A stretch of 64,000 bases of DNA from Roseateles saccharophilus (GTDB taxonomy: Bacteria; Pseudomonadota; Gammaproteobacteria; Burkholderiales; Burkholderiaceae_C), in contig NZ_SMBU01000001.1 of the NCBI RefSeq assembly GCF_004342485.1, positions 1 through 64,000 of the forward strand, in the 5' to 3' direction. Each line of letters starts with the position of its first letter. Within the stretch, counting starts at the first letter, position 1. A model generated the notes under the pieces. That model was given only the letters and a program-made list of their open reading frames with translations, did no database searches and was not told the DNA's origin. Below, one piece after another: positions 1 through 64,000 of the stretch. The position numbers and the translations under genes are program-made.

Positions 1-1
1 G

Positions 2-277
2 TGCGAGTCCCGTCCAATTCTTCGCGAGACAGCAGCCTTGACTCAACCTCGAATAGCTTGGGATCGCGAGCCGAAATCTACGCGGGACGTAACAGTGGTT
101 CTCACCCTCAAGCCGAACGGCAAGGCTGTTTACCTTGGCGCGGTCGAATGGGAATACGAGGTTGACGGCAAAGATGTCAAGATTCGCAGCCCAAAGGGGA
201 CGCTCGTCCTGAAGGGGCATGACGACGGGTCGTTGGACTTTCCTGGGATTGGGAACCTGAAAAAGGTCCCGGGTTGA
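2..277 (+). CDS. C-terminal part of an unknown protein, open at the left edge
   Basis: The reading frame is open from the first bases of the window, so this is probably the 3' part of a longer gene; a TTG at 38 would give a free-standing 79-residue product. The visible protein is a small, beta-rich, charged domain with alternating hydrophobic segments (VTVVLTL, AVYLGAVEWEY, GTLVLKG) and no membrane segment. I do not recognise the family. It ends just before the truncated IS21 transposase that lies on the other strand, so it may belong to the same mobile island. The opposite strand is also open through the same codons, but that reading has no transposase character below about position 345. Confidence 0.45.
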   Translation, partial: CESRPILRETAALTQPRIAWDREPKSTRDVTVVLTLKPNGKAVYLGAVEWEYEVDGKDVKIRSPKGTLVLKGHDDGSLDFPGIGNLKKVPG

Positions 278-344
278 TCGGGCTCTGACCTGGGCTGTTG
301 AGCTGCGAGAGTGCAAGCTCCGAACACGACCGAGTGGCGCCCGG

Positions 345-1552
345 ATGGACAGGTGCGCCCGGTGCGCGGCCGGCATGTGGGCATCGACCGTCGTGAAGCC
401 GCCGCGCCGGCTGCTGCGGGCATGGGCGGCCACGCGCTGGCCGCGCAGCAGCAGCTCCACGCCGTGCTGCGTGAGCCGCGCCTCCAGCACCTGGCCCACC
501 AGCGAATGGGGCACGCTGTAGCGGTGGCCGTCGACCTCGATGTGGTAATCGATGTGGACCTTCACGGTCTTGAAGCGCGCGAGTTCGTAGCGCTGCGGGG
601 GCAACGGCATCAGGGCCGGCTTGTCCAGCTCGGCGAACACGCTGGCGCGGCTGCCGGCCAGTTTCTGGAAGGGGCGGTCGTTCACGCTGGGCAGCAGCTC
701 GGCGATGGCCGCATCGACCTGCGCGACGGTGTCGAAGCGGTGGTGGCGCAGCCGCGCCAGCACCCAGCGACCCACGACTTGGACCGAACTTTCTGCGGTG
801 GCTTTGTCCTTTGGCGAACGTGGCCGTGCCGGGAGCACCGAGGTGCCGTAGTGGCGGGCGAAGTCCTGCACCGTGTCGTTGGCGCGCGGCTCGTAGCGGT
901 CGGCCGACGCGATCACCGCTGTCGCGTTGTCCGGCACCACGAGTTGCGGCACGCCGCCGTAGAAGTGCAGCGCGCGCACCATGCCGGCGATCCAGTCTTC
1001 CAGGCGCTGCGCGGGCGTTGCGCAGGCGAACACACAGCTGGAAGCGGCCATGGCCGAGACGAAGACCTGGGCGCGGGCGCCGTCGCTGAGCGGCACCGTC
1101 GAGCCGGCGTAGTCGACGAACATCTTTTCCCCAGCACGACGGTGCTGGCGCATCGAGCGCTTGAGCGTGGCCGCGAAGGCCTTGTAGTGCTCGCAGAACT
1201 GCGTGTAGCGCCAGGTGCGGCCCTGCGGGTTGGCGGCCAGGTATTCCTGCCACAGCAGCATCAGCGTCATGCCCTTGCGGTCGAGCTCGCGGTGGATGCG
1301 GGCCCAGTCCGGAACGACGATGGGAAGGGCAGCACTGGAGCGCGGCTGCAAAGCCGTCGAGAGCTGCTGCTCGCTCCAATCCTGGACGGTGTCCCAGTCC
1401 AGGCCCGCGGCGGTGGCCAGGCTGACGTACTTGGCGACGACGCCCTTGGAGATCTTCAAGGCGGTGGCGACCTGCTCGTGCGAGAGCTTCGCGTGCCACT
1501 TCAGGCGGATGACATCTTTGATCATGCGTAGAGAGATTCGTTGCTTGGGCAT
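345..1552 (-). pseudogene. istA: IS21-family transposase IstA, 3'-truncated
   Basis: Translation from the ATG at 1552 gives a helix-turn-helix N-terminus (MPKQRISLRMIKDVIRLKW) followed by an IS21-type DDE integrase core. The acidic residues lie in MFVDYAGS, VVPDNATA and KDKATAESS. About 400 codons read as normal IstA down to HMPAAHRAHL. The frame then stays open but stops resembling the family, so roughly the last 80-110 residues are lost. No istB ATPase gene follows, although IS21 elements need both. The copy is therefore a dead remnant even though its catalytic triad is intact. The exact break, somewhere near 335-350, cannot be fixed without a reference. Upstream lie the element's multiple terminal repeats, so this end of the IS is still present. 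Confidence 0.85.
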
Positions 1553-1658
1553 TCCGCGGCTCGAAGGCAAAAACCGTCGAGGGTAGGAGGCCCGGGTTGC
1601 GTTCTCTACGCAGCACTGCCGGCAAGACCGGCGCGGCCCTTACGGGGCGCCGTCACGG

Positions 1659-1790
1659 CGGTCACGATCGCCGAAATGGGCGGTCACTATGCCGAAACGG
1701 TCGGTCACGATGAGCCGAAATGGGGAGTCGGTCACGATGACCGAAAGGACCGGTCACGATGCCGAAATGGGCGGTCACGTTGCGCCGAAA
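1659..1790 (-). repeat. Multiple terminal repeats of the IS21-type element (six copies)
   Basis: Six copies of a motif close to CGGTCACGATGCCGAAATGG begin at 1659, 1681, 1702, 1729, 1751 and 1772. The spacings are 22, 21, 27, 22 and 21 bp, so most copies are two helical turns apart on one DNA face. IS21-family elements carry such subterminal repeats, which are taken to be transposase-binding sites. They lie directly upstream of istA and mark the surviving end of the element. The outer boundary is near 1795, where the flanking kfrB-like gene becomes recognisable. Confidence 0.8.
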
Positions 1791-1796
1791 TACCCA

Positions 1797-2216
1797 TGGC
1801 TGGCTGCGGAGGCGCCCGATCGGCCGGAGTTGAAACGCAACCGTGATCGGCGCCAGGCCGAGATCGTGCAGGCGATGCTGGATGCAGAGATCCTGCTCGA
1901 ACAGCAAGGCCTGCAGTCAGAAGAAGAACGTGTGACAGCGCAGTCTGAGGCCTCCATGCGTGCCGACCTTCAGCGGCAGGGATTTGATGGCTCGCCGGAG
2001 CGATCCGGCGCGTTGGATCATGCCTATCACGGGCCCATCGTCGCCGTGACAGCCCGGCACGTCGCGCAGGACATCGGTCGACGGCGAATCGTGATCCATG
2101 AAGGCCGCTCGCTGGACGCTGTGCCGGCTTTGGGCAGTCGAGTTGAAGTCAAATTCAAGGGCGGGCGCGGCACGGTCTCCGAGCTGCGCAAGCCGGGGCC
2201 CGACTTGGGGCGCTAG
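1797..2216 (+). pseudogene. 3' remnant of a KfrB-domain plasmid/ICE transfer gene
   Basis: This frame encodes a charged helical stretch (APDRPELKRNRDRRQAEIVQ) followed by a compact domain, HGPIVAVTARHVAQDIGRR ... VPALGSRVEVKFKGGRGTV. The second part resembles the KfrB domain found at the C-terminus of large plasmid and ICE transfer proteins. The frame extends upstream into the IS21 repeats, but that part is IS sequence and has no credible start. I read it as the 3' end of a transfer gene cut by the IS insertion. The segment just before the domain looks shorter than in related proteins, which would mean an internal deletion. It supports an integrated plasmid or ICE origin for this edge of the window. 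Confidence 0.5.
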
Positions 2217-2251
2217 GTCGGCGGCGCAGTCGAGATGGGGCGTCAGCGCCG

Positions 2252-2330
2252 AAAAGTTCAAAGTTGAGTGAACGGAAACTGCAAAAGTTCAGACTTGAAT
2301 GAGCAAGCAGTTCAGGACTTGGTGAGCACG
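2252..2330. repeat. Three imperfect direct repeats (GTTCA-n-ACTTG-n-TGA)
   Basis: Three related units begin with GTTCA at 2256, 2287 and 2310. Each continues with an AGTTGAGTGA-, ACTTGAATGA- or ACTTGGTGA-like segment. The tract lies between the kfrB remnant and the 3' end of hipA. It could be the terminal repeats of another lost IS, or an iteron-like plasmid relic. Nothing else in the 237-bp gap looks functional. Confidence 0.35.
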
Positions 2331-2453
2331 AAGTCCGCAAGCCCTTGATCGGGCTGAATGTCGCGCCGTGCGAAGGGCAGCGATGGGCGGTTCCCGGCAA
2401 TGGCGACACTTCTCGCCACTGACCGGCACGCGTCTAGCCCGGTTAAGGCATCG

Positions 2454-3932
2454 CTACGCCAGCACGCGGGGAACCATCTCAGGCAGCACGATGTGCCGTA
2501 GCACGCGAAGAAGCTTCAGCTGCTGGGCTCGCTCTGGCGCGGAGACTTGTGCGGCCGCGTTTTCCGGCCCCGAGGCCGCAGGCTCGCCCCGGGCTTCGAA
2601 CTCCGGCCCCTTGAAGTCCTTGGCCTTCAGCTGCGCCATCAAGCCCTCTTGCTGCGGATAGTGCTCGGCATACAGAGCATCGAAGGCACCCAGTACCCGC
2701 GTGACCACTTCCCGGACGGTCCTGAGCGCGAGCTTTTCCGGCACGCCCAGCGTGGCCGCTGCAGCCAGGACCGCTTCAGGCGTGACCTGGTCGAAGCGTG
2801 CGACCTCCGGCGACAGCCGCACGGCCAGAGGAACCGCCGGCCAGCGTCCCTGCTCGTCTGCAACGGCCCGTGTGTGATAGACCCCGGTGGCCAGCAGGTC
2901 GTAGTGCTGAGAGAGGTCCACACGGCCCGGCGTGACCAGGAAGGAAAGGTTCTTCAGGTGGCAGTCGTCGTTGGCCACCAGCAAGTTGAACACCAGCCAC
3001 CGGAACAGCAGCACCGGCGTGGTCAGCTTGTCTTCACAGGCTTGCGACAGCTCGCGCAGCACCTGCACGCCAGCGCCGTACTTGAACATTCGAGACTTGT
3101 TGAGCAGCTGGCACGCGTCGATGACGTGGACCCGCTGCACGGCAGGAGGGGTTGCCGCCGTCTCGGGTGCGAAGTCCGCACGGTCGAACTGACGGTCGAA
3201 CCGCTCGATGGCATATACCGGTTGCGGCACATGCAGCAGCTCCACCGGTGGCGTCGCCAGCTTCGCCGCAGAAGCCAGCCGCATCGTGAGCCACTCCAGG
3301 TAGGTCGATGCCGGGTAGGTGTCGCTCGCAGGATGGTCGGGCTTGAGGATGTGGGTCGAGGGCGTGGAGCCCACCGGCTCGTACACGTCCCGGCCCTTGA
3401 GCACCGCCAGCATCTTGTGCTGGGCTCCAGCCAAGGACATCCGCTTTGGGGCCTCCCGCGTGAGCGTCGTGCGAGGCAGACCCAGGATGCGCCGGCTCAG
3501 CTCCTTGTACGGCAAGGGCTTGAGGGTGAGGCGGGTTTGCGGCGACTCGCCGGGCGGCAGCAAGGTGAGCGAGCCCGCCGACTCAGCGCCCAGATACTCC
3601 AGCAGCGCAAACGCGTCGTCATGGTTGCGCAGGTGAGCGTCCGCCGCGATCAGCTCGCGCAGCTTCTCCTCGGGCAGCAGGTTGTCGAAGTACCACTGCA
3701 CCGGGCGCAGCGTCGCGCCGTCGCGATGCAGGAGCTGGCTGCGGGGCAGCGCTGGCGACAGGTCGAAGCTGTCAGGCCGGTCCACCCACTGTGGCAGGTA
3801 CACCAGCGTCCACAGGTCGTTGTCCTCATGCAGGGAGCCCAACTGCACCTGGTTGATGAAGATGTCCAGTCGCCGGCCTCCCTCGGGTAGCACGGGCGGC
3901 TCGACCGGCGCCTCGGGTGCGAGTTCAGGCAT
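2454..3932 (-). CDS. hipA: Type II toxin HipA, serine/threonine kinase
   Basis: HipA kinases phosphorylate glutamyl-tRNA synthetase or related targets and cause growth arrest and persistence. This 492-residue protein has the N-terminal HipA coupling domain, then the kinase: a SLAGAQHK segment at about 166-173, THILKP at 193-198, the catalytic NDDCHLKN motif at 321-328 and the metal-binding HYDLL at 343-347. All catalytic positions known from E. coli HipA have counterparts, so the toxin should be active. An N-terminal Pro/Glu-rich leader and a roughly 60-residue C-terminal tail make it longer than E. coli HipA (440). The start overlaps hipB by 8 bp, which implies translational coupling and joint repression by HipB. 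It sits within mobile-element debris, typical of horizontally acquired toxin-antitoxin modules. Confidence 0.92.
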   Translation of the reverse strand: MPELAPEAPVEPPVLPEGGRRLDIFINQVQLGSLHEDNDLWTLVYLPQWVDRPDSFDLSPALPRSQLLHRDGATLRPVQWYFDNLLPEEKLRELIAADAHLRNHDDAFALLEYLGAESAGSLTLLPPGESPQTRLTLKPLPYKELSRRILGLPRTTLTREAPKRMSLAGAQHKMLAVLKGRDVYEPVGSTPSTHILKPDHPASDTYPASTYLEWLTMRLASAAKLATPPVELLHVPQPVYAIERFDRQFDRADFAPETAATPPAVQRVHVIDACQLLNKSRMFKYGAGVQVLRELSQACEDKLTTPVLLFRWLVFNLLVANDDCHLKNLSFLVTPGRVDLSQHYDLLATGVYHTRAVADEQGRWPAVPLAVRLSPEVARFDQVTPEAVLAAAATLGVPEKLALRTVREVVTRVLGAFDALYAEHYPQQEGLMAQLKAKDFKGPEFEARGEPAASGPENAAAQVSAPERAQQLKLLRVLRHIVLPEMVPRVLA

Positions 3933-4224
3933 CGGAGGCGCCCTTCGAAGACGCCGCGCGGCGTGCCAGGGCCTTGTTCAGCTCCAGCTGAAAGGCCGAG
4001 ACGTCAGCAGGTGGCAACTCCAGACCCACCTTGAGGCCCAAACGCTGCAGCATCTGCAGCACCTTGCCCATCTGCACGGTCGCCTTGCCATTTTCCAGGT
4101 CGGTCATGAACTGCTTGCTCACGCCAGCGGTCATGGCGAAGTCGTCGATGCGAATGCCTGCGCGTTTGCGTAGCGTTCGAATGGCGATTCCGGCCTCAAG
4201 CACGGACGTGAGGGGGATGTTCAT
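3925..4224 (-). CDS. hipB: Antitoxin HipB, XRE-type DNA-binding repressor
   Basis: This 99-residue protein carries an XRE helix-turn-helix at about residues 13-70 (IRTLRKRAGIRIDDFAMTAGVSKQFM ... NGKATVQMGKVLQML). A short C-terminal tail corresponds to the flexible end that masks HipA. HipB normally dimerises, binds operators upstream of hipBA and bends the DNA, while sequestering HipA. The gene precedes and overlaps hipA. Four near-identical palindromic operators lie directly upstream, the closest of them covering the ribosome-binding site. The upstream region is AT-rich relative to the window, consistent with recent acquisition. Confidence 0.92.
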   Translation of the reverse strand: MNIPLTSVLEAGIAIRTLRKRAGIRIDDFAMTAGVSKQFMTDLENGKATVQMGKVLQMLQRLGLKVGLELPPADVSAFQLELNKALARRAASSKGASDA

Positions 4225-4229
4225 GAGCG

Positions 4230-4400
4230 TTCCTACCTTCTCAGGAATTATCCCTCATTCGGCTCCGCCGTCTATAAATATTCCTATGGTCGAAGGAATT
4301 TGTAAGGTCGCAAAGCTTCGAAAGATGGATATTCCCTCGAAGGCAGGAATTTATGAAAAACCAGACGCACGAGCGCAGTTCTTTCCTGCGAGCGCAGGAA
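4230..4400 (-). promoter_or_regulatory. Four HipB operators at 51-bp intervals in the hipBA promoter region
   Basis: TTCCT-N8-AGGAA occurs exactly at 4230-4247, 4281-4298 and 4383-4400, and with one mismatch (TTCCC) at 4332-4349. The start-to-start distance is 51 bp each time. The E. coli HipB operator is TATCC-N8-GGATA, so the 5-8-5 geometry is the same with a different half-site. The first site lies 6 bp upstream of the hipB ATG, and its AGGAA half-site doubles as the Shine-Dalgarno sequence. The second borders an AT-rich TATAAATA segment (4273-4280) that is a plausible -10 region. No gene is visible between here and position 4485. Confidence 0.82.
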
Positions 4401-4484
4401 CCCAGCGAAAACAAGGCGGCAAGCTTCAACACTCAACACGAACACTGATCCTGCGCTGAACGCGAGACCCCCCTTCGACAGCCG

Positions 4485-4874
4485 TCACGGCGCCAACCGG
4501 GCACCCGCGTCCTGCAGCAGGGCGCGCAGCACCGACCGATGGCATTTCGCCTCGTCCTGGCAATAGCAGCCGACCGAGAAATTCGTCTGCGCCGACAGCG
4601 TGGCCAGCAGCGCGATCGCGTGCTGCGCCTCGGGCTCGGCCATCTCCCTGCGGTACTTCTTCGTGAATGCCAGCCAGTCGGCCGGCGTCTCGGCGGCCTG
4701 GCCCAGTTTCATCGTCTCGATGCTGGGCGCGAGGTTGGGGAACCAGACGTCGTAGAAGTCGCGTGACGCGAACTCGGCCTTGGGCACGCCGCGCGGCGGG
4801 CGGCGCACGGTGCCGATGCGGCTGCCTTCGTCCGGCGCGCGCGGGCTGCCGAGTTGGACGATGCGGATGGACAT
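4485..4874 (-). CDS. DUF488 family protein
   Basis: This 129-residue soluble protein matches the small DUF488 family: an N-terminal VQLGSPR strand and loop, PPRGVPKAEF, DVWFPNLAPS, a W-x-F-x-x-x-Y-R segment, and the family's C-terminal cysteine cluster CYCQDEAKCHRSVL. The biochemical function of the family is unknown; the conserved Cys/His/Arg residues suggest a metal- or nucleotide-binding site. It is the last gene of a leftward run, 10 bp after the hybrid kinase. It may therefore be cotranscribed with the kinase and the ferritin/CDGSH gene, although no functional link is established. Confidence 0.8.
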   Translation of the reverse strand: MSIRIVQLGSPRAPDEGSRIGTVRRPPRGVPKAEFASRDFYDVWFPNLAPSIETMKLGQAAETPADWLAFTKKYRREMAEPEAQHAIALLATLSAQTNFSVGCYCQDEAKCHRSVLRALLQDAGARLAP

Positions 4875-4884
4875 GGTTCTCCTT

Positions 4885-7684
<2,800 letters not shown>

Positions 7685-7704
<20 letters not shown>

Positions 7705-9661
7705 TGCGCGCGTGCGTGCCGTCGCAGAAGGGCTTGGTCTGGCTGCCGCCGCAGCGGCACAGCCGCGCCTGGCTGACGCGGCAGACCATGCGGCCGGTGC
7801 CGCTCAGCACCTCGATGGGGCCGCGCAGCTGCAGCGGGCCGTTGGGCTCGGGCTCGATGGCGACGGGGCCGTCGCGCGTGGCCGGCATGTCGGTGGGCAG
7901 GCCGAGCAGGCCGGTCTCGGGCTCGCCGGTGGCGGCGAAATGGATGTCGTGGTGGCTGCCGTCGCAGAAGGGCTTGTTCTTGCTCGCGCCGCAGCGGCAC
8001 AGCGTGGCGCGCGTGCCCAGCGGCTCGCCGCGCAGCGTCAGTGCGCCGCGGATCGCATAGGGGCCGGCCTCGCGCACGCTCAGCAGGTTGACCGGTGGCG
8101 GTGCCTCGTCGGCCTCGCCGTCCTTGCGGCGGTACTGGATGGCGCCCGAGGGGCAGGCGTGGGCAATGTCGACGAGGCGCTCGACCGGCATCGCGTCGGG
8201 GTGGATCCAGGGCCCCTGCACATTGGCCAGGAAGACCTTGGGCGCCCCCGTCACGCAGAAGCGCGCATGAATGCAGCGCTTCGCCTCGAAACGCAGCTCC
8301 AGCTTTCCGCCCTGCACGACCTCGATGCCGTCGACGAGTTCGGTGGGCGGCGCGGCCGGCGCGGGCGCGGCGGCCGCCGCATGCACGGGCGTGGCGAGCG
8401 GTGCGGCCAGATCCAGCCCGCGCGCGGCGCGCTCGCTCAGCGACAGCAACTGGCCTGCGGCGCGGCCGGTCGCCTCGGCGCCGAGCTCGGCATGCAGGGC
8501 CGCGCCGGTTGCGGCGAGCTGGGCCAGGCGTTCGCGCACGAAGCGGCGCGCGGCCGGGCCGGGCGGGAAGCCCGCCGCGTCGCGCAGCGCGGTGAAGCTG
8601 GCGCCGGCATGGCAGCCAGGGTTGCTGGGACCGGCCGGCAGCCGCGCGGCATGTTCCGCCAGCGGCGTGAAGGCGCGCATCAGGCCCAGGGCCAGGTCGA
8701 CGGTCAGGCTCTTCTCGGCCGACGGGCCGGGCTGCAGATAGGCCATGCCCAGCAGGCGCAGCATCAGGCCATAGCTGGCATTGGCCAGGTCCACGATGGC
8801 CGCGGCGGCCGGGTTCTCCAGCCAGACCCGGCCTTCGGGCCGCGGCGGGCGGCGCAGCACCGGGTTGGTGGCGGCCGGCCAGGCCGGCGCGAAGCCGGGG
8901 TGGGCCGCGCGCAGCCCGGCCAGCTCGGCGCGGATGGCGGCGAAGCGCTGGTAGTGGGAGCGTTCGCTGTCGCTGGGCGCGCCCTCGCCCTGGCGCACGA
9001 TGGCGTCGAAGGCCGCCAGCGCGGTCTTGGAGCACAGCACGTGGCGGGCGCCACAGAGGTTGAGCTCCTCGGGGCCGAGCTGCAGCCAGCGGTCGCCGCA
9101 GAAGGCCTCGGCCTCGCCATGCGCGGCGACGAATGCGGCCAGGTCGGCGCCTAGCGTCGCGTAGAAATGGCCGACGGTGTCGTAGTCGCGCGCCATCGGC
9201 GTGATGCGCGGCGCGGCCGAGCCACGTGTGAACAGGTGCTCGGCCGAGAACCCCTCGCCGTCCTCCTCGTCGCTGCCCTCGGGGCGCTCCAGGTAGATGA
9301 AGTGCTGTAGCGTCGCGTCGTTGAAGGGCGCGAGCTTCACGACGATGCGCGCCGGCAGGTTGCCGGGGTCGAGCGGGAAGTTGCCGCGGCCCAGGCGCGG
9401 CGCGCCGCCCAGCGCTGCGGTGATGTTCCAGACCGCGACGAGATGGCCCATCTCCTCGATGGCGACGGCGGTGATCTCGCGGCGCCAGCGCTCGGTGGCC
9501 TCGGCCTCGGCAGGGCTCAGGCCCTCAGCCTCGCCGCGCTTCAGGCTGAAGGCCGCGTAGAGGTAGGTGCACATCAGGTTGTGCTCCAGCTCGGCGGCCT
9601 CGTAGAGGCTGTGCAGCAGCTGCTCGCGGCTGGGTGCCGCGGCCTGGGGGGCTGTCGTCAT
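7685..9661 (-). CDS. Ferritin-like / 4Fe-4S / double CDGSH fusion protein
   Basis: This 658-residue soluble protein joins three iron modules. Residues about 10-230 form a ferritin-like fold of the VioB/iminophenylpyruvate-dimer-synthase type, with candidate metal ligands in EAAELEHN (21-28) and the ExxH of IEEMGH (68-73). Around 415-480 is a divergent 4Fe-4S domain (Fer4_19 type: RCIHARFC ... HACPSGAI). Two perfect CDGSH iron-sulfur motifs end the protein: CRCGASKNKPFCDGSH at about 555-570 and CRCGGSQTKPFCDGTH at about 635-650. CDGSH motifs bind a redox-active, labile 2Fe-2S cluster through three Cys and one His. The enzyme reaction is unknown. The gene overlaps the start of a membrane hybrid kinase, which suggests iron, redox or oxidative-stress signalling. 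There is no export signal, so it should be cytoplasmic. Confidence 0.85.
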
Positions 9662-9678
9662 GGGGCGCGTCCTGGGGG

Positions 9679-9726
9679 GCTGAACGCGCGTGACATTAGC
9701 ACGCGCTCAGCCGGGCAGCGCTGCCC
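9679..9726. terminator. Paired hairpins between the CDGSH gene and the acyltransferase gene
   Basis: A near-perfect stem (GGCTGA-CGCGTG arms around CATTAG, 9679-9712) is followed at once by the 14-bp palindrome GGGCAGCGCTGCCC (9713-9726). They sit just after the acyltransferase stop on the minus strand. There is no clear T-tract, so they could be a weak terminator or an mRNA 3' end. Confidence 0.35.
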
Positions 9727-9729
9727 CGT

Positions 9730-10812
9730 TCAGGCGGTACGCAGGCGTGGCAGCCAGGCCAGCGGGTCGAAGCGCGCGGCGGGGGCCTCCACCCAGCGGT
9801 GGAAGGGCACGGCCAGGCCGTTGGCCAGCAGCCAGGTGGCGGCCAGCAGCACGAGGCCGGCGGCCGGCGTCGCTCCGGGCAGGTTGGCCAGCAGCGCGTT
9901 GGTCAGCAGCAGCACCGGGAAGTGCAGCAGGAACAGGGCATAGGACGGCGTGGCCCAGCGGGCCAGCGTGGGCGCCCAGGCCGCGGGCAGCAGCGGGCGC
10001 GCCTCGGCCTGGCGCGCGCCGGCCCAGGCCAGCCACAGGGCCGTGGCCAGCGCCAGCGCGAGGCGGTCGCGCCAGTCCAGCCACAGCGCCGCGCCGATGG
10101 CGGCAGCCAGCAGCACGAGGCCGGCACGGCGGTGGCGCCACAGGCCCAGCCAGTGCACCAGCGCGCCGAGGCCATAGGAGACGAAGAAATAGGGCGCGAA
10201 GGCGTCCAGCTCCGGCTGGCGGTTGAAGATGAAGGCCGAGGCCAGCGCCGCGCCGGCCACCAGCAGCGGGCCGACGACGAGGCGGCTCGGGTGGCGCCAG
10301 CCGCGCCGCGCCAGCCACAGCAGGCCGACGAGCAGCGCGAACAGCTGCAGGTCGATGGCCACATACCAGGCGCCCACCGTCAGCGCCTCGTAGCCCAGCA
10401 CGTCGTGCAGCAGCAGCGCATGGGCGAACAGCTGGCCCGGGCTGATGTCGGTGGGTACGAGCTCGGGCCATGACGAGGCGATCAGGCCGCAGGCGCCCAG
10501 CGTCAGCGCCAGCGCGGCCAGGAAGGGCAGGACCAGGCGCAGATAGCGCCGCCACAGCAGCTCGGGCACGGCGGCCTGCAGGGCCTGGCCACGCGGCGAC
10601 AGCCCGCGGGCGCTGAGGTAGCCGCCGACGACGAGGAAGACCTGCACCGCCATGCGCCCGTACTGGTGCATCACGCCGGCCAGCATCGGCAGAGCCGCAT
10701 GCGCGGCACGCGCGATGGGGCCGTAGCTGACCAGGTGGTGCAGCACGATGGCCTGGGCGGCGAGCGCCTTCAGGGCGTCGATGTGCGGCAGTCGGCGGGC
10801 GGGGTTGGACAT
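9730..10812 (-). CDS. Acyltransferase-3 family integral membrane protein
   Basis: The product (about 360 residues) begins HIDALKALAAQAIVLHHLVSYGP, the signature N-terminal helix of membrane O-acyltransferases of the OafA/OpgC type, with the conserved HH pair. About ten hydrophobic helices follow. These enzymes transfer acetyl, succinyl or other acyl groups to periplasmic or cell-surface glycans; the substrate here cannot be told. The ATG at 10812 (MSNPARRLPHID) is preferred over an upstream TTG. The gene is monocistronic: hairpins lie after it, and the strong terminator of the coxG unit lies just before it. Confidence 0.82.
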   Translation of the reverse strand: MSNPARRLPHIDALKALAAQAIVLHHLVSYGPIARAAHAALPMLAGVMHQYGRMAVQVFLVVGGYLSARGLSPRGQALQAAVPELLWRRYLRLVLPFLAALALTLGACGLIASSWPELVPTDISPGQLFAHALLLHDVLGYEALTVGAWYVAIDLQLFALLVGLLWLARRGWRHPSRLVVGPLLVAGAALASAFIFNRQPELDAFAPYFFVSYGLGALVHWLGLWRHRRAGLVLLAAAIGAALWLDWRDRLALALATALWLAWAGARQAEARPLLPAAWAPTLARWATPSYALFLLHFPVLLLTNALLANLPGATPAAGLVLLAATWLLANGLAVPFHRWVEAPAARFDPLAWLPRLRTA

Positions 10813-10819
10813 GGCGGTC

Positions 10820-10855
10820 AAAAAAGCGACGGGCCTGCTGATGGGGCAGGCCCGT
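10820..10855 (-). terminator. Rho-independent terminator downstream of coxG
   Basis: Perfect 10-bp arms (ACGGGCCTGC / GCAGGCCCGT) enclose a 7-nt loop. In the minus direction they are followed by CGC and six T residues. This is a textbook intrinsic terminator placed about 90 bp after the coxG stop and just before the acyltransferase start. Confidence 0.85.
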
Positions 10856-10946
10856 GACGGTTTTGCGCGAATTCTAGCGTGGCAGCCGGGAAAACCCGGG
10901 TTGGTTTCAGCCTGTCACGAAGCGGTGGGGCGGGCTTGCAAAGGCC

Positions 10947-11480
10947 TCAGCCGAACAGGCGGCGCAGCCAGCCGCGCAGGCGCTGCCAAAAGCCGCTGGC
11001 CACCGCCGCTGCCGGGGCCTCCGCCGGCGGCGGATGGCGTTCGAGCAGCGCGGCCCGAAAGCGCGCGAAGAAGTCCTCGGCCAGCTTCTGCGCGGCCAGG
11101 TCGACGAGTCGCGAGCCGACCTGGGCCAGCTTGCCGCCGACGCTGGCCGTGACCGCATAGCTCAGCCGCGTCTCGGCGGGGCCGAGGGTTTCGAGTCGCA
11201 CATCGGCCTGGCCCTTGCCGTGGCCGGCTGCGCCGCCCGAACCCTCGAAGCCGATGCGATAGCTGTGTGGCGGGTTCAGCTCGGAGAGCTGGAGCCGGCC
11301 CTTGAACTTCGCCTTCACGGGCCCGATGGACACGCCCATCAACACGTCGTAGGTGTGCTCGCCCGACGGCGTGATCGCCTCGCAGCCCGGCACGGCGGCC
11401 TGCAGCATCGCGGTGTCGTTCAACGCGTCCCAGGCTTGCGCCTGGGTCACGGGCAGGATCTGTGCGCCGGTGAGGTTCAT
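10947..11480 (-). CDS. coxG: CoxG-like SRPBCC protein (CO dehydrogenase subunit G family)
   Basis: CoxG proteins are lipid-binding START/SRPBCC-fold proteins reported to help attach CO dehydrogenase to the membrane. The 177-residue sequence has the family pattern: WDALNDTAMLQAAVPGCEAI, a YDVLMGVSIGPVKAKFKG strand pair, FEGSGGAAGHGKGQADVRL, and SVGGKLAQVGSRLVDLAAQKLAEDFFARF. The last 35 residues form a linker plus an amphipathic Trp/Arg-rich end (GFWQRLRGWLRRLFG) that could contact the membrane. It is separated by 9 kb from the catalytic coxSLM genes but lies close to coxE and coxD. It follows the cytochrome genes after a hairpin and ends at a strong terminator, so it probably has its own promoter. 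Confidence 0.88.
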   Translation of the reverse strand: MNLTGAQILPVTQAQAWDALNDTAMLQAAVPGCEAITPSGEHTYDVLMGVSIGPVKAKFKGRLQLSELNPPHSYRIGFEGSGGAAGHGKGQADVRLETLGPAETRLSYAVTASVGGKLAQVGSRLVDLAAQKLAEDFFARFRAALLERHPPPAEAPAAAVASGFWQRLRGWLRRLFG

Positions 11481-11588
11481 TCTGAGGATTCTGGACAGGT
11501 TGCGGCCGGTCGGCCAGCCGACCCACAGGATTCAACCAATTCGCCGTCGACCTGACGGTGGACTGAAGCCACGGGTGCTGCGCAGATC

Positions 11589-11620
11589 GGCGCCCCGTCT
11601 CTGCAAAGACACGGGGCGCC
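11589..11620. terminator. Strong hairpin between cytochrome and coxG genes
   Basis: The arms GGCGCCCCGT and ACGGGGCGCC are exact 10-bp complements around a 12-nt loop. They lie 16 bp after the stop of the cytochrome gene. No T-tract follows on the minus strand, so it may act as a processing or stabilising structure or a weak terminator rather than a full stop. Confidence 0.5.
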
Positions 11621-11636
11621 TTGCCCGGCCCGCCGT

Positions 11637-12308
11637 TCAGCGGTTGGGCAGGGCCTGGGCGTAGGCCGCCACGTTGGCGATGTCCTCCTTGCCCAGTTCA
11701 TGCGCCACGGTCTTCATCACGGCGCCGGTCGGCACGGTCTGTGCGTCCGAGCGTTCGTCGGTGCGCTGGAACACGGTCAGCTGCTTGACCAGATAGTCCA
11801 GGTGCTGGCCGGCCAGGCGCGGGAAGATGCTGTTGCCCTGGCCCTTGTCGCCGTGGCAGCTGGCGCAGGCCGGGACGTTCTTGGCCGGAACGCCGTTCTC
11901 GAAGATGAGCTGACCGGCGGCGATGCGGGCTGCCTCGCCTTCGACCGGCTGGCGTTGCGGCGCCGACCCGGCGAAGTAGCCGGCCAGGCCATCGATCTGG
12001 GCGTCCGTAAGCGCATGGCTCAGGCCCCACATGTATTCGAAGCCGGCGGGGTCGCGGCGATGCTGGGCGCGGAAGTTCTTGAGCTGGCCGGCCAGATAGA
12101 CATCCGTCTGCCCGGCCAGGTTGGGGAAGTTCGGCGACACCGCCATTCCCGTGAGGCCGTGGCACATCGAGCAGACCTGCTGCGCGAGCACCGTGCCGGA
12201 CACGGCCGGGTTGGCCACGTCGCGCGAGCGTTCGGGGTTGGCGCAGCCGGCGGCCAGGGCGAGGGCGGCCCAGGCCGCCAGCGAAATCGTGAGTCTGGTG
12301 CGTGTCAT
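11637..12308 (-). CDS. Diheme c-type cytochrome lipoprotein (cytochrome c4-like)
   Basis: The ATG at 12308 follows a GGGAGAG ribosome-binding site, giving a 223-residue protein. A lipoprotein signal ends LALAAGC, with Cys22 as the lipidated residue. Two class I heme sites follow, CSMCH at 46-50 and CASCH at 148-152, each in a domain ending with an AxYAQAL-type helix as in cytochrome c4. It should sit in the periplasm, anchored to a membrane, and carry electrons one heme at a time. It lies only 17 bp after the Cyc2-like gene, so the two are almost certainly cotranscribed. The pairing suggests that the periplasmic cytochrome receives electrons from, or passes them to, the outer-membrane cytochrome-porin. 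Confidence 0.9.
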   Translation of the reverse strand: MTRTRLTISLAAWAALALAAGCANPERSRDVANPAVSGTVLAQQVCSMCHGLTGMAVSPNFPNLAGQTDVYLAGQLKNFRAQHRRDPAGFEYMWGLSHALTDAQIDGLAGYFAGSAPQRQPVEGEAARIAAGQLIFENGVPAKNVPACASCHGDKGQGNSIFPRLAGQHLDYLVKQLTVFQRTDERSDAQTVPTGAVMKTVAHELGKEDIANVAAYAQALPNR

Positions 12309-12325
12309 GACACTCTCCCGCGGCT

Positions 12326-13816
12326 TCAGTACGCCATCCACATGTAGAGGAACAGCGAGTTGTTGTCGCTGGCGTTGCGGCCGAAGCCGTCGTAGTTGCT
12401 CGCGGCGCCGTTGTAACGCGAGTACATCGTGTACTGGGCACCGATGCGGATGTATTGCAGCGGCATCCAGAAGGCCTCGACCGTCCAGCCGCGGGTGCCG
12501 GGGTTGCCGGACAGGTTGCCGTTCACCGGCACCGAGAGCTGCGTGGCATTGGGGTCGGTGGCCGTGATGCTCAGCGTCGTCGGATCGAAGCCGGAACTCT
12601 GGTTGGCCGTGTTGGTCGTGCCCGTCAGGCTGAACAGGCTGAGGCTGCCGCCGTAGCGCGCCTGGTAGACATAGCTGAGCTTGGCGCGCAGCAGGTGGCT
12701 GCTGTCACTGTCGCTGGTATTGGCCAGCGCATTGCCGGCCGCATCGACGAAGCCCACCGGCTGGTTGGCCTGACCGGCCGGATAGCGGTGCCGGTTGCCG
12801 GTGTAGACGAACTGGGCCGTGACTGCGTGCGGATCGAGCAGGTACTGGTATTGCGCGTCGATGCTCCAGTCGCGGAAGCGGTCGATGGTCGCGGGGTCGG
12901 TCACGTCCTGGTAGACCCGTGCCACCATGCCGCCGGTGCCGATCATCAGGCTGTGGGCACCCCACTCATGGTTCCAGGCCAGCCGCCAGTAGGGGTTGAG
13001 CCCGCGCATCTGGGTGCGAGGCGCGACGCCGCGCGTCATGAAGGACAGCGGCCCGCGTGCCGTGCCGTAGAAGCCCACCTCGCCATACCAGGTTCGGTTC
13101 AGGAAGCCGTAGGCGTTCAGGCCGGCGATGTTGCCGCCCGACGAATAGCCGGGGTAGGGCGTCGTGCCGTCGATGAACTGGTAGCTCGTCGGGCTGGGCA
13201 CGGGCACGTACTGCATCCAGGCCGCTGCGGTGTTCCAGGGGTCGGACACCGAGGGGTTGTTGTTCAGGCTCAGGCCGACGATGAGGTCGCGCTCGCCGCT
13301 GATGAAGCGGTCGGCCCAGCGGATGTCCATGTTGTCGGCATTCGTGTGGCCCGAGAAGGAACCATCGGCATTGGTGACGGCATAGGGGTTGTAGGTGACC
13401 TGCACGAAGGCGCCGACGTTGTCGGTGATCTTGCCGCCGGCGAACAGGCTGGCCGTGGCGAAGATCAGATCCTTGTCCTTCTGGAAGTCCGAGCTCGGGC
13501 TCTGGCTCTTGCTGGTGTTGGCCACCGAGGCTTCGGACGCCACGGCCATGACCGACAGCGGCACCGAGGTGCGCTGGCCCAGCGTGTAGCCGGTCAGCTT
13601 GAACATGCGGCCATAGGGCGTCAGCTCGGGGAACTGCCCGCCGGCATGGCAGGCCATGCAGTTCTGCCCGGTCTGGCGGTTGAACAGCGGGATGGCCTGG
13701 GCCGGCCTGGCGGCCAGCGCCAGCACGGCGAGCCCCAGCGTCAAGGCCCAGATCCCCCAGGCTCGTGGCCCGGCCCTGTGGCCCTGGCCACCGAGTAACA
13801 CGGTCGGATGGTTCAT
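12326..13816 (-). CDS. Cyc2-like fused monoheme cytochrome-porin of the outer membrane
   Basis: The product has 496 residues. A signal peptide ends near ARPAQA (residue 41). A short heme domain follows, IPLFNRQTGQNCMACHAGG, with CxxCH at 53-57, then the segment PELTPYGRMFKLTGY. The rest (about 80-496) is a beta-barrel of alternating aromatic strands that ends in an aromatic residue (LFLYMWMAY), as outer-membrane porins do. This layout is that of Cyc2, the fused cytochrome-porin of iron-oxidising bacteria, and the motifs on each side of the heme agree. Relatives of unknown function also occur outside iron oxidisers, so an iron substrate is not proven. The adjacent diheme lipoprotein is the expected periplasmic partner. 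The reading frame stays open far upstream, but that part lies antisense to coxE; the ATG at 13816 is the real start. Confidence 0.75.
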   Translation of the reverse strand: MNHPTVLLGGQGHRAGPRAWGIWALTLGLAVLALAARPAQAIPLFNRQTGQNCMACHAGGQFPELTPYGRMFKLTGYTLGQRTSVPLSVMAVASEASVANTSKSQSPSSDFQKDKDLIFATASLFAGGKITDNVGAFVQVTYNPYAVTNADGSFSGHTNADNMDIRWADRFISGERDLIVGLSLNNNPSVSDPWNTAAAWMQYVPVPSPTSYQFIDGTTPYPGYSSGGNIAGLNAYGFLNRTWYGEVGFYGTARGPLSFMTRGVAPRTQMRGLNPYWRLAWNHEWGAHSLMIGTGGMVARVYQDVTDPATIDRFRDWSIDAQYQYLLDPHAVTAQFVYTGNRHRYPAGQANQPVGFVDAAGNALANTSDSDSSHLLRAKLSYVYQARYGGSLSLFSLTGTTNTANQSSGFDPTTLSITATDPNATQLSVPVNGNLSGNPGTRGWTVEAFWMPLQYIRIGAQYTMYSRYNGAASNYDGFGRNASDNNSLFLYMWMAY

Positions 13817-13842
13817 CGAGAACTCCAGTCGGTTGGTCTTGA

Positions 13843-13887
13843 GGTCATTCTCATGACCGGCCACCGCAGCAACTTGAGCTGTATCAA
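13843..13887 (-). promoter_or_regulatory. Putative FNR/Anr-type promoter of the cytochrome-porin gene
   Basis: TTGAGCTGTATCAA (13874-13887) matches the FNR/CRP-family consensus TTGAT-N4-ATCAA at 9 of 10 positions. Its centre is about 64 bp upstream of the ATG. GAGAAT (13852-13847 read on the minus strand) is a fair -10 hexamer. A start near 13839 would put the box at about -41.5, the class II activator position. The -10 region is itself inside a perfect palindrome, GGTCAT-TCTC-ATGACC (13843-13858), which could be a second operator. Confidence 0.45.
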
Positions 13888-13923
13888 TGAACCGGGCGGC
13901 CTGTAGCGGGCCGGCCACGGGCC

Positions 13924-15090
13924 TCAGCCCAGCGCGGCAACCAGCCGCTGCACGCTGTCCAGGTCGTGCACCGGCAGATGTCGGCTCACCTGGGGCAGCA
14001 GGGCCTTCACGCCGGCGGCGCGCGGCTCGAAGGCCGCGAAGCGCAGCAACGGGTTCAGCCACAGCAGCTCGCCGCAGGACAGGCGCAGCCGCTCGGCCTC
14101 GAAGCCCAGGCGGGCGCAGGCCGGGTCGTCGTCCGAACGCTCCAGTCCGTCGGTGACGAGCAGCACCGTCGCGTTGCCGCCGCCGAGCACACGGCGCGCC
14201 CAGTCGCGGTTGAAGGCATGCAGGTTGGCGGCGATGCGCGTGCCACCGGCCCAGTCGGGCACGGCCGCGGACACGGCGGCCAGCGCGGCGTCGGGGTCGC
14301 GCTGGCGCAGCTGGCGGGTGATGCGGGTCAGCCGCGTGCCGAACACGAAGGCCTCGACGACGGGGCGCTCGCCCATGCCGGCTGCCGGGTTCAGCAGGCC
14401 CTGGGCCAGGTGCAGCAGCACGCGCGAGTAGCGGCCCATGGAACCCGAGATGTCGGCCAGCAGCACCAGCGGCGTCGGGCGCAGGCGGGCGCGCTCGCGC
14501 TGCGGCGGGGCGCCGGCGTGGCGGCCTTCCGCGCGCAACGTCGCACGCCAGGCGATGCGCCCGCGTGGCGCGGTCTCGAAGCGGCGCGTCAGGCGCCGGG
14601 CCAGCTGCGGCTGCAGCGCGGCCAGGGCCTGGCGCGCGGCGGCCCATTCGGCGGTCGTCATCGTGTCGAAGTCGCGGCGTTGCAGCAGTTCGCGGCTGCC
14701 GGCATCGAGGCGGGCCTCGATGTCGACCGGCTCGGTGCGCGGCTGCTCCTGTAGCGCCGGCGCCGGGAACAGGGCGTCGGCCAGGCGGCGGTTCTCGGGC
14801 GGTGGCGGCGCGCCGGCGCGGCCCTGGGCCTGGGGCAGCAGCAGGGCCATGATGCGGCCGAGCAGGTCGGGGTCGCGCCAGAAGACGTGGAAGGCCTGCT
14901 CGAACAGCGGCCGGTGCTCGGGCCGGTCGACGAGGCAGGCGGCCAGCGCGGCCTTGAAGTCGGCCCGCGAGGCCAAGGCCCCGGCCTGCAGCGCCTGCGT
15001 GGCGAGCATCAGCCGGTCCGTGCCGACGGGCAGGCCGGCGGCGCGCAGCACGCGGCCGAAGTGGACGAGGTTCTCCGCCAGGTGATCCAC
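13924..15090 (-). CDS. coxE: CoxE-like VWA-domain protein
   Basis: CoxE acts with the AAA+ ATPase CoxD in maturing the active site of molybdenum-containing CO dehydrogenases. The 388-residue product starts at a GTG (VDHLAENLVHFGRVLRAAGLPVGTDR, a typical CoxE N-terminus), 8 bp after the coxD stop. The C-terminal half is a von Willebrand A domain with the MIDAS motif DISGSMGRYSR and later ATVLLVTDGLERSDDD, both intact. A central Pro-rich linker separates it from the helical N-domain. The start was chosen by the fit to family N-termini, since the frame continues upstream inside coxD. coxD and coxE form a two-gene unit that ends about 100 bp before the cytochrome-porin gene. Confidence 0.88.
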   Translation of the reverse strand: MDHLAENLVHFGRVLRAAGLPVGTDRLMLATQALQAGALASRADFKAALAACLVDRPEHRPLFEQAFHVFWRDPDLLGRIMALLLPQAQGRAGAPPPPENRRLADALFPAPALQEQPRTEPVDIEARLDAGSRELLQRRDFDTMTTAEWAAARQALAALQPQLARRLTRRFETAPRGRIAWRATLRAEGRHAGAPPQRERARLRPTPLVLLADISGSMGRYSRVLLHLAQGLLNPAAGMGERPVVEAFVFGTRLTRITRQLRQRDPDAALAAVSAAVPDWAGGTRIAANLHAFNRDWARRVLGGGNATVLLVTDGLERSDDDPACARLGFEAERLRLSCGELLWLNPLLRFAAFEPRAAGVKALLPQVSRHLPVHDLDSVQRLVAALG

Positions 15091-15098
15091 GGTCGGCC

Positions 15099-16010
15099 TC
15101 AGGCCCCGGCACGCAGCCTCAGCTCCGCCAGCAGCCGCGCCGCCTCGCCGCCCTGCATGCGGGCGATGTCGTCCTGGTATTTCAGCAGCACGCCCAGCGT
15201 CGACTGCACGGTGGCCGGGTCCAGGCTGACCGCGTTCAGCTCGACGAGGGCGCGTGACCAGTCCAGCGTCTCGGCCAGGCCGGGCAGCTTGTAGAGGTCC
15301 AGCCGCCGCAGGCCCTGCACGAAGTCGACGATCTGTCGGGCCAGTGCGGCGTCCACGCCCGGCAGACGGGCGCGCACGATGGCCAGCTCGCGTGCGGCGT
15401 CGGGGAAGTCCAGCCAGTGGTAGAGGCAGCGGCGCTTCACGGCGTCGTGGATCTCGCGGCTGCGGTTGCTCGTCAGCACGACCAGCGGCGGCGTGGCTGC
15501 GGCGATGGTGCCGAGCTCGGGGATGCTGAGCTGGAACTCGGCCAGGAACTCCAGCAGGAAGGCCTCGAAGGGCGCGTCGGCGCGGTCCAGCTCGTCGATC
15601 AGCAGCACCGGCGCGGGCGTGGTGGTGAGGGCCTGCAGCAGCGGGCGCTCGATCAGGAAGCGGCGCGCGAACAGCTCGTCCGCCGTGCGCTGGTGGTCCT
15701 GCGCCTGGGCGAGCCGGATCTCCAGCATCTGCCGCGCGTAGTTCCACTCATAGGCCGCGGCGGCCAAGTCCAGACCCTCGTAGCACTGCAGGCGGATCAG
15801 CGGCCTTTGCAGGGCCGCCGCGAGGGCCGCGGCGATGGCCGTCTTGCCCGTGCCGGGCGCGCCTTCCAGCAGCAGCGGGCGCGCCAGGCGCAGCGCCAGG
15901 AAGGCGGCCGTGGCCAGCTCGCGCGAGGGCAGATAGGCCTGGGCCTGCAGGCCGGCGGCGATGGCGTCGATGCTGCTGTGCGGGGCGGAGTCGGGCACGG
16001 CGGGCCTCAC
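15099..16010 (-). CDS. coxD: CoxD-like MoxR-type AAA+ ATPase
   Basis: This MoxR-subfamily AAA+ ATPase (about 303 residues) is the expected partner of the following CoxE protein. Walker A is GAPGTGKT, Walker B is VLLIDELDRAD, and sensor 1 is VVLTSNRSREI, followed by the MoxR-typical RRCLYHWLDFP. In Oligotropha, CoxD functions in installing the Cu and S of the CO dehydrogenase active site. The frame is open upstream but is not protein-like there. GTG codons at 16010 (VRPAVPDSAPH) or 15998 are the plausible starts. A palindrome in the divergent upstream region could control this unit and the outer-membrane gene on the other strand. Confidence 0.87.
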   Translation of the reverse strand: MRPAVPDSAPHSSIDAIAAGLQAQAYLPSRELATAAFLALRLARPLLLEGAPGTGKTAIAAALAAALQRPLIRLQCYEGLDLAAAAYEWNYARQMLEIRLAQAQDHQRTADELFARRFLIERPLLQALTTTPAPVLLIDELDRADAPFEAFLLEFLAEFQLSIPELGTIAAATPPLVVLTSNRSREIHDAVKRRCLYHWLDFPDAARELAIVRARLPGVDAALARQIVDFVQGLRRLDLYKLPGLAETLDWSRALVELNAVSLDPATVQSTLGVLLKYQDDIARMQGGEAARLLAELRLRAGA

Positions 16011-16054
16011 GGTCGGGTGGTGGCGCCCGCGAGTATGCGGCGGGCTGCATCCGC

Positions 16055-16077
16055 TAAGAACCTTGAACAGGTTCTTA
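16055..16077. promoter_or_regulatory. Operator-like inverted repeat in the divergent coxD / outer-membrane gene region
   Basis: TAAGAACC and GGTTCTTA are perfect 8-bp arms around TTGAACA. The repeat lies midway between two divergent starts, 45 bp from coxD and 91 bp from the barrel gene. Its position suits a shared transcription-factor site. No regulator gene is adjacent. Confidence 0.5.
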
Positions 16078-16167
16078 CATCTGCCCGGGAAGGAATGCGG
16101 CGCGGGCGGCGTTCTCGGGTTGAAGGGGCCGGATCGGCCGGCCCACCGGAACTCGACGGGAACATCC

Positions 16168-17055
16168 ATGAAAAAAGCGCCCCTCCTCCTCACCGCCCTG
16201 CTGATCGCCGGCCTCGCCCATGCCGACGAAGCCGCCCCCAACGCCGACAAGCGTGCCCTCAACCTCGCCGTGCAGCGTGACGGCCAGCACAACCAGAGCG
16301 CCGCGGCGGCCGTCAGCCTGCCGGTGGGCGACAGCGCCTGGGTGCAGGCCGGCGTCGGCGAATCGCGCAGCCGCGATGCCGCCAGCGGCGTCGTCTACAG
16401 GCCCAGGCAGGTGTCGCTGGGCGGCGGCGTGGCCGGCAAACGCTGGCAGGCCAGCCTCAACGCCAGCCAGCGCCGCGACGGCAGCGCGCTGCGCCAGAAC
16501 GACGTGGCCGCCGCGGTGGACTGGAAACCGACGGACGGCGTCATGGTCGGCGTCGACGCGGCCACCCGCAACGCCCGCACGCGGGGTACGCTGGCTGCCA
16601 ACGGCGTGGGTGCTGCAACGCCGGTGGAGCAGCGCATCAAGGGCCACGGCGTGGGCGTGCATGGCGCTGTCGACCTGACTCAGCGCCTGAGCGTCTACGG
16701 CGCCACGATGCACAACCGCTACACGACGACCACGACGCAAGAGACGAACGGCGGCGGCCTGCTGGCGGGTGTGCCGCTGCTGCACAAGGGCGTCTCGGCC
16801 ATCAACCGCGACGAGGCCGCGCTGGACCGCAGCAGCCAGGTCGGCGCGACCTGGCGCGTCAGCGACCGCGTGGCGCTCAATGGCGAACTGCAGCAGGACC
16901 GCCTGCACGATGGCGGCAGCCTGCGCAGCGTGCAGATGAAGGCCGCAGTCGGCGTCGGGGCCGGCTGGACCCTCGCCCCCGGCATCGGCCACAGCCGCGG
17001 GCCGCAGGGCGAGAGCACGAACTACGGCTTGCTGGGGGCGAGCTACAACTGGTGA
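16168..17055 (+). CDS. Predicted outer-membrane beta-barrel protein, unknown family
   Basis: The product is 295 residues with a clear signal peptide (MKKAPLLLTALLIAGLAHA). The mature part is built from alternating polar and hydrophobic strands (SAWVQAGVGESRSR, VSLGGGVAGKRWQASLNASQ) and ends YGLLGASYNW. The terminal aromatic residue and the strand pattern are those of outer-membrane barrels with about 12-14 strands. I cannot assign a family or a substrate. An ATG 8 bp after a CGACGGGAAC tract is the natural start. It is divergent from coxD and shares with it a short region containing a palindrome. A large palindromic repeat follows directly after its stop. Confidence 0.65.
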   Translation: MKKAPLLLTALLIAGLAHADEAAPNADKRALNLAVQRDGQHNQSAAAAVSLPVGDSAWVQAGVGESRSRDAASGVVYRPRQVSLGGGVAGKRWQASLNASQRRDGSALRQNDVAAAVDWKPTDGVMVGVDAATRNARTRGTLAANGVGAATPVEQRIKGHGVGVHGAVDLTQRLSVYGATMHNRYTTTTTQETNGGGLLAGVPLLHKGVSAINRDEAALDRSSQVGATWRVSDRVALNGELQQDRLHDGGSLRSVQMKAAVGVGAGWTLAPGIGHSRGPQGESTNYGLLGASYNW

Positions 17056-17063
17056 GGCGCCAA

Positions 17064-17224
17064 GGCAAGGCTGAACAAGTCCCTCGCGCGCAGCGCATCC
17101 CTGCTTTGGGTGGTCTGCGGCGTTGCAAATCCTCGCCGTAGCCGGAGCTACGGCTGGGGTTTGCGCCTTGCAGCCCATCCCAAACCAGGGCGCGCTGCAT
17201 CGCGGGGACCTATTCAGCGTTGCC
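17064..17224. repeat. 161-bp long imperfect palindrome (MITE-like or REP-like element)
   Basis: The outer 20 bp (17064-17083) match the reverse complement of 17205-17224 at 17 of 20 positions. The exact centre is a perfect stem-loop, GCCGTAGC-CGGA-GCTACGGC (17135-17154). The arms in between also pair imperfectly along their length, so the whole unit can fold into one hairpin. It fills the gap between the barrel gene and the next gene. No coding potential is visible. It may be a non-autonomous mobile element or a transcript-end structure. Confidence 0.72.
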
Positions 17225-17261
17225 CTAAGCTGCGGGCCTTCCACCGTTTCGGAAGGTCCGC

Positions 17262-17483
17262 ATGAACTTCACCAAGATCCTCGGCGTGCTGCTGCTCATC
17301 GCTGGCACGGCCAGCCTTGCCACCGGCGGCTTCAGCTACACCAAGGACAGCACCGTCGTGAAGCTCGGGTCGCTGGAGCTGACGGCCAAGGAGAAGGAGC
17401 AGGTCAACCTGCCGGTGTGGCTGGGCGTGGGGGCGATCGCGGTGGGCGGCCTGCTGCTGGTGTTCGGCGGGCGCAAGCGATGA
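17262..17483 (+). CDS. Small two-helix membrane protein (DUF3185-like)
   Basis: This 73-residue protein has two hydrophobic helices, ILGVLLLIAGTASLATGGF and VWLGVGAIAVGGLLLVFGG. They flank a polar segment with a lysine-rich LTAKEKEQVN loop. The size and layout fit small conserved inner-membrane proteins of the DUF3185 type; the role is unknown. Its stop overlaps the start of the next gene (ATGA), so the two are translationally coupled. Confidence 0.65.
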   Translation: MNFTKILGVLLLIAGTASLATGGFSYTKDSTVVKLGSLELTAKEKEQVNLPVWLGVGAIAVGGLLLVFGGRKR

Positions 17484-18028
17484 GCCTCGGGCATCGCGCC
17501 GTGCTGGACTTCTGGTTCCGGGAGACCCAACCGGCCCAGTGGTGGAGGGTCGACCCCGTCTTCGACGAGTTGATCCGCCAGCGCTTCGGCGCGCTGCACG
17601 GGCAGGCCCGGCGCTGCGAGCTGTTCGCCTGGCGCGCGACGCCCGAAGGCCGCCTCGCCGAGGTCATCGCGCTCGACCAGTTCGCCCGCAACATCCACCG
17701 TGGCACGCCGGACGCGTTTGCGGCCGACCCGCTGGCCCTGGCGCTTGCGCAGGAAGCCGTCGCGGCGGGCGCCGACCTGGCGCTGCCGGACGAAGAGCAG
17801 CGCGCCTTCCTCTACATGCCCTATATGCACAGCGAGTCCGCCGCCATCCATGCGGCGGCCGAGCCGCTGATGCGCGAGCGCGCGCCGCGGCACACCCACG
17901 ACTTCGAGTTGAAGCACAAGGCCATCGTCGACCGCTTCGGGCGCTACCCGCACCGCAATGCCATGCTGGGCCGCACATCGACGCCCGAGGAGCTGGAGTT
18001 CCTGAATCAGCCGGGGTCGAGCTTCTGA
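17480..18028 (+). CDS. DUF924 family protein
   Basis: This 182-residue soluble helical protein has the family landmarks VLDFWFRETQPAQWW near the N-terminus, LAEVIALDQFARNIHRGTPDAFAADPLAL in the middle, and FLYMPYMHSESAAIH followed by HKAIVDRFGRYPHRNAMLGRTSTPEELEFL. DUF924 proteins are widespread and resemble TPR-like helical folds; their biochemical role is unknown. The start codon shares the ATGA with the stop of the upstream small membrane protein. Confidence 0.88.
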   Translation: MSLGHRAVLDFWFRETQPAQWWRVDPVFDELIRQRFGALHGQARRCELFAWRATPEGRLAEVIALDQFARNIHRGTPDAFAADPLALALAQEAVAAGADLALPDEEQRAFLYMPYMHSESAAIHAAAEPLMRERAPRHTHDFELKHKAIVDRFGRYPHRNAMLGRTSTPEELEFLNQPGSSF

Positions 18029-18101
18029 GCAAGGGCCGAGGGCAGCGCCTGCGCGCTGTTCGACGCCTTGCGAAGGCCTGACGCCCTCCGGCCGTGGTTC
18101 A

Positions 18102-19844
18102 ATGGCAGGCATGGAACCGATTCCAATTCTTCGCCTCGCCTTGTCCGCCTGCGTTCTCGCCGCCTCGATGCATGCGCAGGCCGGGCCGCCGGACTTCGGC
18201 CCCCATGTCCACGTCCTGAACCCGGCCACGCCGGGCCTGCAGCAGCGCATCCTGGACATCTACGAGGCCCAGCAGCCCAACCACTTCGGGCCGCGTCGCG
18301 ACGCCATCCTGCTGATGCCGGGGCGCTACGAGAACCTGCGCATCCCGGTCGGCTTCTTCACCCAGGTGCTGGGCCTGGGCGCACAGCCGGACGACGTGGA
18401 CGTCGTCGGCGACCTGCGCTCCACGGCGCTGCTGGACAACGACAACGCGACGGTGAACTTCTGGCGCGGCGCCGAGAACTTCGCGATCACGCCGACGCTG
18501 GGCATCGGCGACAACACCATGCAATGGGCCGTGTCCCAGGCCATTCCGTTCCGGCGCATGCATGTGCGCGGCAACATGCGGCTCAACCAGAAGAACGGCT
18601 GGGCCAGCGGCGGCTGGTTCGCGGACGTGCGGGTGGACGGCCGCGTCGACTCGGCGACGCAGCAGCAATGGATCTCGCGCAACAGCGAGTGGGGCCGCTG
18701 GACGGGTTCGAACTGGAACATGGTCTTTGTCGGCGTGCCGCAGGCGCCGGCCGGCGAGTTCCCGGCACCGGGCGAGCGCTTCACCCGCGTCGACAGGACG
18801 CCGGTCGTGCGCGAGAAGCCTTATCTGTTTGTCGACAAGGACGGTGGCTATGCGGTGCGCGTGCCGGCGCTGCGGCATGACAGCGCGGGCATCTCCTGGG
18901 CCGGCGGCGCCGTCGCGCCGGGCCGGACCCTGCCCATCAGCCGGTTCTTCATCGCCAGGCCGGGCGACACGGCTGCGAAGATCAACGCCCAGCTCGCCGC
19001 CGGCAAACACCTGCTGCTCACGCCCGGAGAATACCTGCTGACGCAGCCGTTGCTGCTCAACCGCCCCGGCACCGTCGTGCTGGGCATAGGCCTGCCGACG
19101 CTGCGCTCGGACAACGGCCAGGCCCTCGTGAAGACGGCGGACGCGGACGGGTTGACGGTGGCCGGCCTGTTCCTCGATGCCGGCCGGCGGGACTCGGGCG
19201 TGCTGATGGAGGTGGGCAGGCCGGGTGGCGGCAGGCGCCACCGCGCCGACCCCATCGCTCTGCACGATGTGTTCTTCCGCATCGGCGGCGCAGCGGCCGG
19301 CCGGGTGGGCACGGCCCTGCGCATCCATGCCCACGACACCCTCGTCGACCACACCTGGATCTGGCGCGCCGACCATGGCGAAGGCGTCGGCTGGACGAGC
19401 AACCCCGCCGCCCACGGCCTGGTCGTCGATGGCGAGGACGTGACCGTCTACGGTCTCTTCGTCGAGCATTTCCAGCAGGAACAGGTGCTCTGGCGCGGCA
19501 ATGGCGGGCGGGTCTACTTCTACCAGTCCGAGATCCCCTACGACCCGCCGACGCAGGCCGAATGGACCAGCGCCACGGGCCGCGGCTTCGCGTCGTACAA
19601 GGTGGCGGATTCCGTGACGAGCCATGAGGCCTGGGGCCTGGGCGTCTACAGCGTCTTCTTGAAGCCCGGCGTCGTGCTGGACCGCGCGATCGAGGTGCCT
19701 GAGAAGCCCGGCGTGCGCCTGCACCACATGATCACGGTCTGCCTCGTCGACAAGGGCAGCATCGAGCACGTCGCCAACGACGCGGGCGACGCCGCGCACT
19801 GCCAGGGTGGCAGCAACACGGCGACGCTGAACGAGTTTCCTTAG
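18102..19844 (+). CDS. Secreted right-handed beta-helix protein (pectin-lyase-like fold)
   Basis: The product (580 residues, or 577 from the ATG at 18111) has a signal peptide ending near SMHAQA. It opens with a pattern seen in parallel beta-helix proteins, [21 protein letters not shown] ... [19 protein letters not shown]. Successive short strands and asparagine turns follow. A second repeat set begins at [22 protein letters not shown] and continues [38 protein letters not shown]. Such folds are common in pectate lyases, GH55 glucanases and carbohydrate epimerases. I see no motif that fixes the activity. It should be periplasmic or extracellular and may act on polysaccharides. It stands alone between the DUF924 gene and the convergent coxM. 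Confidence 0.6.
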
Positions 19845-20614
19845 ACCGACGCGACGGCCCGCGCGGCCAGCTCCGGGATCAGCGCGGCGCGGTACTCGGC
19901 CGTGCCGTGCAGGTCGGTGTTGAGGCCGTCGGCGCCGACCTTGACGGCGCGCGCCGCGGCCGGGCTCCAGTCGCGGTCCAGGGCCGTCTCCAGCTCGGCG
20001 CAGCGGAACACGCCGGGCCCGGCGCCGGTGATGGCCACGCGCACGCCGGTGTCGAAGCGCGCAACGAACACGCCCACCAGCGAGAAGCGCGAGGCCGGCT
20101 GCTTGAACTTCTGCCACGCGGCCGCTTTCGGCACGGGGAAGCTGACCGCGGTGATCAGCTCGCCCTCTTCCAGCGCGGTCGTGAACAGGCCCTGGAAGAA
20201 GTCGTCGGCGGCGATGGTGCGGCGCTGGGTGTGCACGGTGGCGCCCAGGGCCAGCGTCGCGGCCGGGTAGCAGGCGGCCGGGTCGTTGTTGGCCAGGCTG
20301 CCGCCCAGCGTGCCGGCATTGCGCACCTGGCGGTCGCCGATGCGGCCGGCCAGGTCCGCCAGCGCGGGGATGGCGCGCTGCACGTCGGCCGAGGCGGCGA
20401 CCGTCGCATGCGTCGTCGCGGCGCCGATGCGCAGCGCGCCGCCGCCGACGATGATGATGCCCTGCAGCTCGGGCAGGTGGCGCACGTCGACGAGGCCGCT
20501 GGGCGCGGCCAGGCCGAGCTTGATCGCGCCGAGCAGGGACTGGCCGCCGGCCAGGAACTTGTCGTCCGCGCCGAGCCGGGCGGTGGCGACGGAGGATGCG
20601 GTCTGGTAGTTCAT
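19841..20614 (-). CDS. coxM: CO dehydrogenase-type medium subunit, FAD-binding (CoxM)
   Basis: This 257-residue subunit carries FAD and passes electrons from the 2Fe-2S subunit to the quinone pool or another acceptor. The FAD pyrophosphate contacts are visible as AGGQSLL (about 22-28) and the [13 protein letters not shown] segment (about 106-118). The C-terminal CO_deh_flav_C domain follows ([17 protein letters not shown]). It is the last gene of the S-L-M order, which is the arrangement usual for form II enzymes, and it starts 13 bp after coxL. The 3' end converges on the beta-helix gene with a 4-bp overlap. Confidence 0.9.
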
Positions 20615-20627
20615 CGCTTCTATCTCC

Positions 20628-22982
<2,355 letters not shown>

Positions 22983-22996
22983 GTCACACCTCTCAA

Positions 22997-23044
22997 TCAG
23001 TTGGGGACAGAGCTACTCGCTGCGCTCGGGCGGTCAGTCCCCAA
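22997..23044 (-). repeat. Gene-end repeat, copy C (overlaps the coxS 3' end)
   Basis: Read on the minus strand this is TTGGGGAC-TGACCG ... TAGCTCTGTCCCCAACTGA. It matches copies A and B after purB closely. The terminal TGA is the coxS stop codon. The ends GGGAC(A/T)GA and TCTGTCCC can pair. Confidence 0.8.
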
Positions 23045-23506
23045 GGCCATCAGCTGCGCGCCTTGCTGCACCGCACGGACGATGTTCTGGTAGCCCGTGC
23101 AGCGGCAGAGGTTGCCCTCCAGGCCCTCGCGGATGGCGGCCTCGCTGGAGCAGTCGTGGTGCTGCACCAGGTCCACGGCGCTCATCACCATGCCCGGCGT
23201 GCAGAAGCCGCACTGCAGGCCGTGGCAGTCCTTGAACGCGGCCTGCATCGGGTGCAGCGCGCCGTTGGCGGCGGCCAGGCCCTCGATGGTCGTGATGCTG
23301 GCGCCATCGGCCTGCACGGCGAGCATGTTGCAGGCCTTCACGGCGCGGCCGTTCAGGTGCACGGTGCAGGCGCCGCACTGGGCGGTGTCGCAGCCGACAT
23401 GGGTGCCGGTCAGGGCCAGGTCCTCGCGCAGCAGCTGCACCAGCAGGCGCTCGGGAGTCACGTCGCGGCTGACCGCACGGCCATTGACCGTGAGCTGGAT
23501 CTTCAT
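22997..23506 (-). CDS. coxS: 2Fe-2S small subunit (CoxS) with repeat-derived C-terminus
   Basis: This small subunit holds two 2Fe-2S clusters that relay electrons from molybdenum to FAD. The plant-type cluster uses C39, C44, C47 and C59 ([13 protein letters not shown]). The second uses C99, C102, C134 and C136 (CGFCTPG, CRCTGY). All eight are present. The last 15 residues ([15 protein letters not shown]) are not CoxS-like. They and the stop codon are encoded by a 48-bp dispersed repeat found elsewhere at gene 3' ends. The gene leads the S-L-M operon and is divergent from the XdhC-like gene. Confidence 0.92.
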
Positions 23507-23603
23507 CGCTTGTCTCCTTGTTGGCCCGACGATGCTCGGTGGCCTGCAAGGGCTTGTGATTGCCGATTACCCTAGTGGAAATTCCGATTGGGGATAAACG
23601 GCC

Positions 23604-24584
23604 ATGGACAACCTCGACCTCAGCGTGCTGCGCACGGCCGCCGGCTGGCGGGCGGAGTCGCGTGGCGTCGTGCTGGGCACCATCACCCGCACCTGGGGCT
23701 CGGCGCCGCGGCCGGTGGGCTCGCTGGTGGCGGTGCGCGACGACGGCTTGATCGCCGGCTCGGTGTCGGGCGGCTGCATCGAGGACGACCTCGTCGCCCA
23801 GCTGCGCGCCGGCAGCCTGAAGCTCGACAAGCCCACACCGCTGCGCTATGGCGTGGGCGCCGAGGAGGCGCGCCGCTTCGGCCTGCCCTGCGGCGGCACG
23901 CTGGAGCTGATGCTGGAGCCGCTGGGATTGCAGTCCGGTGTCGACGAATTGCTGGCCCGCCTGGAGCGCGGCGAGCGCGTGCGCCGCACGTTGGACCTGG
24001 CCAGTGGCGCCGCCACGCTCGCCGACGCCGAGCCCGGCACCGACACGCTGACGCTGACCGGCACCCAGCTCGTCAGCCATCACGGTCCGCAATGGCGGCT
24101 GCTTGTCATCGGCGCCGGCCAGATGACCGACTACCTGGCACAGATGGCCCTGGCCCTGGGCTATGGCGTGACCGTCTGCGACCCGCGCGCCGAGTACGCC
24201 GACGGCTTCAACCAGCCCGGCGTCACGCTGACCCGCGACATGCCCGACGACGTCGTCACCGCCTTCAGGCCGGACGGCGCCACGGCCATCGTCGCGCTGA
24301 CCCACGACCCCAAGCTCGACGACCTCGCGCTGATGGAGGCCCTGCGCGGCGCGGCCTTCTATGTCGGCGCGATCGGCTCGCGCGTCAACCAGGCCAAGCG
24401 CCGCGCACGGCTGGCCGAGCATTTCGGGCTGACGGAAGAACAGCTCGACCGCCTGCATGGCCCGGTGGGCCTGGACATCGGCGCACGCACGCCGCCGGAG
24501 ATCGCGCTCAGCATCCTGGCGGAGATGACGGCGGTGCGCTATCGCGCGGCCGGCGCGAAGCCCGAGGCCGGTTGCGCCGTGTGA
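23604..24584 (+). CDS. XdhC/CoxI family maturation protein
   Basis: XdhC/CoxI-type proteins help sulfurate and insert the molybdenum cofactor of xanthine-oxidase-family enzymes. The 326-residue protein has the N-terminal XdhC domain (WGSAPRPVGSLVAVRDDG, GSVSGGCIEDDLV) and a C-terminal Rossmann domain (LLVIGAGQMTDYLAQMALALGYGVTVCDPR ... FYVGAIGSRVNQAKRRARL). It is transcribed away from coxS across a 97-bp region that must hold both promoters. It is the only XdhC-type gene in the window and may serve either the Cox-type or the Ior-type enzyme. Confidence 0.88.
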   Translation: MDNLDLSVLRTAAGWRAESRGVVLGTITRTWGSAPRPVGSLVAVRDDGLIAGSVSGGCIEDDLVAQLRAGSLKLDKPTPLRYGVGAEEARRFGLPCGGTLELMLEPLGLQSGVDELLARLERGERVRRTLDLASGAATLADAEPGTDTLTLTGTQLVSHHGPQWRLLVIGAGQMTDYLAQMALALGYGVTVCDPRAEYADGFNQPGVTLTRDMPDDVVTAFRPDGATAIVALTHDPKLDDLALMEALRGAAFYVGAIGSRVNQAKRRARLAEHFGLTEEQLDRLHGPVGLDIGARTPPEIALSILAEMTAVRYRAAGAKPEAGCAV

Positions 24585-24585
24585 G

Positions 24586-25218
24586 TCACTTCAGCGTATA
24601 GCCGCGGCCATCCATGCAGGCTTCCACCGCGCGGTTGAACACGCTCGCGTCGGCCTGGGCATTGGGCTGAGTCGTGGCCCAGCGGTTGCATTCGCGGCGG
24701 TCGTTCTCGAGCTGCTCGGCGGACTGGCCGTTGCGCGGGTAGATGACGGGTTCGGCCTTGGGCGCTGGCGGCGGTGGCGCCGGCACGACCTGGGCCGTCG
24801 CGGCCTCGGGTGGCGGGGCCGTCACGACATAGCCCTCGGGCACCGGCCTGTAGTAGACGCCGTTGGCGTAGTAGTAGGGCAGGCCGCCCAGCGTCAGCGT
24901 CACATAGGCCGGCGGCAGCAGCGGGATGACGAGGCCGAAGGGCGGCAGCACGACGCGGTAGCGCGGGCCCCAGGGCTGGTACCAGACGCCGCCGTGGAAC
25001 CAGTAGCGGCCCGGCCCGCTGCCGACGACGACGGCGCCATAAGGCACGTGCGGCGCGACATAGCCCGGGGCGGGGTAGTAGTGGTCGTGGTGGTAGCGGT
25101 TGTCGAACACCATGCCGATGTCGACGCGGGCGCGCACGTCGGCCCGGGCCGGGGCGCCGGACAGCGCGGCACACAGCGCCAGCGCGGCGAGGGGGAGGAT
25201 GCGAAGGGAAGGCTTCAT
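24586..25218 (-). CDS. Exported Tyr/Pro-rich protein (DUF6515-like)
   Basis: The 210-residue product has a signal peptide ending GAPARA. A tyrosine- and glycine-rich middle follows (YHHDHYYPAPGYVAPHVPYGAVVVGSGPGRYWFHGGVWYQPWGPRY), then a proline-rich linker. The end is a short four-Cys/Trp-type module (NDRRECNRWATTQPNAQADASVFNRAVEACMDGRGYTLK). This arrangement fits envelope proteins of the DUF6515 type, whose role is not known. It converges with the XdhC gene, with one base between the two stops. No operon partner is visible. Confidence 0.6.
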   Translation of the reverse strand: MKPSLRILPLAALALCAALSGAPARADVRARVDIGMVFDNRYHHDHYYPAPGYVAPHVPYGAVVVGSGPGRYWFHGGVWYQPWGPRYRVVLPPFGLVIPLLPPAYVTLTLGGLPYYYANGVYYRPVPEGYVVTAPPPEAATAQVVPAPPPPAPKAEPVIYPRNGQSAEQLENDRRECNRWATTQPNAQADASVFNRAVEACMDGRGYTLK

Positions 25219-25337
25219 GATCGTTGCGTGAAAAGCCGGGATATCGGCCCAACGCCCACAGGCTGGCGCGGGTGCACTGCAGGGGTATTTCGGCGACGTA
25301 AAGTTCGCCGCTTCCCGCGCCGCCCAGCCCTCTCGCC

Positions 25338-25964
25338 ATGATCGAACTGCATTATTTCCCCAGCAACGCCAGTTTCGCGCCCCACATCCTGCTCGAGGAA
25401 ATGGGCGTTCCGTTCACGCTGCGACAGGTGGACCGGGCCAACAACGAGCACAAGTCGCCGGCCTATCTGAAGCTCAACCCCAACGGCCTGATCCCGACCC
25501 TGGTCGACGGCGACCTGGTGCTCTACGAGACGGCCGCCATCCTGATGCACCTGGCCGACTGCCACCCGGGCTTCGCGCCGGCGCCCGGCACGCCCGAGCG
25601 GGCCCAGTACTACAAGTGGATGGTCTGGCTGACCAACACGCTGCAGGCCATGCTGATCCACTACTTCTACCCCGACCGCATGGCTACCGATGCAGCCGAG
25701 GTCAAGGTCCGCGCCGAGGCCCAGGTGGCGCCCATGCTGGACCAGATGGAGGCCGAACTGGCCCGCCACGGCGGCGACTGGTTCCTGGGCGAGCACTACA
25801 CGGCCGTCGACCCGCTGGCCTTCATGCTGTGCCGCTGGACGCGCATGCAGGCGCGCCCGGCGAAGGCGCGGCCGGCGCTGGGGGCCTATCTGCAGCGGGT
25901 GTTCGAGCGGCCGGCGACGCAGCGGGTGGTGGCCAGGGAGAAGCTGCCGGATCCGGTGTATTGA
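25338..25964 (+). CDS. Glutathione S-transferase
   Basis: This 208-residue two-domain GST has a thioredoxin-like N-domain with the conserved cis-proline region (NPNGLIPTLVDGDLVLYETAAILMHLAD), which binds glutathione. A helical C-domain follows (YYKWMVWLTNTLQAMLIHYF ... WFLGEHYTAVDPLAFML). The family conjugates or reduces electrophiles; the substrate is unknown. The start at ATG 25338 gives MIELHYFPSN, a normal GST beginning. It is monocistronic and divergent from the exported protein gene. Confidence 0.9.
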   Translation: MIELHYFPSNASFAPHILLEEMGVPFTLRQVDRANNEHKSPAYLKLNPNGLIPTLVDGDLVLYETAAILMHLADCHPGFAPAPGTPERAQYYKWMVWLTNTLQAMLIHYFYPDRMATDAAEVKVRAEAQVAPMLDQMEAELARHGGDWFLGEHYTAVDPLAFMLCRWTRMQARPAKARPALGAYLQRVFERPATQRVVAREKLPDPVY

Positions 25965-26038
25965 GTACATCCTCAAAACTGTTGCCGTCGGGCGTCCAGG
26001 AAGGACGCAGTCGCGCCGTGACGCCCGTAAGCTCGGGC

Positions 26039-26080
26039 CACGAGGGCACCGTTCGGATGATTCCGCTTCGCGCCCTCGTG
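26039..26080. other. Large stem-loop ahead of the lysozyme gene
   Basis: CACGAGGGC (26039-26047) and GCCCTCGTG (26072-26080) are perfect 9-bp arms around a 24-nt loop. The structure lies between the GST stop and the lysozyme start, 22 bp before the ATG. It could terminate the GST transcript or form a 5' leader structure. No T-tract is present. Confidence 0.4.
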
Positions 26081-26102
26081 ACCCATCCCGGGGGACGCGG
26101 CG

Positions 26103-27035
26103 ATGAATCGGATCAAAAACGTTTCGACGCAGGGACTGGAACGCCTGGCCCGCCACGAGGGCCTGGTGCAGGGAATCTACGACTGCCCCGCCAGGCACGC
26201 CACGTATGGCATCGGCACTCTGGTGCACCATGGGCCCAGCGAGATCCTCAAGGTCGTCAGCCAGGCGTCGGCGACAAAAGCACAGACGCCTGAGGCCGAG
26301 CTAGCTGCCAAGCTCGCCTCCCACTTGAAGGTCTACAGGCCTTCGAAGAATTCCGTGGCGGTGCCTTACCTCGATGCCGCGATAGGCAAGGATGAAAACT
26401 ATCCTGTGCTCGTCAAAGAGATGCTCGCGGGCAAAGCGCCGAGGGCGAAGCTCGTCGAGGGTGAGGATGCTGTGCTGCGGCCGGGCTGGGACGAATACAT
26501 CAGGAGGTTCCGCACCGGCATACAGAAGTACGAGAAAGCGGTCTGCGAAGCCTTTGCTTCGGCCTCACTCACGCAGGACCAGTTTGATGGCCTGTTCTCC
26601 ATTGCGTACAACATCGGCGAGGGGAGCCTCCGCCAAAGTGGCGATCTGATCGCGGCCATGAAGGCCTTCTCCGTTGCGTCGTTGGACCCGAAGGCGACCG
26701 GCGGGCAGCGCGACCAGGCGGCCACGGTGCTGCTCGAATGCATCCTTCGCGCCAGGCCCACGTCGCGGGCAGGCGTCGATGTCGAGATCGACGGCGGCAG
26801 TTTCTCGGTGATGCAGCCGGGCGTCTTCAACAGCGGGCTCTTCAACCGTCGCGTGGCAGAGGCGAGCCTCATCGTCGGCCGGACGTATTCAACGAAGAGT
26901 GCCGAGATCACGATCGCCAGAAAGACAATCAAGGCGGAGAAGGATCACCACACGACGACGATGGCGAAGCAGGAAGCGCGCGCCGTCGTCGACATGCTCC
27001 ACAAGATCTCGTTCGTGAACCGAGGGTTCCGCTGA
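26103..27035 (+). CDS. Solitary GH24 (T4-type) lysozyme
   Basis: Muramidases of family GH24 cleave the MurNAc-GlcNAc bond of peptidoglycan. The N-terminus has the catalytic triad pattern: Glu19 in RHEG, Asp27 in IYDC and Thr34 in ATYGIGT. A later segment, QDQFDGLFSIAYNIGEGSL, matches the second conserved helix of the family. At 310 residues it is nearly twice the usual endolysin length, with an insertion between the two motifs and a C-terminal extension of unknown fold. There is no signal peptide and no holin, spanin or other phage gene nearby, so it is not in an intact prophage. Base composition and codon use look less GC-biased than the neighbours. Possible roles are a phage relic or an effector lysozyme. 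Confidence 0.72.
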   Translation: MNRIKNVSTQGLERLARHEGLVQGIYDCPARHATYGIGTLVHHGPSEILKVVSQASATKAQTPEAELAAKLASHLKVYRPSKNSVAVPYLDAAIGKDENYPVLVKEMLAGKAPRAKLVEGEDAVLRPGWDEYIRRFRTGIQKYEKAVCEAFASASLTQDQFDGLFSIAYNIGEGSLRQSGDLIAAMKAFSVASLDPKATGGQRDQAATVLLECILRARPTSRAGVDVEIDGGSFSVMQPGVFNSGLFNRRVAEASLIVGRTYSTKSAEITIARKTIKAEKDHHTTTMAKQEARAVVDMLHKISFVNRGFR

Positions 27036-27074
27036 GGCGGCGAGCCATCGGCGCCGCCCGTTTTGCGAAATTCG

Positions 27075-28958
27075 TCAAGGCGCGGCGCACAGGCAATGCA
27101 CCGCCGCAGCCCTCTCCCAGTGCCCCTGGGCCGACAGCTTCGCCAGCGCCTTCAGCGTGGACAGCTCCTCGGCGACCGGCGCCGGCAGCGCTTCCAGCCC
27201 GAGCGACGCGCCCAGTGACTGCAGCAGCGACGGTGCCAGCGTGTCGCTCAGCGAGGCCAGCAGGCGCTCGCTGCGGCTGAGGTCGCGCTCGACATAGCTC
27301 AGGCGCGGCTTCTCGCCGGCCTTCAGGTCCAGCCTGGCCAGCTTGGCCGCCGCCTGCACGGCGTCGTCGAAGCTGCCGATGCGGTCCACCAGTCCGCGCT
27401 CCTTGGCCTGGGCGCCGGTCCAGATGCGGCCCTGGGCTACGGTGTCGATCTTCTCGGGCGTGCTCTTGCGCGCCTGGGCGGCCAGCGTCGTGAAGCGGGC
27501 GTAGATGTTGTCGATGCCGGATTGCACGGCCGCCTTCAGGCGCGGGTCCAGCGGGCGGCGCGGGTCGTAGCCGCCGGCCAGCCAGGTCGTCGTCACGCCG
27601 CCGGTGTGCAGCGAGAGCTTGTCCATCAGGCCCTCGGCCGTCGGCAGGATGCCGAACACGCCGATGCTGCCGGTGATGGTGCCGGCATCGGCGATGACGG
27701 CGTCGCTGCTCATCGAGATCCAGTAGCCGCCAGAAGCCGCCACGTCACCCATCGACACGACCACCGGCTTGCCGGCCTGGCGCGTCAGCTCCAGCTCGCG
27801 GCGGATGACTTCGGACGCGAAGGCGCTGCCGCCGGGCGAGTTCACGCGCAGCACGACGGCCTTGATGGCGTCGTCCTCGCGGGCCTTGCGGATCAGGCGC
27901 GCGGTCGAGTCGCCGCCGATGCGGCCCGGGCCGACATCGCCATCGACGATTTCGCCTTCGGCCACGACGATGCCCAGCCCCGGCTGCAGCTTGCTCGGCG
28001 CGCCGCCGTCCTTCACATAGGCCATGTAGTCGGCCAGCGACACCTGGCGGAAGCTCTTGCTCTGCTCGTCCTTGGCGCCCTTGGCGATCAGCAGCTCGCG
28101 CATCTGGTCGCGCGTCTTCAGCCCGTCCACGAGCCGGGCCTGCAGGGCCAGCCGGGCGGGGTCGCCCTGCACGGCGGCCAGGCGCTGCGGCAGCTCGTCG
28201 ATGCCCCTGGCGATGCTGCCGGCGTCGAGCTTGCGCGCCGCCTCGATGCTGCCGGTGAAGCCGCTCCACAGCTCACCGTAGACCAGGCCCTCGGCCTCCT
28301 GCGTCGCGGGGCTGGGGCCGGTGGCCGTGTAGGGCTCGGCAAAGCTCTTGTAGGTGCCCACCTTGAGGACATGGGCCGTCACGCCGAGGCGGTCCAGCGC
28401 GTCCTTGTAATAGGTGCGCCAGCGGCCGAAGCCTTCCAGCATGACCATGCCCATCGGATGCAGATAGACCTCGCCGGTCTGAGCGGCCAGGAAGTAGCCG
28501 CGCTGGCTGTAGTTGTCGGCATAGGTCAGCACGGGCTTGCCGCTGGCTTTGCGGAAGCGTTGCAGCGCGGCGGCCACCTCGTGCAGGCCGGCCTGGCCGG
28601 CGCCCTGCAGCTCCTCGACGTCCAGCAGCACGGCGGCTATCTTGTCGTCGCGGGCGGCGGTGTCGAGGGCGGCGAGCACATCGCGCAGCCGCGTCTGCTT
28701 CGGAACGCCGCGGCCCTCGGCCTGGGCCATCAACTGCTCGCGCGGGCTGCCGGAGAACTGCTCGACGAGGTTGCCGTCGAGCTTGAGCACCAGCGTGGTC
28801 CTGTCGGCCAGCGGCTTGGGGCCGCGCGCCAGCAGGGCCGCCACGAAGACGACGATGAGCAGCAGCACGAAGAGGTTCATCAGCGCCCGCCGCGTGCCGT
28901 CGAGCAGCCACCAGGCCTTGGAGAACAGCCAGCCGAGCTTGGAGAACAGGGACTTCAT
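27075..28958 (-). CDS. sppA: Signal peptide peptidase SppA, 67-kDa type
   Basis: SppA is an inner-membrane serine protease that degrades cleaved signal peptides. The 627-residue protein has one N-terminal membrane segment (LMNLFVLLLIVVFVAALLA) and the two tandem ClpP-like domains of the long form. The catalytic Lys is in VGTYKSFAEPYT of the first domain, and the nucleophile Ser is in MGDVAASGGYWISM of the second, as in E. coli SppA. The length is close to the E. coli enzyme (618). It is divergent from the glutamate-synthase-like gene and has no operon partner. Confidence 0.93.
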   Translation of the reverse strand: MKSLFSKLGWLFSKAWWLLDGTRRALMNLFVLLLIVVFVAALLARGPKPLADRTTLVLKLDGNLVEQFSGSPREQLMAQAEGRGVPKQTRLRDVLAALDTAARDDKIAAVLLDVEELQGAGQAGLHEVAAALQRFRKASGKPVLTYADNYSQRGYFLAAQTGEVYLHPMGMVMLEGFGRWRTYYKDALDRLGVTAHVLKVGTYKSFAEPYTATGPSPATQEAEGLVYGELWSGFTGSIEAARKLDAGSIARGIDELPQRLAAVQGDPARLALQARLVDGLKTRDQMRELLIAKGAKDEQSKSFRQVSLADYMAYVKDGGAPSKLQPGLGIVVAEGEIVDGDVGPGRIGGDSTARLIRKAREDDAIKAVVLRVNSPGGSAFASEVIRRELELTRQAGKPVVVSMGDVAASGGYWISMSSDAVIADAGTITGSIGVFGILPTAEGLMDKLSLHTGGVTTTWLAGGYDPRRPLDPRLKAAVQSGIDNIYARFTTLAAQARKSTPEKIDTVAQGRIWTGAQAKERGLVDRIGSFDDAVQAAAKLARLDLKAGEKPRLSYVERDLSRSERLLASLSDTLAPSLLQSLGASLGLEALPAPVAEELSTLKALAKLSAQGHWERAAAVHCLCAAP

Positions 28959-29043
28959 CGGGCTTCACCTCTGGGGAATGTGCGCGGCGATTGTGCAGCC
29001 CGTGGGCCTTAGCATCGGCCGGTCATATTTCCGAGGACATCCC

Positions 29044-30696
29044 ATGCTTGCTTGGCCCGGCTGGTTGCGACGCCTCAACGAGCACTTCCCGCTGCGCTAT
29101 CTGAGCTGGATGCTGTGTGGCGCGCTGGCGCTGTACTTCGCCGTCGGCTGGACGGCCGGCGTCACCGACGGCCTGCTCGCGCTGCTCTTCCTGGCGCTGA
29201 CGCTGCTGGGCCTGCGCGACGTGCGCCAGACGCGCCACTCCATCCTGCGCAACTACCCCGTCATCGGCCACCTGCGTTTCCTGTTCGAGTTCATCCGGCC
29301 CGAGATCCGCCAGTACTTCGTCGAGGGCGACAACGATGCCGCGCCCTTCTCGCGCGCCCAGCGTTCCATCGTCTACCAGCGCGCCAAGGGCGACCCCGAC
29401 CAGCGCCCCTTCGGCACCCAGCTCGACGTCGGCGCGCGCGGCTACGAGTGGATCAACCATTCGCTGGTGCCCACCCACCTCGGCAGCCACGACTTCCGCA
29501 TCACCATAGGCGCGGGCCGCGCCCAGCCCTATTCGGCCAGCGTCTTCAACATCTCGGCGATGAGCTTCGGCGCGCTCAGCGCCAACGCCATCCTGGCGCT
29601 GAACAAGGGCGCGAAGATGGGCGGCTTCGCCCACGACACCGGCGAGGGTTCGATCAGCGTGCACCACCGCGTGCATGGCGGCGACCTGATCTGGGAGATC
29701 GGCTCGGGCTATTTCGGCTGCCGCAACGACGACGGTTCCTTCAGCGCCGAGAAGTTCCAGGCCGCCGCCTGCGACCCGCAGGTCAGGATGATCGAGCTCA
29801 AGCTCAGCCAGGGTGCCAAGCCGGGCCATGGCGGCGTGCTGCCCGGCCCCAAGGTCACGGAAGAAATAGCCGCCGCGCGCGGCGTGCAGGCCGGCCGGGC
29901 CTGCATCTCGCCGGCCCGCCACAGCGCCTTCTCGACGCCGGTCGAGATGATGCAGTTCATCGACAGGCTGCGACACCTGTCGGGCGGCAAGCCCACCGGT
30001 TTCAAGCTCTGCATCGGTCACCCGTGGGAGTGGTTCGCGCTGTGCAAGGCGATGCTGGAGACCGGCATCACGCCCGACTTCATCGTCGTGGACGGCGCCG
30101 AGGGCGGCACCGGCGCCGCGCCGCTGGAGTTCACGAACAACGTCGGCGCTCCGCTGCAGGAGGGCCTGCTGCTGGTGCACAACACCCTGGTCGGCCTGGA
30201 CCTGCGCGACAAGATCAAGATCGGCTGCGCCGGCAAGGTCACGTCGGCCTTCGACATCGTGCGCCTGATGGCCCTGGGCGCGGACTGGTGCAACGCGGCG
30301 CGCGGCTTCATGTTCGCGCTGGGCTGCATCCAGGCCCAGGCCTGCCACACCGGCCACTGCCCCACCGGCGTGACGACGCAGGACCCGCAGCGCCAGCGCG
30401 CCATCGTCGTGCCCGACAAGGCCCAGCGCGTCGCCAACTTCCACCAGAACACGCTGAAGGCGCTGAAGGAGCTCGTCGAGGCCGCCGGCCTGTGCCACCC
30501 GCAGGAGATCACGGCCCAGCACATCGTGCACCGGCTCGACAAGCACGAGGTGAGGCTGCTGGCCAACCTGCTGCCCTTCGTCGAACGGGGCGCCGTGTTG
30601 CGCGGTGAGCTGCCGCACAACACCTTCCGCGTCTACTGGCCGCTGGCCAGCGCGCACAGCTTCTCGCCCCAGGGCAACATCGGGCGCACCGCCTGA
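29044..30696 (+). CDS. FMN-binding glutamate synthase-like protein
   Basis: The product is 550 residues. A short hydrophobic N-terminal region (two candidate helices, about 22-60) is followed by a full GltS FMN/synthase barrel (SVFNISAMSFGALSANAILALNKGAKMGGF, VDGAEGGTGAAPLEF, KIGCAGKVTSAFDIVRLMALGADWCN). The cysteines expected for a 3Fe-4S cluster are in GCIQAQACHTGHCPTG. There is no glutaminase domain, so it is not a complete glutamate synthase. Stand-alone proteins of this type are of uncertain function and are thought to act as membrane-associated oxidoreductases. The frame is open far upstream, but the ATG at 29044 begins the recognisable sequence. Confidence 0.87.
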   Translation: MLAWPGWLRRLNEHFPLRYLSWMLCGALALYFAVGWTAGVTDGLLALLFLALTLLGLRDVRQTRHSILRNYPVIGHLRFLFEFIRPEIRQYFVEGDNDAAPFSRAQRSIVYQRAKGDPDQRPFGTQLDVGARGYEWINHSLVPTHLGSHDFRITIGAGRAQPYSASVFNISAMSFGALSANAILALNKGAKMGGFAHDTGEGSISVHHRVHGGDLIWEIGSGYFGCRNDDGSFSAEKFQAAACDPQVRMIELKLSQGAKPGHGGVLPGPKVTEEIAAARGVQAGRACISPARHSAFSTPVEMMQFIDRLRHLSGGKPTGFKLCIGHPWEWFALCKAMLETGITPDFIVVDGAEGGTGAAPLEFTNNVGAPLQEGLLLVHNTLVGLDLRDKIKIGCAGKVTSAFDIVRLMALGADWCNAARGFMFALGCIQAQACHTGHCPTGVTTQDPQRQRAIVVPDKAQRVANFHQNTLKALKELVEAAGLCHPQEITAQHIVHRLDKHEVRLLANLLPFVERGAVLRGELPHNTFRVYWPLASAHSFSPQGNIGRTA

Positions 30697-30804
30697 CCCC
30701 CGGGTTGAGGGCAACCGCCAGGATGCGGGGGGTGGCGCCTACAAACTAGGGGGAAGAGGGGCGGAACGCGCACAATGCGCGGCGGTCACAAGCCGCCGCC
30801 CGCC

Positions 30805-31452
30805 ATGCCCACCGTCTACCTCCTCCGCCATGGCGAGTCCGTGCTGCAGCGCACGCGGTCGCTGCTGCTGCAGGTGGGTGGCATCCAGCTCGCCGGCTGC
30901 AAATCCCTGCTGGCCGATGCGCTGGACGAACTCGCCACGCTGGCGCCGGACATCGTCGCCTGCGACCTGCGCCTGGTGGACAGCCATGCGATGCGCGCGG
31001 CCCATGAGCTCGGCCGCCTGCCGGTGCGGCCCCAGCTGCTGCTGCTGACGCCGACCGCCGACGACCTGCAGCTGTTCGCGGCGCTGAGTGCCGGCGCGAA
31101 TGCCTATCACGTGGACGACGGCAGCGCCGCCGGCCTGGTCGAGGCGCTGGCGCGCCTGCATGAGCGCCGCGCGATGCTCAGCCCCCAGCTTGCCCGCCAG
31201 GCCCTGGCGGCCTTCGGCATCGAGCGCAGCCCGCTCGCCATCGCGCGCCAGGCGCCGGCCGCGCTGGACGCCAGCCCCGCCGGCCGCCAGATCGACCAGG
31301 CCAGCCGCCATCTGCTGACGCTGCTGGCCCAGGGCCTGCTGCTGGCCGAGGTCGCGACGCTGTGGAAGCTGGACGTCGCCGAGATCGAGCGGCGCATCTG
31401 GCGCACGGTGCGCCTGCTGCATGTGCGCTCGCGGGAGCTGCTGATCGCCTGA
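30805..31452 (+). CDS. LuxR-type response regulator with an atypical receiver
   Basis: The product (215 residues) begins MPTVYLLRHGES, which replaces the usual receiver opening with its paired acidic residues. The likely phospho-acceptor Asp is in VACDLRLVD, and PQLLLLTPTADD and GANAYHVDD correspond to later receiver strands. The C-terminus is a LuxR/NarL-like helix-turn-helix (LLTLLAQGLLLAEVATLWKLDVAEIERRIWRTV). Because the acidic pocket is missing, phosphorylation may be weak or absent and regulation may rest on other inputs. No kinase gene is adjacent. The ATG at 30805 is preferred; an upstream ATG adds only a non-conserved leader. Its stop abuts the stop of the convergent GST gene. Confidence 0.7.
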   Translation: MPTVYLLRHGESVLQRTRSLLLQVGGIQLAGCKSLLADALDELATLAPDIVACDLRLVDSHAMRAAHELGRLPVRPQLLLLTPTADDLQLFAALSAGANAYHVDDGSAAGLVEALARLHERRAMLSPQLARQALAAFGIERSPLAIARQAPAALDASPAGRQIDQASRHLLTLLAQGLLLAEVATLWKLDVAEIERRIWRTVRLLHVRSRELLIA

Positions 31453-32097
31453 TCAGGCCAGCGCCGGCGCTGGCGCAGACGGCAGCGTGTCGACGAAGCT
31501 TTGGCGCTGCGCGAGCTTGTCCATGTGGCGCGCCAGGTTGGGATGCGCCTCGCGCCAGCCGATCTCGGGGAAGCGGAACTCCAGCCAGCCCAGCGCGCAG
31601 CCGACGGCGATGTCGGCCAGCGAGAAATGGTTGCCCGAGCACCAGGCCTTCTCGCCCAGGCCCTGGCTCATAGCGGCCAGCGCGGCATTGACCTTGACCA
31701 GATGGCGGTCGATCCAGGCCTGGCTGCGCTGCTCGGGCGGGCGCTGCGCCCAGGTGCGCTCCAGGCGCACGAGGACGCCGGCGTCCACGATGCCGTCGGC
31801 CAGGGCTTCCCAGGTGCGCACCTCGCAGCGCTCGCGGCCGCGCTCGGGGATGAGCCGGCCCACCGGCGACAGCGTGTCCACGTATTCGACGATGACGCGC
31901 GAGTCGAACACGGCGCCGGTGATCGAGTCCTGGCCCTCCATGACCAGGCAGGGCACCTTGCCCAGCGGGTTCATCTTCAGGATGGCGTCACTGCCCCAGA
32001 CGTCTTCGAGCACCAGCTGGTAATCGAGCTTCTTCTCGGCCATCACGATGCGCACCTTGCGCACATAGGGGCTGGCGAGAGAACCGATCAACTTCAT
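31453..32097 (-). CDS. Glutathione S-transferase
   Basis: This 214-residue GST starts at MKLIGSLASPYVRKVRIVMAEKKL, the N-terminal glutathione-site pattern with SPYVRK. It continues with NPLGKVPCLV and GAVFDSRVIVEYVD and a C-terminal helical domain (FSLADIAVGCALGWLEFRF). It is not closely similar to the other GST of the window. Its substrate is unknown. The ATG at 32097 is preferred to the upstream in-frame codon because it fits family N-termini. Confidence 0.88.
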   Translation of the reverse strand: MKLIGSLASPYVRKVRIVMAEKKLDYQLVLEDVWGSDAILKMNPLGKVPCLVMEGQDSITGAVFDSRVIVEYVDTLSPVGRLIPERGRERCEVRTWEALADGIVDAGVLVRLERTWAQRPPEQRSQAWIDRHLVKVNAALAAMSQGLGEKAWCSGNHFSLADIAVGCALGWLEFRFPEIGWREAHPNLARHMDKLAQRQSFVDTLPSAPAPALA

Positions 32098-32292
32098 CGC
32101 TGTCATAGGGGAAGGCAGGGGTCACAGGTCGAAACGATTCTAGCCAGCGGCCCCTGTCGAACCGGCCGTGAAAATGGCCTGTCGGGTCGGGCCGACAGAC
32201 CTGGGAAGCAGGGGTTGCCAGTCATACGCGGCACCGCCAGAGTGTTGCCCGGCCCACCGCGACAGACGGTGGCCCTCATCCAGGGAGAACCC

Positions 32293-33498
32293 ATGCTCGA
32301 TACCCACGCCGCCGCCGATGCGGCGCCTGCCCCGCTGCCCGCCGCGCCGCGTGTCCTCGAAATCCGCTTCACCGGCTCCGGCAGCGAATACTTCCGCATC
32401 TGGGCGGTCAACCTGCTGCTCATCTTGGTCACGCTGGGCCTGTATCTGCCCTTCGCGAAGGCGCGGCGCATCCGCTACTTCTATGCCAACACCCTGGTCG
32501 ACGGCCAGGCGCTGGGCTTCCATGGCGACCCGTGGAAGATGTTCCGCGGCTTCCTGCTGCTGGTGGTGCTGATGGGCGCCTACAGCGGTGCCGGCCGGTT
32601 CTCGCCGACCGCCGCGGTCGTCGCCTTCCTGATCCTGTGTGCCGTCTGGCCGGCGCTGTGGCGGGCTTCGCTGCAGTTCCGCCTCGGCAACACCAGCTGG
32701 CGCGGCCTGCGTATGCGCTTCGAGGGCTCGCTGAAGGATGCCTACCTGGCCTGTGCGCCCCTGTATCTGCCGCTGCTCGCCTTCATCGCCTGGTCGCGCC
32801 TGATGGCGCCCACCGTCAGTGGCGACGCTGCGACGGACCGGGCCGCCATGGAGGCCTACGGTTACACCAGCCTGCTGGCGATGGGCGTCATCTGCATGAT
32901 GGCGCCGCTGTCCTTCGCGCTGTTCAAGCGCTACCAGCACAACGGCTACCGCATCGCGGCGCAGCAGGCGCGCATCGACCTCGGCATCGGTCGTGTCTAC
33001 CTGCTGGCGCTGAAGGTGCTCGGCGTGTCCATAGTCAGCGCCTTGCTTGCAATGCTCGGCATGGGCTTGCTGGCCGGTGTTGTCATGCTGGTGTCGGGCT
33101 TGCAGCCGGACATGAAATCGGCCTGGACCCAGGCAGCCTTCTTCGGCGTGGGACTGGTGGCCTATCTGCTGATGTTCTCCATCGTGATGCCCTTCGGCGC
33201 CGCGCGCATGCAGGACCTCGCCTGGAACGGCACGCGCAGCGAGGCGCTGCGGTTCAGCAGCCGTCTGCGCTTTCGCGATCTCTTCAGCCTGACGGCGATG
33301 AACTGGCTGCTGACCGGCCTGACGCTGGGCCTGTATCGCCCGTTCGCCGCGGTCGCCACCGCGCGGCTGCGCCTTGAGGCCATCAGCATCGAAAGCGCAG
33401 AGGACCCGGCCGACTGGGTGGCCGCGGCGTTCACCGGCCATGCTGACGCCACGGGCGACATCGCCGGCGACTTCTTCGGCATCGACATGGGGCTGTGA
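32293..33498 (+). CDS. DUF898 (YjgN-like) multi-pass membrane protein
   Basis: The 401-residue product follows a GGGAGAA ribosome-binding site. It contains two related halves of several membrane helices each, with the repeated family motif FTGSGSEYFRIWAVNLLLILVTLGLYLPFAKARRIRYF at the start and RFRDLFSLTAMNWLLTGLTLGLYRPFAAVATARLRLE near the end. YjgN-type proteins have no established activity. Its stop overlaps the start of the M48 protease gene (TGATG), an arrangement that recurs in other genomes and suggests that the two work together. Confidence 0.88.
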   Translation: MLDTHAAADAAPAPLPAAPRVLEIRFTGSGSEYFRIWAVNLLLILVTLGLYLPFAKARRIRYFYANTLVDGQALGFHGDPWKMFRGFLLLVVLMGAYSGAGRFSPTAAVVAFLILCAVWPALWRASLQFRLGNTSWRGLRMRFEGSLKDAYLACAPLYLPLLAFIAWSRLMAPTVSGDAATDRAAMEAYGYTSLLAMGVICMMAPLSFALFKRYQHNGYRIAAQQARIDLGIGRVYLLALKVLGVSIVSALLAMLGMGLLAGVVMLVSGLQPDMKSAWTQAAFFGVGLVAYLLMFSIVMPFGAARMQDLAWNGTRSEALRFSSRLRFRDLFSLTAMNWLLTGLTLGLYRPFAAVATARLRLEAISIESAEDPADWVAAAFTGHADATGDIAGDFFGIDMGL

Positions 33499-34526
33499 TG
33501 GGGGTCGAGCCCCGCCTCGCGGCCGACTGGTTCGATGGCCGCAGCGCCCGCGCGCGGCCCGTCGAGGTCTGGCTGGAGGGGCCGAGCCTGCATTTCGGCG
33601 GGCACAGCGTGCCTCTTGCGGGATTGACCTGGCCCGAGCGCCAGCGCCATGGGCAGCGCCAGATCCTGCTGCCCGGTGGCGGGCTGCTGAGCTTTGCCGA
33701 CGCGGCGGCCTTCGACGCCTGGGCGCGCGACTCGGGCCGGGGCGACAGCGCCGTCGTGCGCTGGCAGCAGAGCTGGCGGCTGGTGCTGCTGGCGCTCGTG
33801 TTGCTCGTGGCCGGCCTCGCGGCGGCCTACCGCTGGGGCCTGCCCTGGGCGGTGGACAGGGCGGTCGACGCGCTGCCGCCCTCCGCCGAGCAGGCCCTGG
33901 GAGTGCGCCTGCTCGAGGGCATGGATGGCGACTGGCTCAAGCCCAGCGGCCTCGGCGCCGGGCAGCAGCAGGCCTGGCAGGCCCGCTGGAGCGGCGTCGT
34001 CGCGCGGGCGCGCGCTGCGGGCGGGCCGGCCGTGCCCGCGCATTTCGAGATCCACTTCCGCGATGGCGGCAAGGCGCTCGGCCCCAATGCGTTCGCGCTG
34101 CCGGGCGGCGACATCGTCGTCACCGACGCGTTGCTGGCACTGTTGGCCGACGAGCCCGACGCCGTGATGACCGTGCTGGCGCATGAGCTGGGCCATGTGC
34201 AGCACCGCCACGGCCTGCGCATGATGCTGCGGGCCGGCGCGGTCGGCGTCGTCGCATCGGTCATCGTCGGCGACTTCTCCTCGCTGCTGGCCGCCGCACC
34301 GGCCATGCTTGCGAGCAACGCCTACTCGCGGGACTACGAGCGCGAGGCAGACATCTATGGCCGCGTGCTGGCGCGCGCCGGCGGCGCGGACACCTCGCGC
34401 ATGGCCGTGTTCTTCGAGCGGCTCGCGAAGCAGCAGCAGGCGAGCGTCGAAAACAACCCGGTGGCCATCGCGATTTCGACCCACCCGGCCGACGAAGCGC
34501 GCGTGAAGTTCTTCAGCGAGCCATGA
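33498..34526 (+). CDS. M48 family zinc metallopeptidase, membrane-associated
   Basis: The 342-residue product has an N-terminal DUF-like region and one transmembrane helix (LVLLALVLLVAGLAAAYRWG). The peptidase domain has the zinc-binding HExxH in LAHELGHVQHRHG and the third ligand in YEREADIYG. M48 enzymes of this shape act in envelope protein quality control. The start codon shares bases with the stop of the DUF898 gene. purB follows after 40 bp and has its own role, so it probably has a separate promoter. Confidence 0.9.
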   Translation: MGVEPRLAADWFDGRSARARPVEVWLEGPSLHFGGHSVPLAGLTWPERQRHGQRQILLPGGGLLSFADAAAFDAWARDSGRGDSAVVRWQQSWRLVLLALVLLVAGLAAAYRWGLPWAVDRAVDALPPSAEQALGVRLLEGMDGDWLKPSGLGAGQQQAWQARWSGVVARARAAGGPAVPAHFEIHFRDGGKALGPNAFALPGGDIVVTDALLALLADEPDAVMTVLAHELGHVQHRHGLRMMLRAGAVGVVASVIVGDFSSLLAAAPAMLASNAYSRDYEREADIYGRVLARAGGADTSRMAVFFERLAKQQQASVENNPVAIAISTHPADEARVKFFSEP

Positions 34527-34533
34527 CTTTTAG

Positions 34534-35943
<1,410 letters not shown>

Positions 35944-35947
35944 GGTT

Positions 35948-36056
35948 TTGCGGGACAGACCGATCGAGCGAAGCGAGTAGCTCTGTCCCCAACTGACTAG
36001 AGTTGTTTTGCGGGACAGACCGATCGAGCGAAACGAGTAGCTCTGTCCCCAACTGA
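35948..36056 (+). repeat. Gene-end repeats, copies A and B in tandem after purB
   Basis: Two 60-bp units are nearly identical (one A-for-G change in the core). The 49-bp core runs from TTGCGGGACAGACC to CTCTGTCCCCAACTGA (35948-35996 and 36008-36056). GGGACAGA and TCTGTCCC at the ends are complementary and could form a stem. The repeats begin 4 bp after the purB stop and end just before the stop of the convergent GNAT gene, so they fill the whole gap. Confidence 0.88.
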
Positions 36057-36566
36057 CTAAAGCGCGAGCTTGAACACCCTCGAGGGCTCGTTGTAGCCCT
36101 CGAGCTGTTCCCGGCCCTGCTCGACGAAGCCCAGCTTGCCCAGCAGGGCCACGCTGGAAGGGTTGTCCAGCGCCGTGATGGCCATCAGCGTTTGCCAGCC
36201 CAGCGCCGTCCGTGCGTGCGCCACGCAGGCACGCGCCGCCTCCAGCGCATAGCCCTTGCCCTCGTGCTCGGCCAGCAGCGCATAGCCGAGGTCGGGTTCA
36301 GGCAGGGCGGGGCGCTTGAACAGGCCGCACATGCCGAGCAGCATGCCGTCCTCGCGCCGCACGACGGCCCAGAAACCGTGACCCAGTTCACGGTAGGCCT
36401 TCAGCAGCCGGCCCTCGGCCCAGGCCAGCGCGTCGTCGATGCTGCGCACGCCGGGGTCGTTGATGTTGCGAATCCAGCCCGGTTCGTTGACCAGGCGCAG
36501 CAGGAAGGGCGCGTCCAGCGGTGTGAATTCACGCAGAGACAGGCGTTCGGTGTCCAGGATGTGCAT
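36057..36566 (-). CDS. GNAT family N-acetyltransferase (RimJ/RimL-like)
   Basis: The 169-residue product has the RimJ-type opening (LDTERLSLREFTPLDAPFLLRLVNEP) and the acetyl-CoA loop region EPDLGYALLAEHEGKGYALEAARACVAHA. The last conserved strand is ALDNPSSVALLGKLGFVEQGRE. Such enzymes acetylate protein N-termini or small amines; the substrate is unknown. The ATG at 36566 gives a normal family start. Its stop lies immediately beside the purB gene-end repeats. Confidence 0.9.
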   Translation of the reverse strand: MHILDTERLSLREFTPLDAPFLLRLVNEPGWIRNINDPGVRSIDDALAWAEGRLLKAYRELGHGFWAVVRREDGMLLGMCGLFKRPALPEPDLGYALLAEHEGKGYALEAARACVAHARTALGWQTLMAITALDNPSSVALLGKLGFVEQGREQLEGYNEPSRVFKLAL

Positions 36567-36632
36567 GGAACCAGACAATAACCGGTCGACCTTCAGACAC
36601 GACATCCGCCTGCCCGCCGCCCCACCCGCGTC

Positions 36633-38852
36633 ATGAGCCCCGAGCCCCCTTCCCGTCAGAGCACCGCGCTCAGCCAGGCGCTGCGCGAGCTGGACATCAT
36701 CCTGGCCAATGCCGGGGTGGGCATCGTCTTCGTGAAGGCGCGCAGGCTGGTGCGCTGCAACCAGCGCTACGCCGAGATCTACGGCTTCGACAGCGCCGAG
36801 GCCGCCGTCGGCCACAGCAGCGTGGAGCTCTATGCCACCGCCCAGGAGGCCCGCGGCCTGGGGGCGCGCGCCTATCCGGTGCTGTCCAGCGGCGAGACCT
36901 TCCGCGGCGAGCAGATGATGCGGCGCCAGAGCGGCGAGCTGTTCTGGGCCCACCTGACCGGCCGCCTGATCAACCCCGACGACCCGGCCGACGGCTCGAT
37001 CTGGATCGTCGACGACATCACCGAGCGCAAGCTCGCCGACGCGGCCCTGGCCGACCTGCACGCCGAGCAGCAGCTGATCTTCGACCACGCCATGGTCGGC
37101 ATCGTCTTCCTGCGCGGGCGCCGCGTGACGCGCTGCAACCGCGCCTTCGAGCAGCTGTTCGGCTACGGCCCCGGCGAGCTCGACGGCCAGCTCTCGCGGG
37201 CCTGGTACCTCTGCGACGCGGACTGGAAGGCCGCCGGCGACCTCTGCTACGAGCCGCTGTCGCGCGGCGACTCCTACCATGCCGAGATGCTGCTGGGCCG
37301 CAAGGACGGCACGCCCGTCTGGTGCGAGGTGCGCAGCAAGGCCATCGACCGCAGCGACCTGTCGCGCGGCTCCATCTGGATCACGCAGGACATCACGGCC
37401 CGCAAGCTGGCCGATCAGGAGCTGGTCACGGCCAAGGCCCAGCTCGAGGCGCTGGTGGCCCAGCGCACCCAGCAGCTCAGCCAGACCGTGGCCGCGCTGG
37501 AGCAGAAGGTCGCCGAGCAGCAGGCCGCCGAGGCCCACATCCAGCGCCTGGCCCTGTTCGACGGCCTGACCGGCCTGCCCAACCGCCACCTGCTCGCCGA
37601 CCGCGCCAGCCAGGCCATCGACATCGCGCGCCGCAACGACGAGCCGCTGGCCGTGCTCTTCCTGGACCTGGACCACTTCAAGAACGTCAACGACTCGCTC
37701 GGCCACCGCGTCGGCGACGCCATGCTGGTGCAGCTCGCATCAAGGCTGCGCGGCGCGGTGCGCGAGCAGGACACCGTGGCCCGCACCGGCGGCGACGAGT
37801 TCGTCCTCGTGCTGCCGCTGACCGACATCGCCGGCGCCGCCCATCTCGCCACCAAGCTGATGGCCCTGGCCAGCGCGCCCTTCCAGGTCGAGCAGCAGGA
37901 GCTGACCGTCACGCCGTCGATGGGCATCGCGATGTTCCCGACCGACGGCGACGATTTCGACACGCTGTGCAAGTGTGCCGACGCGGCCATGTACCGCGCC
38001 AAGAAGGACGGCCGCAACGCCTACCGCTTCTTCACGAGCGAGATGCAGGCCCAGTCGGCCCGCGCGCTGCTGCTGGAGAACGCGCTGCGCCGGGCGCTGG
38101 AGCGCAAGCAGCTCAGCCTGCACTACCAGCCGCAGGCCTCGCTCGACGCCGACGGCGAGACCCGCATCGTCGGCGCCGAGGCCCTGCTGCGCTGGCACCA
38201 CCCCGAGCTGGGCTGGGTGTCGCCGGCCGAGTTCATCCCCATCGCGGAAAGCTCGGGCCTGATCCTGCCCATCGGCGAATGGGTGCTGCGCGAGGCCCTG
38301 TGCCAGCTGCGCGCCTGGGACGAGATCGGCCTGCCCGAGCTGACGATGGCCGTGAACCTGTCGGCCGTGCAGTTCCGCCACGACGACCTGCCCGAGCTCG
38401 TCGGCCGCCTGCTCGGCGAGATCGGCATGCCGGCCGGGCGGCTGGAGCTGGAGCTGACCGAGGGCGCCGCGATGGACGACCCGGCCATGGCCATCACCGT
38501 GATGAACGAGTTGCACGAACGCGGCGTGCGCCTGTCCATCGACGACTTCGGCACCGGCTACTCGTCGCTGAGCTATCTGAAGAAGTTCCGCGTCAGCAAG
38601 CTCAAGATCGACCAGTCCTTCGTGCGCGACCTGACCGAGGACGTCGAGGACTGCGCCATCGTCGACGCCGTCATCCGCATGGCCGCCGCCCTGGGCCTGG
38701 AGACGCTGGCCGAGGGCGTCGAGACCGAGGGCCAACTGGCCTTCCTGCGCCGCCATGGCTGCCGGGCCGTGCAGGGCTATCTGTTCAGCCGGCCGCTGCC
38801 GGCAGACGCCTTCGCCGAGTTCGTGCTGTCACGGACGATGGTGTCCGTTTGA
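36633..38852 (+). CDS. PAS-PAS-GGDEF-EAL cyclic di-GMP turnover protein
   Basis: The 739-residue soluble protein starts with two PAS/PAC modules ([22 protein letters not shown] and [22 protein letters not shown]) and a coiled-coil linker ([21 protein letters not shown]). The diguanylate cyclase motif GGDEF is intact, with an upstream product-inhibition site REQD. The phosphodiesterase domain has EALLRW and the [16 protein letters not shown] loop, so both activities are possible. The two PAS domains are similar to each other and may respond to the same ligand. No membrane segment is seen. The protein likely tunes motility or biofilm behaviour, but no target is encoded nearby. Confidence 0.93.
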
Positions 38853-38917
38853 GCGGCCCTCGCCCGAGGGCTTCCGGTAATGCCCGTGCCGCGAGCCAAC
38901 CCTGACAATCCCGCGCC

Positions 38918-39718
38918 ATGAACTTCATCGCCCAGCTGCAAGCCTGCTCCCACTCCCGACTGTGCGTCGGCCTCGACCCCGAACCGGCCAAGCTGCCCGG
39001 CGCCTGGGTGGGTGACGCGGGCAGGATCTACGACTTCTGCTGCTCAATAGTCGACGCGACGCACGACCTCGTCTGCGCCTTCAAGCCGCAGATCGCCTAC
39101 TTCGCCGCCCACCGCGCGGAGGAGCAGCTGGAGCGCCTGATCGCCCACATCCACAAGGTCGCGCCCGGCGTGCCCGTCATCCTCGACGCCAAGCGCGGCG
39201 ACATCGGCTCCACGGCCGAGCAATACGCCCGCGAGGCCTTCGAGCGCTACCAGGCCGACGCGGTCACGCTGTCGCCCTTCATGGGCTTCGACTCGGTCGA
39301 GCCCTATCTGCGCTACGAGGGCAAGGGCGCCATCCTGCTGTGCCGCACCTCCAACAAGGGCGGCGACGACTGGCAGATGCAACGCCTGGCCGACGTGCCC
39401 GGCCAGCCCAGGCTGTTCGAGCACCTCGCCTTTCTTGCCGAGACGCAGTGGAACCGCAACGGCCAGCTCGGCCTCGTCGTCGGCGCGACCTACCCCGGCG
39501 AGATCGCCCGCGTGCGCGAGCTCGCACCCACGCTGCCCCTGCTCGTGCCCGGCGTCGGCGCCCAGGGCGGCGATGCGGCGGCCGTCGTGCAGGCGGCCGG
39601 CCGCGCCGCGCCGCTGGTCGTCAACTCCTCGCGCGCCATCCTCTACGCGAGCCAGGGCGCCGACTTCGCCGCCCGCGCCCGCGCGGTGGCCGAAGCCACC
39701 CGCGCAGCCCTCAGCTGA
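38918..39718 (+). CDS. pyrF: Orotidine 5'-phosphate decarboxylase
   Basis: PyrF makes UMP from OMP in the last step of pyrimidine synthesis. The 266-residue protein is of the longer type 2 class. The catalytic Lys/Asp network is in VILDAKRGDIGSTAEQYA, the phosphate-binding part in LVPGVGAQGGD, and VVNSSRAILYAS closes the barrel. The hybrid kinase gene begins 1 bp after its stop, so the two are probably cotranscribed, although no functional link is evident. Confidence 0.96.
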   Translation: MNFIAQLQACSHSRLCVGLDPEPAKLPGAWVGDAGRIYDFCCSIVDATHDLVCAFKPQIAYFAAHRAEEQLERLIAHIHKVAPGVPVILDAKRGDIGSTAEQYAREAFERYQADAVTLSPFMGFDSVEPYLRYEGKGAILLCRTSNKGGDDWQMQRLADVPGQPRLFEHLAFLAETQWNRNGQLGLVVGATYPGEIARVRELAPTLPLLVPGVGAQGGDAAAVVQAAGRAAPLVVNSSRAILYASQGADFAARARAVAEATRAALS

Positions 39719-39719
39719 C

Positions 39720-42700
39720 ATGCCCCGCGGCGGCGACGACCTCAGCAGCCTCGTCGGCCACGCGGAGCCGCCCGAGCAGCAGCGCGCCCGCCTGGCGACG
39801 AGCATGCGCTGGCATGCGGCGCGCATCTTCCTGCTGGCCTGCGGGCCCATCTCCCTGCCCGTCGCCGGGCTGCTCGCCTACACCCGCCAGCCCGGCGAAT
39901 GGATGGACGGCTGGCCGCCGGTGCTGCTGGCAGCGCTGATCTCGGTGTTCGCCTTCATCCGCCTGGCCATGCTCTCGCGCGGCCCGCGCCGCGAGACCCG
40001 GCCGGCCGCCGCGCTGCTGATGATGGCCCTCGTCATCGCGCTGCCGGTATCGGTCGCGGTGTCGCGCGACCTCGGCCTGTGGGCGCTGGCCCTGGCGGTG
40101 TCGGGCGTGGTCGTGGCCTTCGCCACCGGCATGCTGGGGCTGCGCGCCGGCGCGGCGCTGGCCCTGCTGGCCGGCGGCGCGCTGGCCGGCCTGGCCGGTG
40201 CCGAGGCGATGGGCTGGGTCACCCATCCGGAGGCCATGAACAGCCTGCTGCTGCGCGGCATCGTGCAGTTCGGCCTGCTCGGCGCCGGCCTGATCGCCGG
40301 CTTCGGCCTGCTGAAGATGGTGCAGCGCTCGCTGGCCGAGGCCGACGAGCGCACCGCACGCTTTCGCGGCCTGCTCGGCATGGCGGTGGACTGGTACTGG
40401 GAGATGGATCGCGAGTTCCGCTTCACCCATGTCGCAGAGGAGAGGTCCGGCAGCTCGGGCCTGGACCTGAGCGCGCGCATCGGCAAGACGCCGTGGGAGA
40501 TCGACGGCATGGGCCTGAACGACGACGAGCTCGACGCCCACCGTGCCGACCTCGAATCGCACCGACCCTTCCACGGCATGGTGGCGCGCCGCGTCGGCAC
40601 CGACGGCCAGCCGCGCTGGGTCTCGATCAGCGGCGAGCCGCGCTTCGACGCCCAGGGCAATTTCCGCGGCTACTGGGGCGTGGGACGCGACGTGACGGGC
40701 GAGGTTGCCGCCGAGCAGACCGTGCACGCCACCGAGACGCGCTACCGCGAGCTGTTCCGCCGCTCGCCCAGCCCGCTGGTGCTGCACCGCTGGGGCCGCG
40801 TCGTCGACGCCAACCCGGCGGCCATGGCCATGTTCGGCTATGCGCAGCGCTCCAGCATGATCGGCCAGGACCTGTTCAGCCACTACGAGCCGGGCGACGA
40901 CGAGACGGCGCGCCAGCAGGCCGCGCGGCTCGAGGGCCTGCCGCCCGGCGCGATGCAGCCGATGACCGAGTACCGGCTGCGCACGCTGTCGCGCCGGCGC
41001 CGCCTCGTGCAGGCCACCAGCGTGCGCGTCGAGACCGCCTCCGGGCCGGCCACGCTGACCTTCTTCACCGACCAGACCGAGCAGAGCCGCGCCCAGGACG
41101 CGCTGCGCCGCAGCGAGGGCCTGCTGTCCCACCTGGTCGCCACCAGCCCCGACGTCATCACGCTGACCGAGGCCGAGGGCGGCCGCTACGCGATGGTCAA
41201 CAAGGCCTTCGAGGCGCTGACCGGCTGGACCAGCGCCGAGGTCGTGGGCCACACCTCGGCCGAGATCGGCATCTGGCACGACCCCGCGGACCGAGACGCC
41301 ATCCGCGAGGCCATCCGCCGCGACGGCAGCGCCAGCAACCGCCCCGTCGCCTTCCGCCGCAAGGACGGCAGCAGCGTGTCCATGCTGGTGTCGGTGGCGC
41401 CCTTCGTGCTGGACGGCCAGCATTACCTGGTGCTGTATGCGCGCGACGTCAGCGAGAGCGAGCGCACGCGGCTCGTGCACGGCGCCATCCTCGAGAACGC
41501 CTCCATCGGCATCGCGCTGACGCGTGAGCAGCAGTTCGTGCTGACCAACCCGCGCGTGGAGACGATGTTCGGCTGGGACCGCGGCGCGCTGGTCGGCCAG
41601 CACGGCAGCGTCGTCTGGCCCACGGTGGAGGACTGGCAGGCCGTGGGCCGCGACCTCGGGCCCCAGCTCGCCGCCGGCGAGCAGGTCGAGGCCGAGCGCA
41701 AGATGCGCCGCCGCGACGGCTCGACCTTCCTGGCCCGCCTGCTGGCCCAGGCCGTCGACCCGGCCCACCCGAGCCGCGGCGGCACGATCTGGATCATCGA
41801 GGACGTCACCGAGCGCCGCCGCGTTGACGCGGCCCTGGCCCTGGCCAAGGACGAGGCCCAGGCTGCCAGCCGCGCCAAGAGCGCCTTCCTGGCCAACACC
41901 AGCCACGAGATCCGCACGCCGCTCAACGGCCTGCTCGGCCTGGGCCGCCTGGCCCAGCAGCCCGACATCGGCGAGGCCCAGCGGCGCGACTACCTGAACC
42001 AGATGATGGACAGCGCCGAGAGCCTCTCGGGCCTGATCTCCGACATCCTCGACCTGTCCAAGATCGAGGCCGGCCGCCTGACGCTCGAGAGCCAGCCCTT
42101 CTCGCTGCGCGAGCTGCTCGGCTCCATCCGCCTGGCCTATCTGACGCTGGCGCAGGCGCGCGGCCTGACCTTCGCCGTCGAGATCGACCCGGCCCTGCCC
42201 GTCTGGGTCTTCGGCGACCCGCTGCGCACGCGCCAGATCCTGTCCAACTACCTGACCAATGCGCTGAAGTTCACCGCGGTCGGCGGCATCACGGTCAGCG
42301 TGAAGGCGCTGGACCGCAACGCCCATGGCAGCGCCGGCGAGTGGGTGCACATCGAGGTGCGCGACACCGGCCCCGGCATCGCGGCCGAGCAGCAGGCGCG
42401 GCTGTTCCAGCCCTTCACGCAGGCCGACGAGTCGACGACGCGGCGCTTCGGCGGCACGGGCCTGGGCCTGTCCATCTGCCGCGAGCTGGCGACGCTGATG
42501 GGCGGCGAGGTCGGCGTGCAGAGCCGGCCCGGCGAGGGCGCGACCTTCTGGGCCGAGCTGCCCCTGCCCGCGGCGCCCGCGCCCATGGCCCACCAGCCGC
42601 GCGAGGCCCGCGCCAGCAGCAGCGAGGCCCTGCACGGCCGGCGCGTGCTGATCGCCGAGGACCACCCGGTCAACATGCTGATCGCCGTGGCCCAGCTCGA

Positions 42701-43025
42701 GCAGTGGGGCATGGAGGTGGCCCAGGCCAGCGACGGCCGCCAGGCCATCGAGGCCGTGCTGGCGGCCGCCAGCGTCGGCAAGCCCTTCGACATCGTGCTG
42801 ATGGACGTGCAGATGCCGGTCATGGGCGGGCATGACGCGACCCGGGAGCTGCGCAAGCAGTTCTCCGCCGCCGAGCTGCCCATCGTCGCGCTGACCGCCG
42901 CGGCCCTGGTCTCGGAGCGCGACGACGCCTTCGCGGCCGGCATGAACGACTTCCTGACCAAGCCCATCGACACGCCCAAGCTGCACCAGACCCTGCTCCG
43001 GCTGACCCGTCCGAGAAACACCTGA
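39720..43025 (+). CDS. Large membrane-bound PAS hybrid sensor histidine kinase
   Basis: The 1101-residue protein begins with about 180 residues of membrane helices, then four PAS modules in a row. The HisKA domain (TSHEIRTPLNGLLGLGRLAQQPD), the HATPase domain (NYLTNALKFTAVGG, GTGLGLSICRELATLMGG) and the receiver (VLMDVQMPVMGGHDA) follow. All catalytic residues are intact and there is no HPt. The core is clearly paralogous to the hybrid kinase at 4.9-7.7 kb: same order, similar linker and similar sequence around the phospho-His. The start codon ATG at 39720 directly follows the pyrF stop. The next gene, a transporter, is 11 bp downstream. Confidence 0.92.
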   Translation: MPRGGDDLSSLVGHAEPPEQQRARLATSMRWHAARIFLLACGPISLPVAGLLAYTRQPGEWMDGWPPVLLAALISVFAFIRLAMLSRGPRRETRPAAALLMMALVIALPVSVAVSRDLGLWALALAVSGVVVAFATGMLGLRAGAALALLAGGALAGLAGAEAMGWVTHPEAMNSLLLRGIVQFGLLGAGLIAGFGLLKMVQRSLAEADERTARFRGLLGMAVDWYWEMDREFRFTHVAEERSGSSGLDLSARIGKTPWEIDGMGLNDDELDAHRADLESHRPFHGMVARRVGTDGQPRWVSISGEPRFDAQGNFRGYWGVGRDVTGEVAAEQTVHATETRYRELFRRSPSPLVLHRWGRVVDANPAAMAMFGYAQRSSMIGQDLFSHYEPGDDETARQQAARLEGLPPGAMQPMTEYRLRTLSRRRRLVQATSVRVETASGPATLTFFTDQTEQSRAQDALRRSEGLLSHLVATSPDVITLTEAEGGRYAMVNKAFEALTGWTSAEVVGHTSAEIGIWHDPADRDAIREAIRRDGSASNRPVAFRRKDGSSVSMLVSVAPFVLDGQHYLVLYARDVSESERTRLVHGAILENASIGIALTREQQFVLTNPRVETMFGWDRGALVGQHGSVVWPTVEDWQAVGRDLGPQLAAGEQVEAERKMRRRDGSTFLARLLAQAVDPAHPSRGGTIWIIEDVTERRRVDAALALAKDEAQAASRAKSAFLANTSHEIRTPLNGLLGLGRLAQQPDIGEAQRRDYLNQMMDSAESLSGLISDILDLSKIEAGRLTLESQPFSLRELLGSIRLAYLTLAQARGLTFAVEIDPALPVWVFGDPLRTRQILSNYLTNALKFTAVGGITVSVKALDRNAHGSAGEWVHIEVRDTGPGIAAEQQARLFQPFTQADESTTRRFGGTGLGLSICRELATLMGGEVGVQSRPGEGATFWAELPLPAAPAPMAHQPREARASSSEALHGRRVLIAEDHPVNMLIAVAQLEQWGMEVAQASDGRQAIEAVLAAASVGKPFDIVLMDVQMPVMGGHDATRELRKQFSAAELPIVALTAAALVSERDDAFAAGMNDFLTKPIDTPKLHQTLLRLTRPRNT

Positions 43026-43036
43026 CTGGAACCCGC

Positions 43037-43747
43037 ATGAACCAGGAGCCGCGCGTCTTCAAGTACTACGACCTGATCATGGCGGCGTTTGTCTGCGTGC
43101 TGCTGTGCTCCAACCTGATCGGCGCGGCCAAGGCGGCACAGCTGACGCTGCCGGTGCTGGGCACGGTCACCTTCGGCGCCGACCTGTTCTTCTTCCCGAT
43201 CAGCTACATCTTTGGCGACATCCTGACCGAGGTCTACGGCTACGGCCGCGACCGCCGCGTGGTGTGGGCCGGCTTCGGCGCCCTGGTGTTCTCGGCCTTC
43301 ATGGCCTTCGTCGTCGTGCACCTGCCGCCGGCGCAGAACGACTTCATGGCCGCCTACCAGGGCCATGTCGAGGCCGTGTTCGGCAACACCTGGCGCATCG
43401 TCGCCGGCTCGATGATCGCCTTCGCCTGCGGCAGCTTCGCCAACAGCTTCGTGCTGGCCAAGATGAAAATCGCGACCCAGGGCCGCTTCCTGTGGGCGCG
43501 CGTCGTCGGCTCCACCGTGGTGGGGCAGGCGGTCGACACCAGCTTCTTCTTCCTGATCGCGTTCTCGGGCATCTGGCCCAACGAGCAGCTGTTCGCCGTC
43601 ATCGTCACGCAGTACCTGTTCAAGACGATCTGGGAGGCCGTGATGTACCCCGCCACGGCCTGGGTCGTGCACTTCCTGAAGCGGGCCGAGGGCGTGGACC
43701 ACTACGACCGCGGCACCAACTTCAATCCTTTCAAGATCAGGGTCTGA
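43037..43747 (+). CDS. yhhQ: Queuosine-precursor transporter (VUT family, YhhQ)
   Basis: YhhQ imports 7-cyano-7-deazaguanine for queuosine synthesis in tRNA. The 236-residue protein has six predicted membrane helices and the family patterns LCSNLIGAAKAAQL, LFFFPISYIFGDILTEVYGY and ARVVGSTVVGQAVDTSFFF. Length and topology are normal for the family. It follows the hybrid kinase by 11 bp, probably in the same transcript. Confidence 0.92.
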   Translation: MNQEPRVFKYYDLIMAAFVCVLLCSNLIGAAKAAQLTLPVLGTVTFGADLFFFPISYIFGDILTEVYGYGRDRRVVWAGFGALVFSAFMAFVVVHLPPAQNDFMAAYQGHVEAVFGNTWRIVAGSMIAFACGSFANSFVLAKMKIATQGRFLWARVVGSTVVGQAVDTSFFFLIAFSGIWPNEQLFAVIVTQYLFKTIWEAVMYPATAWVVHFLKRAEGVDHYDRGTNFNPFKIRV

Positions 43748-43753
43748 GCGGCA

Positions 43754-46081
43754 TCAGCCGATCAGCGGCAGGCTGCGCCGGCGCTCGCCGGTCAGCGTGA
43801 ACCAGGCGTTCGCGATCGCCGGCGCCAGCGGCGGCAGGCCGGGCTCGCCGACGCCGGTGGGCGGGCCGTCGCCGGGCACGAAAAAGGTCTCGATGGCCGG
43901 GCATTCGGCCAGCGTCACGAGACCCAGGTCAGGAAAGCTCTTCTGCTGCACGACGCCGGCGGCGATGTCGATGCGCCCGCGCAGCGCCGCACTCAGGCCG
44001 AACACGATGCAGCTCTCCATCTGGCGCACGACGATGCCCGGGTTGACGACGGTGCCGCAGTCGATCGCGCAGACGACGCGCTTCACGCGCGGCTGGCCCT
44101 GCTCGGCGACAACCTCCACGACATGGGCGACAACGCTGCCGAAGCTCTCGTGCAGGGCCAGGCCGCGGGCCGTGCCCTCGGGCAGCGGGCCGCCCCAGCC
44201 CGAGGCCTCAAGCACGCGCTTGAGCACCGCCTGGTGGCGCGGCAGGCCGTCGAGCAGCTTCAGGCGCAGCGTCGCGGGGTCGATGTGGGCGGCGTGGGCC
44301 AACTCGTCGATGAAGCTCTCGCGGAAGAAGGCGTGGTGGGAGTGGCCCACCGAGCGCCAGTTGCCGACCGGGACGCCGCTGTGCGTCGGGACATGGGTCA
44401 CGCGCGCATTCGGGATGGCATAGGGCAGGTCGAACAGGCCTTCCGAGGCAGGCTTGTCCGGCGCGTCGCCGGGCGCGGTCAGCGCGGCCAGCGCGCGGCC
44501 GTCGGGGAAGGCGTTGCGGGTGATCAGGTCCAGCCAGGGCGCGCGGCCCGGCGCGATGCGTTGCAGCCAGCGCGGCCCGAGGGCATCGCCCGCGCCGGTG
44601 ATGGACAGGGCGGTGACGCCGGTCGCGTCCACGCCGCCGCGCAGCACGGCCACTTCGGCGGGGCGGTAGAAGTCGTGCGTCGTGTCCTCCTCGCGCGACC
44701 AGACCAGCTGCACCGGCGCGCCGCCGCAGTCCATCGCGACGCGCACGGCCTGGCCGACGAAGTCGATGTCCAGGCGCCGGCCGAAGCCGCCGCCGAGATA
44801 GGTCACCTGCAACTCCACCGCCTCCAACGGCACGCCGGCCACGCGCGCGGCCAGCTCGCGGGCCAGGCCGGGCACCTGGGTCGGCGCCCAGACGCTGACG
44901 CGGCCGTCCTTGACCTGGGCCGTGCAGTTCTGCGGCTCCATCGTCACGTGGGCGAGGTAGGGCGCGCTGTAGACCGCCTCGACGCGCTGCGTGGCCTGCG
45001 CCAGCGCCCGCTTCGCGTCGCCCTGGTCGAGGAAGGCGAAGCCCGCGCCGGCGGCATCGGCCTCGCGGGCGCGGCGCTCCAGCTCGGCATGGATGCTGGC
45101 AGTGTCCACGGCGCCGTCGGGCGGCGCCTGCCAGGCCACGTCCAGCGCCTTGGCCGCCTCCAGCGCATGCCAGGTCGTGCGCGCGACGACGGCGTAGGCC
45201 GCCGTGGAGCCGGCCACCGGGCCGAGAGCCACGACGCGCAGCACGCCGGGGCGCGCGAGCACCGCGTCGACATGGGCCGGCCCGAGGCCGCCGCCCAGCA
45301 CGGGGCAGTGGCGGATGGCGGCGAACAGCTGGCCCGGCTGGCGCACGTCCAGTCCGAAGCGCGCGCTGCCGTCCACCTTGGCGGCCAGGTCCAGGCGCGG
45401 CCGGGCCTGGCCGATCTGCGTCCATTGCTGCGGCGTCTTCAGCCTCACCTCGCCCGGTGAGGTCTGCGCGGCCTGGGCAGCGAACTCGCCGTAGTGGCCG
45501 AGGGCGCCGCCCGCGTGCTGGACGATGCCGGCCTTGACGCCCAGCTCGGCCACCGGCAGCTTGTGCTTCAGCGCCGCGGCCGCCAGCAACTGGGCGCGTG
45601 CCGTGGCCGCGGCCAGGCGCAGCGGCTCCCAGGCATCGGCCGTGGACGAGGAGCCGCCCGTGAGGTTGAGCCCCAGCTCGCGCGCCACCTTGGCCGTCAC
45701 CCAGGCCGACAGCTTGTAGCTTGGCTTGTCGTGGTCGCGCGGGCCGAAGGGCATGTTGCCCACCAGCGCGGCCACGTTGCCGTAGATGGCGTCGTCGCCG
45801 GCACCCGTCAGGCGCAAGCGTGCCAGCGGCAGGTCCAGCTCCTCGGCCACCAGCTGGGCCAGCGCCGTGTGCACGCCCTGGCCCATCTCGCTGCGGTTCA
45901 TCACCAGCACGACGCCGCCGTCCGCGGCGATCTTGATCCAGCCGTTCAGCGCCACCTCGCCCTCGACCGGCGGCAGCAGCTCCTTGCTTCCGAGGCGCGA
46001 GCGCGGCGGCAGCGCGCCCCAGCCGACGATCAGCGCGCCGGCCGCGCCCAGGCCGCTGAGCAGCATCGTGCGGCGCTTCAT
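43754..46081 (-). CDS. iorB: Isoquinoline 1-oxidoreductase-type molybdenum hydroxylase, large subunit
   Basis: The 775-residue subunit carries the molybdopterin site of an IorB-type enzyme. A twin-arginine-like signal ([24 protein letters not shown]) suggests export, as in other IorB proteins. The molybdopterin-binding segments include [23 protein letters not shown] and [17 protein letters not shown], and near the end [17 protein letters not shown] carries the catalytic Glu. The substrate, an N-heterocycle or aldehyde, is unknown. No cytochrome c domain is fused, so electrons must leave through another partner. The start overlaps the IorA stop by 4 bp (ATGA). Orientation and gene order (small then large) are typical. 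Confidence 0.88.
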
Positions 46082-46542
46082 GCCTTGACCCCCTTGGCCG
46101 CCTGCTTGATGGCCGCCCGCACGCGCGGGTAGCTGCCGCAGCGGCAGAGGTTGGTCATCGCGGCGTCGATGTCGGCGTCGCTCGGGTTGCCGTTCTTCGC
46201 CAGCAGTGCGGCGGCTGCCATCAGCATGCCGCTCTGGCAATAGCCGCACTGCGGCACCTGCTCGGCCAGCCAGGCGAGCTGCACGGCGTGCGGATGCTCC
46301 TTGCTGCCCAGGCCTTCAATTGTCGTGAGGGCCTTGCCCTGCACGCTGCCGAGCGGCGTCACGCAGGAGCGCACTGCCTGGCCGTCGACATGCACGGTGC
46401 AGGCGCCGCAGGCGGCGATGCCGCAGCCGAACTTGGTGCCGGTCAGGTTCAGGCCATCGCGCAGCGCCCACAGCAACGGCATCGCGGGGTCGCTTGCGAT
46501 CTCGGGCAGGGCCAGGGTCTGGCCGTTCACGTTCAGGTCCAT
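46078..46542 (-). CDS. iorA: 2Fe-2S small subunit of an isoquinoline 1-oxidoreductase-type enzyme
   Basis: The 154-residue small subunit has all eight Cys needed for two 2Fe-2S clusters: [15 protein letters not shown] and the later Cys of RSCVTPLG, then CGYCQSGM and CRCGSYPRV. It relays electrons from the molybdenum subunit encoded directly downstream. It is related to CoxS of this window but is a distinct subfamily. A divergent esterase-like gene starts 62 bp away. Confidence 0.92.
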
Positions 46543-46604
46543 CGGGAAGGGGCCTCGGTGGGGGAAAGCGCCTCAGGATAGCCCGGACGGCTCACAATTC
46601 CGCC

Positions 46605-47273
46605 ATGACGTCCTCTCCCGAAACCGGGCCCGCCGATCTGCTCTTCGTGCTGCTGCCCGACAGCGGCATCGCGCCCGATGGCCCCGACACGCTGGCGCCG
46701 CTGGCCGCCGCTCTGCAGGGCCAATACCCCAAGGCCATGGCGCTGACCGTGCATCCGCCGCTGCGCGACGTCGAAGGCCGCTGCCGCTGGTGGCTGGATG
46801 CCGAGCCCAGCCCGGGCGGCGTGACGGCGGCTTTGCCCCATCTGCTGGACCGTCTGCGCCTGGAGGCCCGCAAGCTCGACCTGCCCTGGCAGCGCGTTGC
46901 CCTGGCCGGCGTGGGCGACGGCGCCCTGCTGGCGCTGGAGGCCGTGCAGGCCGAGCCGGCCCTGGTCGGCCGCGTGCTGGCCTTTGCCGGCGGCTACCTG
47001 GCCCGGCCCGAAGTGGCGCCCCAGGATGTCTGTGTGCACCTGCTGCACGGCCTGGAGGATCGCCGCTTCCCCTACCACCACGTGGTCGACGCGGCGCAAG
47101 CCCTGGTCGACCTGGGCGCCGACGTGACCGCCGACCTGCTGCCCCATATCGACCATGGCCTGCACCCGGCGCTGATCGACAAGGCCATGGAGCAGTTGCG
47201 CACCTTCATCCCGGCGCGGCTGTGGCGCGAGGCGCTGCTGGCCGCGCAGGAGAGCGAGCGGCCCGTCGGCTGA
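46605..47273 (+). CDS. Carboxylesterase-fold protein (YpfH-like) lacking the nucleophile Ser
   Basis: The 222-residue protein has the alpha/beta-hydrolase layout of small carboxylesterases. It includes a strand and nucleophile elbow at LAGVGDGALLAL (about 100-111), a catalytic-acid region HGLEDRRFP with Asp152, and DHGLHP with His184. The normal GxSxG motif reads GVGDG, so the Ser is replaced by Gly104 while Asp and His remain. The protein is therefore likely inactive as a serine esterase and may bind a ligand or partner instead. It is divergent from the iorAB genes. Confidence 0.72.
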   Translation: MTSSPETGPADLLFVLLPDSGIAPDGPDTLAPLAAALQGQYPKAMALTVHPPLRDVEGRCRWWLDAEPSPGGVTAALPHLLDRLRLEARKLDLPWQRVALAGVGDGALLALEAVQAEPALVGRVLAFAGGYLARPEVAPQDVCVHLLHGLEDRRFPYHHVVDAAQALVDLGADVTADLLPHIDHGLHPALIDKAMEQLRTFIPARLWREALLAAQESERPVG

Positions 47274-47611
47274 TAGGGTCCCGTTGCTCGCAGGCGATAT
47301 GGAACGGTGGGGAAAGCTCCCCGGAGCGTCGGGTCCGACATCGGAATGGCCAGCCATTTCAATGATTCGGGTCGATGGATGGCGAGCCTCTTCAATGCGA
47401 AGGGGTGAGGATGCCTCGGTGCCGGGAGATTCGCGATCAAACCGCCGGGAGGTATGACCCGCCCGGCTGCTGATCTGACGAAATCCGGCGCGAGGCCGTC
47501 ATCACGCGCGCGCGGCGCGACCCGATGGCCCGTATGCTGGGCATGCCGCCCGTGGCGGACGGCCTGCCCCACTGCAAGAGGCTGCAGAAGCGCCTCCGCA
47601 GACAAGACCTC
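47274..47611. other. Intergenic region with a 33-bp-period direct repeat
   Basis: No gene is supported in these 338 bp. Two 27-bp units (47345-47371 and 47378-47404) match at 19 positions around TGGC-n-AGCC and TTCAATG. They resemble subterminal repeats of an IS, possibly a relic. A short stem, GGGGA-AAGC-TCCCC, lies just before. The 3' end of the TonB receptor gene abuts the right side. Confidence 0.4.
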
Positions 47612-50368
47612 TCAGAAGTCGTAGGTGGCCCGCAGGTACCAGGCGCGACCGGTCGGGTCGGAGAAGACGGGGTTGTAGCCCGACTGCCAATTCTGAGTCT
47701 GGTTCGAGAACGGAGGATTGGTGTTGAGCAGGTTGCGCACGCCCACCAGCAACTTCATCGCCGGCATCGGCTTCCAGGATGCGTAGGCCCCCCAGACGGC
47801 ATACGAGCCGACCCGGATGGTCTGATTTGCGGCATCCTTGAACTCGTCGGCGTAAGAGGCCGTGTAGTGGTTCGTCAGGCCTGCACCCCAGTCGCCATTG
47901 GTCCAGTCGACCGACAGCTGATGCTGCCATCGGATGGCGGGTTGATTGCCGCCGTTGAACTGGCCCAGCAGATTCAGCCACTGACCACCTGCATACTCTT
48001 GGAGCAAGTAGCTCCTCGTCCAAGTGCCTTCCAGGCCAAAGCGGAACTTGCCGACCGCAGTCCGCATTTGGTAGTTCGCGCTCAGGTCTGCGCCGCTGGT
48101 GATGATCCCGCCGGTGTTTTGGACAGTCTGGATCACATAGCCGCACGTTGGCGAACTCGGCCCGTTCGGGCAGGAGGTGTTCGCCACCGGTGCCTGCGTG
48201 AGCGATCCGAGGTTGTTCAGCTTGTAGAGGCTGGAGAACTGCCCCGGATTGGCATAGATCACCGTATCCGGAATCGACTGGATCTCGTTGCTGATCTTGA
48301 TGTGGAAGAGGTCGAGCGTGATGCCCAGATCCGCCACCGGCGCCAGGATGATGCCGAAGCTGTAGTTGGTCGACTTCTCGGGCTTGAGGTTCGGATTGCC
48401 GCCGGAGAGCGCCATGCCCTGCGCGGCGCAGTTGGCCTGCGTGAAGATGGCGTCGTAGTTGCCAGAAGCGCAGCCGGGCCCCGTCATGCTGCCGGCAGCG
48501 GCACCAAGAACCTGCGGCGAGAACAGGTCAACCAACGAAGGCGCTCGGAAGCCGGTCAGCGCAGCGGCTCGGAAACTGACCAGCTTCGACGGTTGATAAA
48601 GGGCCGAAAGTTTGGCGTTGTTGGTATTGCCGAAATCGCTGTACCGATCATGCCGATCGGAGAGGGTCAAGTCCCACTCCTTGGTCAAAGGCATGTCGAA
48701 TTCGGCGTAGATGGCCTGCGAATTGCGACTTCCAGTCACGACAGCAGGCGGGTAGTAGGTCGCGTTGTAAAGCGTCGTCGCCAGGTCAGTGGGATTGAAG
48801 CCGATCTTCTCCTGGCGGGCATCGACGCCCAAGGCCAGCGTCGCCTGTTTGCCGGAACCAAAGAGATCACCAACCTCGCGGCTGGCCTGGAGGTTGACGT
48901 CCCAGAGCGACAGCTTGCCGGAGGCCAGCTTTCCGTTCAGGTACGAGCCGTCAATCAGTGCCTGGCCCTGCGCCGACAAGGGGCCAAACGGATTGATCGA
49001 ATCACTGAGGATGCCACCGGGCGCGAGCTTGTTGTAGTCGGCATAGCCACCGGTGACGAGCAATGCGTTGTTGTTAACGCTGTAATTGGCGGCCGCCGAA
49101 TAGTCCCACCCCTTGACCGTGCCCTTGAGGCTCGCAACGAAGCGCTGCTCGGTGTTGTTGTCGCCCTGGTAGCGGTTGTTGTTCGGGTCCGTCCAGCCGA
49201 CGGTGATGGGGTCGACCAGATCGGGCGGCGCCGCGCCGTTGCCGGTGACGTAGGTGGAATTGGCCAACGTCGGAAAATACGTCGGGTTGGTGGCCGGCGT
49301 CATCGTGAACGAATAGGTCTGTGGCCCCCCCCAGTTCGAGACCTTGGAGCTCGCGTAGAAATACTGAAGGTTCAGCGTATGGTCGCCCGGTAGTGCCTTC
49401 GTGAACGACACCATGCCGGACCACATCGTCTGCGGCGGGATCAGGTCCACGGCGGCAGAGTAGAGATAGGCACAGTTGCCTTGGTCCTTGGTGAGATAAG
49501 GATTGCCCGCGCAGGCCGGATACCCGACCTGGAAGATGTTGCCGTTGGCATCCGTGTAGCTGCCAGGGAAGGTCCCCATCGGACCGTTCTGGTTCGAGAG
49601 GCCCTTCGACGGGTACCAGCCGGTCGCCGCAAACGAGCGCTGCGACGCCTTCATTTCGTTGATCTTGCTGTAGTTGGCCGTGACGAGCAGGTTGTAGCCG
49701 TCCTTGTCCAAGCTGCCCGTGCCCCATGCAATATCGCCGCCCGCAGTGTTGCCTCCGCCGCCTTGCGACCTTGAGCCATTCACGTTGAGCTGGCCGCCCT
49801 GCAAACTCTTCTTGGTGATGAAGTTGATCACGCCGGCCATCGCGTCCGTGCCATAGACCGACGACGCGCCTTCGCGCACGATTTCGATCCGCTCGATAGC
49901 GGCAAACGGGATGCCGTTCAGATCTACCGCGCTGCCGAGCACGACGTTGTTCGCCAGGCGCTGACCATCCAGCAGCACCAGGGTCTTGGATGCGCCCAGG
50001 CCACGCAGGCTCGCGAACGACCCGCCACCGGTGCCCCAGGAGGACACGGCACTCGCCGTGATGACTCCGGGCTGGTTGGACGAGACCAGTGCAAGCGCTT
50101 GCTCGACGGTCGTGATGCCCATGTCCTTGAGGCTTTCGGCCTTGATGACGGTCATGGCCTCCGTCGTCTCCGACATGGTGCGCGGGATCATGGATCCGGT
50201 CACGACGACGCGATCCAACTGCGTCTCGGACTGCTGCTGTGCGTAGCTGCTGCCGCCGACGGCGGCGAGCATGCTGACGAGGGCCAACTTGACGTGGCTG
50301 CTAAGGACGGAAAGCTCGTGGCGAGCGTGAAGAGGAAGCGAATGCTGCGTGAGGGTTCGTGGACTCAT
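47612..50368 (-). CDS. TonB-dependent outer-membrane receptor
   Basis: The 918-residue receptor has an extended signal region ending near SSYAQQQ. A TonB-box-like segment (DRVVVTGS) and a plug domain follow (EQALALVSSNQPGV ... FASLRGLGASKTLVLLDGQRLANN ... IERIEIVREGASSVYGTDAMAGVINFITKK). A large barrel then ends in the C-terminal aromatic motif (WYLRATYDF). The plug style and length are those of receptors for sugars or peptides rather than classic siderophore receptors; the ligand is unknown. It is monocistronic. The nearest gene upstream encodes a secreted-type carboxypeptidase, which makes peptide uptake a possibility. Confidence 0.9.
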   Translation of the reverse strand: MSPRTLTQHSLPLHARHELSVLSSHVKLALVSMLAAVGGSSYAQQQSETQLDRVVVTGSMIPRTMSETTEAMTVIKAESLKDMGITTVEQALALVSSNQPGVITASAVSSWGTGGGSFASLRGLGASKTLVLLDGQRLANNVVLGSAVDLNGIPFAAIERIEIVREGASSVYGTDAMAGVINFITKKSLQGGQLNVNGSRSQGGGGNTAGGDIAWGTGSLDKDGYNLLVTANYSKINEMKASQRSFAATGWYPSKGLSNQNGPMGTFPGSYTDANGNIFQVGYPACAGNPYLTKDQGNCAYLYSAAVDLIPPQTMWSGMVSFTKALPGDHTLNLQYFYASSKVSNWGGPQTYSFTMTPATNPTYFPTLANSTYVTGNGAAPPDLVDPITVGWTDPNNNRYQGDNNTEQRFVASLKGTVKGWDYSAAANYSVNNNALLVTGGYADYNKLAPGGILSDSINPFGPLSAQGQALIDGSYLNGKLASGKLSLWDVNLQASREVGDLFGSGKQATLALGVDARQEKIGFNPTDLATTLYNATYYPPAVVTGSRNSQAIYAEFDMPLTKEWDLTLSDRHDRYSDFGNTNNAKLSALYQPSKLVSFRAAALTGFRAPSLVDLFSPQVLGAAAGSMTGPGCASGNYDAIFTQANCAAQGMALSGGNPNLKPEKSTNYSFGIILAPVADLGITLDLFHIKISNEIQSIPDTVIYANPGQFSSLYKLNNLGSLTQAPVANTSCPNGPSSPTCGYVIQTVQNTGGIITSGADLSANYQMRTAVGKFRFGLEGTWTRSYLLQEYAGGQWLNLLGQFNGGNQPAIRWQHQLSVDWTNGDWGAGLTNHYTASYADEFKDAANQTIRVGSYAVWGAYASWKPMPAMKLLVGVRNLLNTNPPFSNQTQNWQSGYNPVFSDPTGRAWYLRATYDF

Positions 50369-51105
50369 CGTATTTCCCAGTATTGCGGTTCAACGGGTGG
50401 GCCCACGGTCGGTAAGACGCGCGGGCGCAGTGAAGGGTGGCAACTCGTGGTGCCGCTCCGAACCGTACCGGGCCAGGCCTCAGGGCATGTGCTAGGGGAT
50501 TTTTCGGATTGCAATAACTGTTCAGATGAGCGTCGCGCGTCGGGCGCGCATCGTGTCGAGAAGGCCCCGCCAGCCGGCACAAGATTTATTGAAATCCTGC
50601 TTAGGGTGTCATGTGTGACTGATGGTTTTGACACCCGACGCACCAAAGATTCATGAAGGCGCGACGCGAGTTCACAAAACTTTGTAATTCGACGCCCGGA
50701 TGTATCCAAACTTGTTGTTCGCAGTCGACGGTTTTCGGGGGGGGCCTAGGTTGAAGCCCATTTGGCGCCAAGGACCGCCGGGACCGATGCCACCCGTCCG
50801 CCCGGATAGCCTGTCCAAGTGACCTGAACCCGGCGAGCGCTCTCGATGACGGAATACAGGGGTATTCGGGTCGGATGACCTCGCAGAGAAGATCGGCAAC
50901 GGGCGTGTGGAAAGCATGCCGAACGTGCCGTGCCGCGTGCCGTCAAGCCGGCCGCCCAGTACGAGCTCCTTGCGCGTGACGCCGGGCCGAGGGATCGGCC
51001 GGGCCCGTCACATGCAAGGCCCTCGGCGGTCCATGCCCTTCCCCCGCGGGGTGCGGGCCTTCGGCAGGCTTCGCACAGAGCGCAGGCGCCGTGCTCGATC
51101 CGGCC
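50369..51105. promoter_or_regulatory. Non-coding region upstream of the TonB receptor gene
   Basis: I see no supported gene in these 737 bp. The part nearest the receptor start is less GC-rich than the coding DNA and should hold the promoter. An inverted repeat, GGGTGTCA / TGACACCC (50604-50611 and 50629-50636, 17-nt spacer), is the best regulatory candidate. The part nearest the carboxypeptidase stop contains GC-rich short repeats without a clear terminator. Confidence 0.4.
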
Positions 51106-52824
51106 TCAGTCCAGCACCACTTCGGTCCTCACGACACCAGCCCGCTCCGCGCTCGCGCTCAGCGCCAGCCGCGTGCCCACGGGCGCGCGCACCACCCATT
51201 CGGCCACCGCGCGGTCGCCCGTGGGTTGCTTGTTGGGCAGGAAGGCGAGCTGGCTCTGCTTGGGCGCGTGGCCCTCGAGCTGCGGGCCTTCCATGCGCTC
51301 CTTGCCGCTGACGAGGCTGATGCCCGGGTCGCCCGAGGGCATGTGGATCTCGAACATCAGGCCGCGCACGGTCTTGCGCTCCAGCGCCCGCTGCGTGACA
51401 TAGGCCGGCAGGTAGCCGGCATTGGCGACGGCCAGGCGCACGCGCCACATGTCGGGGCCCAGCGCCCGCACCTCGGTGCGGATCAGCTCCAGCTGGGGCA
51501 GGCTCATTGCGACCTGGGTCAGCCAGGCCGGGAAGCGCGCGGCCTCGCGCTCGCGGAGCCGAGGCGGCGGGTTGCGCCAGTAGTTCATCTTGTCCCAGCC
51601 GCCGATCTCCACGGCGCCCAACTGCGGATGCTGGAAGGGCGTCCAGTCGACATGAGCCTTGCCCTCGCAGTGCTCGTCGCTCCATTTCAGCAGCTTGAGG
51701 TCGTCCTCGACCGGGTGCTCGCGGTACCAGTCGATCCATTTCTCGGCCTCGACGCCGGCCTCCTTGTTCGGCGACCACAGCTCGACGACCCAGAACAGCG
51801 CGCCCAGATGCTCGTAGACCCAGTCCTGCGTGCCCGTGATGACGTCCTTGGGGTGGTAGCGGAATTCCTCGTAGATGCTGACTGCGGGATAGCCGGTGTG
51901 TTTCTCGCCCAGGGCCGAGAACTGCTGGAACAGCCACAGGTCCTCGGGCGTCATGTCCTTGTCGCTGCGCGTGCCGCAGGGGCGCAGGATGACGCCGCTG
52001 TGGGTGTGGAAGCTGATGGCCGCACCGATGTTGGGATGCTGGGTGATGAAGTCGACCATCGCGCGCACCTCGGGCTCGCTGGTCGGGTAGGGGCCGGCGC
52101 CGAGCTGCTGGAACTCCTGGCGCCATTCGCCGGGGAAGTTGCGGTTCAGGTCCAGGCCTTCGCGGTCGGCATTGACATTGACGGTCAGGCCGTCGTGGTT
52201 CTTCACGAAGCCCTCGGGGATCAGGCGGTAGTAGTCGCCGCCGTGCTCGCCGGGTTCGCGGGCCACCATCAGCCGTGGGTCTGCCGCGTGCTTCTTGTAG
52301 CCGCCGTGCGGGTCGGGCACGCGCATCGTCAGGATGCGGCCGTCGCCGTCGATGTCCTCGATGCTCAGGCCGTCGACCGGCTCCTCGGTGTAGGGGTAGG
52401 GGCGGGTCGAGCTGCGGATGTGGCGCGGCCGGTCGGCCAGCGCCAGCTCGGCGCCGTCGGGGTTCAGGCGCGGCACGAGGTAGACGGTGCGCGTGTCCAG
52501 CAGGCGGTTGACCTGGGCGGCCTCGGCGGACGTGCCGCCGTGCAGGTCGAGCAGCCGGTGCAGGTAGTAGAGGCAGGTGGTGGACGCGGTCAGCTCGGCC
52601 GCGTGGATGTTGCCGTCCAGCCAGAGCGCCGGCTTGTCGATGTCCATGCCGCTGGCGAGATTCGTCACGACGACGACCCAGATGTCGCGGCCTTCATAAC
52701 TCTTGCCGATGGAGCGCACCGACACGAGGTTGGGGCGCGCCTCGGCGTAGGCGAAGAGCAGGGCCGTCAGCTCCTCGTGGCGGTAGAAGTGGTCGAAGCG
52801 CGGCGTGGGCAGGGGGCTGGGCAT
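51106..52824 (-). CDS. M14 family zinc carboxypeptidase
   Basis: The 572-residue protein begins at MPSPLPTPRFDHFYRHEELTALL. The M14 domain has YEGRDIWVVVV, the zinc ligands His and Glu of DGNIHAAELT, later EGLDLNRNFPGEW, and the third ligand His in ISFHTHSGV. The C-terminal third is a beta-rich domain (VRLAVANAGYLPAYVTQRA), as in M14 enzymes of the carboxypeptidase T/zinc-peptidase-like group. There is no clear signal peptide in the chosen start or the upstream extension, so location is uncertain. It cleaves C-terminal residues from peptides; specificity is unknown. Confidence 0.87.
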   Translation of the reverse strand: MPSPLPTPRFDHFYRHEELTALLFAYAEARPNLVSVRSIGKSYEGRDIWVVVVTNLASGMDIDKPALWLDGNIHAAELTASTTCLYYLHRLLDLHGGTSAEAAQVNRLLDTRTVYLVPRLNPDGAELALADRPRHIRSSTRPYPYTEEPVDGLSIEDIDGDGRILTMRVPDPHGGYKKHAADPRLMVAREPGEHGGDYYRLIPEGFVKNHDGLTVNVNADREGLDLNRNFPGEWRQEFQQLGAGPYPTSEPEVRAMVDFITQHPNIGAAISFHTHSGVILRPCGTRSDKDMTPEDLWLFQQFSALGEKHTGYPAVSIYEEFRYHPKDVITGTQDWVYEHLGALFWVVELWSPNKEAGVEAEKWIDWYREHPVEDDLKLLKWSDEHCEGKAHVDWTPFQHPQLGAVEIGGWDKMNYWRNPPPRLREREAARFPAWLTQVAMSLPQLELIRTEVRALGPDMWRVRLAVANAGYLPAYVTQRALERKTVRGLMFEIHMPSGDPGISLVSGKERMEGPQLEGHAPKQSQLAFLPNKQPTGDRAVAEWVVRAPVGTRLALSASAERAGVVRTEVVLD

Positions 52825-52963
52825 GGCGACTAAGCCTCGGGGCGCTCCCAAGACTTGGGGTTGACAGGGCAGGCGGCGATTGTGAAAGCGGCCTGTCACA
52901 CCGTCTTGCCTCACCCCCGGGTTGCGGGCCGGGTTTGCCCGGAACCGGCTCGGCCGCGCCGGA

Positions 52964-53722
52964 TCACTGGCCTTTGAAAAGCACCTGGAACTGGCGCGAC
53001 ACCGGCAGCTTCTCGTCGCGCCCGCGCAGCGTGACGACCATCGTGCCCTCGTCCACGCGAATGGCGCGCGCGATGCAGCGGCTGTTGACCAACACGCTGC
53101 GGTGGATCTGCCAGAACTGCTCGGGGTCGAGCTGGGTCAGCAGCTCGCGCAGCGGCGTGCGGATCAGCGCGTCGCCGCCCTGGTGGACGACGCGGGTGTA
53201 GCGTTGGTCGGCCTCGAAGTAGACGATCTCGTCGGGCGGGATCAGGTGCACCTCGCGGCCGACGCCGGCCTGGATGGGGCGCGGCGCCGGCTTGGCCGGC
53301 GCGAGGCTGGCGAGCAGGCGCTGCAGGGCCGTCGTGTCGGGGGCAGGCTGGGTCAGCCGGGTGCGCAGGCGCGCGAGGGACTGGGCCAGGCGGGCGTCGT
53401 CGACCGGCTTGAGCACATAGTCGATGGCACCGGCGTCGAAGGCGGCCAGCGCGTGGTCGTCGAAGGCCGTCACGAAGACGATCAGCGGCGGCGCGGCCAG
53501 GACCGACAACCGGCGCGCGACTTCCAGGCCTGTCAGTCCGGGCATGCGGATGTCGAGGAAGGCGATGGCCGGCTCGAGGGCGAGGCAGTCGTCCCAGGCT
53601 TCGGCGCCATTGGTGCTGGCGGAGACGATGTGCAGCTCCGGCCACAGGCGGCCGAGCGCGGCGCGCAGCTGCTCGCGGGGGGCTTCCTCGTCGTCGGCGA
53701 TCAGGGCGGTGATGGGGTTCAT
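52964..53722 (-). CDS. LytTR-family response regulator
   Basis: The 252-residue regulator has a receiver with the acidic pair in LIADDEE, the phospho-Asp in IAFLDIRMPGLTG and the Lys in DYVLKPVDD. It is followed by a LytTR DNA-binding domain (EIVYFEADQRYTRVVH ... FWQIHRSVLVNSRCI). It pairs with the overlapping LytS-type kinase gene. Targets of such systems include uptake and surface genes; the TonB receptor or carboxypeptidase nearby could be targets, but this is not shown. Confidence 0.93.
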   Translation of the reverse strand: MNPITALIADDEEAPREQLRAALGRLWPELHIVSASTNGAEAWDDCLALEPAIAFLDIRMPGLTGLEVARRLSVLAAPPLIVFVTAFDDHALAAFDAGAIDYVLKPVDDARLAQSLARLRTRLTQPAPDTTALQRLLASLAPAKPAPRPIQAGVGREVHLIPPDEIVYFEADQRYTRVVHQGGDALIRTPLRELLTQLDPEQFWQIHRSVLVNSRCIARAIRVDEGTMVVTLRGRDEKLPVSRQFQVLFKGQ

Positions 53723-54771
53723 GCGGTCAGCGTGGCGATGCAGCCGGGGTGGGCGTCGGCCAGGATCAGCGTGGCGGCGGAGAAGGCCTGCAGCAGGCGG
53801 CGGCGGGTGTTGGACAGGCCCACGCCCTCGGTCCAGCCGGGCGCGAGGCCGGGGCCGTCGTCGCGCACCGTCAGCACCAGGTGCGCGCCGTCGTGGCGCG
53901 CGGCGATTTCGATGTGGCCGCCGCGCAGTTGGGGCTCGATGCCGTGGGCAATCGCGTTCTCCACCAGCGTCAGCACGACACCCGGCGGCAGCTCGGCCGT
54001 GACGCCGGCCGGCACGTTGATGGCGAAGCCCAGCCGCGGCCCGAGCCGCGCCTGCATGATGGCCAGGTAGCGCCTCACCATCTCGACCTCGTCGGCCAGC
54101 GGCTGCAGCTCGCGTTCGAACATCGGCAGCGTGGCGCGCAGATAGGCCGTGAAGTCGCGCAGCAGCGGCGCGGCGCGCTCGTCCCGCGTGTCCACCCAGT
54201 GCTGCAGCGAGGCCAGCGTGTTGAACAGGAAATGGGGCTGGATCTGCGCCGCGGCCAGGCGGGTGGACAGGCGCAGCGCGGCGTCCTGGTCGTGCAGCTC
54301 CCGCAGCCTGGCCTCGATCTGCTGCACCCGGAACAGCGTCAGCATCCACCAGGCGCTGAGCACGCCGGTCATGGCGGCCACCAGGGCGATGTTCTCGTTC
54401 TTCACCTGGTCTCGGTAGCCGTTCTTCATCAACAGCACGGCGATGGCCGCTATGGCCAGCGCCGTCCCGTAGCAGTACAGGTTCAGCCGTGCCCGCGTGG
54501 GCTGGCGCCACAGCGAGCGTGCAACCAGCAGCGCCGCCACCGCGAGCGCGCACCACAGCCCCCACCACAGCACGGGTCGGGTCCAGTCGGCGTCCTCGCT
54601 GGTGACCACCACCGCCGGCAGCAGCACCAGCAGATTGATCGCCACATAGCTGTCCACCGCCAGCGGCCAGGGCTGCATGCCGGCCCGCGCCATCTCGGCG
54701 GGTGTGAAGACACGCATCGGCCCGGGGTAGACCCATTGGCGGCAGTGCAGGGAGTCGAGCAGGGATGGCAT
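53719..54771 (-). CDS. LytS/YpdA-type sensor histidine kinase
   Basis: The 350-residue kinase has four N-terminal membrane helices and then a His_kinase domain with the phospho-His in AAQIQPHFLFNTLASLQHW. The N-box is VVLTLVENAIAHGIEPQ, and the ATP lid includes DDGPGLAPGWTEGVGLSNTRRRLLQ. There is no large sensory domain, so the signal is probably sensed in the membrane. The gene overlaps the response regulator by 4 bp (ATGA). Confidence 0.92.
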   Translation of the reverse strand: MPSLLDSLHCRQWVYPGPMRVFTPAEMARAGMQPWPLAVDSYVAINLLVLLPAVVVTSEDADWTRPVLWWGLWCALAVAALLVARSLWRQPTRARLNLYCYGTALAIAAIAVLLMKNGYRDQVKNENIALVAAMTGVLSAWWMLTLFRVQQIEARLRELHDQDAALRLSTRLAAAQIQPHFLFNTLASLQHWVDTRDERAAPLLRDFTAYLRATLPMFERELQPLADEVEMVRRYLAIMQARLGPRLGFAINVPAGVTAELPPGVVLTLVENAIAHGIEPQLRGGHIEIAARHDGAHLVLTVRDDGPGLAPGWTEGVGLSNTRRRLLQAFSAATLILADAHPGCIATLTA

Positions 54772-54852
54772 GGCGGGCGAGTCTAGGCGGGGCCCGCGCA
54801 GCGGGGGGTGGCGTGCGGCGAAGGGTCGATTGGGGCGTATGAATGGCTCAGT

Positions 54853-54866
54853 CGACCGATCGGTCG
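54853..54866 (+). promoter_or_regulatory. TetR-type operator ahead of the paa-like operon
   Basis: CGACCGATCGGTCG is a perfect 14-bp palindrome located 21 bp before the crotonase start codon. TetR-family repressors of phenylacetate and fatty-acid breakdown, such as PaaR in betaproteobacteria, use very similar palindromes. No such regulator gene is in the window. Confidence 0.65.
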
Positions 54867-54887
54867 GGAAAAGTGCAGAATGCCGGG

Positions 54888-55688
54888 ATGCCTTCCTGGA
54901 CCTCGCTCGATCTCGAACGTAGAAGCAACGGCGTCGCCGTGCTGACGATGAACCGGCCGGCCGTCTTCAATGCCTTCGACGAGACGCTGATCGAAGAGCT
55001 GGATGCGGCGTTCGCGCTGTTGGGCGATGACGCGGCCGTGCGCGCCATCGTGCTGGCCGGCGGCGGCAAGCATTTCAGCGCCGGCGCCGACCTGCAGTGG
55101 ATGCAGCGCGCCGCCGCGGCCTCGCAGGACGACAACCTCGCCGACGCGCGCCGCTTCTCGGCCATGCTGGCGCGCATCGCCGCATGCCCGAAGCCGACGC
55201 TGGCCCGCGTGCAGGGCGCGGCGCTGGGCGGTGGCGTGGGCCTGGTGTGCGCCTGCGACATGGCCGTCGCGGCCGACTCGGCCAGCTTCTCCGTCAGCGA
55301 GGCCCGCATGGGCATCCTGCCGGCCGTCATCGGGCCGCATCTCGTCAACGCCGTGGGTCTGCGCGAGGCGCGCCGCCTGGCGTTGACGGCCACTCGCATA
55401 GGCGCCGACGAGGCGCTGCGCGTCGGCCTCGTGCAGCGCGTCGTGCCGGCCGAAGGGCTGGACGCGGCCATCGACGCCTTCACTGCGGACCTGCTCGCCT
55501 GCGGCCCGCATGCCCAGGCCGAGATCAAGCAGCTCTACGCGCGCTTCGCGGTCGGCCCCGTCACGGCGGACGTTCGCGAGCTGACCGCCGGAGCAATAGC
55601 CCGCGTGCGCAGGACGCCCGAGGCCCGCGAGGGTTTCGCGGCCTTTTTGGCCAAGCGCAAGCCCAACTGGACCCCGGACTCCGAATGA
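54888..55688 (+). CDS. Enoyl-CoA hydratase/isomerase (crotonase) of the paa-type operon
   Basis: The product (266 residues from the ATG at 54888) belongs to the crotonase family. It has the oxyanion-hole segments GGGKHFSAGADLQWM and ALGGGVGLVCACDMAVAADSASF and the later SEARMGILPAVIGPHL. The family hydrates or isomerises enoyl-CoA thioesters. Its operon partners suggest the PaaF/PaaG role in ring-cleavage beta-oxidation of phenylacetyl-CoA, though a methylglutaconyl-CoA hydratase cannot be excluded. The stop overlaps the next start (ATGA). A TetR-like palindrome precedes the gene. Confidence 0.82.
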   Translation: MPSWTSLDLERRSNGVAVLTMNRPAVFNAFDETLIEELDAAFALLGDDAAVRAIVLAGGGKHFSAGADLQWMQRAAAASQDDNLADARRFSAMLARIAACPKPTLARVQGAALGGGVGLVCACDMAVAADSASFSVSEARMGILPAVIGPHLVNAVGLREARRLALTATRIGADEALRVGLVQRVVPAEGLDAAIDAFTADLLACGPHAQAEIKQLYARFAVGPVTADVRELTAGAIARVRRTPEAREGFAAFLAKRKPNWTPDSE

Positions 55689-57120
55689 ATCTGCAAGACG
55701 CCCGCATCCTCGTCGTCGGCGCCGGCCTGATGGGCGCCGGCATCGCCCAGGTCGCCGCCCAGGCCGGCCATGCCGTGACGCTGTACGACAACCGCGCAGG
55801 CAGCGCAGAGGCCGCCAAGGCCAAGCTCGCGGCCACGCTGGACGGCCTCGTCGCCAAGGGCCGGCTGACTCCCGATGCCGCGAGCGCGGCGCTGGCGCGC
55901 ATCACGCCGGTCGACACGCTGGTGGCTGCCGACCTCGTTATCGAGGCCATTGTCGAGAACCTGGACGTGAAGCGCGCGCTGTTCGCGGAGCTGGAGGCGC
56001 TGCTGCCGGACGCGGCCGTCATCGCGACCAACACCTCGTCGATCTCGGTGACGGCGCTGGCGCGCGGCATGAAGAGGCCCGGGCGGCTGGTCGGCATGCA
56101 CTTCTTCAACCCGGTGCCGCTGATGAAGCTGGTCGAGGTGGTGTCGGGCCTGGGCACCGACCCCGTAGTGGCCCAGGCCGTCTTCGAGCTAGCGGGCCGC
56201 TGGGGCAAGACGCCGGTGCACACGCGCTCGACGCCCGGCTTCATCGTCAACCGCATTGCCCGGCCCTACTACGCCGAGGCGCTGATGCTGCTGCAGGATC
56301 GGGCTGCGCGGCCCGAACTCATCGATGCCTGTCTGCGCGCGGCCGGCTTTCGCATGGGCCCCTGCGAGCTGATGGACCTGATCGGCCACGACACCAATTT
56401 CGCGGTGACGAACTCGGTGTTCGCGGCCAACTTTTATGACCGCCGCTTCACGCCGTCGCTGGTGCAGCAGGAGCTGGTGGATGCTGGCTATCTGGGCCGC
56501 AAGAGCGGGCGGGGGTTCTACCGCTATCCGGAGGGTGCGCCGGCGCTGCCAACGCCCAGCTATCCCCGACCCGAGGCGAAGCGCCTGGTTGTGCATGGCC
56601 GCGGCCCTGTGGCCGAGCGGTTCCGTGCGGCCTTGCCGGAAGCTGAATGCGATGACGCCAGTGACTGGGTCGGCATGGAGGCGGACCTTGCCCAGATTCG
56701 TCTGACCGATGGCCGCACGGCGCGCGCGATTGCCGCCGAAAGAGAGTTTCGAGCGCCGGTGGTGGTATTCGACCTGCCGCTGGGTGAGGCCAAGGACTTG
56801 GCCTATGCCAAGTCGGGTAATTTCTCGGACCCTGTTGGCTGGCTGTCGGTCTTGGGTTTCGCGCCTCGAGAAATGGTCGATGTACCCGGCCTGGTCGTTG
56901 CGCGCACCATCGCGATGCTGATCAACGAGGCCGCCGACGCCGTGCAACAAGGCGTCTGCGACGAGGCCGGCGCCGACGCGGCGATGAAGCTGGGCGTCAA
57001 CTACCCCGCCGGCCCCTTCGAGTGGCTGGCGCGCTGGGAGCGCGGCGCCGTCGTCGCGCTGCTCGACCGACTCGATTCCCACTATCGCGGCGAGCGCTAT
57101 CGCGTCAGCCCCTATCTGAA

Positions 57121-57124
<4 letters not shown>
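55685..57124 (+). CDS. paaH: 3-hydroxyacyl-CoA dehydrogenase, PaaH-like
   Basis: The 479-residue enzyme has an NAD-binding motif (VVGAGLMGAGIAQVAAQAG), the substrate loop NTSSISVTALA, the catalytic region GMHFFNPVPLMKLVEVV, and two C-terminal helical domains as in PaaH/PaaC. It oxidises the hydroxy intermediate of phenylacetate beta-oxidation to the 3-oxo form. It lies between the crotonase and thiolase genes and overlaps both by 4 bp. The region around 56.6-56.9 kb uses slightly fewer GC-ending codons, but the frame is intact. Confidence 0.9.
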
Positions 57125-58323
<1,199 letters not shown>

Positions 58324-58328
58324 TGACC

Positions 58329-58376
58329 TTGCGGGACAGACCCTGGCACGCAGCGCCACGCGCTGTCCCCAACTGA
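58329..58376 (+). repeat. Gene-end repeat, copy D (after the thiolase gene)
   Basis: The 48-bp unit begins TTGCGGGACAGACC and ends GCTGTCCCCAACTGA, with a divergent middle (CTGGCACGCAGCGCCACGC). It is in the same orientation relative to the gene before it as the other copies. The ends can form a stem. Confidence 0.75.
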
Positions 58377-58382
58377 TCAGGG

Positions 58383-59585
58383 CTACTCGAAGAAGAGCCG
58401 GCTGAGACCCTTCACGCTGACGAGGTTGCCAGGGTTGCTGGTCTCGTTGAGTACGCCGCTCATGCGCTGAAGCAGCCGCGGGCTCTTCTTCGCGCGCCAG
58501 ATCAGCAGGTCGGCCAGCCAGGGGTGGGCGTTGACGCGGTTGGCACGTTCGTACAGGTCGAACTTGGGCTTGAGCGCCGTCAGGCCGACCTCGTAGGCCG
58601 CCCGCGCTGCCGTGTCGTCTTCGCGATGGGCCAGGATGGCGTCGGCCGCCAGCATGCCGGTCTCCATCGCCTTGCCTATGCCTTCGCCGGTGAAGGAATA
58701 GGTGCTGCCGGCCGCCTCGCCGGTGACGATGAGGCCGGGCCGCGTCCACTTCGCGCCGGTCAGCGTGCAACGCAGCGGCGCGCCCTTGAGCTCGCCGACC
58801 AGTTCGCCGACGCGCATCAGTTCCGCCGCCGGCTCGTACTTGGCGACGAAGGCGTCGAAGATCGCGCGCAGGTTGACGTCCTTCTTGCGGCCCTTGCCGC
58901 CGCCCAGGTCGCGGTGCGAGTCCGTCACACCGACACCGATGTTGAAGTGGCCGTCCGGCGCCGGGAAGATCCAGCCATAGCCGGGCCGCACGGCCTTGTC
59001 CCAGACGACTTCCAGCGCCTTGATCCTGCCCACCATCTGCGGCGCCTTCACATAGCCGCGCAGGGCCACGCCGCTGGGCGTGTGGCGCTCGCACATGCCG
59101 GCGGCCGTCAGCGCCTTGGGCACGGCGCCGGTCGCCAGCACGACCCAGCGAGCAGCAACCTCGATGGTCTCGTCGCCATGCTTCAGCCGCGCACCCGTCA
59201 CCCGGTCGTCGGACTCCAGCGGCGCTTCGAAGCGGGCCTGCTCGAAGCGCGCTCCCGCGTCCCGGGCCGCCTGCAGCAGCAGCGCGTCCAGCTCGCGCCG
59301 CGGCAGCACGGCCAGCGCGCCCGGCACGTCGATGCGCCCGCCGCGCGGCCCGATGCAGCCGACATGGGCCACGGGCTGGGCCAGGCGCATGACCTCGTCC
59401 AGCAGGCCCAGGCGCGCCAGCGCCTTGTGCGCATCGGGGATCAGCCCGTCGCCGCAGGTCTTGTCGCGGCCGGGCGGGTGCTGGTCGACGAGCAGCACGT
59501 CGACGCCCGCGCGGGCCAGCACGCGCGCGCAGGCGCTGCCGGCGGGGCCGGCGCCGATGATGAGAACGTCGGTGAAGAGGGGCAT
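58383..59585 (-). CDS. Geranylgeranyl reductase-family FAD oxidoreductase
   Basis: The 400-residue flavoprotein starts at MPLFTDVLIIGAGPAGSACARVLARAGVDVLLVDQHPPG, with the dinucleotide fold. It continues with the family motifs DKTCGDGLIPDAH, YGWIFPAPDGHFNIGVGV and GLIVTGEAAGSTYSFTGEGIGKAMETG. Such enzymes saturate double bonds of isoprenoid chains or act on related substrates. No carotenoid or chlorophyll genes are nearby, so the substrate is open. It converges with the thiolase across a gene-end repeat. Confidence 0.85.
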   Translation of the reverse strand: MPLFTDVLIIGAGPAGSACARVLARAGVDVLLVDQHPPGRDKTCGDGLIPDAHKALARLGLLDEVMRLAQPVAHVGCIGPRGGRIDVPGALAVLPRRELDALLLQAARDAGARFEQARFEAPLESDDRVTGARLKHGDETIEVAARWVVLATGAVPKALTAAGMCERHTPSGVALRGYVKAPQMVGRIKALEVVWDKAVRPGYGWIFPAPDGHFNIGVGVTDSHRDLGGGKGRKKDVNLRAIFDAFVAKYEPAAELMRVGELVGELKGAPLRCTLTGAKWTRPGLIVTGEAAGSTYSFTGEGIGKAMETGMLAADAILAHREDDTAARAAYEVGLTALKPKFDLYERANRVNAHPWLADLLIWRAKKSPRLLQRMSGVLNETSNPGNLVSVKGLSRLFFE

Positions 59586-59765
59586 CGTTCGGTCGGGGCG
59601 GGACGGGAAAGACTTGGCGAGAAAAATGGCGCGCATCATCGACGCAACCCTCGGGCATTGTCTCAGCCCGCACGCGTTGCCGTCGACAGGCTGCTCACTA
59701 CGTCAGCACTGGTAGTGAGACGAGACCTTATGGTGGTGGCCAATGGCAGCCGACCAGTCGAGCGG

Positions 59766-60000
59766 TTAGTGGCCGATGGCTCCATAGGTCCGGAAGTCCG
59801 TGGCGGGCTTGCGGTCGAACATGTTGGCGATCGAGCCGGACAGGTCCAGCGTCATGAACGGGGCAATTTTTTGGCCGTTGGGTGCATCGGAGCCGTTCAG
59901 ATAGGTCAGGGCGCTGGTGTTGTCGGACTTCTCGAGCTTGTTGTCGAGCGAGCTGCGATAGTTCACATTCGCACCCAGGCGCTACTGGCCCATGTCCCTA
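59766..60000 (-). pseudogene. Relic of a TonB-dependent receptor C-terminus
   Basis: A short frame reads NYRSSLDNKLEKSD ... LDLSGSIANMFDRKPATDFRTYGAIGH and then a stop. It recalls the last strands of a TonB receptor (FDRKP ... YGAIG). The final strands are missing, an internal segment between LSGSI and ANMFDRKP appears lost, and an in-frame TAG lies just upstream. It borders the IS701 element and is not functional. Confidence 0.6.
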
Positions 60001-60087
60001 GCGGCTAGTCGCGGCCTAATCTTACTGTGGCACAAGAATATCGACGTTCGGCCACAGCACGTACATGGGCCTAATTGAAGGGTCAAC

Positions 60088-60210
60088 TCATAGCTCAGCA
60101 GGTGACGCAAGGACGTGATTGACGTCGGCACGTGGCGCTGAGCGCGCTGGGCTACCCCTCGGGATGTAATCTTTGGGACGGTCAGGCAACGCGCGGATGG
60201 CGAAGTTGTT
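60088..60210 (-). pseudogene. Probable C-terminal fragment of the IS701 transposase
   Basis: The frame reads NNFAIRALPDRPKDYIPRGSP ... and stops inside the IS701 ends. Its place between the left IS701 terminus and the IS1595 insertion makes it the tail of the broken transposase. The sequence itself is too short for a firm family match. Confidence 0.45.
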
Positions 60211-60239
60211 GGCGCTGTTCGCGTTAGCTGATGACGCAG

Positions 60240-61199
60240 TCAGACTCCCCGCGCCAAGTCCAAGAAGGACGCGGACTTGGCACCGGTTTGGGCGTTGCGG
60301 TCCAGGGCGCGGAACCAGCCCAGGTAATTCTGCAGGTTGGACGTGGCCACGCCGTTGAAGCGCCGCATCCAGGTCTTGAAGCGCGAGTGATAGGCATTGA
60401 CGTTCTGGATGTGCCACGCCCCACGGCGGCGCTCGCCCTTGGAGAGGTTGAGCGCCTGGTGCTCGATGCCCAACTCGCGTGCGGCCGCCGCCAGCGTGCC
60501 GCTGCCATCGGTGCACAGCACCGCATCGGCGGCCAGCGCTTGGGGCAGGACCTGCTTCACGGCGGCCTTGGTGGCACATGGCAGCACGAAGTCCGTCGTC
60601 GCGCCGCTGCGGTCGCGCAGCACCAGCACCGGGACCTGCTCGTCGGACAGGCCGCGCTTGGCCGCGTGTCCGCCACGGTGGCGGGCCTTGCGCGACTGCT
60701 GCGCCAACAGCTGGCGCTGCCCTTTGAACGAGCGCAATTCGTAGGTCTCATCGGCCTCGGCCACGCCTTGCAAGCCACCCGCCTTGACGGCCTGGGGGAG
60801 GGTCAGAAAGCGATGGCGCCACCGAAACGCCGTGGTGCGATGCACCCGCAACTGTTGTGCGGCCTGACGCGCACTCAGGCCCGAAACCAGCACATCGGTC
60901 TGCGCCAGCCACCGGTCGCGGTGACGCAGCCGGGCCAGCGGCGTACAGGTCAGCGCATTGAAACTGCGCGTACAGGCACGGCACTTGTAGCGTTGCCGAC
61001 CGTCGGCGTGTCCGTTGCGCACGACGCGAAGACTCTGACAACGCGGGCACTGGGGATGTTTGTCGCGCAGTCGCTGCAGCGCCCCGTCCACCTCGTCCAG
61101 CGAGGTCGCAGCATCCAGGCGCCGGCGCAGTTGCTGGCGCTGCTCGGGATTCAAGTGGTCGACGCAGTCAAGCCAGGCCTTCAGTTCGGTGTCGCGCAT
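60240..61199 (-). CDS. IS1595-family transposase
   Basis: The 319-residue protein starts at an ATG after a GGAG ribosome-binding site. It has an N-terminal zinc ribbon (C51, C54, C73, C76: CPRCQSL ... YKCRACTRSF), a helix-turn-helix (SARQAAQQLRVHRTTAFRWRHRF) and an ISXO2/IS1595-type catalytic domain. The acidic residues are in EADETYEL and CTDGSGTL, followed by NVNAYHSRFKTWMRRFNGV with the family's His/Asn. The frame is intact, so the element could still move. Confidence 0.92.
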   Translation of the reverse strand: MRDTELKAWLDCVDHLNPEQRQQLRRRLDAATSLDEVDGALQRLRDKHPQCPRCQSLRVVRNGHADGRQRYKCRACTRSFNALTCTPLARLRHRDRWLAQTDVLVSGLSARQAAQQLRVHRTTAFRWRHRFLTLPQAVKAGGLQGVAEADETYELRSFKGQRQLLAQQSRKARHRGGHAAKRGLSDEQVPVLVLRDRSGATTDFVLPCATKAAVKQVLPQALAADAVLCTDGSGTLAAAARELGIEHQALNLSKGERRRGAWHIQNVNAYHSRFKTWMRRFNGVATSNLQNYLGWFRALDRNAQTGAKSASFLDLARGV

Positions 61200-61254
61200 C
61201 ACGGGCTCCACTGGCCCCTCCTGAGGGGGCGTAGGTCAAGCTTCTCAGCTCGGT

Positions 61255-61271
61255 GGCTCACCAGGTGAGCC
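61255..61271. promoter_or_regulatory. Palindrome upstream of the IS1595 transposase gene
   Basis: GGCTCACC-A-GGTGAGCC is an exact palindrome next to the inner side of the right terminal repeat. It lies in the promoter region of the transposase gene and recurs, with one change, at 61949-61965. It may be a transposase-binding or regulatory site of this IS group. Confidence 0.5.
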
Positions 61272-61296
61272 ATCATCAGCTAACGCGAACAGCGCC

Positions 61297-61611
61297 CTTC
61301 GGAAACCCGGTGTCGTCAATGATCCACCAGCCCCCTTCGCTGAAGTCCATCTTGGGCACGACCCACTGGCAGACGCGACGAAGCATTTGCTCATCGGACC
61401 ACTCAGCCTTCGCCACGAAGTGATGCAACGACTGATGTCGTGCACTGGCATGAACCGGGTCGACACGAGCGGCCGTGGGCTCGACACTCTTGCGAGCCAG
61501 CGGCAACATCAGCCCCGTGCAATAGCCACGAAGCCCCTCGTGGCGGTCGGCATGCCCCAGGCCCGAAGCCAAATGCCTCAGGTATTCCTCAAAGCGGTCT
61601 GCGGCATTCAT
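61297..61611 (-). pseudogene. N-terminal fragment of an IS701-family transposase
   Basis: From the ATG at 61611 the frame encodes about 105 residues (MNAADRFEEYLRHLASGLGHADRHEGLRGYCTGLMLPL ... HQSLHHFVAKAEWSDEQ ... GGWWIIDDTGFPK). These are the start of an IS701-type transposase up to its first catalytic Asp region (IDDTGFPK). The IS1595 right end interrupts the codon series directly after FPK. About two thirds of the gene is gone. Confidence 0.85.
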
Positions 61612-61677
61612 CGATCCTCATCGAAAGAATCAAGAAGTTCGCATAATGCCTTGATTTTATTGACACAGTAAGACTAA

Positions 61678-61948
61678 GGCTACGCTGAACAAGCCGGCGA
61701 TTTCGACGCTGCGTCGCGCCAACGTCTTGCTTGCTCGAATTGACGCCGTTTTGCCGCGCCAATGCTGCATTTTTCGGCGCTTTTGAGGCAGTAAGCGCGT
61801 AGCGCGCCCGTTGCGGGCGCACTCATGCCACAAGGCGCTTGCGCGCCATGTAGATGGGCCAGCATCCTCTTGAGGTCACGGCTGCGCATTTGGAGCTCCT
61901 GCAGCCCCGAACGTCGGGGCCATGCCCCCCCCAATGTCCTCTCTCACT
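61678..61948. other. Mobile-element debris without a clear gene
   Basis: The tract starts with GGCTACGCTGAACAAGCC, which looks like the end of another IS. A minus-strand frame of 84 codons (61680-61934) ends next to it (SKSPACSA), but I cannot assign it to a transposase family. Composition is mixed and no promoter is evident. Confidence 0.35.
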
Positions 61949-61990
61949 GGCTCACCAGATGAGCCATCACGAATCAATGCGCAAAGAGCC
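61949..61990. mobile_element. Solo end of a second IS1595-like element
   Basis: The sequence repeats the subterminal palindrome GGCTCACCAGATGAGCC followed by CATCA. It then continues with a 21-bp end that matches the outer repeat of the intact IS1595 element at about 12 positions and closes with GAGCC. It abuts the terminator of the TonB receptor gene. The rest of that element is missing. Confidence 0.45.
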
Positions 61991-62020
61991 AACAACAAAG
62001 CCCGCGCGAAGGCGGGCTTT
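61991..62020 (-). terminator. Rho-independent terminator of the TonB receptor gene
   Basis: AAAGCCCGC and GCGGGCTTT are perfect 9-bp arms around a 6-nt loop. In the minus direction they are followed by GTTGTT after the T residues of the stem. The hairpin lies about 35 bp after the receptor stop. Confidence 0.8.
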
Positions 62021-62056
62021 GCATTCGATGCAGGACGCCGAAGCGTCTGCCATCGA

Positions 62057-64000
62057 TCAGTACGACATGCGAACGCCGACGTAGTAGCGGCGGCCGATGG
62101 CGTCATAGGTGCCTGCATCGGTCTCTGCGCCGGTCGTATTGCCCGGCAGGCCTGAGATGATCGGGGGCGCCTTGGTGTTGAACAGGTTGTTCACGCCGGC
62201 GTAGAGCTGAGCCTTGCCCAACTTGTAGCTGCCTTGCAGGTCGAAGTAGGCCTTGGCCGCGACCTTGCCCTGTTCCTTGAGGGCGGGCTGGCAGACGTTG
62301 TTGGCGTCGGTATTGCACAGCCCGTTCATGAACTGGTCATCCAGATAGGCCTTGCCGATGTAGGTAGTCGTCGTGTTGACGGCCCAGGGACCGGAGGCAT
62401 AGCCGAGGTTCAGCATCCAGCGGTTGCGCGAGTTGCCCACTTCGCCCAGCGAGGTGTCCTTGTCGGCATCGTCGGTAGGCTTGTTCCAGGCATCCAGCAG
62501 ATGCGTCCAGGTCAGGCGGGCTGTCAGCATGCCCGGGCCGACGCGCTCGGCGTAGCTCGAGGTGAAGTCGATGCCGCGGGCCTTCTGGCCGCCGCTATTG
62601 ACCGGGTTGTCGCTGATGAATTCCAGCGAGCCCACGCTGTACGCACCCTGCACGGCCGTGCGGCGGGTGATGAAGCCGCAGTAGGCCTGATTGCCCTTGT
62701 TGAAGCACTGGTCCAGCGAATAGGCGCGACCCGGGCTGTTGATTGCGCGGTCGATCGAGATGTCGTAGTAGTCAGCCGTGAAGGTGAAGTTCTTCAGCAG
62801 GTCGACGCTCTTGGGCGTGAGCACCAGTCCGACGGTCGTCGACTTGCCTTGCTCGGACTTCAGCTTCGGGTTGCCGCCGCCAAAGCCGCTGATGCCCTGC
62901 AAGTCGGCTTGGCTCAGCAGGAACTTGCCGTTGGCCGCCATGTTGGCCACCACGCCCGGGTAGGACTTGCAGGTGTCCGCCTTCACGCCGGTGTCGGTGG
63001 GCAGGAGGCCGCTGCAAGGATCCTTGAGTCCGGTCGGGAAGGTCTGCGAGGCACCCTGGTAGAGGTCGCCTATGTTCGGCGCGCGCGTCGACACGGCCCG
63101 GGTCGCGCGGACACGGACGGTGGAGTTCACGGCCCAGTCCAGGCCGGAGTTCCAGCTGTTGGTGCCGCCGACCGTGGAGTAGTCGCCATGGCGATAGGAC
63201 AGCAGGCCGTCCAGGTTCTTGACGGCCGGCAGGTTCTTCAGCAGCGGCAGCTTCGCTTCGACGAAGAGTTCGCGAACGCTGTACTGGCCTGCAGTGTTGG
63301 CCAATGCATTGCCGCCGTTGAGGCCGGATTGGGTCAGTGCGTCGAAATTGGTGGCGGAAGCCTCCTTGCGCCATTCAAAACCAGCCGCAACGCCGACGGG
63401 GCCGGCAGGCAGGTCGAAGGCGTCGCCGGTAACCGATGCGCCGGCCATCTTCTGGCTCACGCTCGTGTTCAGCGAACTCGGTGCGTTGATGTACTTGGCC
63501 GCAGCAGCGCTCAGAGTGTTGGCGCCGAAGATGTTGGCCGGCACGCAACCCTGCTTGCGTGCATCGGCGCTCACGCAGATCGGGTTCCCGAAGGCATCGG
63601 GAATCACGTTCAGTGCGTTGTACAGGTTCATCACGTTGATCTGACCGGTACCAACTTGCCCTTCGCGGGTGAAGCCGTAGCCGACGTAGGTCTCATAGGA
63701 CCAGCTCTTGGTCAGGTCGCCCTTGGCCCCGCCGACAACGCGGAAGGTGTCGCGGTTGGCCGACTGGGTGCGATCGGCGACGTCGGACATGCGACGGGTG
63801 AAGTTGTAGTCCTTCAGGCCATCACCGTTGCGGTCCGTCATCAGCGCGAGCAGCGCCGGCGGGATCAAAGGATTGGCGACCTTGACGCCGTTCACCAGAG
63901 TTTCGGCCGGGATGTTGCCGCCGCCCGGCGTGACGTTCACGGACGAATCCAGCGGGAAGGGCTCGAGATGGGTGAAGGTCTTCGTGTTGGCGTAGGTGCC
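62057..64000 (-). CDS. TonB-dependent receptor, C-terminal part (runs off the right edge)
   Basis: The frame is open to the last base, so the signal peptide and plug lie outside the window. The 647 visible residues are barrel strands with large loops. They include DWAVNSTVRVRATRAVSTRAPNIGDLYQGAS and NPKLKSEQGKSTTVGLVLTPKSVDLLKNFTFTADYYDISID, the typical RAPN ... LKPE region of TonB receptors. The end is YAGVNNLFNTKAPPI ... YYVGVRMSY with the final aromatic residue. Cys-containing loops (NPICVSADARKQGC, PCSGLLPTDTGVKADTC, NGLCNTDANNVC) are probably disulfide-bonded. It is of the same broad class as the receptor at 47.6-50.4 kb, but not a close copy. The ligand is unknown. Confidence 0.9.
   Translation of the reverse strand, partial: GTYANTKTFTHLEPFPLDSSVNVTPGGGNIPAETLVNGVKVANPLIPPALLALMTDRNGDGLKDYNFTRRMSDVADRTQSANRDTFRVVGGAKGDLTKSWSYETYVGYGFTREGQVGTGQINVMNLYNALNVIPDAFGNPICVSADARKQGCVPANIFGANTLSAAAAKYINAPSSLNTSVSQKMAGASVTGDAFDLPAGPVGVAAGFEWRKEASATNFDALTQSGLNGGNALANTAGQYSVRELFVEAKLPLLKNLPAVKNLDGLLSYRHGDYSTVGGTNSWNSGLDWAVNSTVRVRATRAVSTRAPNIGDLYQGASQTFPTGLKDPCSGLLPTDTGVKADTCKSYPGVVANMAANGKFLLSQADLQGISGFGGGNPKLKSEQGKSTTVGLVLTPKSVDLLKNFTFTADYYDISIDRAINSPGRAYSLDQCFNKGNQAYCGFITRRTAVQGAYSVGSLEFISDNPVNSGGQKARGIDFTSSYAERVGPGMLTARLTWTHLLDAWNKPTDDADKDTSLGEVGNSRNRWMLNLGYASGPWAVNTTTTYIGKAYLDDQFMNGLCNTDANNVCQPALKEQGKVAAKAYFDLQGSYKLGKAQLYAGVNNLFNTKAPPIISGLPGNTTGAETDAGTYDAIGRRYYVGVRMSY

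Follow-up and report, generated by a model that had tools for sequence, protein, structure and literature searches.

A Cyc2-family cytochrome-porin paired with a cytochrome c4-like lipoprotein in Roseateles saccharophilus: a candidate module for electron uptake

Genomic features of the locus

The window (the whole stretch of Roseateles saccharophilus DNA that was analyzed, 64,000 nucleotides) carries a gene pair encoding a cytochrome-porin and a diheme lipoprotein, set among cox-type genes. The features are as follows.

12326 to 13816, minus strand: Cyc2-family cytochrome-porin, 496 amino acids (translation, AlphaFold2 model, fold matches, and tree)
13640 to 13693, minus strand: heme-binding N-terminus of the porin, IPLFNRQTGQNCMACHAG, residues 42 to 59, with the Cyc2 motif (N46 for the usual A) and CxxCH
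11637 to 12308, minus strand: diheme cytochrome c4-like lipoprotein, 223 amino acids (translation, Pfam Cytochrom_C, and solved relative 1h1o)
13924 to 15111, minus strand: CoxE-like VWA protein, a neighbor outside the module (Pfam VWA_CoxE)
10947 to 11480, minus strand: CoxG, a neighbor outside the module (Pfam COXG)

The porin begins with a hydrophobic stretch ending in AQA (AIPLFNRQTGQNCMACHAGGQFPELTPYGRMFK) and contains a single CxxCH at residues 53 to 57. Its predicted layout is a signal peptide (approximately residues 1 to 41), a monoheme segment (residues 42 to 86), and a 16-strand β-barrel (residues 87 to 495). The product of the diheme gene has the lipobox LAAGC and two CxxCH motifs, and Pfam recognizes two Cytochrom_C stretches in it. 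The stop codon of the porin gene lies 17 bp (12309 to 12325) from the start codon of the c4 gene on the same minus strand. Translation of both genes bore out the lengths, positions, motifs, and spacing given in the initial annotation of this DNA, which had left their strand unstated. Both genes are under purifying selection (dN of 0.080 each and dS of 0.405 and 0.443 against the closest relative), and the porin gene occurs once in the genome. A scan for a consensus-type terminator or promoter of the pair found none. The porin and c4 genes form a genuine two-gene cassette.

Searches of Pfam and NCBIfam at an E value of 0.001 gave no family for the porin, and a phmmer search against solved structures returned nothing credible (best E value, 0.26). 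An AlphaFold2 model (mean pLDDT, 83.4; pTM, 0.81) contains 16 strands of ≥3 residues according to DSSP, and its best fold matches are the 16-strand porins PorB, OmpC, and OmpF (Z of ∼22; rmsd of 3.3 to 4.3 over ∼300 residues). The heme segment is modeled at a pLDDT of <50 (residues 38 to 61). Met90, a candidate sixth heme ligand, is invariant in an alignment of 54 sequences. The model predicts the 16-strand barrel that the initial annotation had expected.

Relationship to the Cyc2 family

Cyc2 proteins are described as a single CxxCH fused to a porin of ≥365 amino acids with a 16-strand barrel (PMC8406198); the window porin has one CxxCH in 496 residues and is predicted to form such a barrel. 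It shares 28% identity over nearly its full length (E value, 5e-52) with a rus-operon Cyc2, a reference recognized by its operon (COX2, COX1, CtaA, UbiA, and rusticyanin-like genes). In a tree of 122 sequences, the porin, the rus-operon Cyc2, and an Acidithiobacillus ferrooxidans plasmid copy fall on one side of a split and ten cluster-1-type sequences on the other (SH-aLRT, 100). These ten are assigned to cluster 1 by their motif. The tree was built by a quick method, 29 of its 116 inner branches are open, and a long-branch warning applies to the rus-operon pair and others. L070 (incomplete), L052, and L120 and L155 (both ≤415 residues) were left out, three sequences are identical to others in the tree, cluster 3 lies outside the sample, and the branch order near the rus copy is open. 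Profile-profile comparison matched the porin to nine cluster-1-type sequences with a probability of 99.6 per cent. Judged by these comparisons of sequence and predicted fold, the porin shares common descent with known Cyc2 proteins and is a member of their family, as the initial description of a Cyc2-like fused monoheme cytochrome-porin had proposed. The family is already known and widespread; cluster 2 cyc2 genes of Leptothrix-Sphaerotilus and Sulfuriferula appear in published work, and the porin therefore adds one more member.

The porin resembles the rus-operon Cyc2 (cluster 2, A. ferrooxidans type) in its single N-terminal CxxCH fused to a barrel and in a common C-terminal SNYDG.GRNASDNN.L region, but it differs in its heme-loop spacer (five residues rather than three), in reading FNR rather than FAR, and in having a partner with a lipobox. 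Unlike in the rus operon, no cupredoxin, oxidase, or rusticyanin genes lie beside it in the window. With cluster 1 Cyc2 (Mariprofundus PV-1 and Gallionellaceae) it shares domain order and the AxPxF.RQTG..C..CH opening, whereas the long branch between them, BLASTP similarity confined to approximately residues 22 to 141, and the cluster 1 spacer of four residues set the two apart. The MtoAB, PioAB, and MtrAB systems likewise transfer electrons across the outer membrane through a porin and a cytochrome, but they use a larger porin of ∼26 strands (PMC10654088) and a separate decaheme cytochrome in place of one heme fused to a predicted 16-strand barrel. A TIGR03509 (MtrB/PioB) search gave no match in the R. 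saccharophilus genome, but control genomes were equally silent.

The published motif reads AXPXFAR[Q/K][T/Y] before CxxCH, with PXL four residues after it (PMC8406198). The porin sequence AIPLFNRQT matches six of its seven fixed positions and has N in place of A. FAR occurs in 114 of the 122 sequences compared and FNR in three, namely, the window porin and its counterparts in G014, the nearest relative that carries the module, and in Ideonella dechloratans. The tree screen given in the same paper, PXFAR[Q/K][T/Y], would have dropped this FNR lineage, an example of how a motif screen can miss Cyc2 members. Our own scan of named genomes with A[LVI]PxFARQTG also fixes FAR, and FNR members therefore could not be returned by it.

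The spacer between CxxCH and PxL is five residues in the porin (PEL is present), three in the rus-operon copy, and four in the cluster 1 type, and the spacing is therefore not uniform across the family. All 92 members of the inner clade that contains the window porin have the five-residue spacer, which the other nine sequences of the 101-sequence clade, its outer members, all lack. It is found in four sequences beyond that clade (L061, L062, L066, and one from Polymorphobacter) and so is not a unique marker.

Pairing with a c4-type cytochrome

Pfam and solved relatives indicate two class I cytochrome c domains per chain in the partner, as in cytochrome c4. A search of solved structures ranked 1h1o first (E value, 2.1e-31), with 6q2u and 1etp also among the best, and, with the lipobox and the two CxxCH motifs, this sustains the diheme lipoprotein partner proposed initially. 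The 1h1o structure is that of the cytochrome c4 that takes part in iron respiration in A. ferrooxidans, a protein listed with periplasmic proteins (PMC5982212); the window partner has the same two domains but adds a lipobox.

The pattern scan gave at least 598 matches, at least 586 of which were confirmed as porin relatives. Among the best 80 of these, which are related rather than independent loci, the c4 gene lies directly after the porin gene in 76 of 77 testable cases. It also adjoins the porin gene at 20 of 26 further loci from the window porin's side of the split (tblastn; window excluded), the exceptions being L044, L059, L061, L062, L063, and L066. A crude gene-caller count of 18 of 27, window included, was superseded by tblastn and was probably too low from antisense calls over c4. 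On plasmids, the c4 gene is not directly behind the porin in three of six loci: it lies upstream in Paraburkholderia OLGA172, and the porin is followed, in the records of A. ferrooxidans and Polymorphobacter, by a shorter protein annotated as a c-type cytochrome that gave no match to the c4 partner. In I. dechloratans the two genes, LRM40_RS20000 and LRM40_RS19995, are also plasmid borne. When plasmids were searched with a protein of the cluster 1 type, five partial matches and no named cluster 1 reference came back.

Across the split, a c4 gene adjoins cyc2 at two of nine testable cluster-1-type loci. The reference rus operon carries no c4 gene next to its Cyc2. In A. ferrooxidans, cyc2 is reported to be followed by cyc1, a cytochrome c4 (PMC10654088). 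The literature searched yielded no description of a constant pair of cyc2 and a c4 lipoprotein gene. The c4 lipoprotein is probably the electron acceptor of the porin.

Setting between cox genes and host metabolism

One flank of the pair holds VWA_CoxE and a MadB/MoxR-like AAA gene, and the other holds CoxG. The initial annotation had taken this placement as a hint that a heterotroph or CO/aldehyde oxidizer exchanges electrons with an extracellular donor. The module could be imagined as the electron acceptor for the neighboring cox-cluster Mo-hydroxylase, given that it lies between coxE and coxG on their strand, but hydroxylases of this kind are cytoplasmic, and comparison of loci gives the link no support. 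The porin is absent from all 19 relative coxE loci, 17 of which have coxG beside coxE, and in G014 the module lies elsewhere while coxE and coxG are kept together. CoxE, MoxR, CoxG, and the Mo-hydroxylase large subunit had matches at none of the 112 other module loci (E value of 0.001; flanks of up to ∼10 kb and often less; the window served as the positive control). We regard such a role as most improbable, and in gene order the position between the cox genes looks accidental.

The Mo-hydroxylase large subunit scored 642.7 bits against the CO dehydrogenase model TIGR02416, below its cutoff of 991.15, and reads AYRGAGR at the active-site position, where form I aerobic CO dehydrogenase has AYXCSFR. 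On these two points it was not classed as a form I aerobic CO dehydrogenase. The term heterotroph is too narrow, because the genome encodes RuBisCO and CbbX (both over their cutoffs) and [NiFe] hydrogenases. The G014 genome carries the module without a RuBisCO match, and the module therefore does not track autotrophy. Across 60 genomes, Cyc2 homologues were compared with RuBisCO (7 of 12 versus 10 of 48; Fisher P = 0.027, with kinship ignored and a post hoc cutoff of >400 bits); we do not rely on this association because of kinship, the post hoc cutoff, and the lack of RuBisCO in the nearest carrier, G014.

Proposed mechanism and alternative functions

The pair would, as a reasonably probable reading, be an electron uptake module of the Cyc2 kind in which a dissolved reductant, most likely Fe2+, is oxidized at the heme and the electron passes to the c4 lipoprotein. 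In the mechanism that we infer (heme position, outer membrane location, inward flow of electrons, the Fe(II) donor, and downstream carriers alike), the 496-residue protein would be exported, given one c-type heme, and folded as a 16-strand outer membrane barrel, which the heme segment would enter from its periplasmic side. There, at the barrel or within it, the heme would oxidize the small dissolved donor, for which Fe2+ is the best candidate, and the electron would move on to the diheme c4-type lipoprotein, whose lipid anchor probably holds it to the periplasmic side of the outer membrane. Soluble periplasmic carriers, e.g., HiPIP, might then lead to the respiratory chain; HiPIP genes adjoin the pair in L049 and Caballeronia SBC1, and two occur in the R. 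saccharophilus genome.

Growth on ferrous iron is reported for Sulfuriferula isolates that carry cyc1 and a cyc2 closest to cluster 2 (PMC12285272); the named matches listed in our scan include Sulfuricella but no Sulfuriferula loci. A published caution concerns one cluster 2 homologue that is far removed from the Acidithiobacillus protein: iron oxidation cannot be assigned to it without context (PMC10734462). Several features weigh against the proposed reading: the low confidence of the modeled heme segment, N for A in the motif, the deviant CxxCH-PxL spacing, the rus operon without an adjoining c4 gene, and carriers not known as iron oxidizers.

The same conduit might instead serve another donor. 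In that case the longer-looped subclade would oxidize a metal other than Fe(II), such as Cu(I), or else a sulfur compound or a small organic reductant, again with the c4 lipoprotein as the electron acceptor. The inner clade's own loop length of five would fit this, as would the listing of the sulfur oxidizers Sulfuricella and Thiobacillus among carriers, and so would some neighbors: an RND efflux pump adjoins the module in L060 (with members of the same cluster in L051 and L052), and a pyridine-nucleotide-disulfide oxidoreductase, which we take to resemble sulfide:quinone reductase, adjoins it in L048, with related genes at seven loci. However, no neighbor except c4 is general, the next family, YceI, occurring at 18 of 110 loci by crude gene calls (neighbor clusters resembling antisense frames were excluded from use), and the growth of the Sulfuriferula isolates points to iron. 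We consider another donor the less likely explanation.

Patchy presence (a close porin copy in 2 of 20 genomes of the genus, R. saccharophilus included) and hemerythrin-type genes near the module (a cluster of five loci, and Pfam Hemerythrin in L049) could also suit a protective device, which like a ferroxidase would oxidize Fe(II), either close to the surface of the cell or within the barrel, to limit Fenton chemistry with little gain of energy. We consider this improbable, since a dedicated diheme carrier is retained in nearly every subclade copy, as would be expected if the electrons are used. Electron conduits can in principle run in both directions, and reduction of an extracellular acceptor is conceivable on that ground, but a single heme in a barrel would suit a small soluble partner and the Cyc2 proteins of described activity oxidize Fe(II) (PMC8406198), and we give export hardly any credence. 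Uptake of electrons from dissolved Fe(II) is the reading we favor.

Distribution and implications

Of 399 genomes sampled across the order, 92 had matches to the porin at an E value of 0.001, distant Cyc2 types included. Wider stretches were examined in 40 genomes, hand-picked from these 92 matches plus 12 of a further search. Carriers among the matches listed in the pattern scan include Burkholderia, Paraburkholderia, Pseudomonas fluorescens, Sulfuricella, and Thiobacillus, the first three of which are not known as iron oxidizers.

More tentatively, and with some doubt, the porin and c4 lipoprotein could be an obligate, self-contained, and movable outer membrane complex. As a separate Cyc2 subtype with the five-residue loop, it would let very many supposedly heterotrophic Burkholderiales, some with the pair on plasmids, supplement organic growth with electrons from dissolved Fe(II), an ability so far unrecognized. 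If the pair oxidizes Fe(II), iron oxidation extends deep into the Betaproteobacteria common in soil and fresh water, organisms not regarded as iron oxidizers; a wider reach of microbial iron oxidation has already been raised as a possibility (PMC8406198). The near-constant c4 lipoprotein provides a concrete second gene and, within the subclade, marks members more strictly than cyc2 does by itself.

The cytochrome-porin and its gene

The gene pair described here (the module) is a genuine Cyc2-family module with a candidate role in electron uptake, of a kind already known. New here are the near-constant c4 lipoprotein partner of the porin, a heme-loop length that marks the inner clade (the 92-sequence tree clade holding the window porin) without being unique to it, and evidence in related genomes for an incidental cox setting.

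12326-13816, minus strand: cytochrome-porin gene, 496 residues (translation)
11637-12308, minus strand: diheme lipoprotein gene, 223 residues (translation)

Translation bore out the initial annotation of a 496-residue cytochrome-porin with one CxxCH, separated by 17 bp from a diheme gene; both genes lie on the minus strand. A hydrophobic N-terminal stretch ending in AQA is followed by IPLFNRQTGQNCMACHAGGQFPELTPYGRMFKLTGYT, with the single CxxCH, and then by a long C-terminal part; no Pfam or NCBIfam family matched the porin at an E value of 0.001. The diheme protein has, within 223 residues, a lipobox (LAAGC) and two CxxCH motifs. Lipoproteins with a residue other than Asp after the lipid cysteine are usually sorted to the outer membrane, and because this +2 residue is Ala, not Asp, the sequence points to predicted outer-membrane sorting of the diheme protein. 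Both genes are under purifying selection, and the porin gene is single copy in its own 5.77-Mb genome.

An AlphaFold2 model of the porin built from an alignment of 54 sequences (mean pLDDT, 83.4; pTM, 0.81) supports a predicted β-barrel, with 16 strands of ≥3 residues each between residues 87 and 495; residues 38 to 61, heme site included, have a pLDDT of <50. The closest folds in structure searches, Foldseek included, were the 16-strand general porins PorB, OmpC, and OmpF (Z, ∼22; rmsd, 3.3 to 4.3), in agreement with the barrel initially proposed, inside which a heme plug is putative. Both chain ends of general porins lie on the periplasmic face. Because strand 1 comes after the heme segment, this segment is, with the ends so placed, predicted to enter the barrel from the periplasmic side. 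In the Cyc2 of Mariprofundus, according to PMC8406198, a monoheme cytochrome is joined to a barrel for which 16 strands are predicted. Met90 (PLSVM, at the start of strand 1), a candidate sixth heme ligand, is unchanged across all 54 sequences of alignment A3; the cluster-1-type rows of alignment A1 have Leu there.

Placement in the Cyc2 family

The Cyc2-like assignment was upheld by BLASTP, which aligned the porin over nearly its full length with the Cyc2 encoded in the rusticyanin-type (rus) operon of genome G685 (28% identity; E = 5e-52), and by a quick-method tree of 122 sequences, in which the two group together. The porin is sister to that of G014, from the same genus (support, 100), followed by an Ideonella dechloratans plasmid gene (99); all three fall in a 92-member clade (99), itself part of one of 101 (97). 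The 101-clade, the G685 proteins, and plasmid copies from Acidithiobacillus ferrooxidans and others are together split, with a support of 100, from ten sequences that we take to be cluster 1 from an ARQ.GMxCxxCH..HFP-like motif; profile comparison joins both sides (probability, 99.6). The G685 operon order (cupredoxin-like [no Pfam match; labeled by eye], COX2, COX1, two small genes, CtaA, UbiA, and, last, a copper-binding protein that reaches 137.2 bits with the rusticyanin model, whose cut-off is 146.7) is close to the order given for Acidihalobacter in PMC10654088, except that it lacks a cyc1 gene.

All 92 inner-clade sequences and four others have a 5-residue spacer between CxxCH and PxL (or PxI); among the 122 compared, 15 sequences (the rus-operon copy is one of them) have a spacer of 3 and the ten cluster-1-type sequences one of 4, and none was located in one. 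The five-residue heme loop is, judged from these sequences, a mark of the inner clade that is not unique to it. At the second fixed A of the published Cyc2 motif AXPXFAR[QK][TY], the window porin has N, a variant found in 3/122 sequences (those of this porin, G014, and Ideonella); 114 have FAR, and five have other variants.

The c4 lipoprotein partner

The best solved relative of the diheme protein is 1h1o (E = 2.1e-31), which PMC5982212 presents as the Cyt c4 in the iron respiratory chain of A. ferrooxidans; the methods of that paper assign this entry to a different species. In 77 of the best 80 named loci, at least 700 bases follow the porin gene, and a diheme homologue lies directly behind it in 76 of these and directly in front in the remaining one (L146). 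Counting two loci with less room, 68 of 78 adjacent diheme genes encode a lipobox-type motif (8 to 40 residues ahead of the first heme motif) and 76 encode two CxxCH motifs. Six of the ten lipobox exceptions (L166, L168, L170, L171, L174, and L175) begin with what look like plain signal peptides and are among the nine members of the 101-clade that lie outside the inner clade; the predicted lipid anchor therefore goes with the inner clade. A diheme gene follows the porin gene in 20/26 loci of G-numbered genomes on the side of the tree that holds the window porin, 3/6 plasmid loci, 2/9 cluster-1-type loci, and 0/2 G685 loci. Other neighbor families are not general: YceI occurs in 18/110 loci, a HiPIP lies beside the module in L049 and Caballeronia SBC1, and an RND pump is near it in a few loci.

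The cox setting

The initial annotation drew meaning from the location between coxDE and coxG, which the relatives do not support. Searching 40 relatives for CoxE yielded 20 loci, own locus counted; the porin was seen in none of the other 19, 17 of which have CoxG near CoxE (exceptions, L191, a short locus, and L197). At an E value of 0.001, none of 112 other module loci (26 from G-numbered genomes, 80 named, and 6 plasmid; flanks short in many) matched CoxE, MoxR, CoxG, or the Mo-hydroxylase large subunit; the window, as a control, matched all four. The cox genes are therefore uninformative about the role of the module, and the setting looks incidental; it may stem from insertion of the module or from some other rearrangement of the site. 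G014 has its module elsewhere (L042), with coxE and coxG close together. Short in G005 and G014, the CoxE-CoxG gap holds a different small gene, BON-like by eye, in G012 (L185, 2630-3200). In several further relatives the gap is of a size similar to that in G012, and insertions may recur at this site. With the CO dehydrogenase large-subunit model, the Mo-hydroxylase reaches 642.7 bits, below the cut-off of 991.15.

Distribution, host, and electron donor

At an E value of 0.001, the porin has matches in 12/60 relatives (own genome counted) and in 92/399 genomes from a sample of the order, a count that takes in distant types of Cyc2. A scan of named genomes took at least 598 stretches, at least 586 of which were confirmed as relatives; the best 80 of these, many from metagenome assemblies, include Ramlibacter, Polaromonas, Rhodoferax, Sulfuricella, Thiobacillus, Undibacterium, Paraburkholderia, Burkholderia, Trinickia, and Pseudomonas fluorescens. 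Homologues are also present in nine plasmid records (identity, 70.9% in one and <60% in eight). Presence within the genus is patchy, since only 5/20 genomes have any match and 2/20 a close one (own genome counted).

Two records call for comment. The Cyc2-type gene of an A. ferrooxidans YQ-N3 plasmid (L093, 6890-8257) has the same score against the window porin as an Acidiphilium cryptum plasmid gene (NC_009469.1, 1384-2637), possibly through plasmid exchange or a misassigned record. L141, a metagenome-assembled genome labeled Rhizobium sp., has a copy almost identical to one labeled Thiobacillus denitrificans (branches, ∼0.005) and is probably a misbinned contig or wrongly labeled.

The initial annotation spoke of a heterotroph or a CO/aldehyde oxidizer; the first label is too narrow for the gene content of the host. 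Its genome encodes CbbX (514 bits; cut-off, 459.25) and, near it, a RuBisCO large subunit (536.4 bits; cut-off, 438), has [NiFe] hydrogenase large-subunit matches at two places on the same contig, and has two HiPIP genes; because of these, the host may live as a facultative lithoautotroph and not simply as a heterotroph. RuBisCO does not generally accompany the module in other carriers. Dissolved Fe(II) is the most likely candidate electron donor. Growth on ferrous iron is reported for Sulfuriferula isolates that have cyc1 and whose cyc2 most resembles cluster 2 (PMC12285272); PMC8406198 notes Cyc2 in genomes outside the known iron oxidizers, and PMC10734462 warns that a distant Cluster 2 protein should not be called an iron oxidizer unless its context is considered.

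Other features of the window

A strong inverted repeat (11590-11625; GGCGCCCCGTGTC...GACGGGGCGCC, minus strand) without a T run lies between the c4 gene and coxG and is not among the entries of a terminator scan of the window. Two open frames had no Pfam or NCBIfam match: 15961-17055 (plus strand; 364 residues, with an inner signal-peptide-like start), by eye an exported repeat-rich or barrel protein, and 18102-19844 (plus strand; 580 residues), exported by eye. The gene at 7685-9661 (minus strand) encodes an unusual domain set in a single chain: Fer4_19, two CDGSH iron-binding stretches, and a Ferritin-like domain that is weakly VioB-like in NCBIfam.
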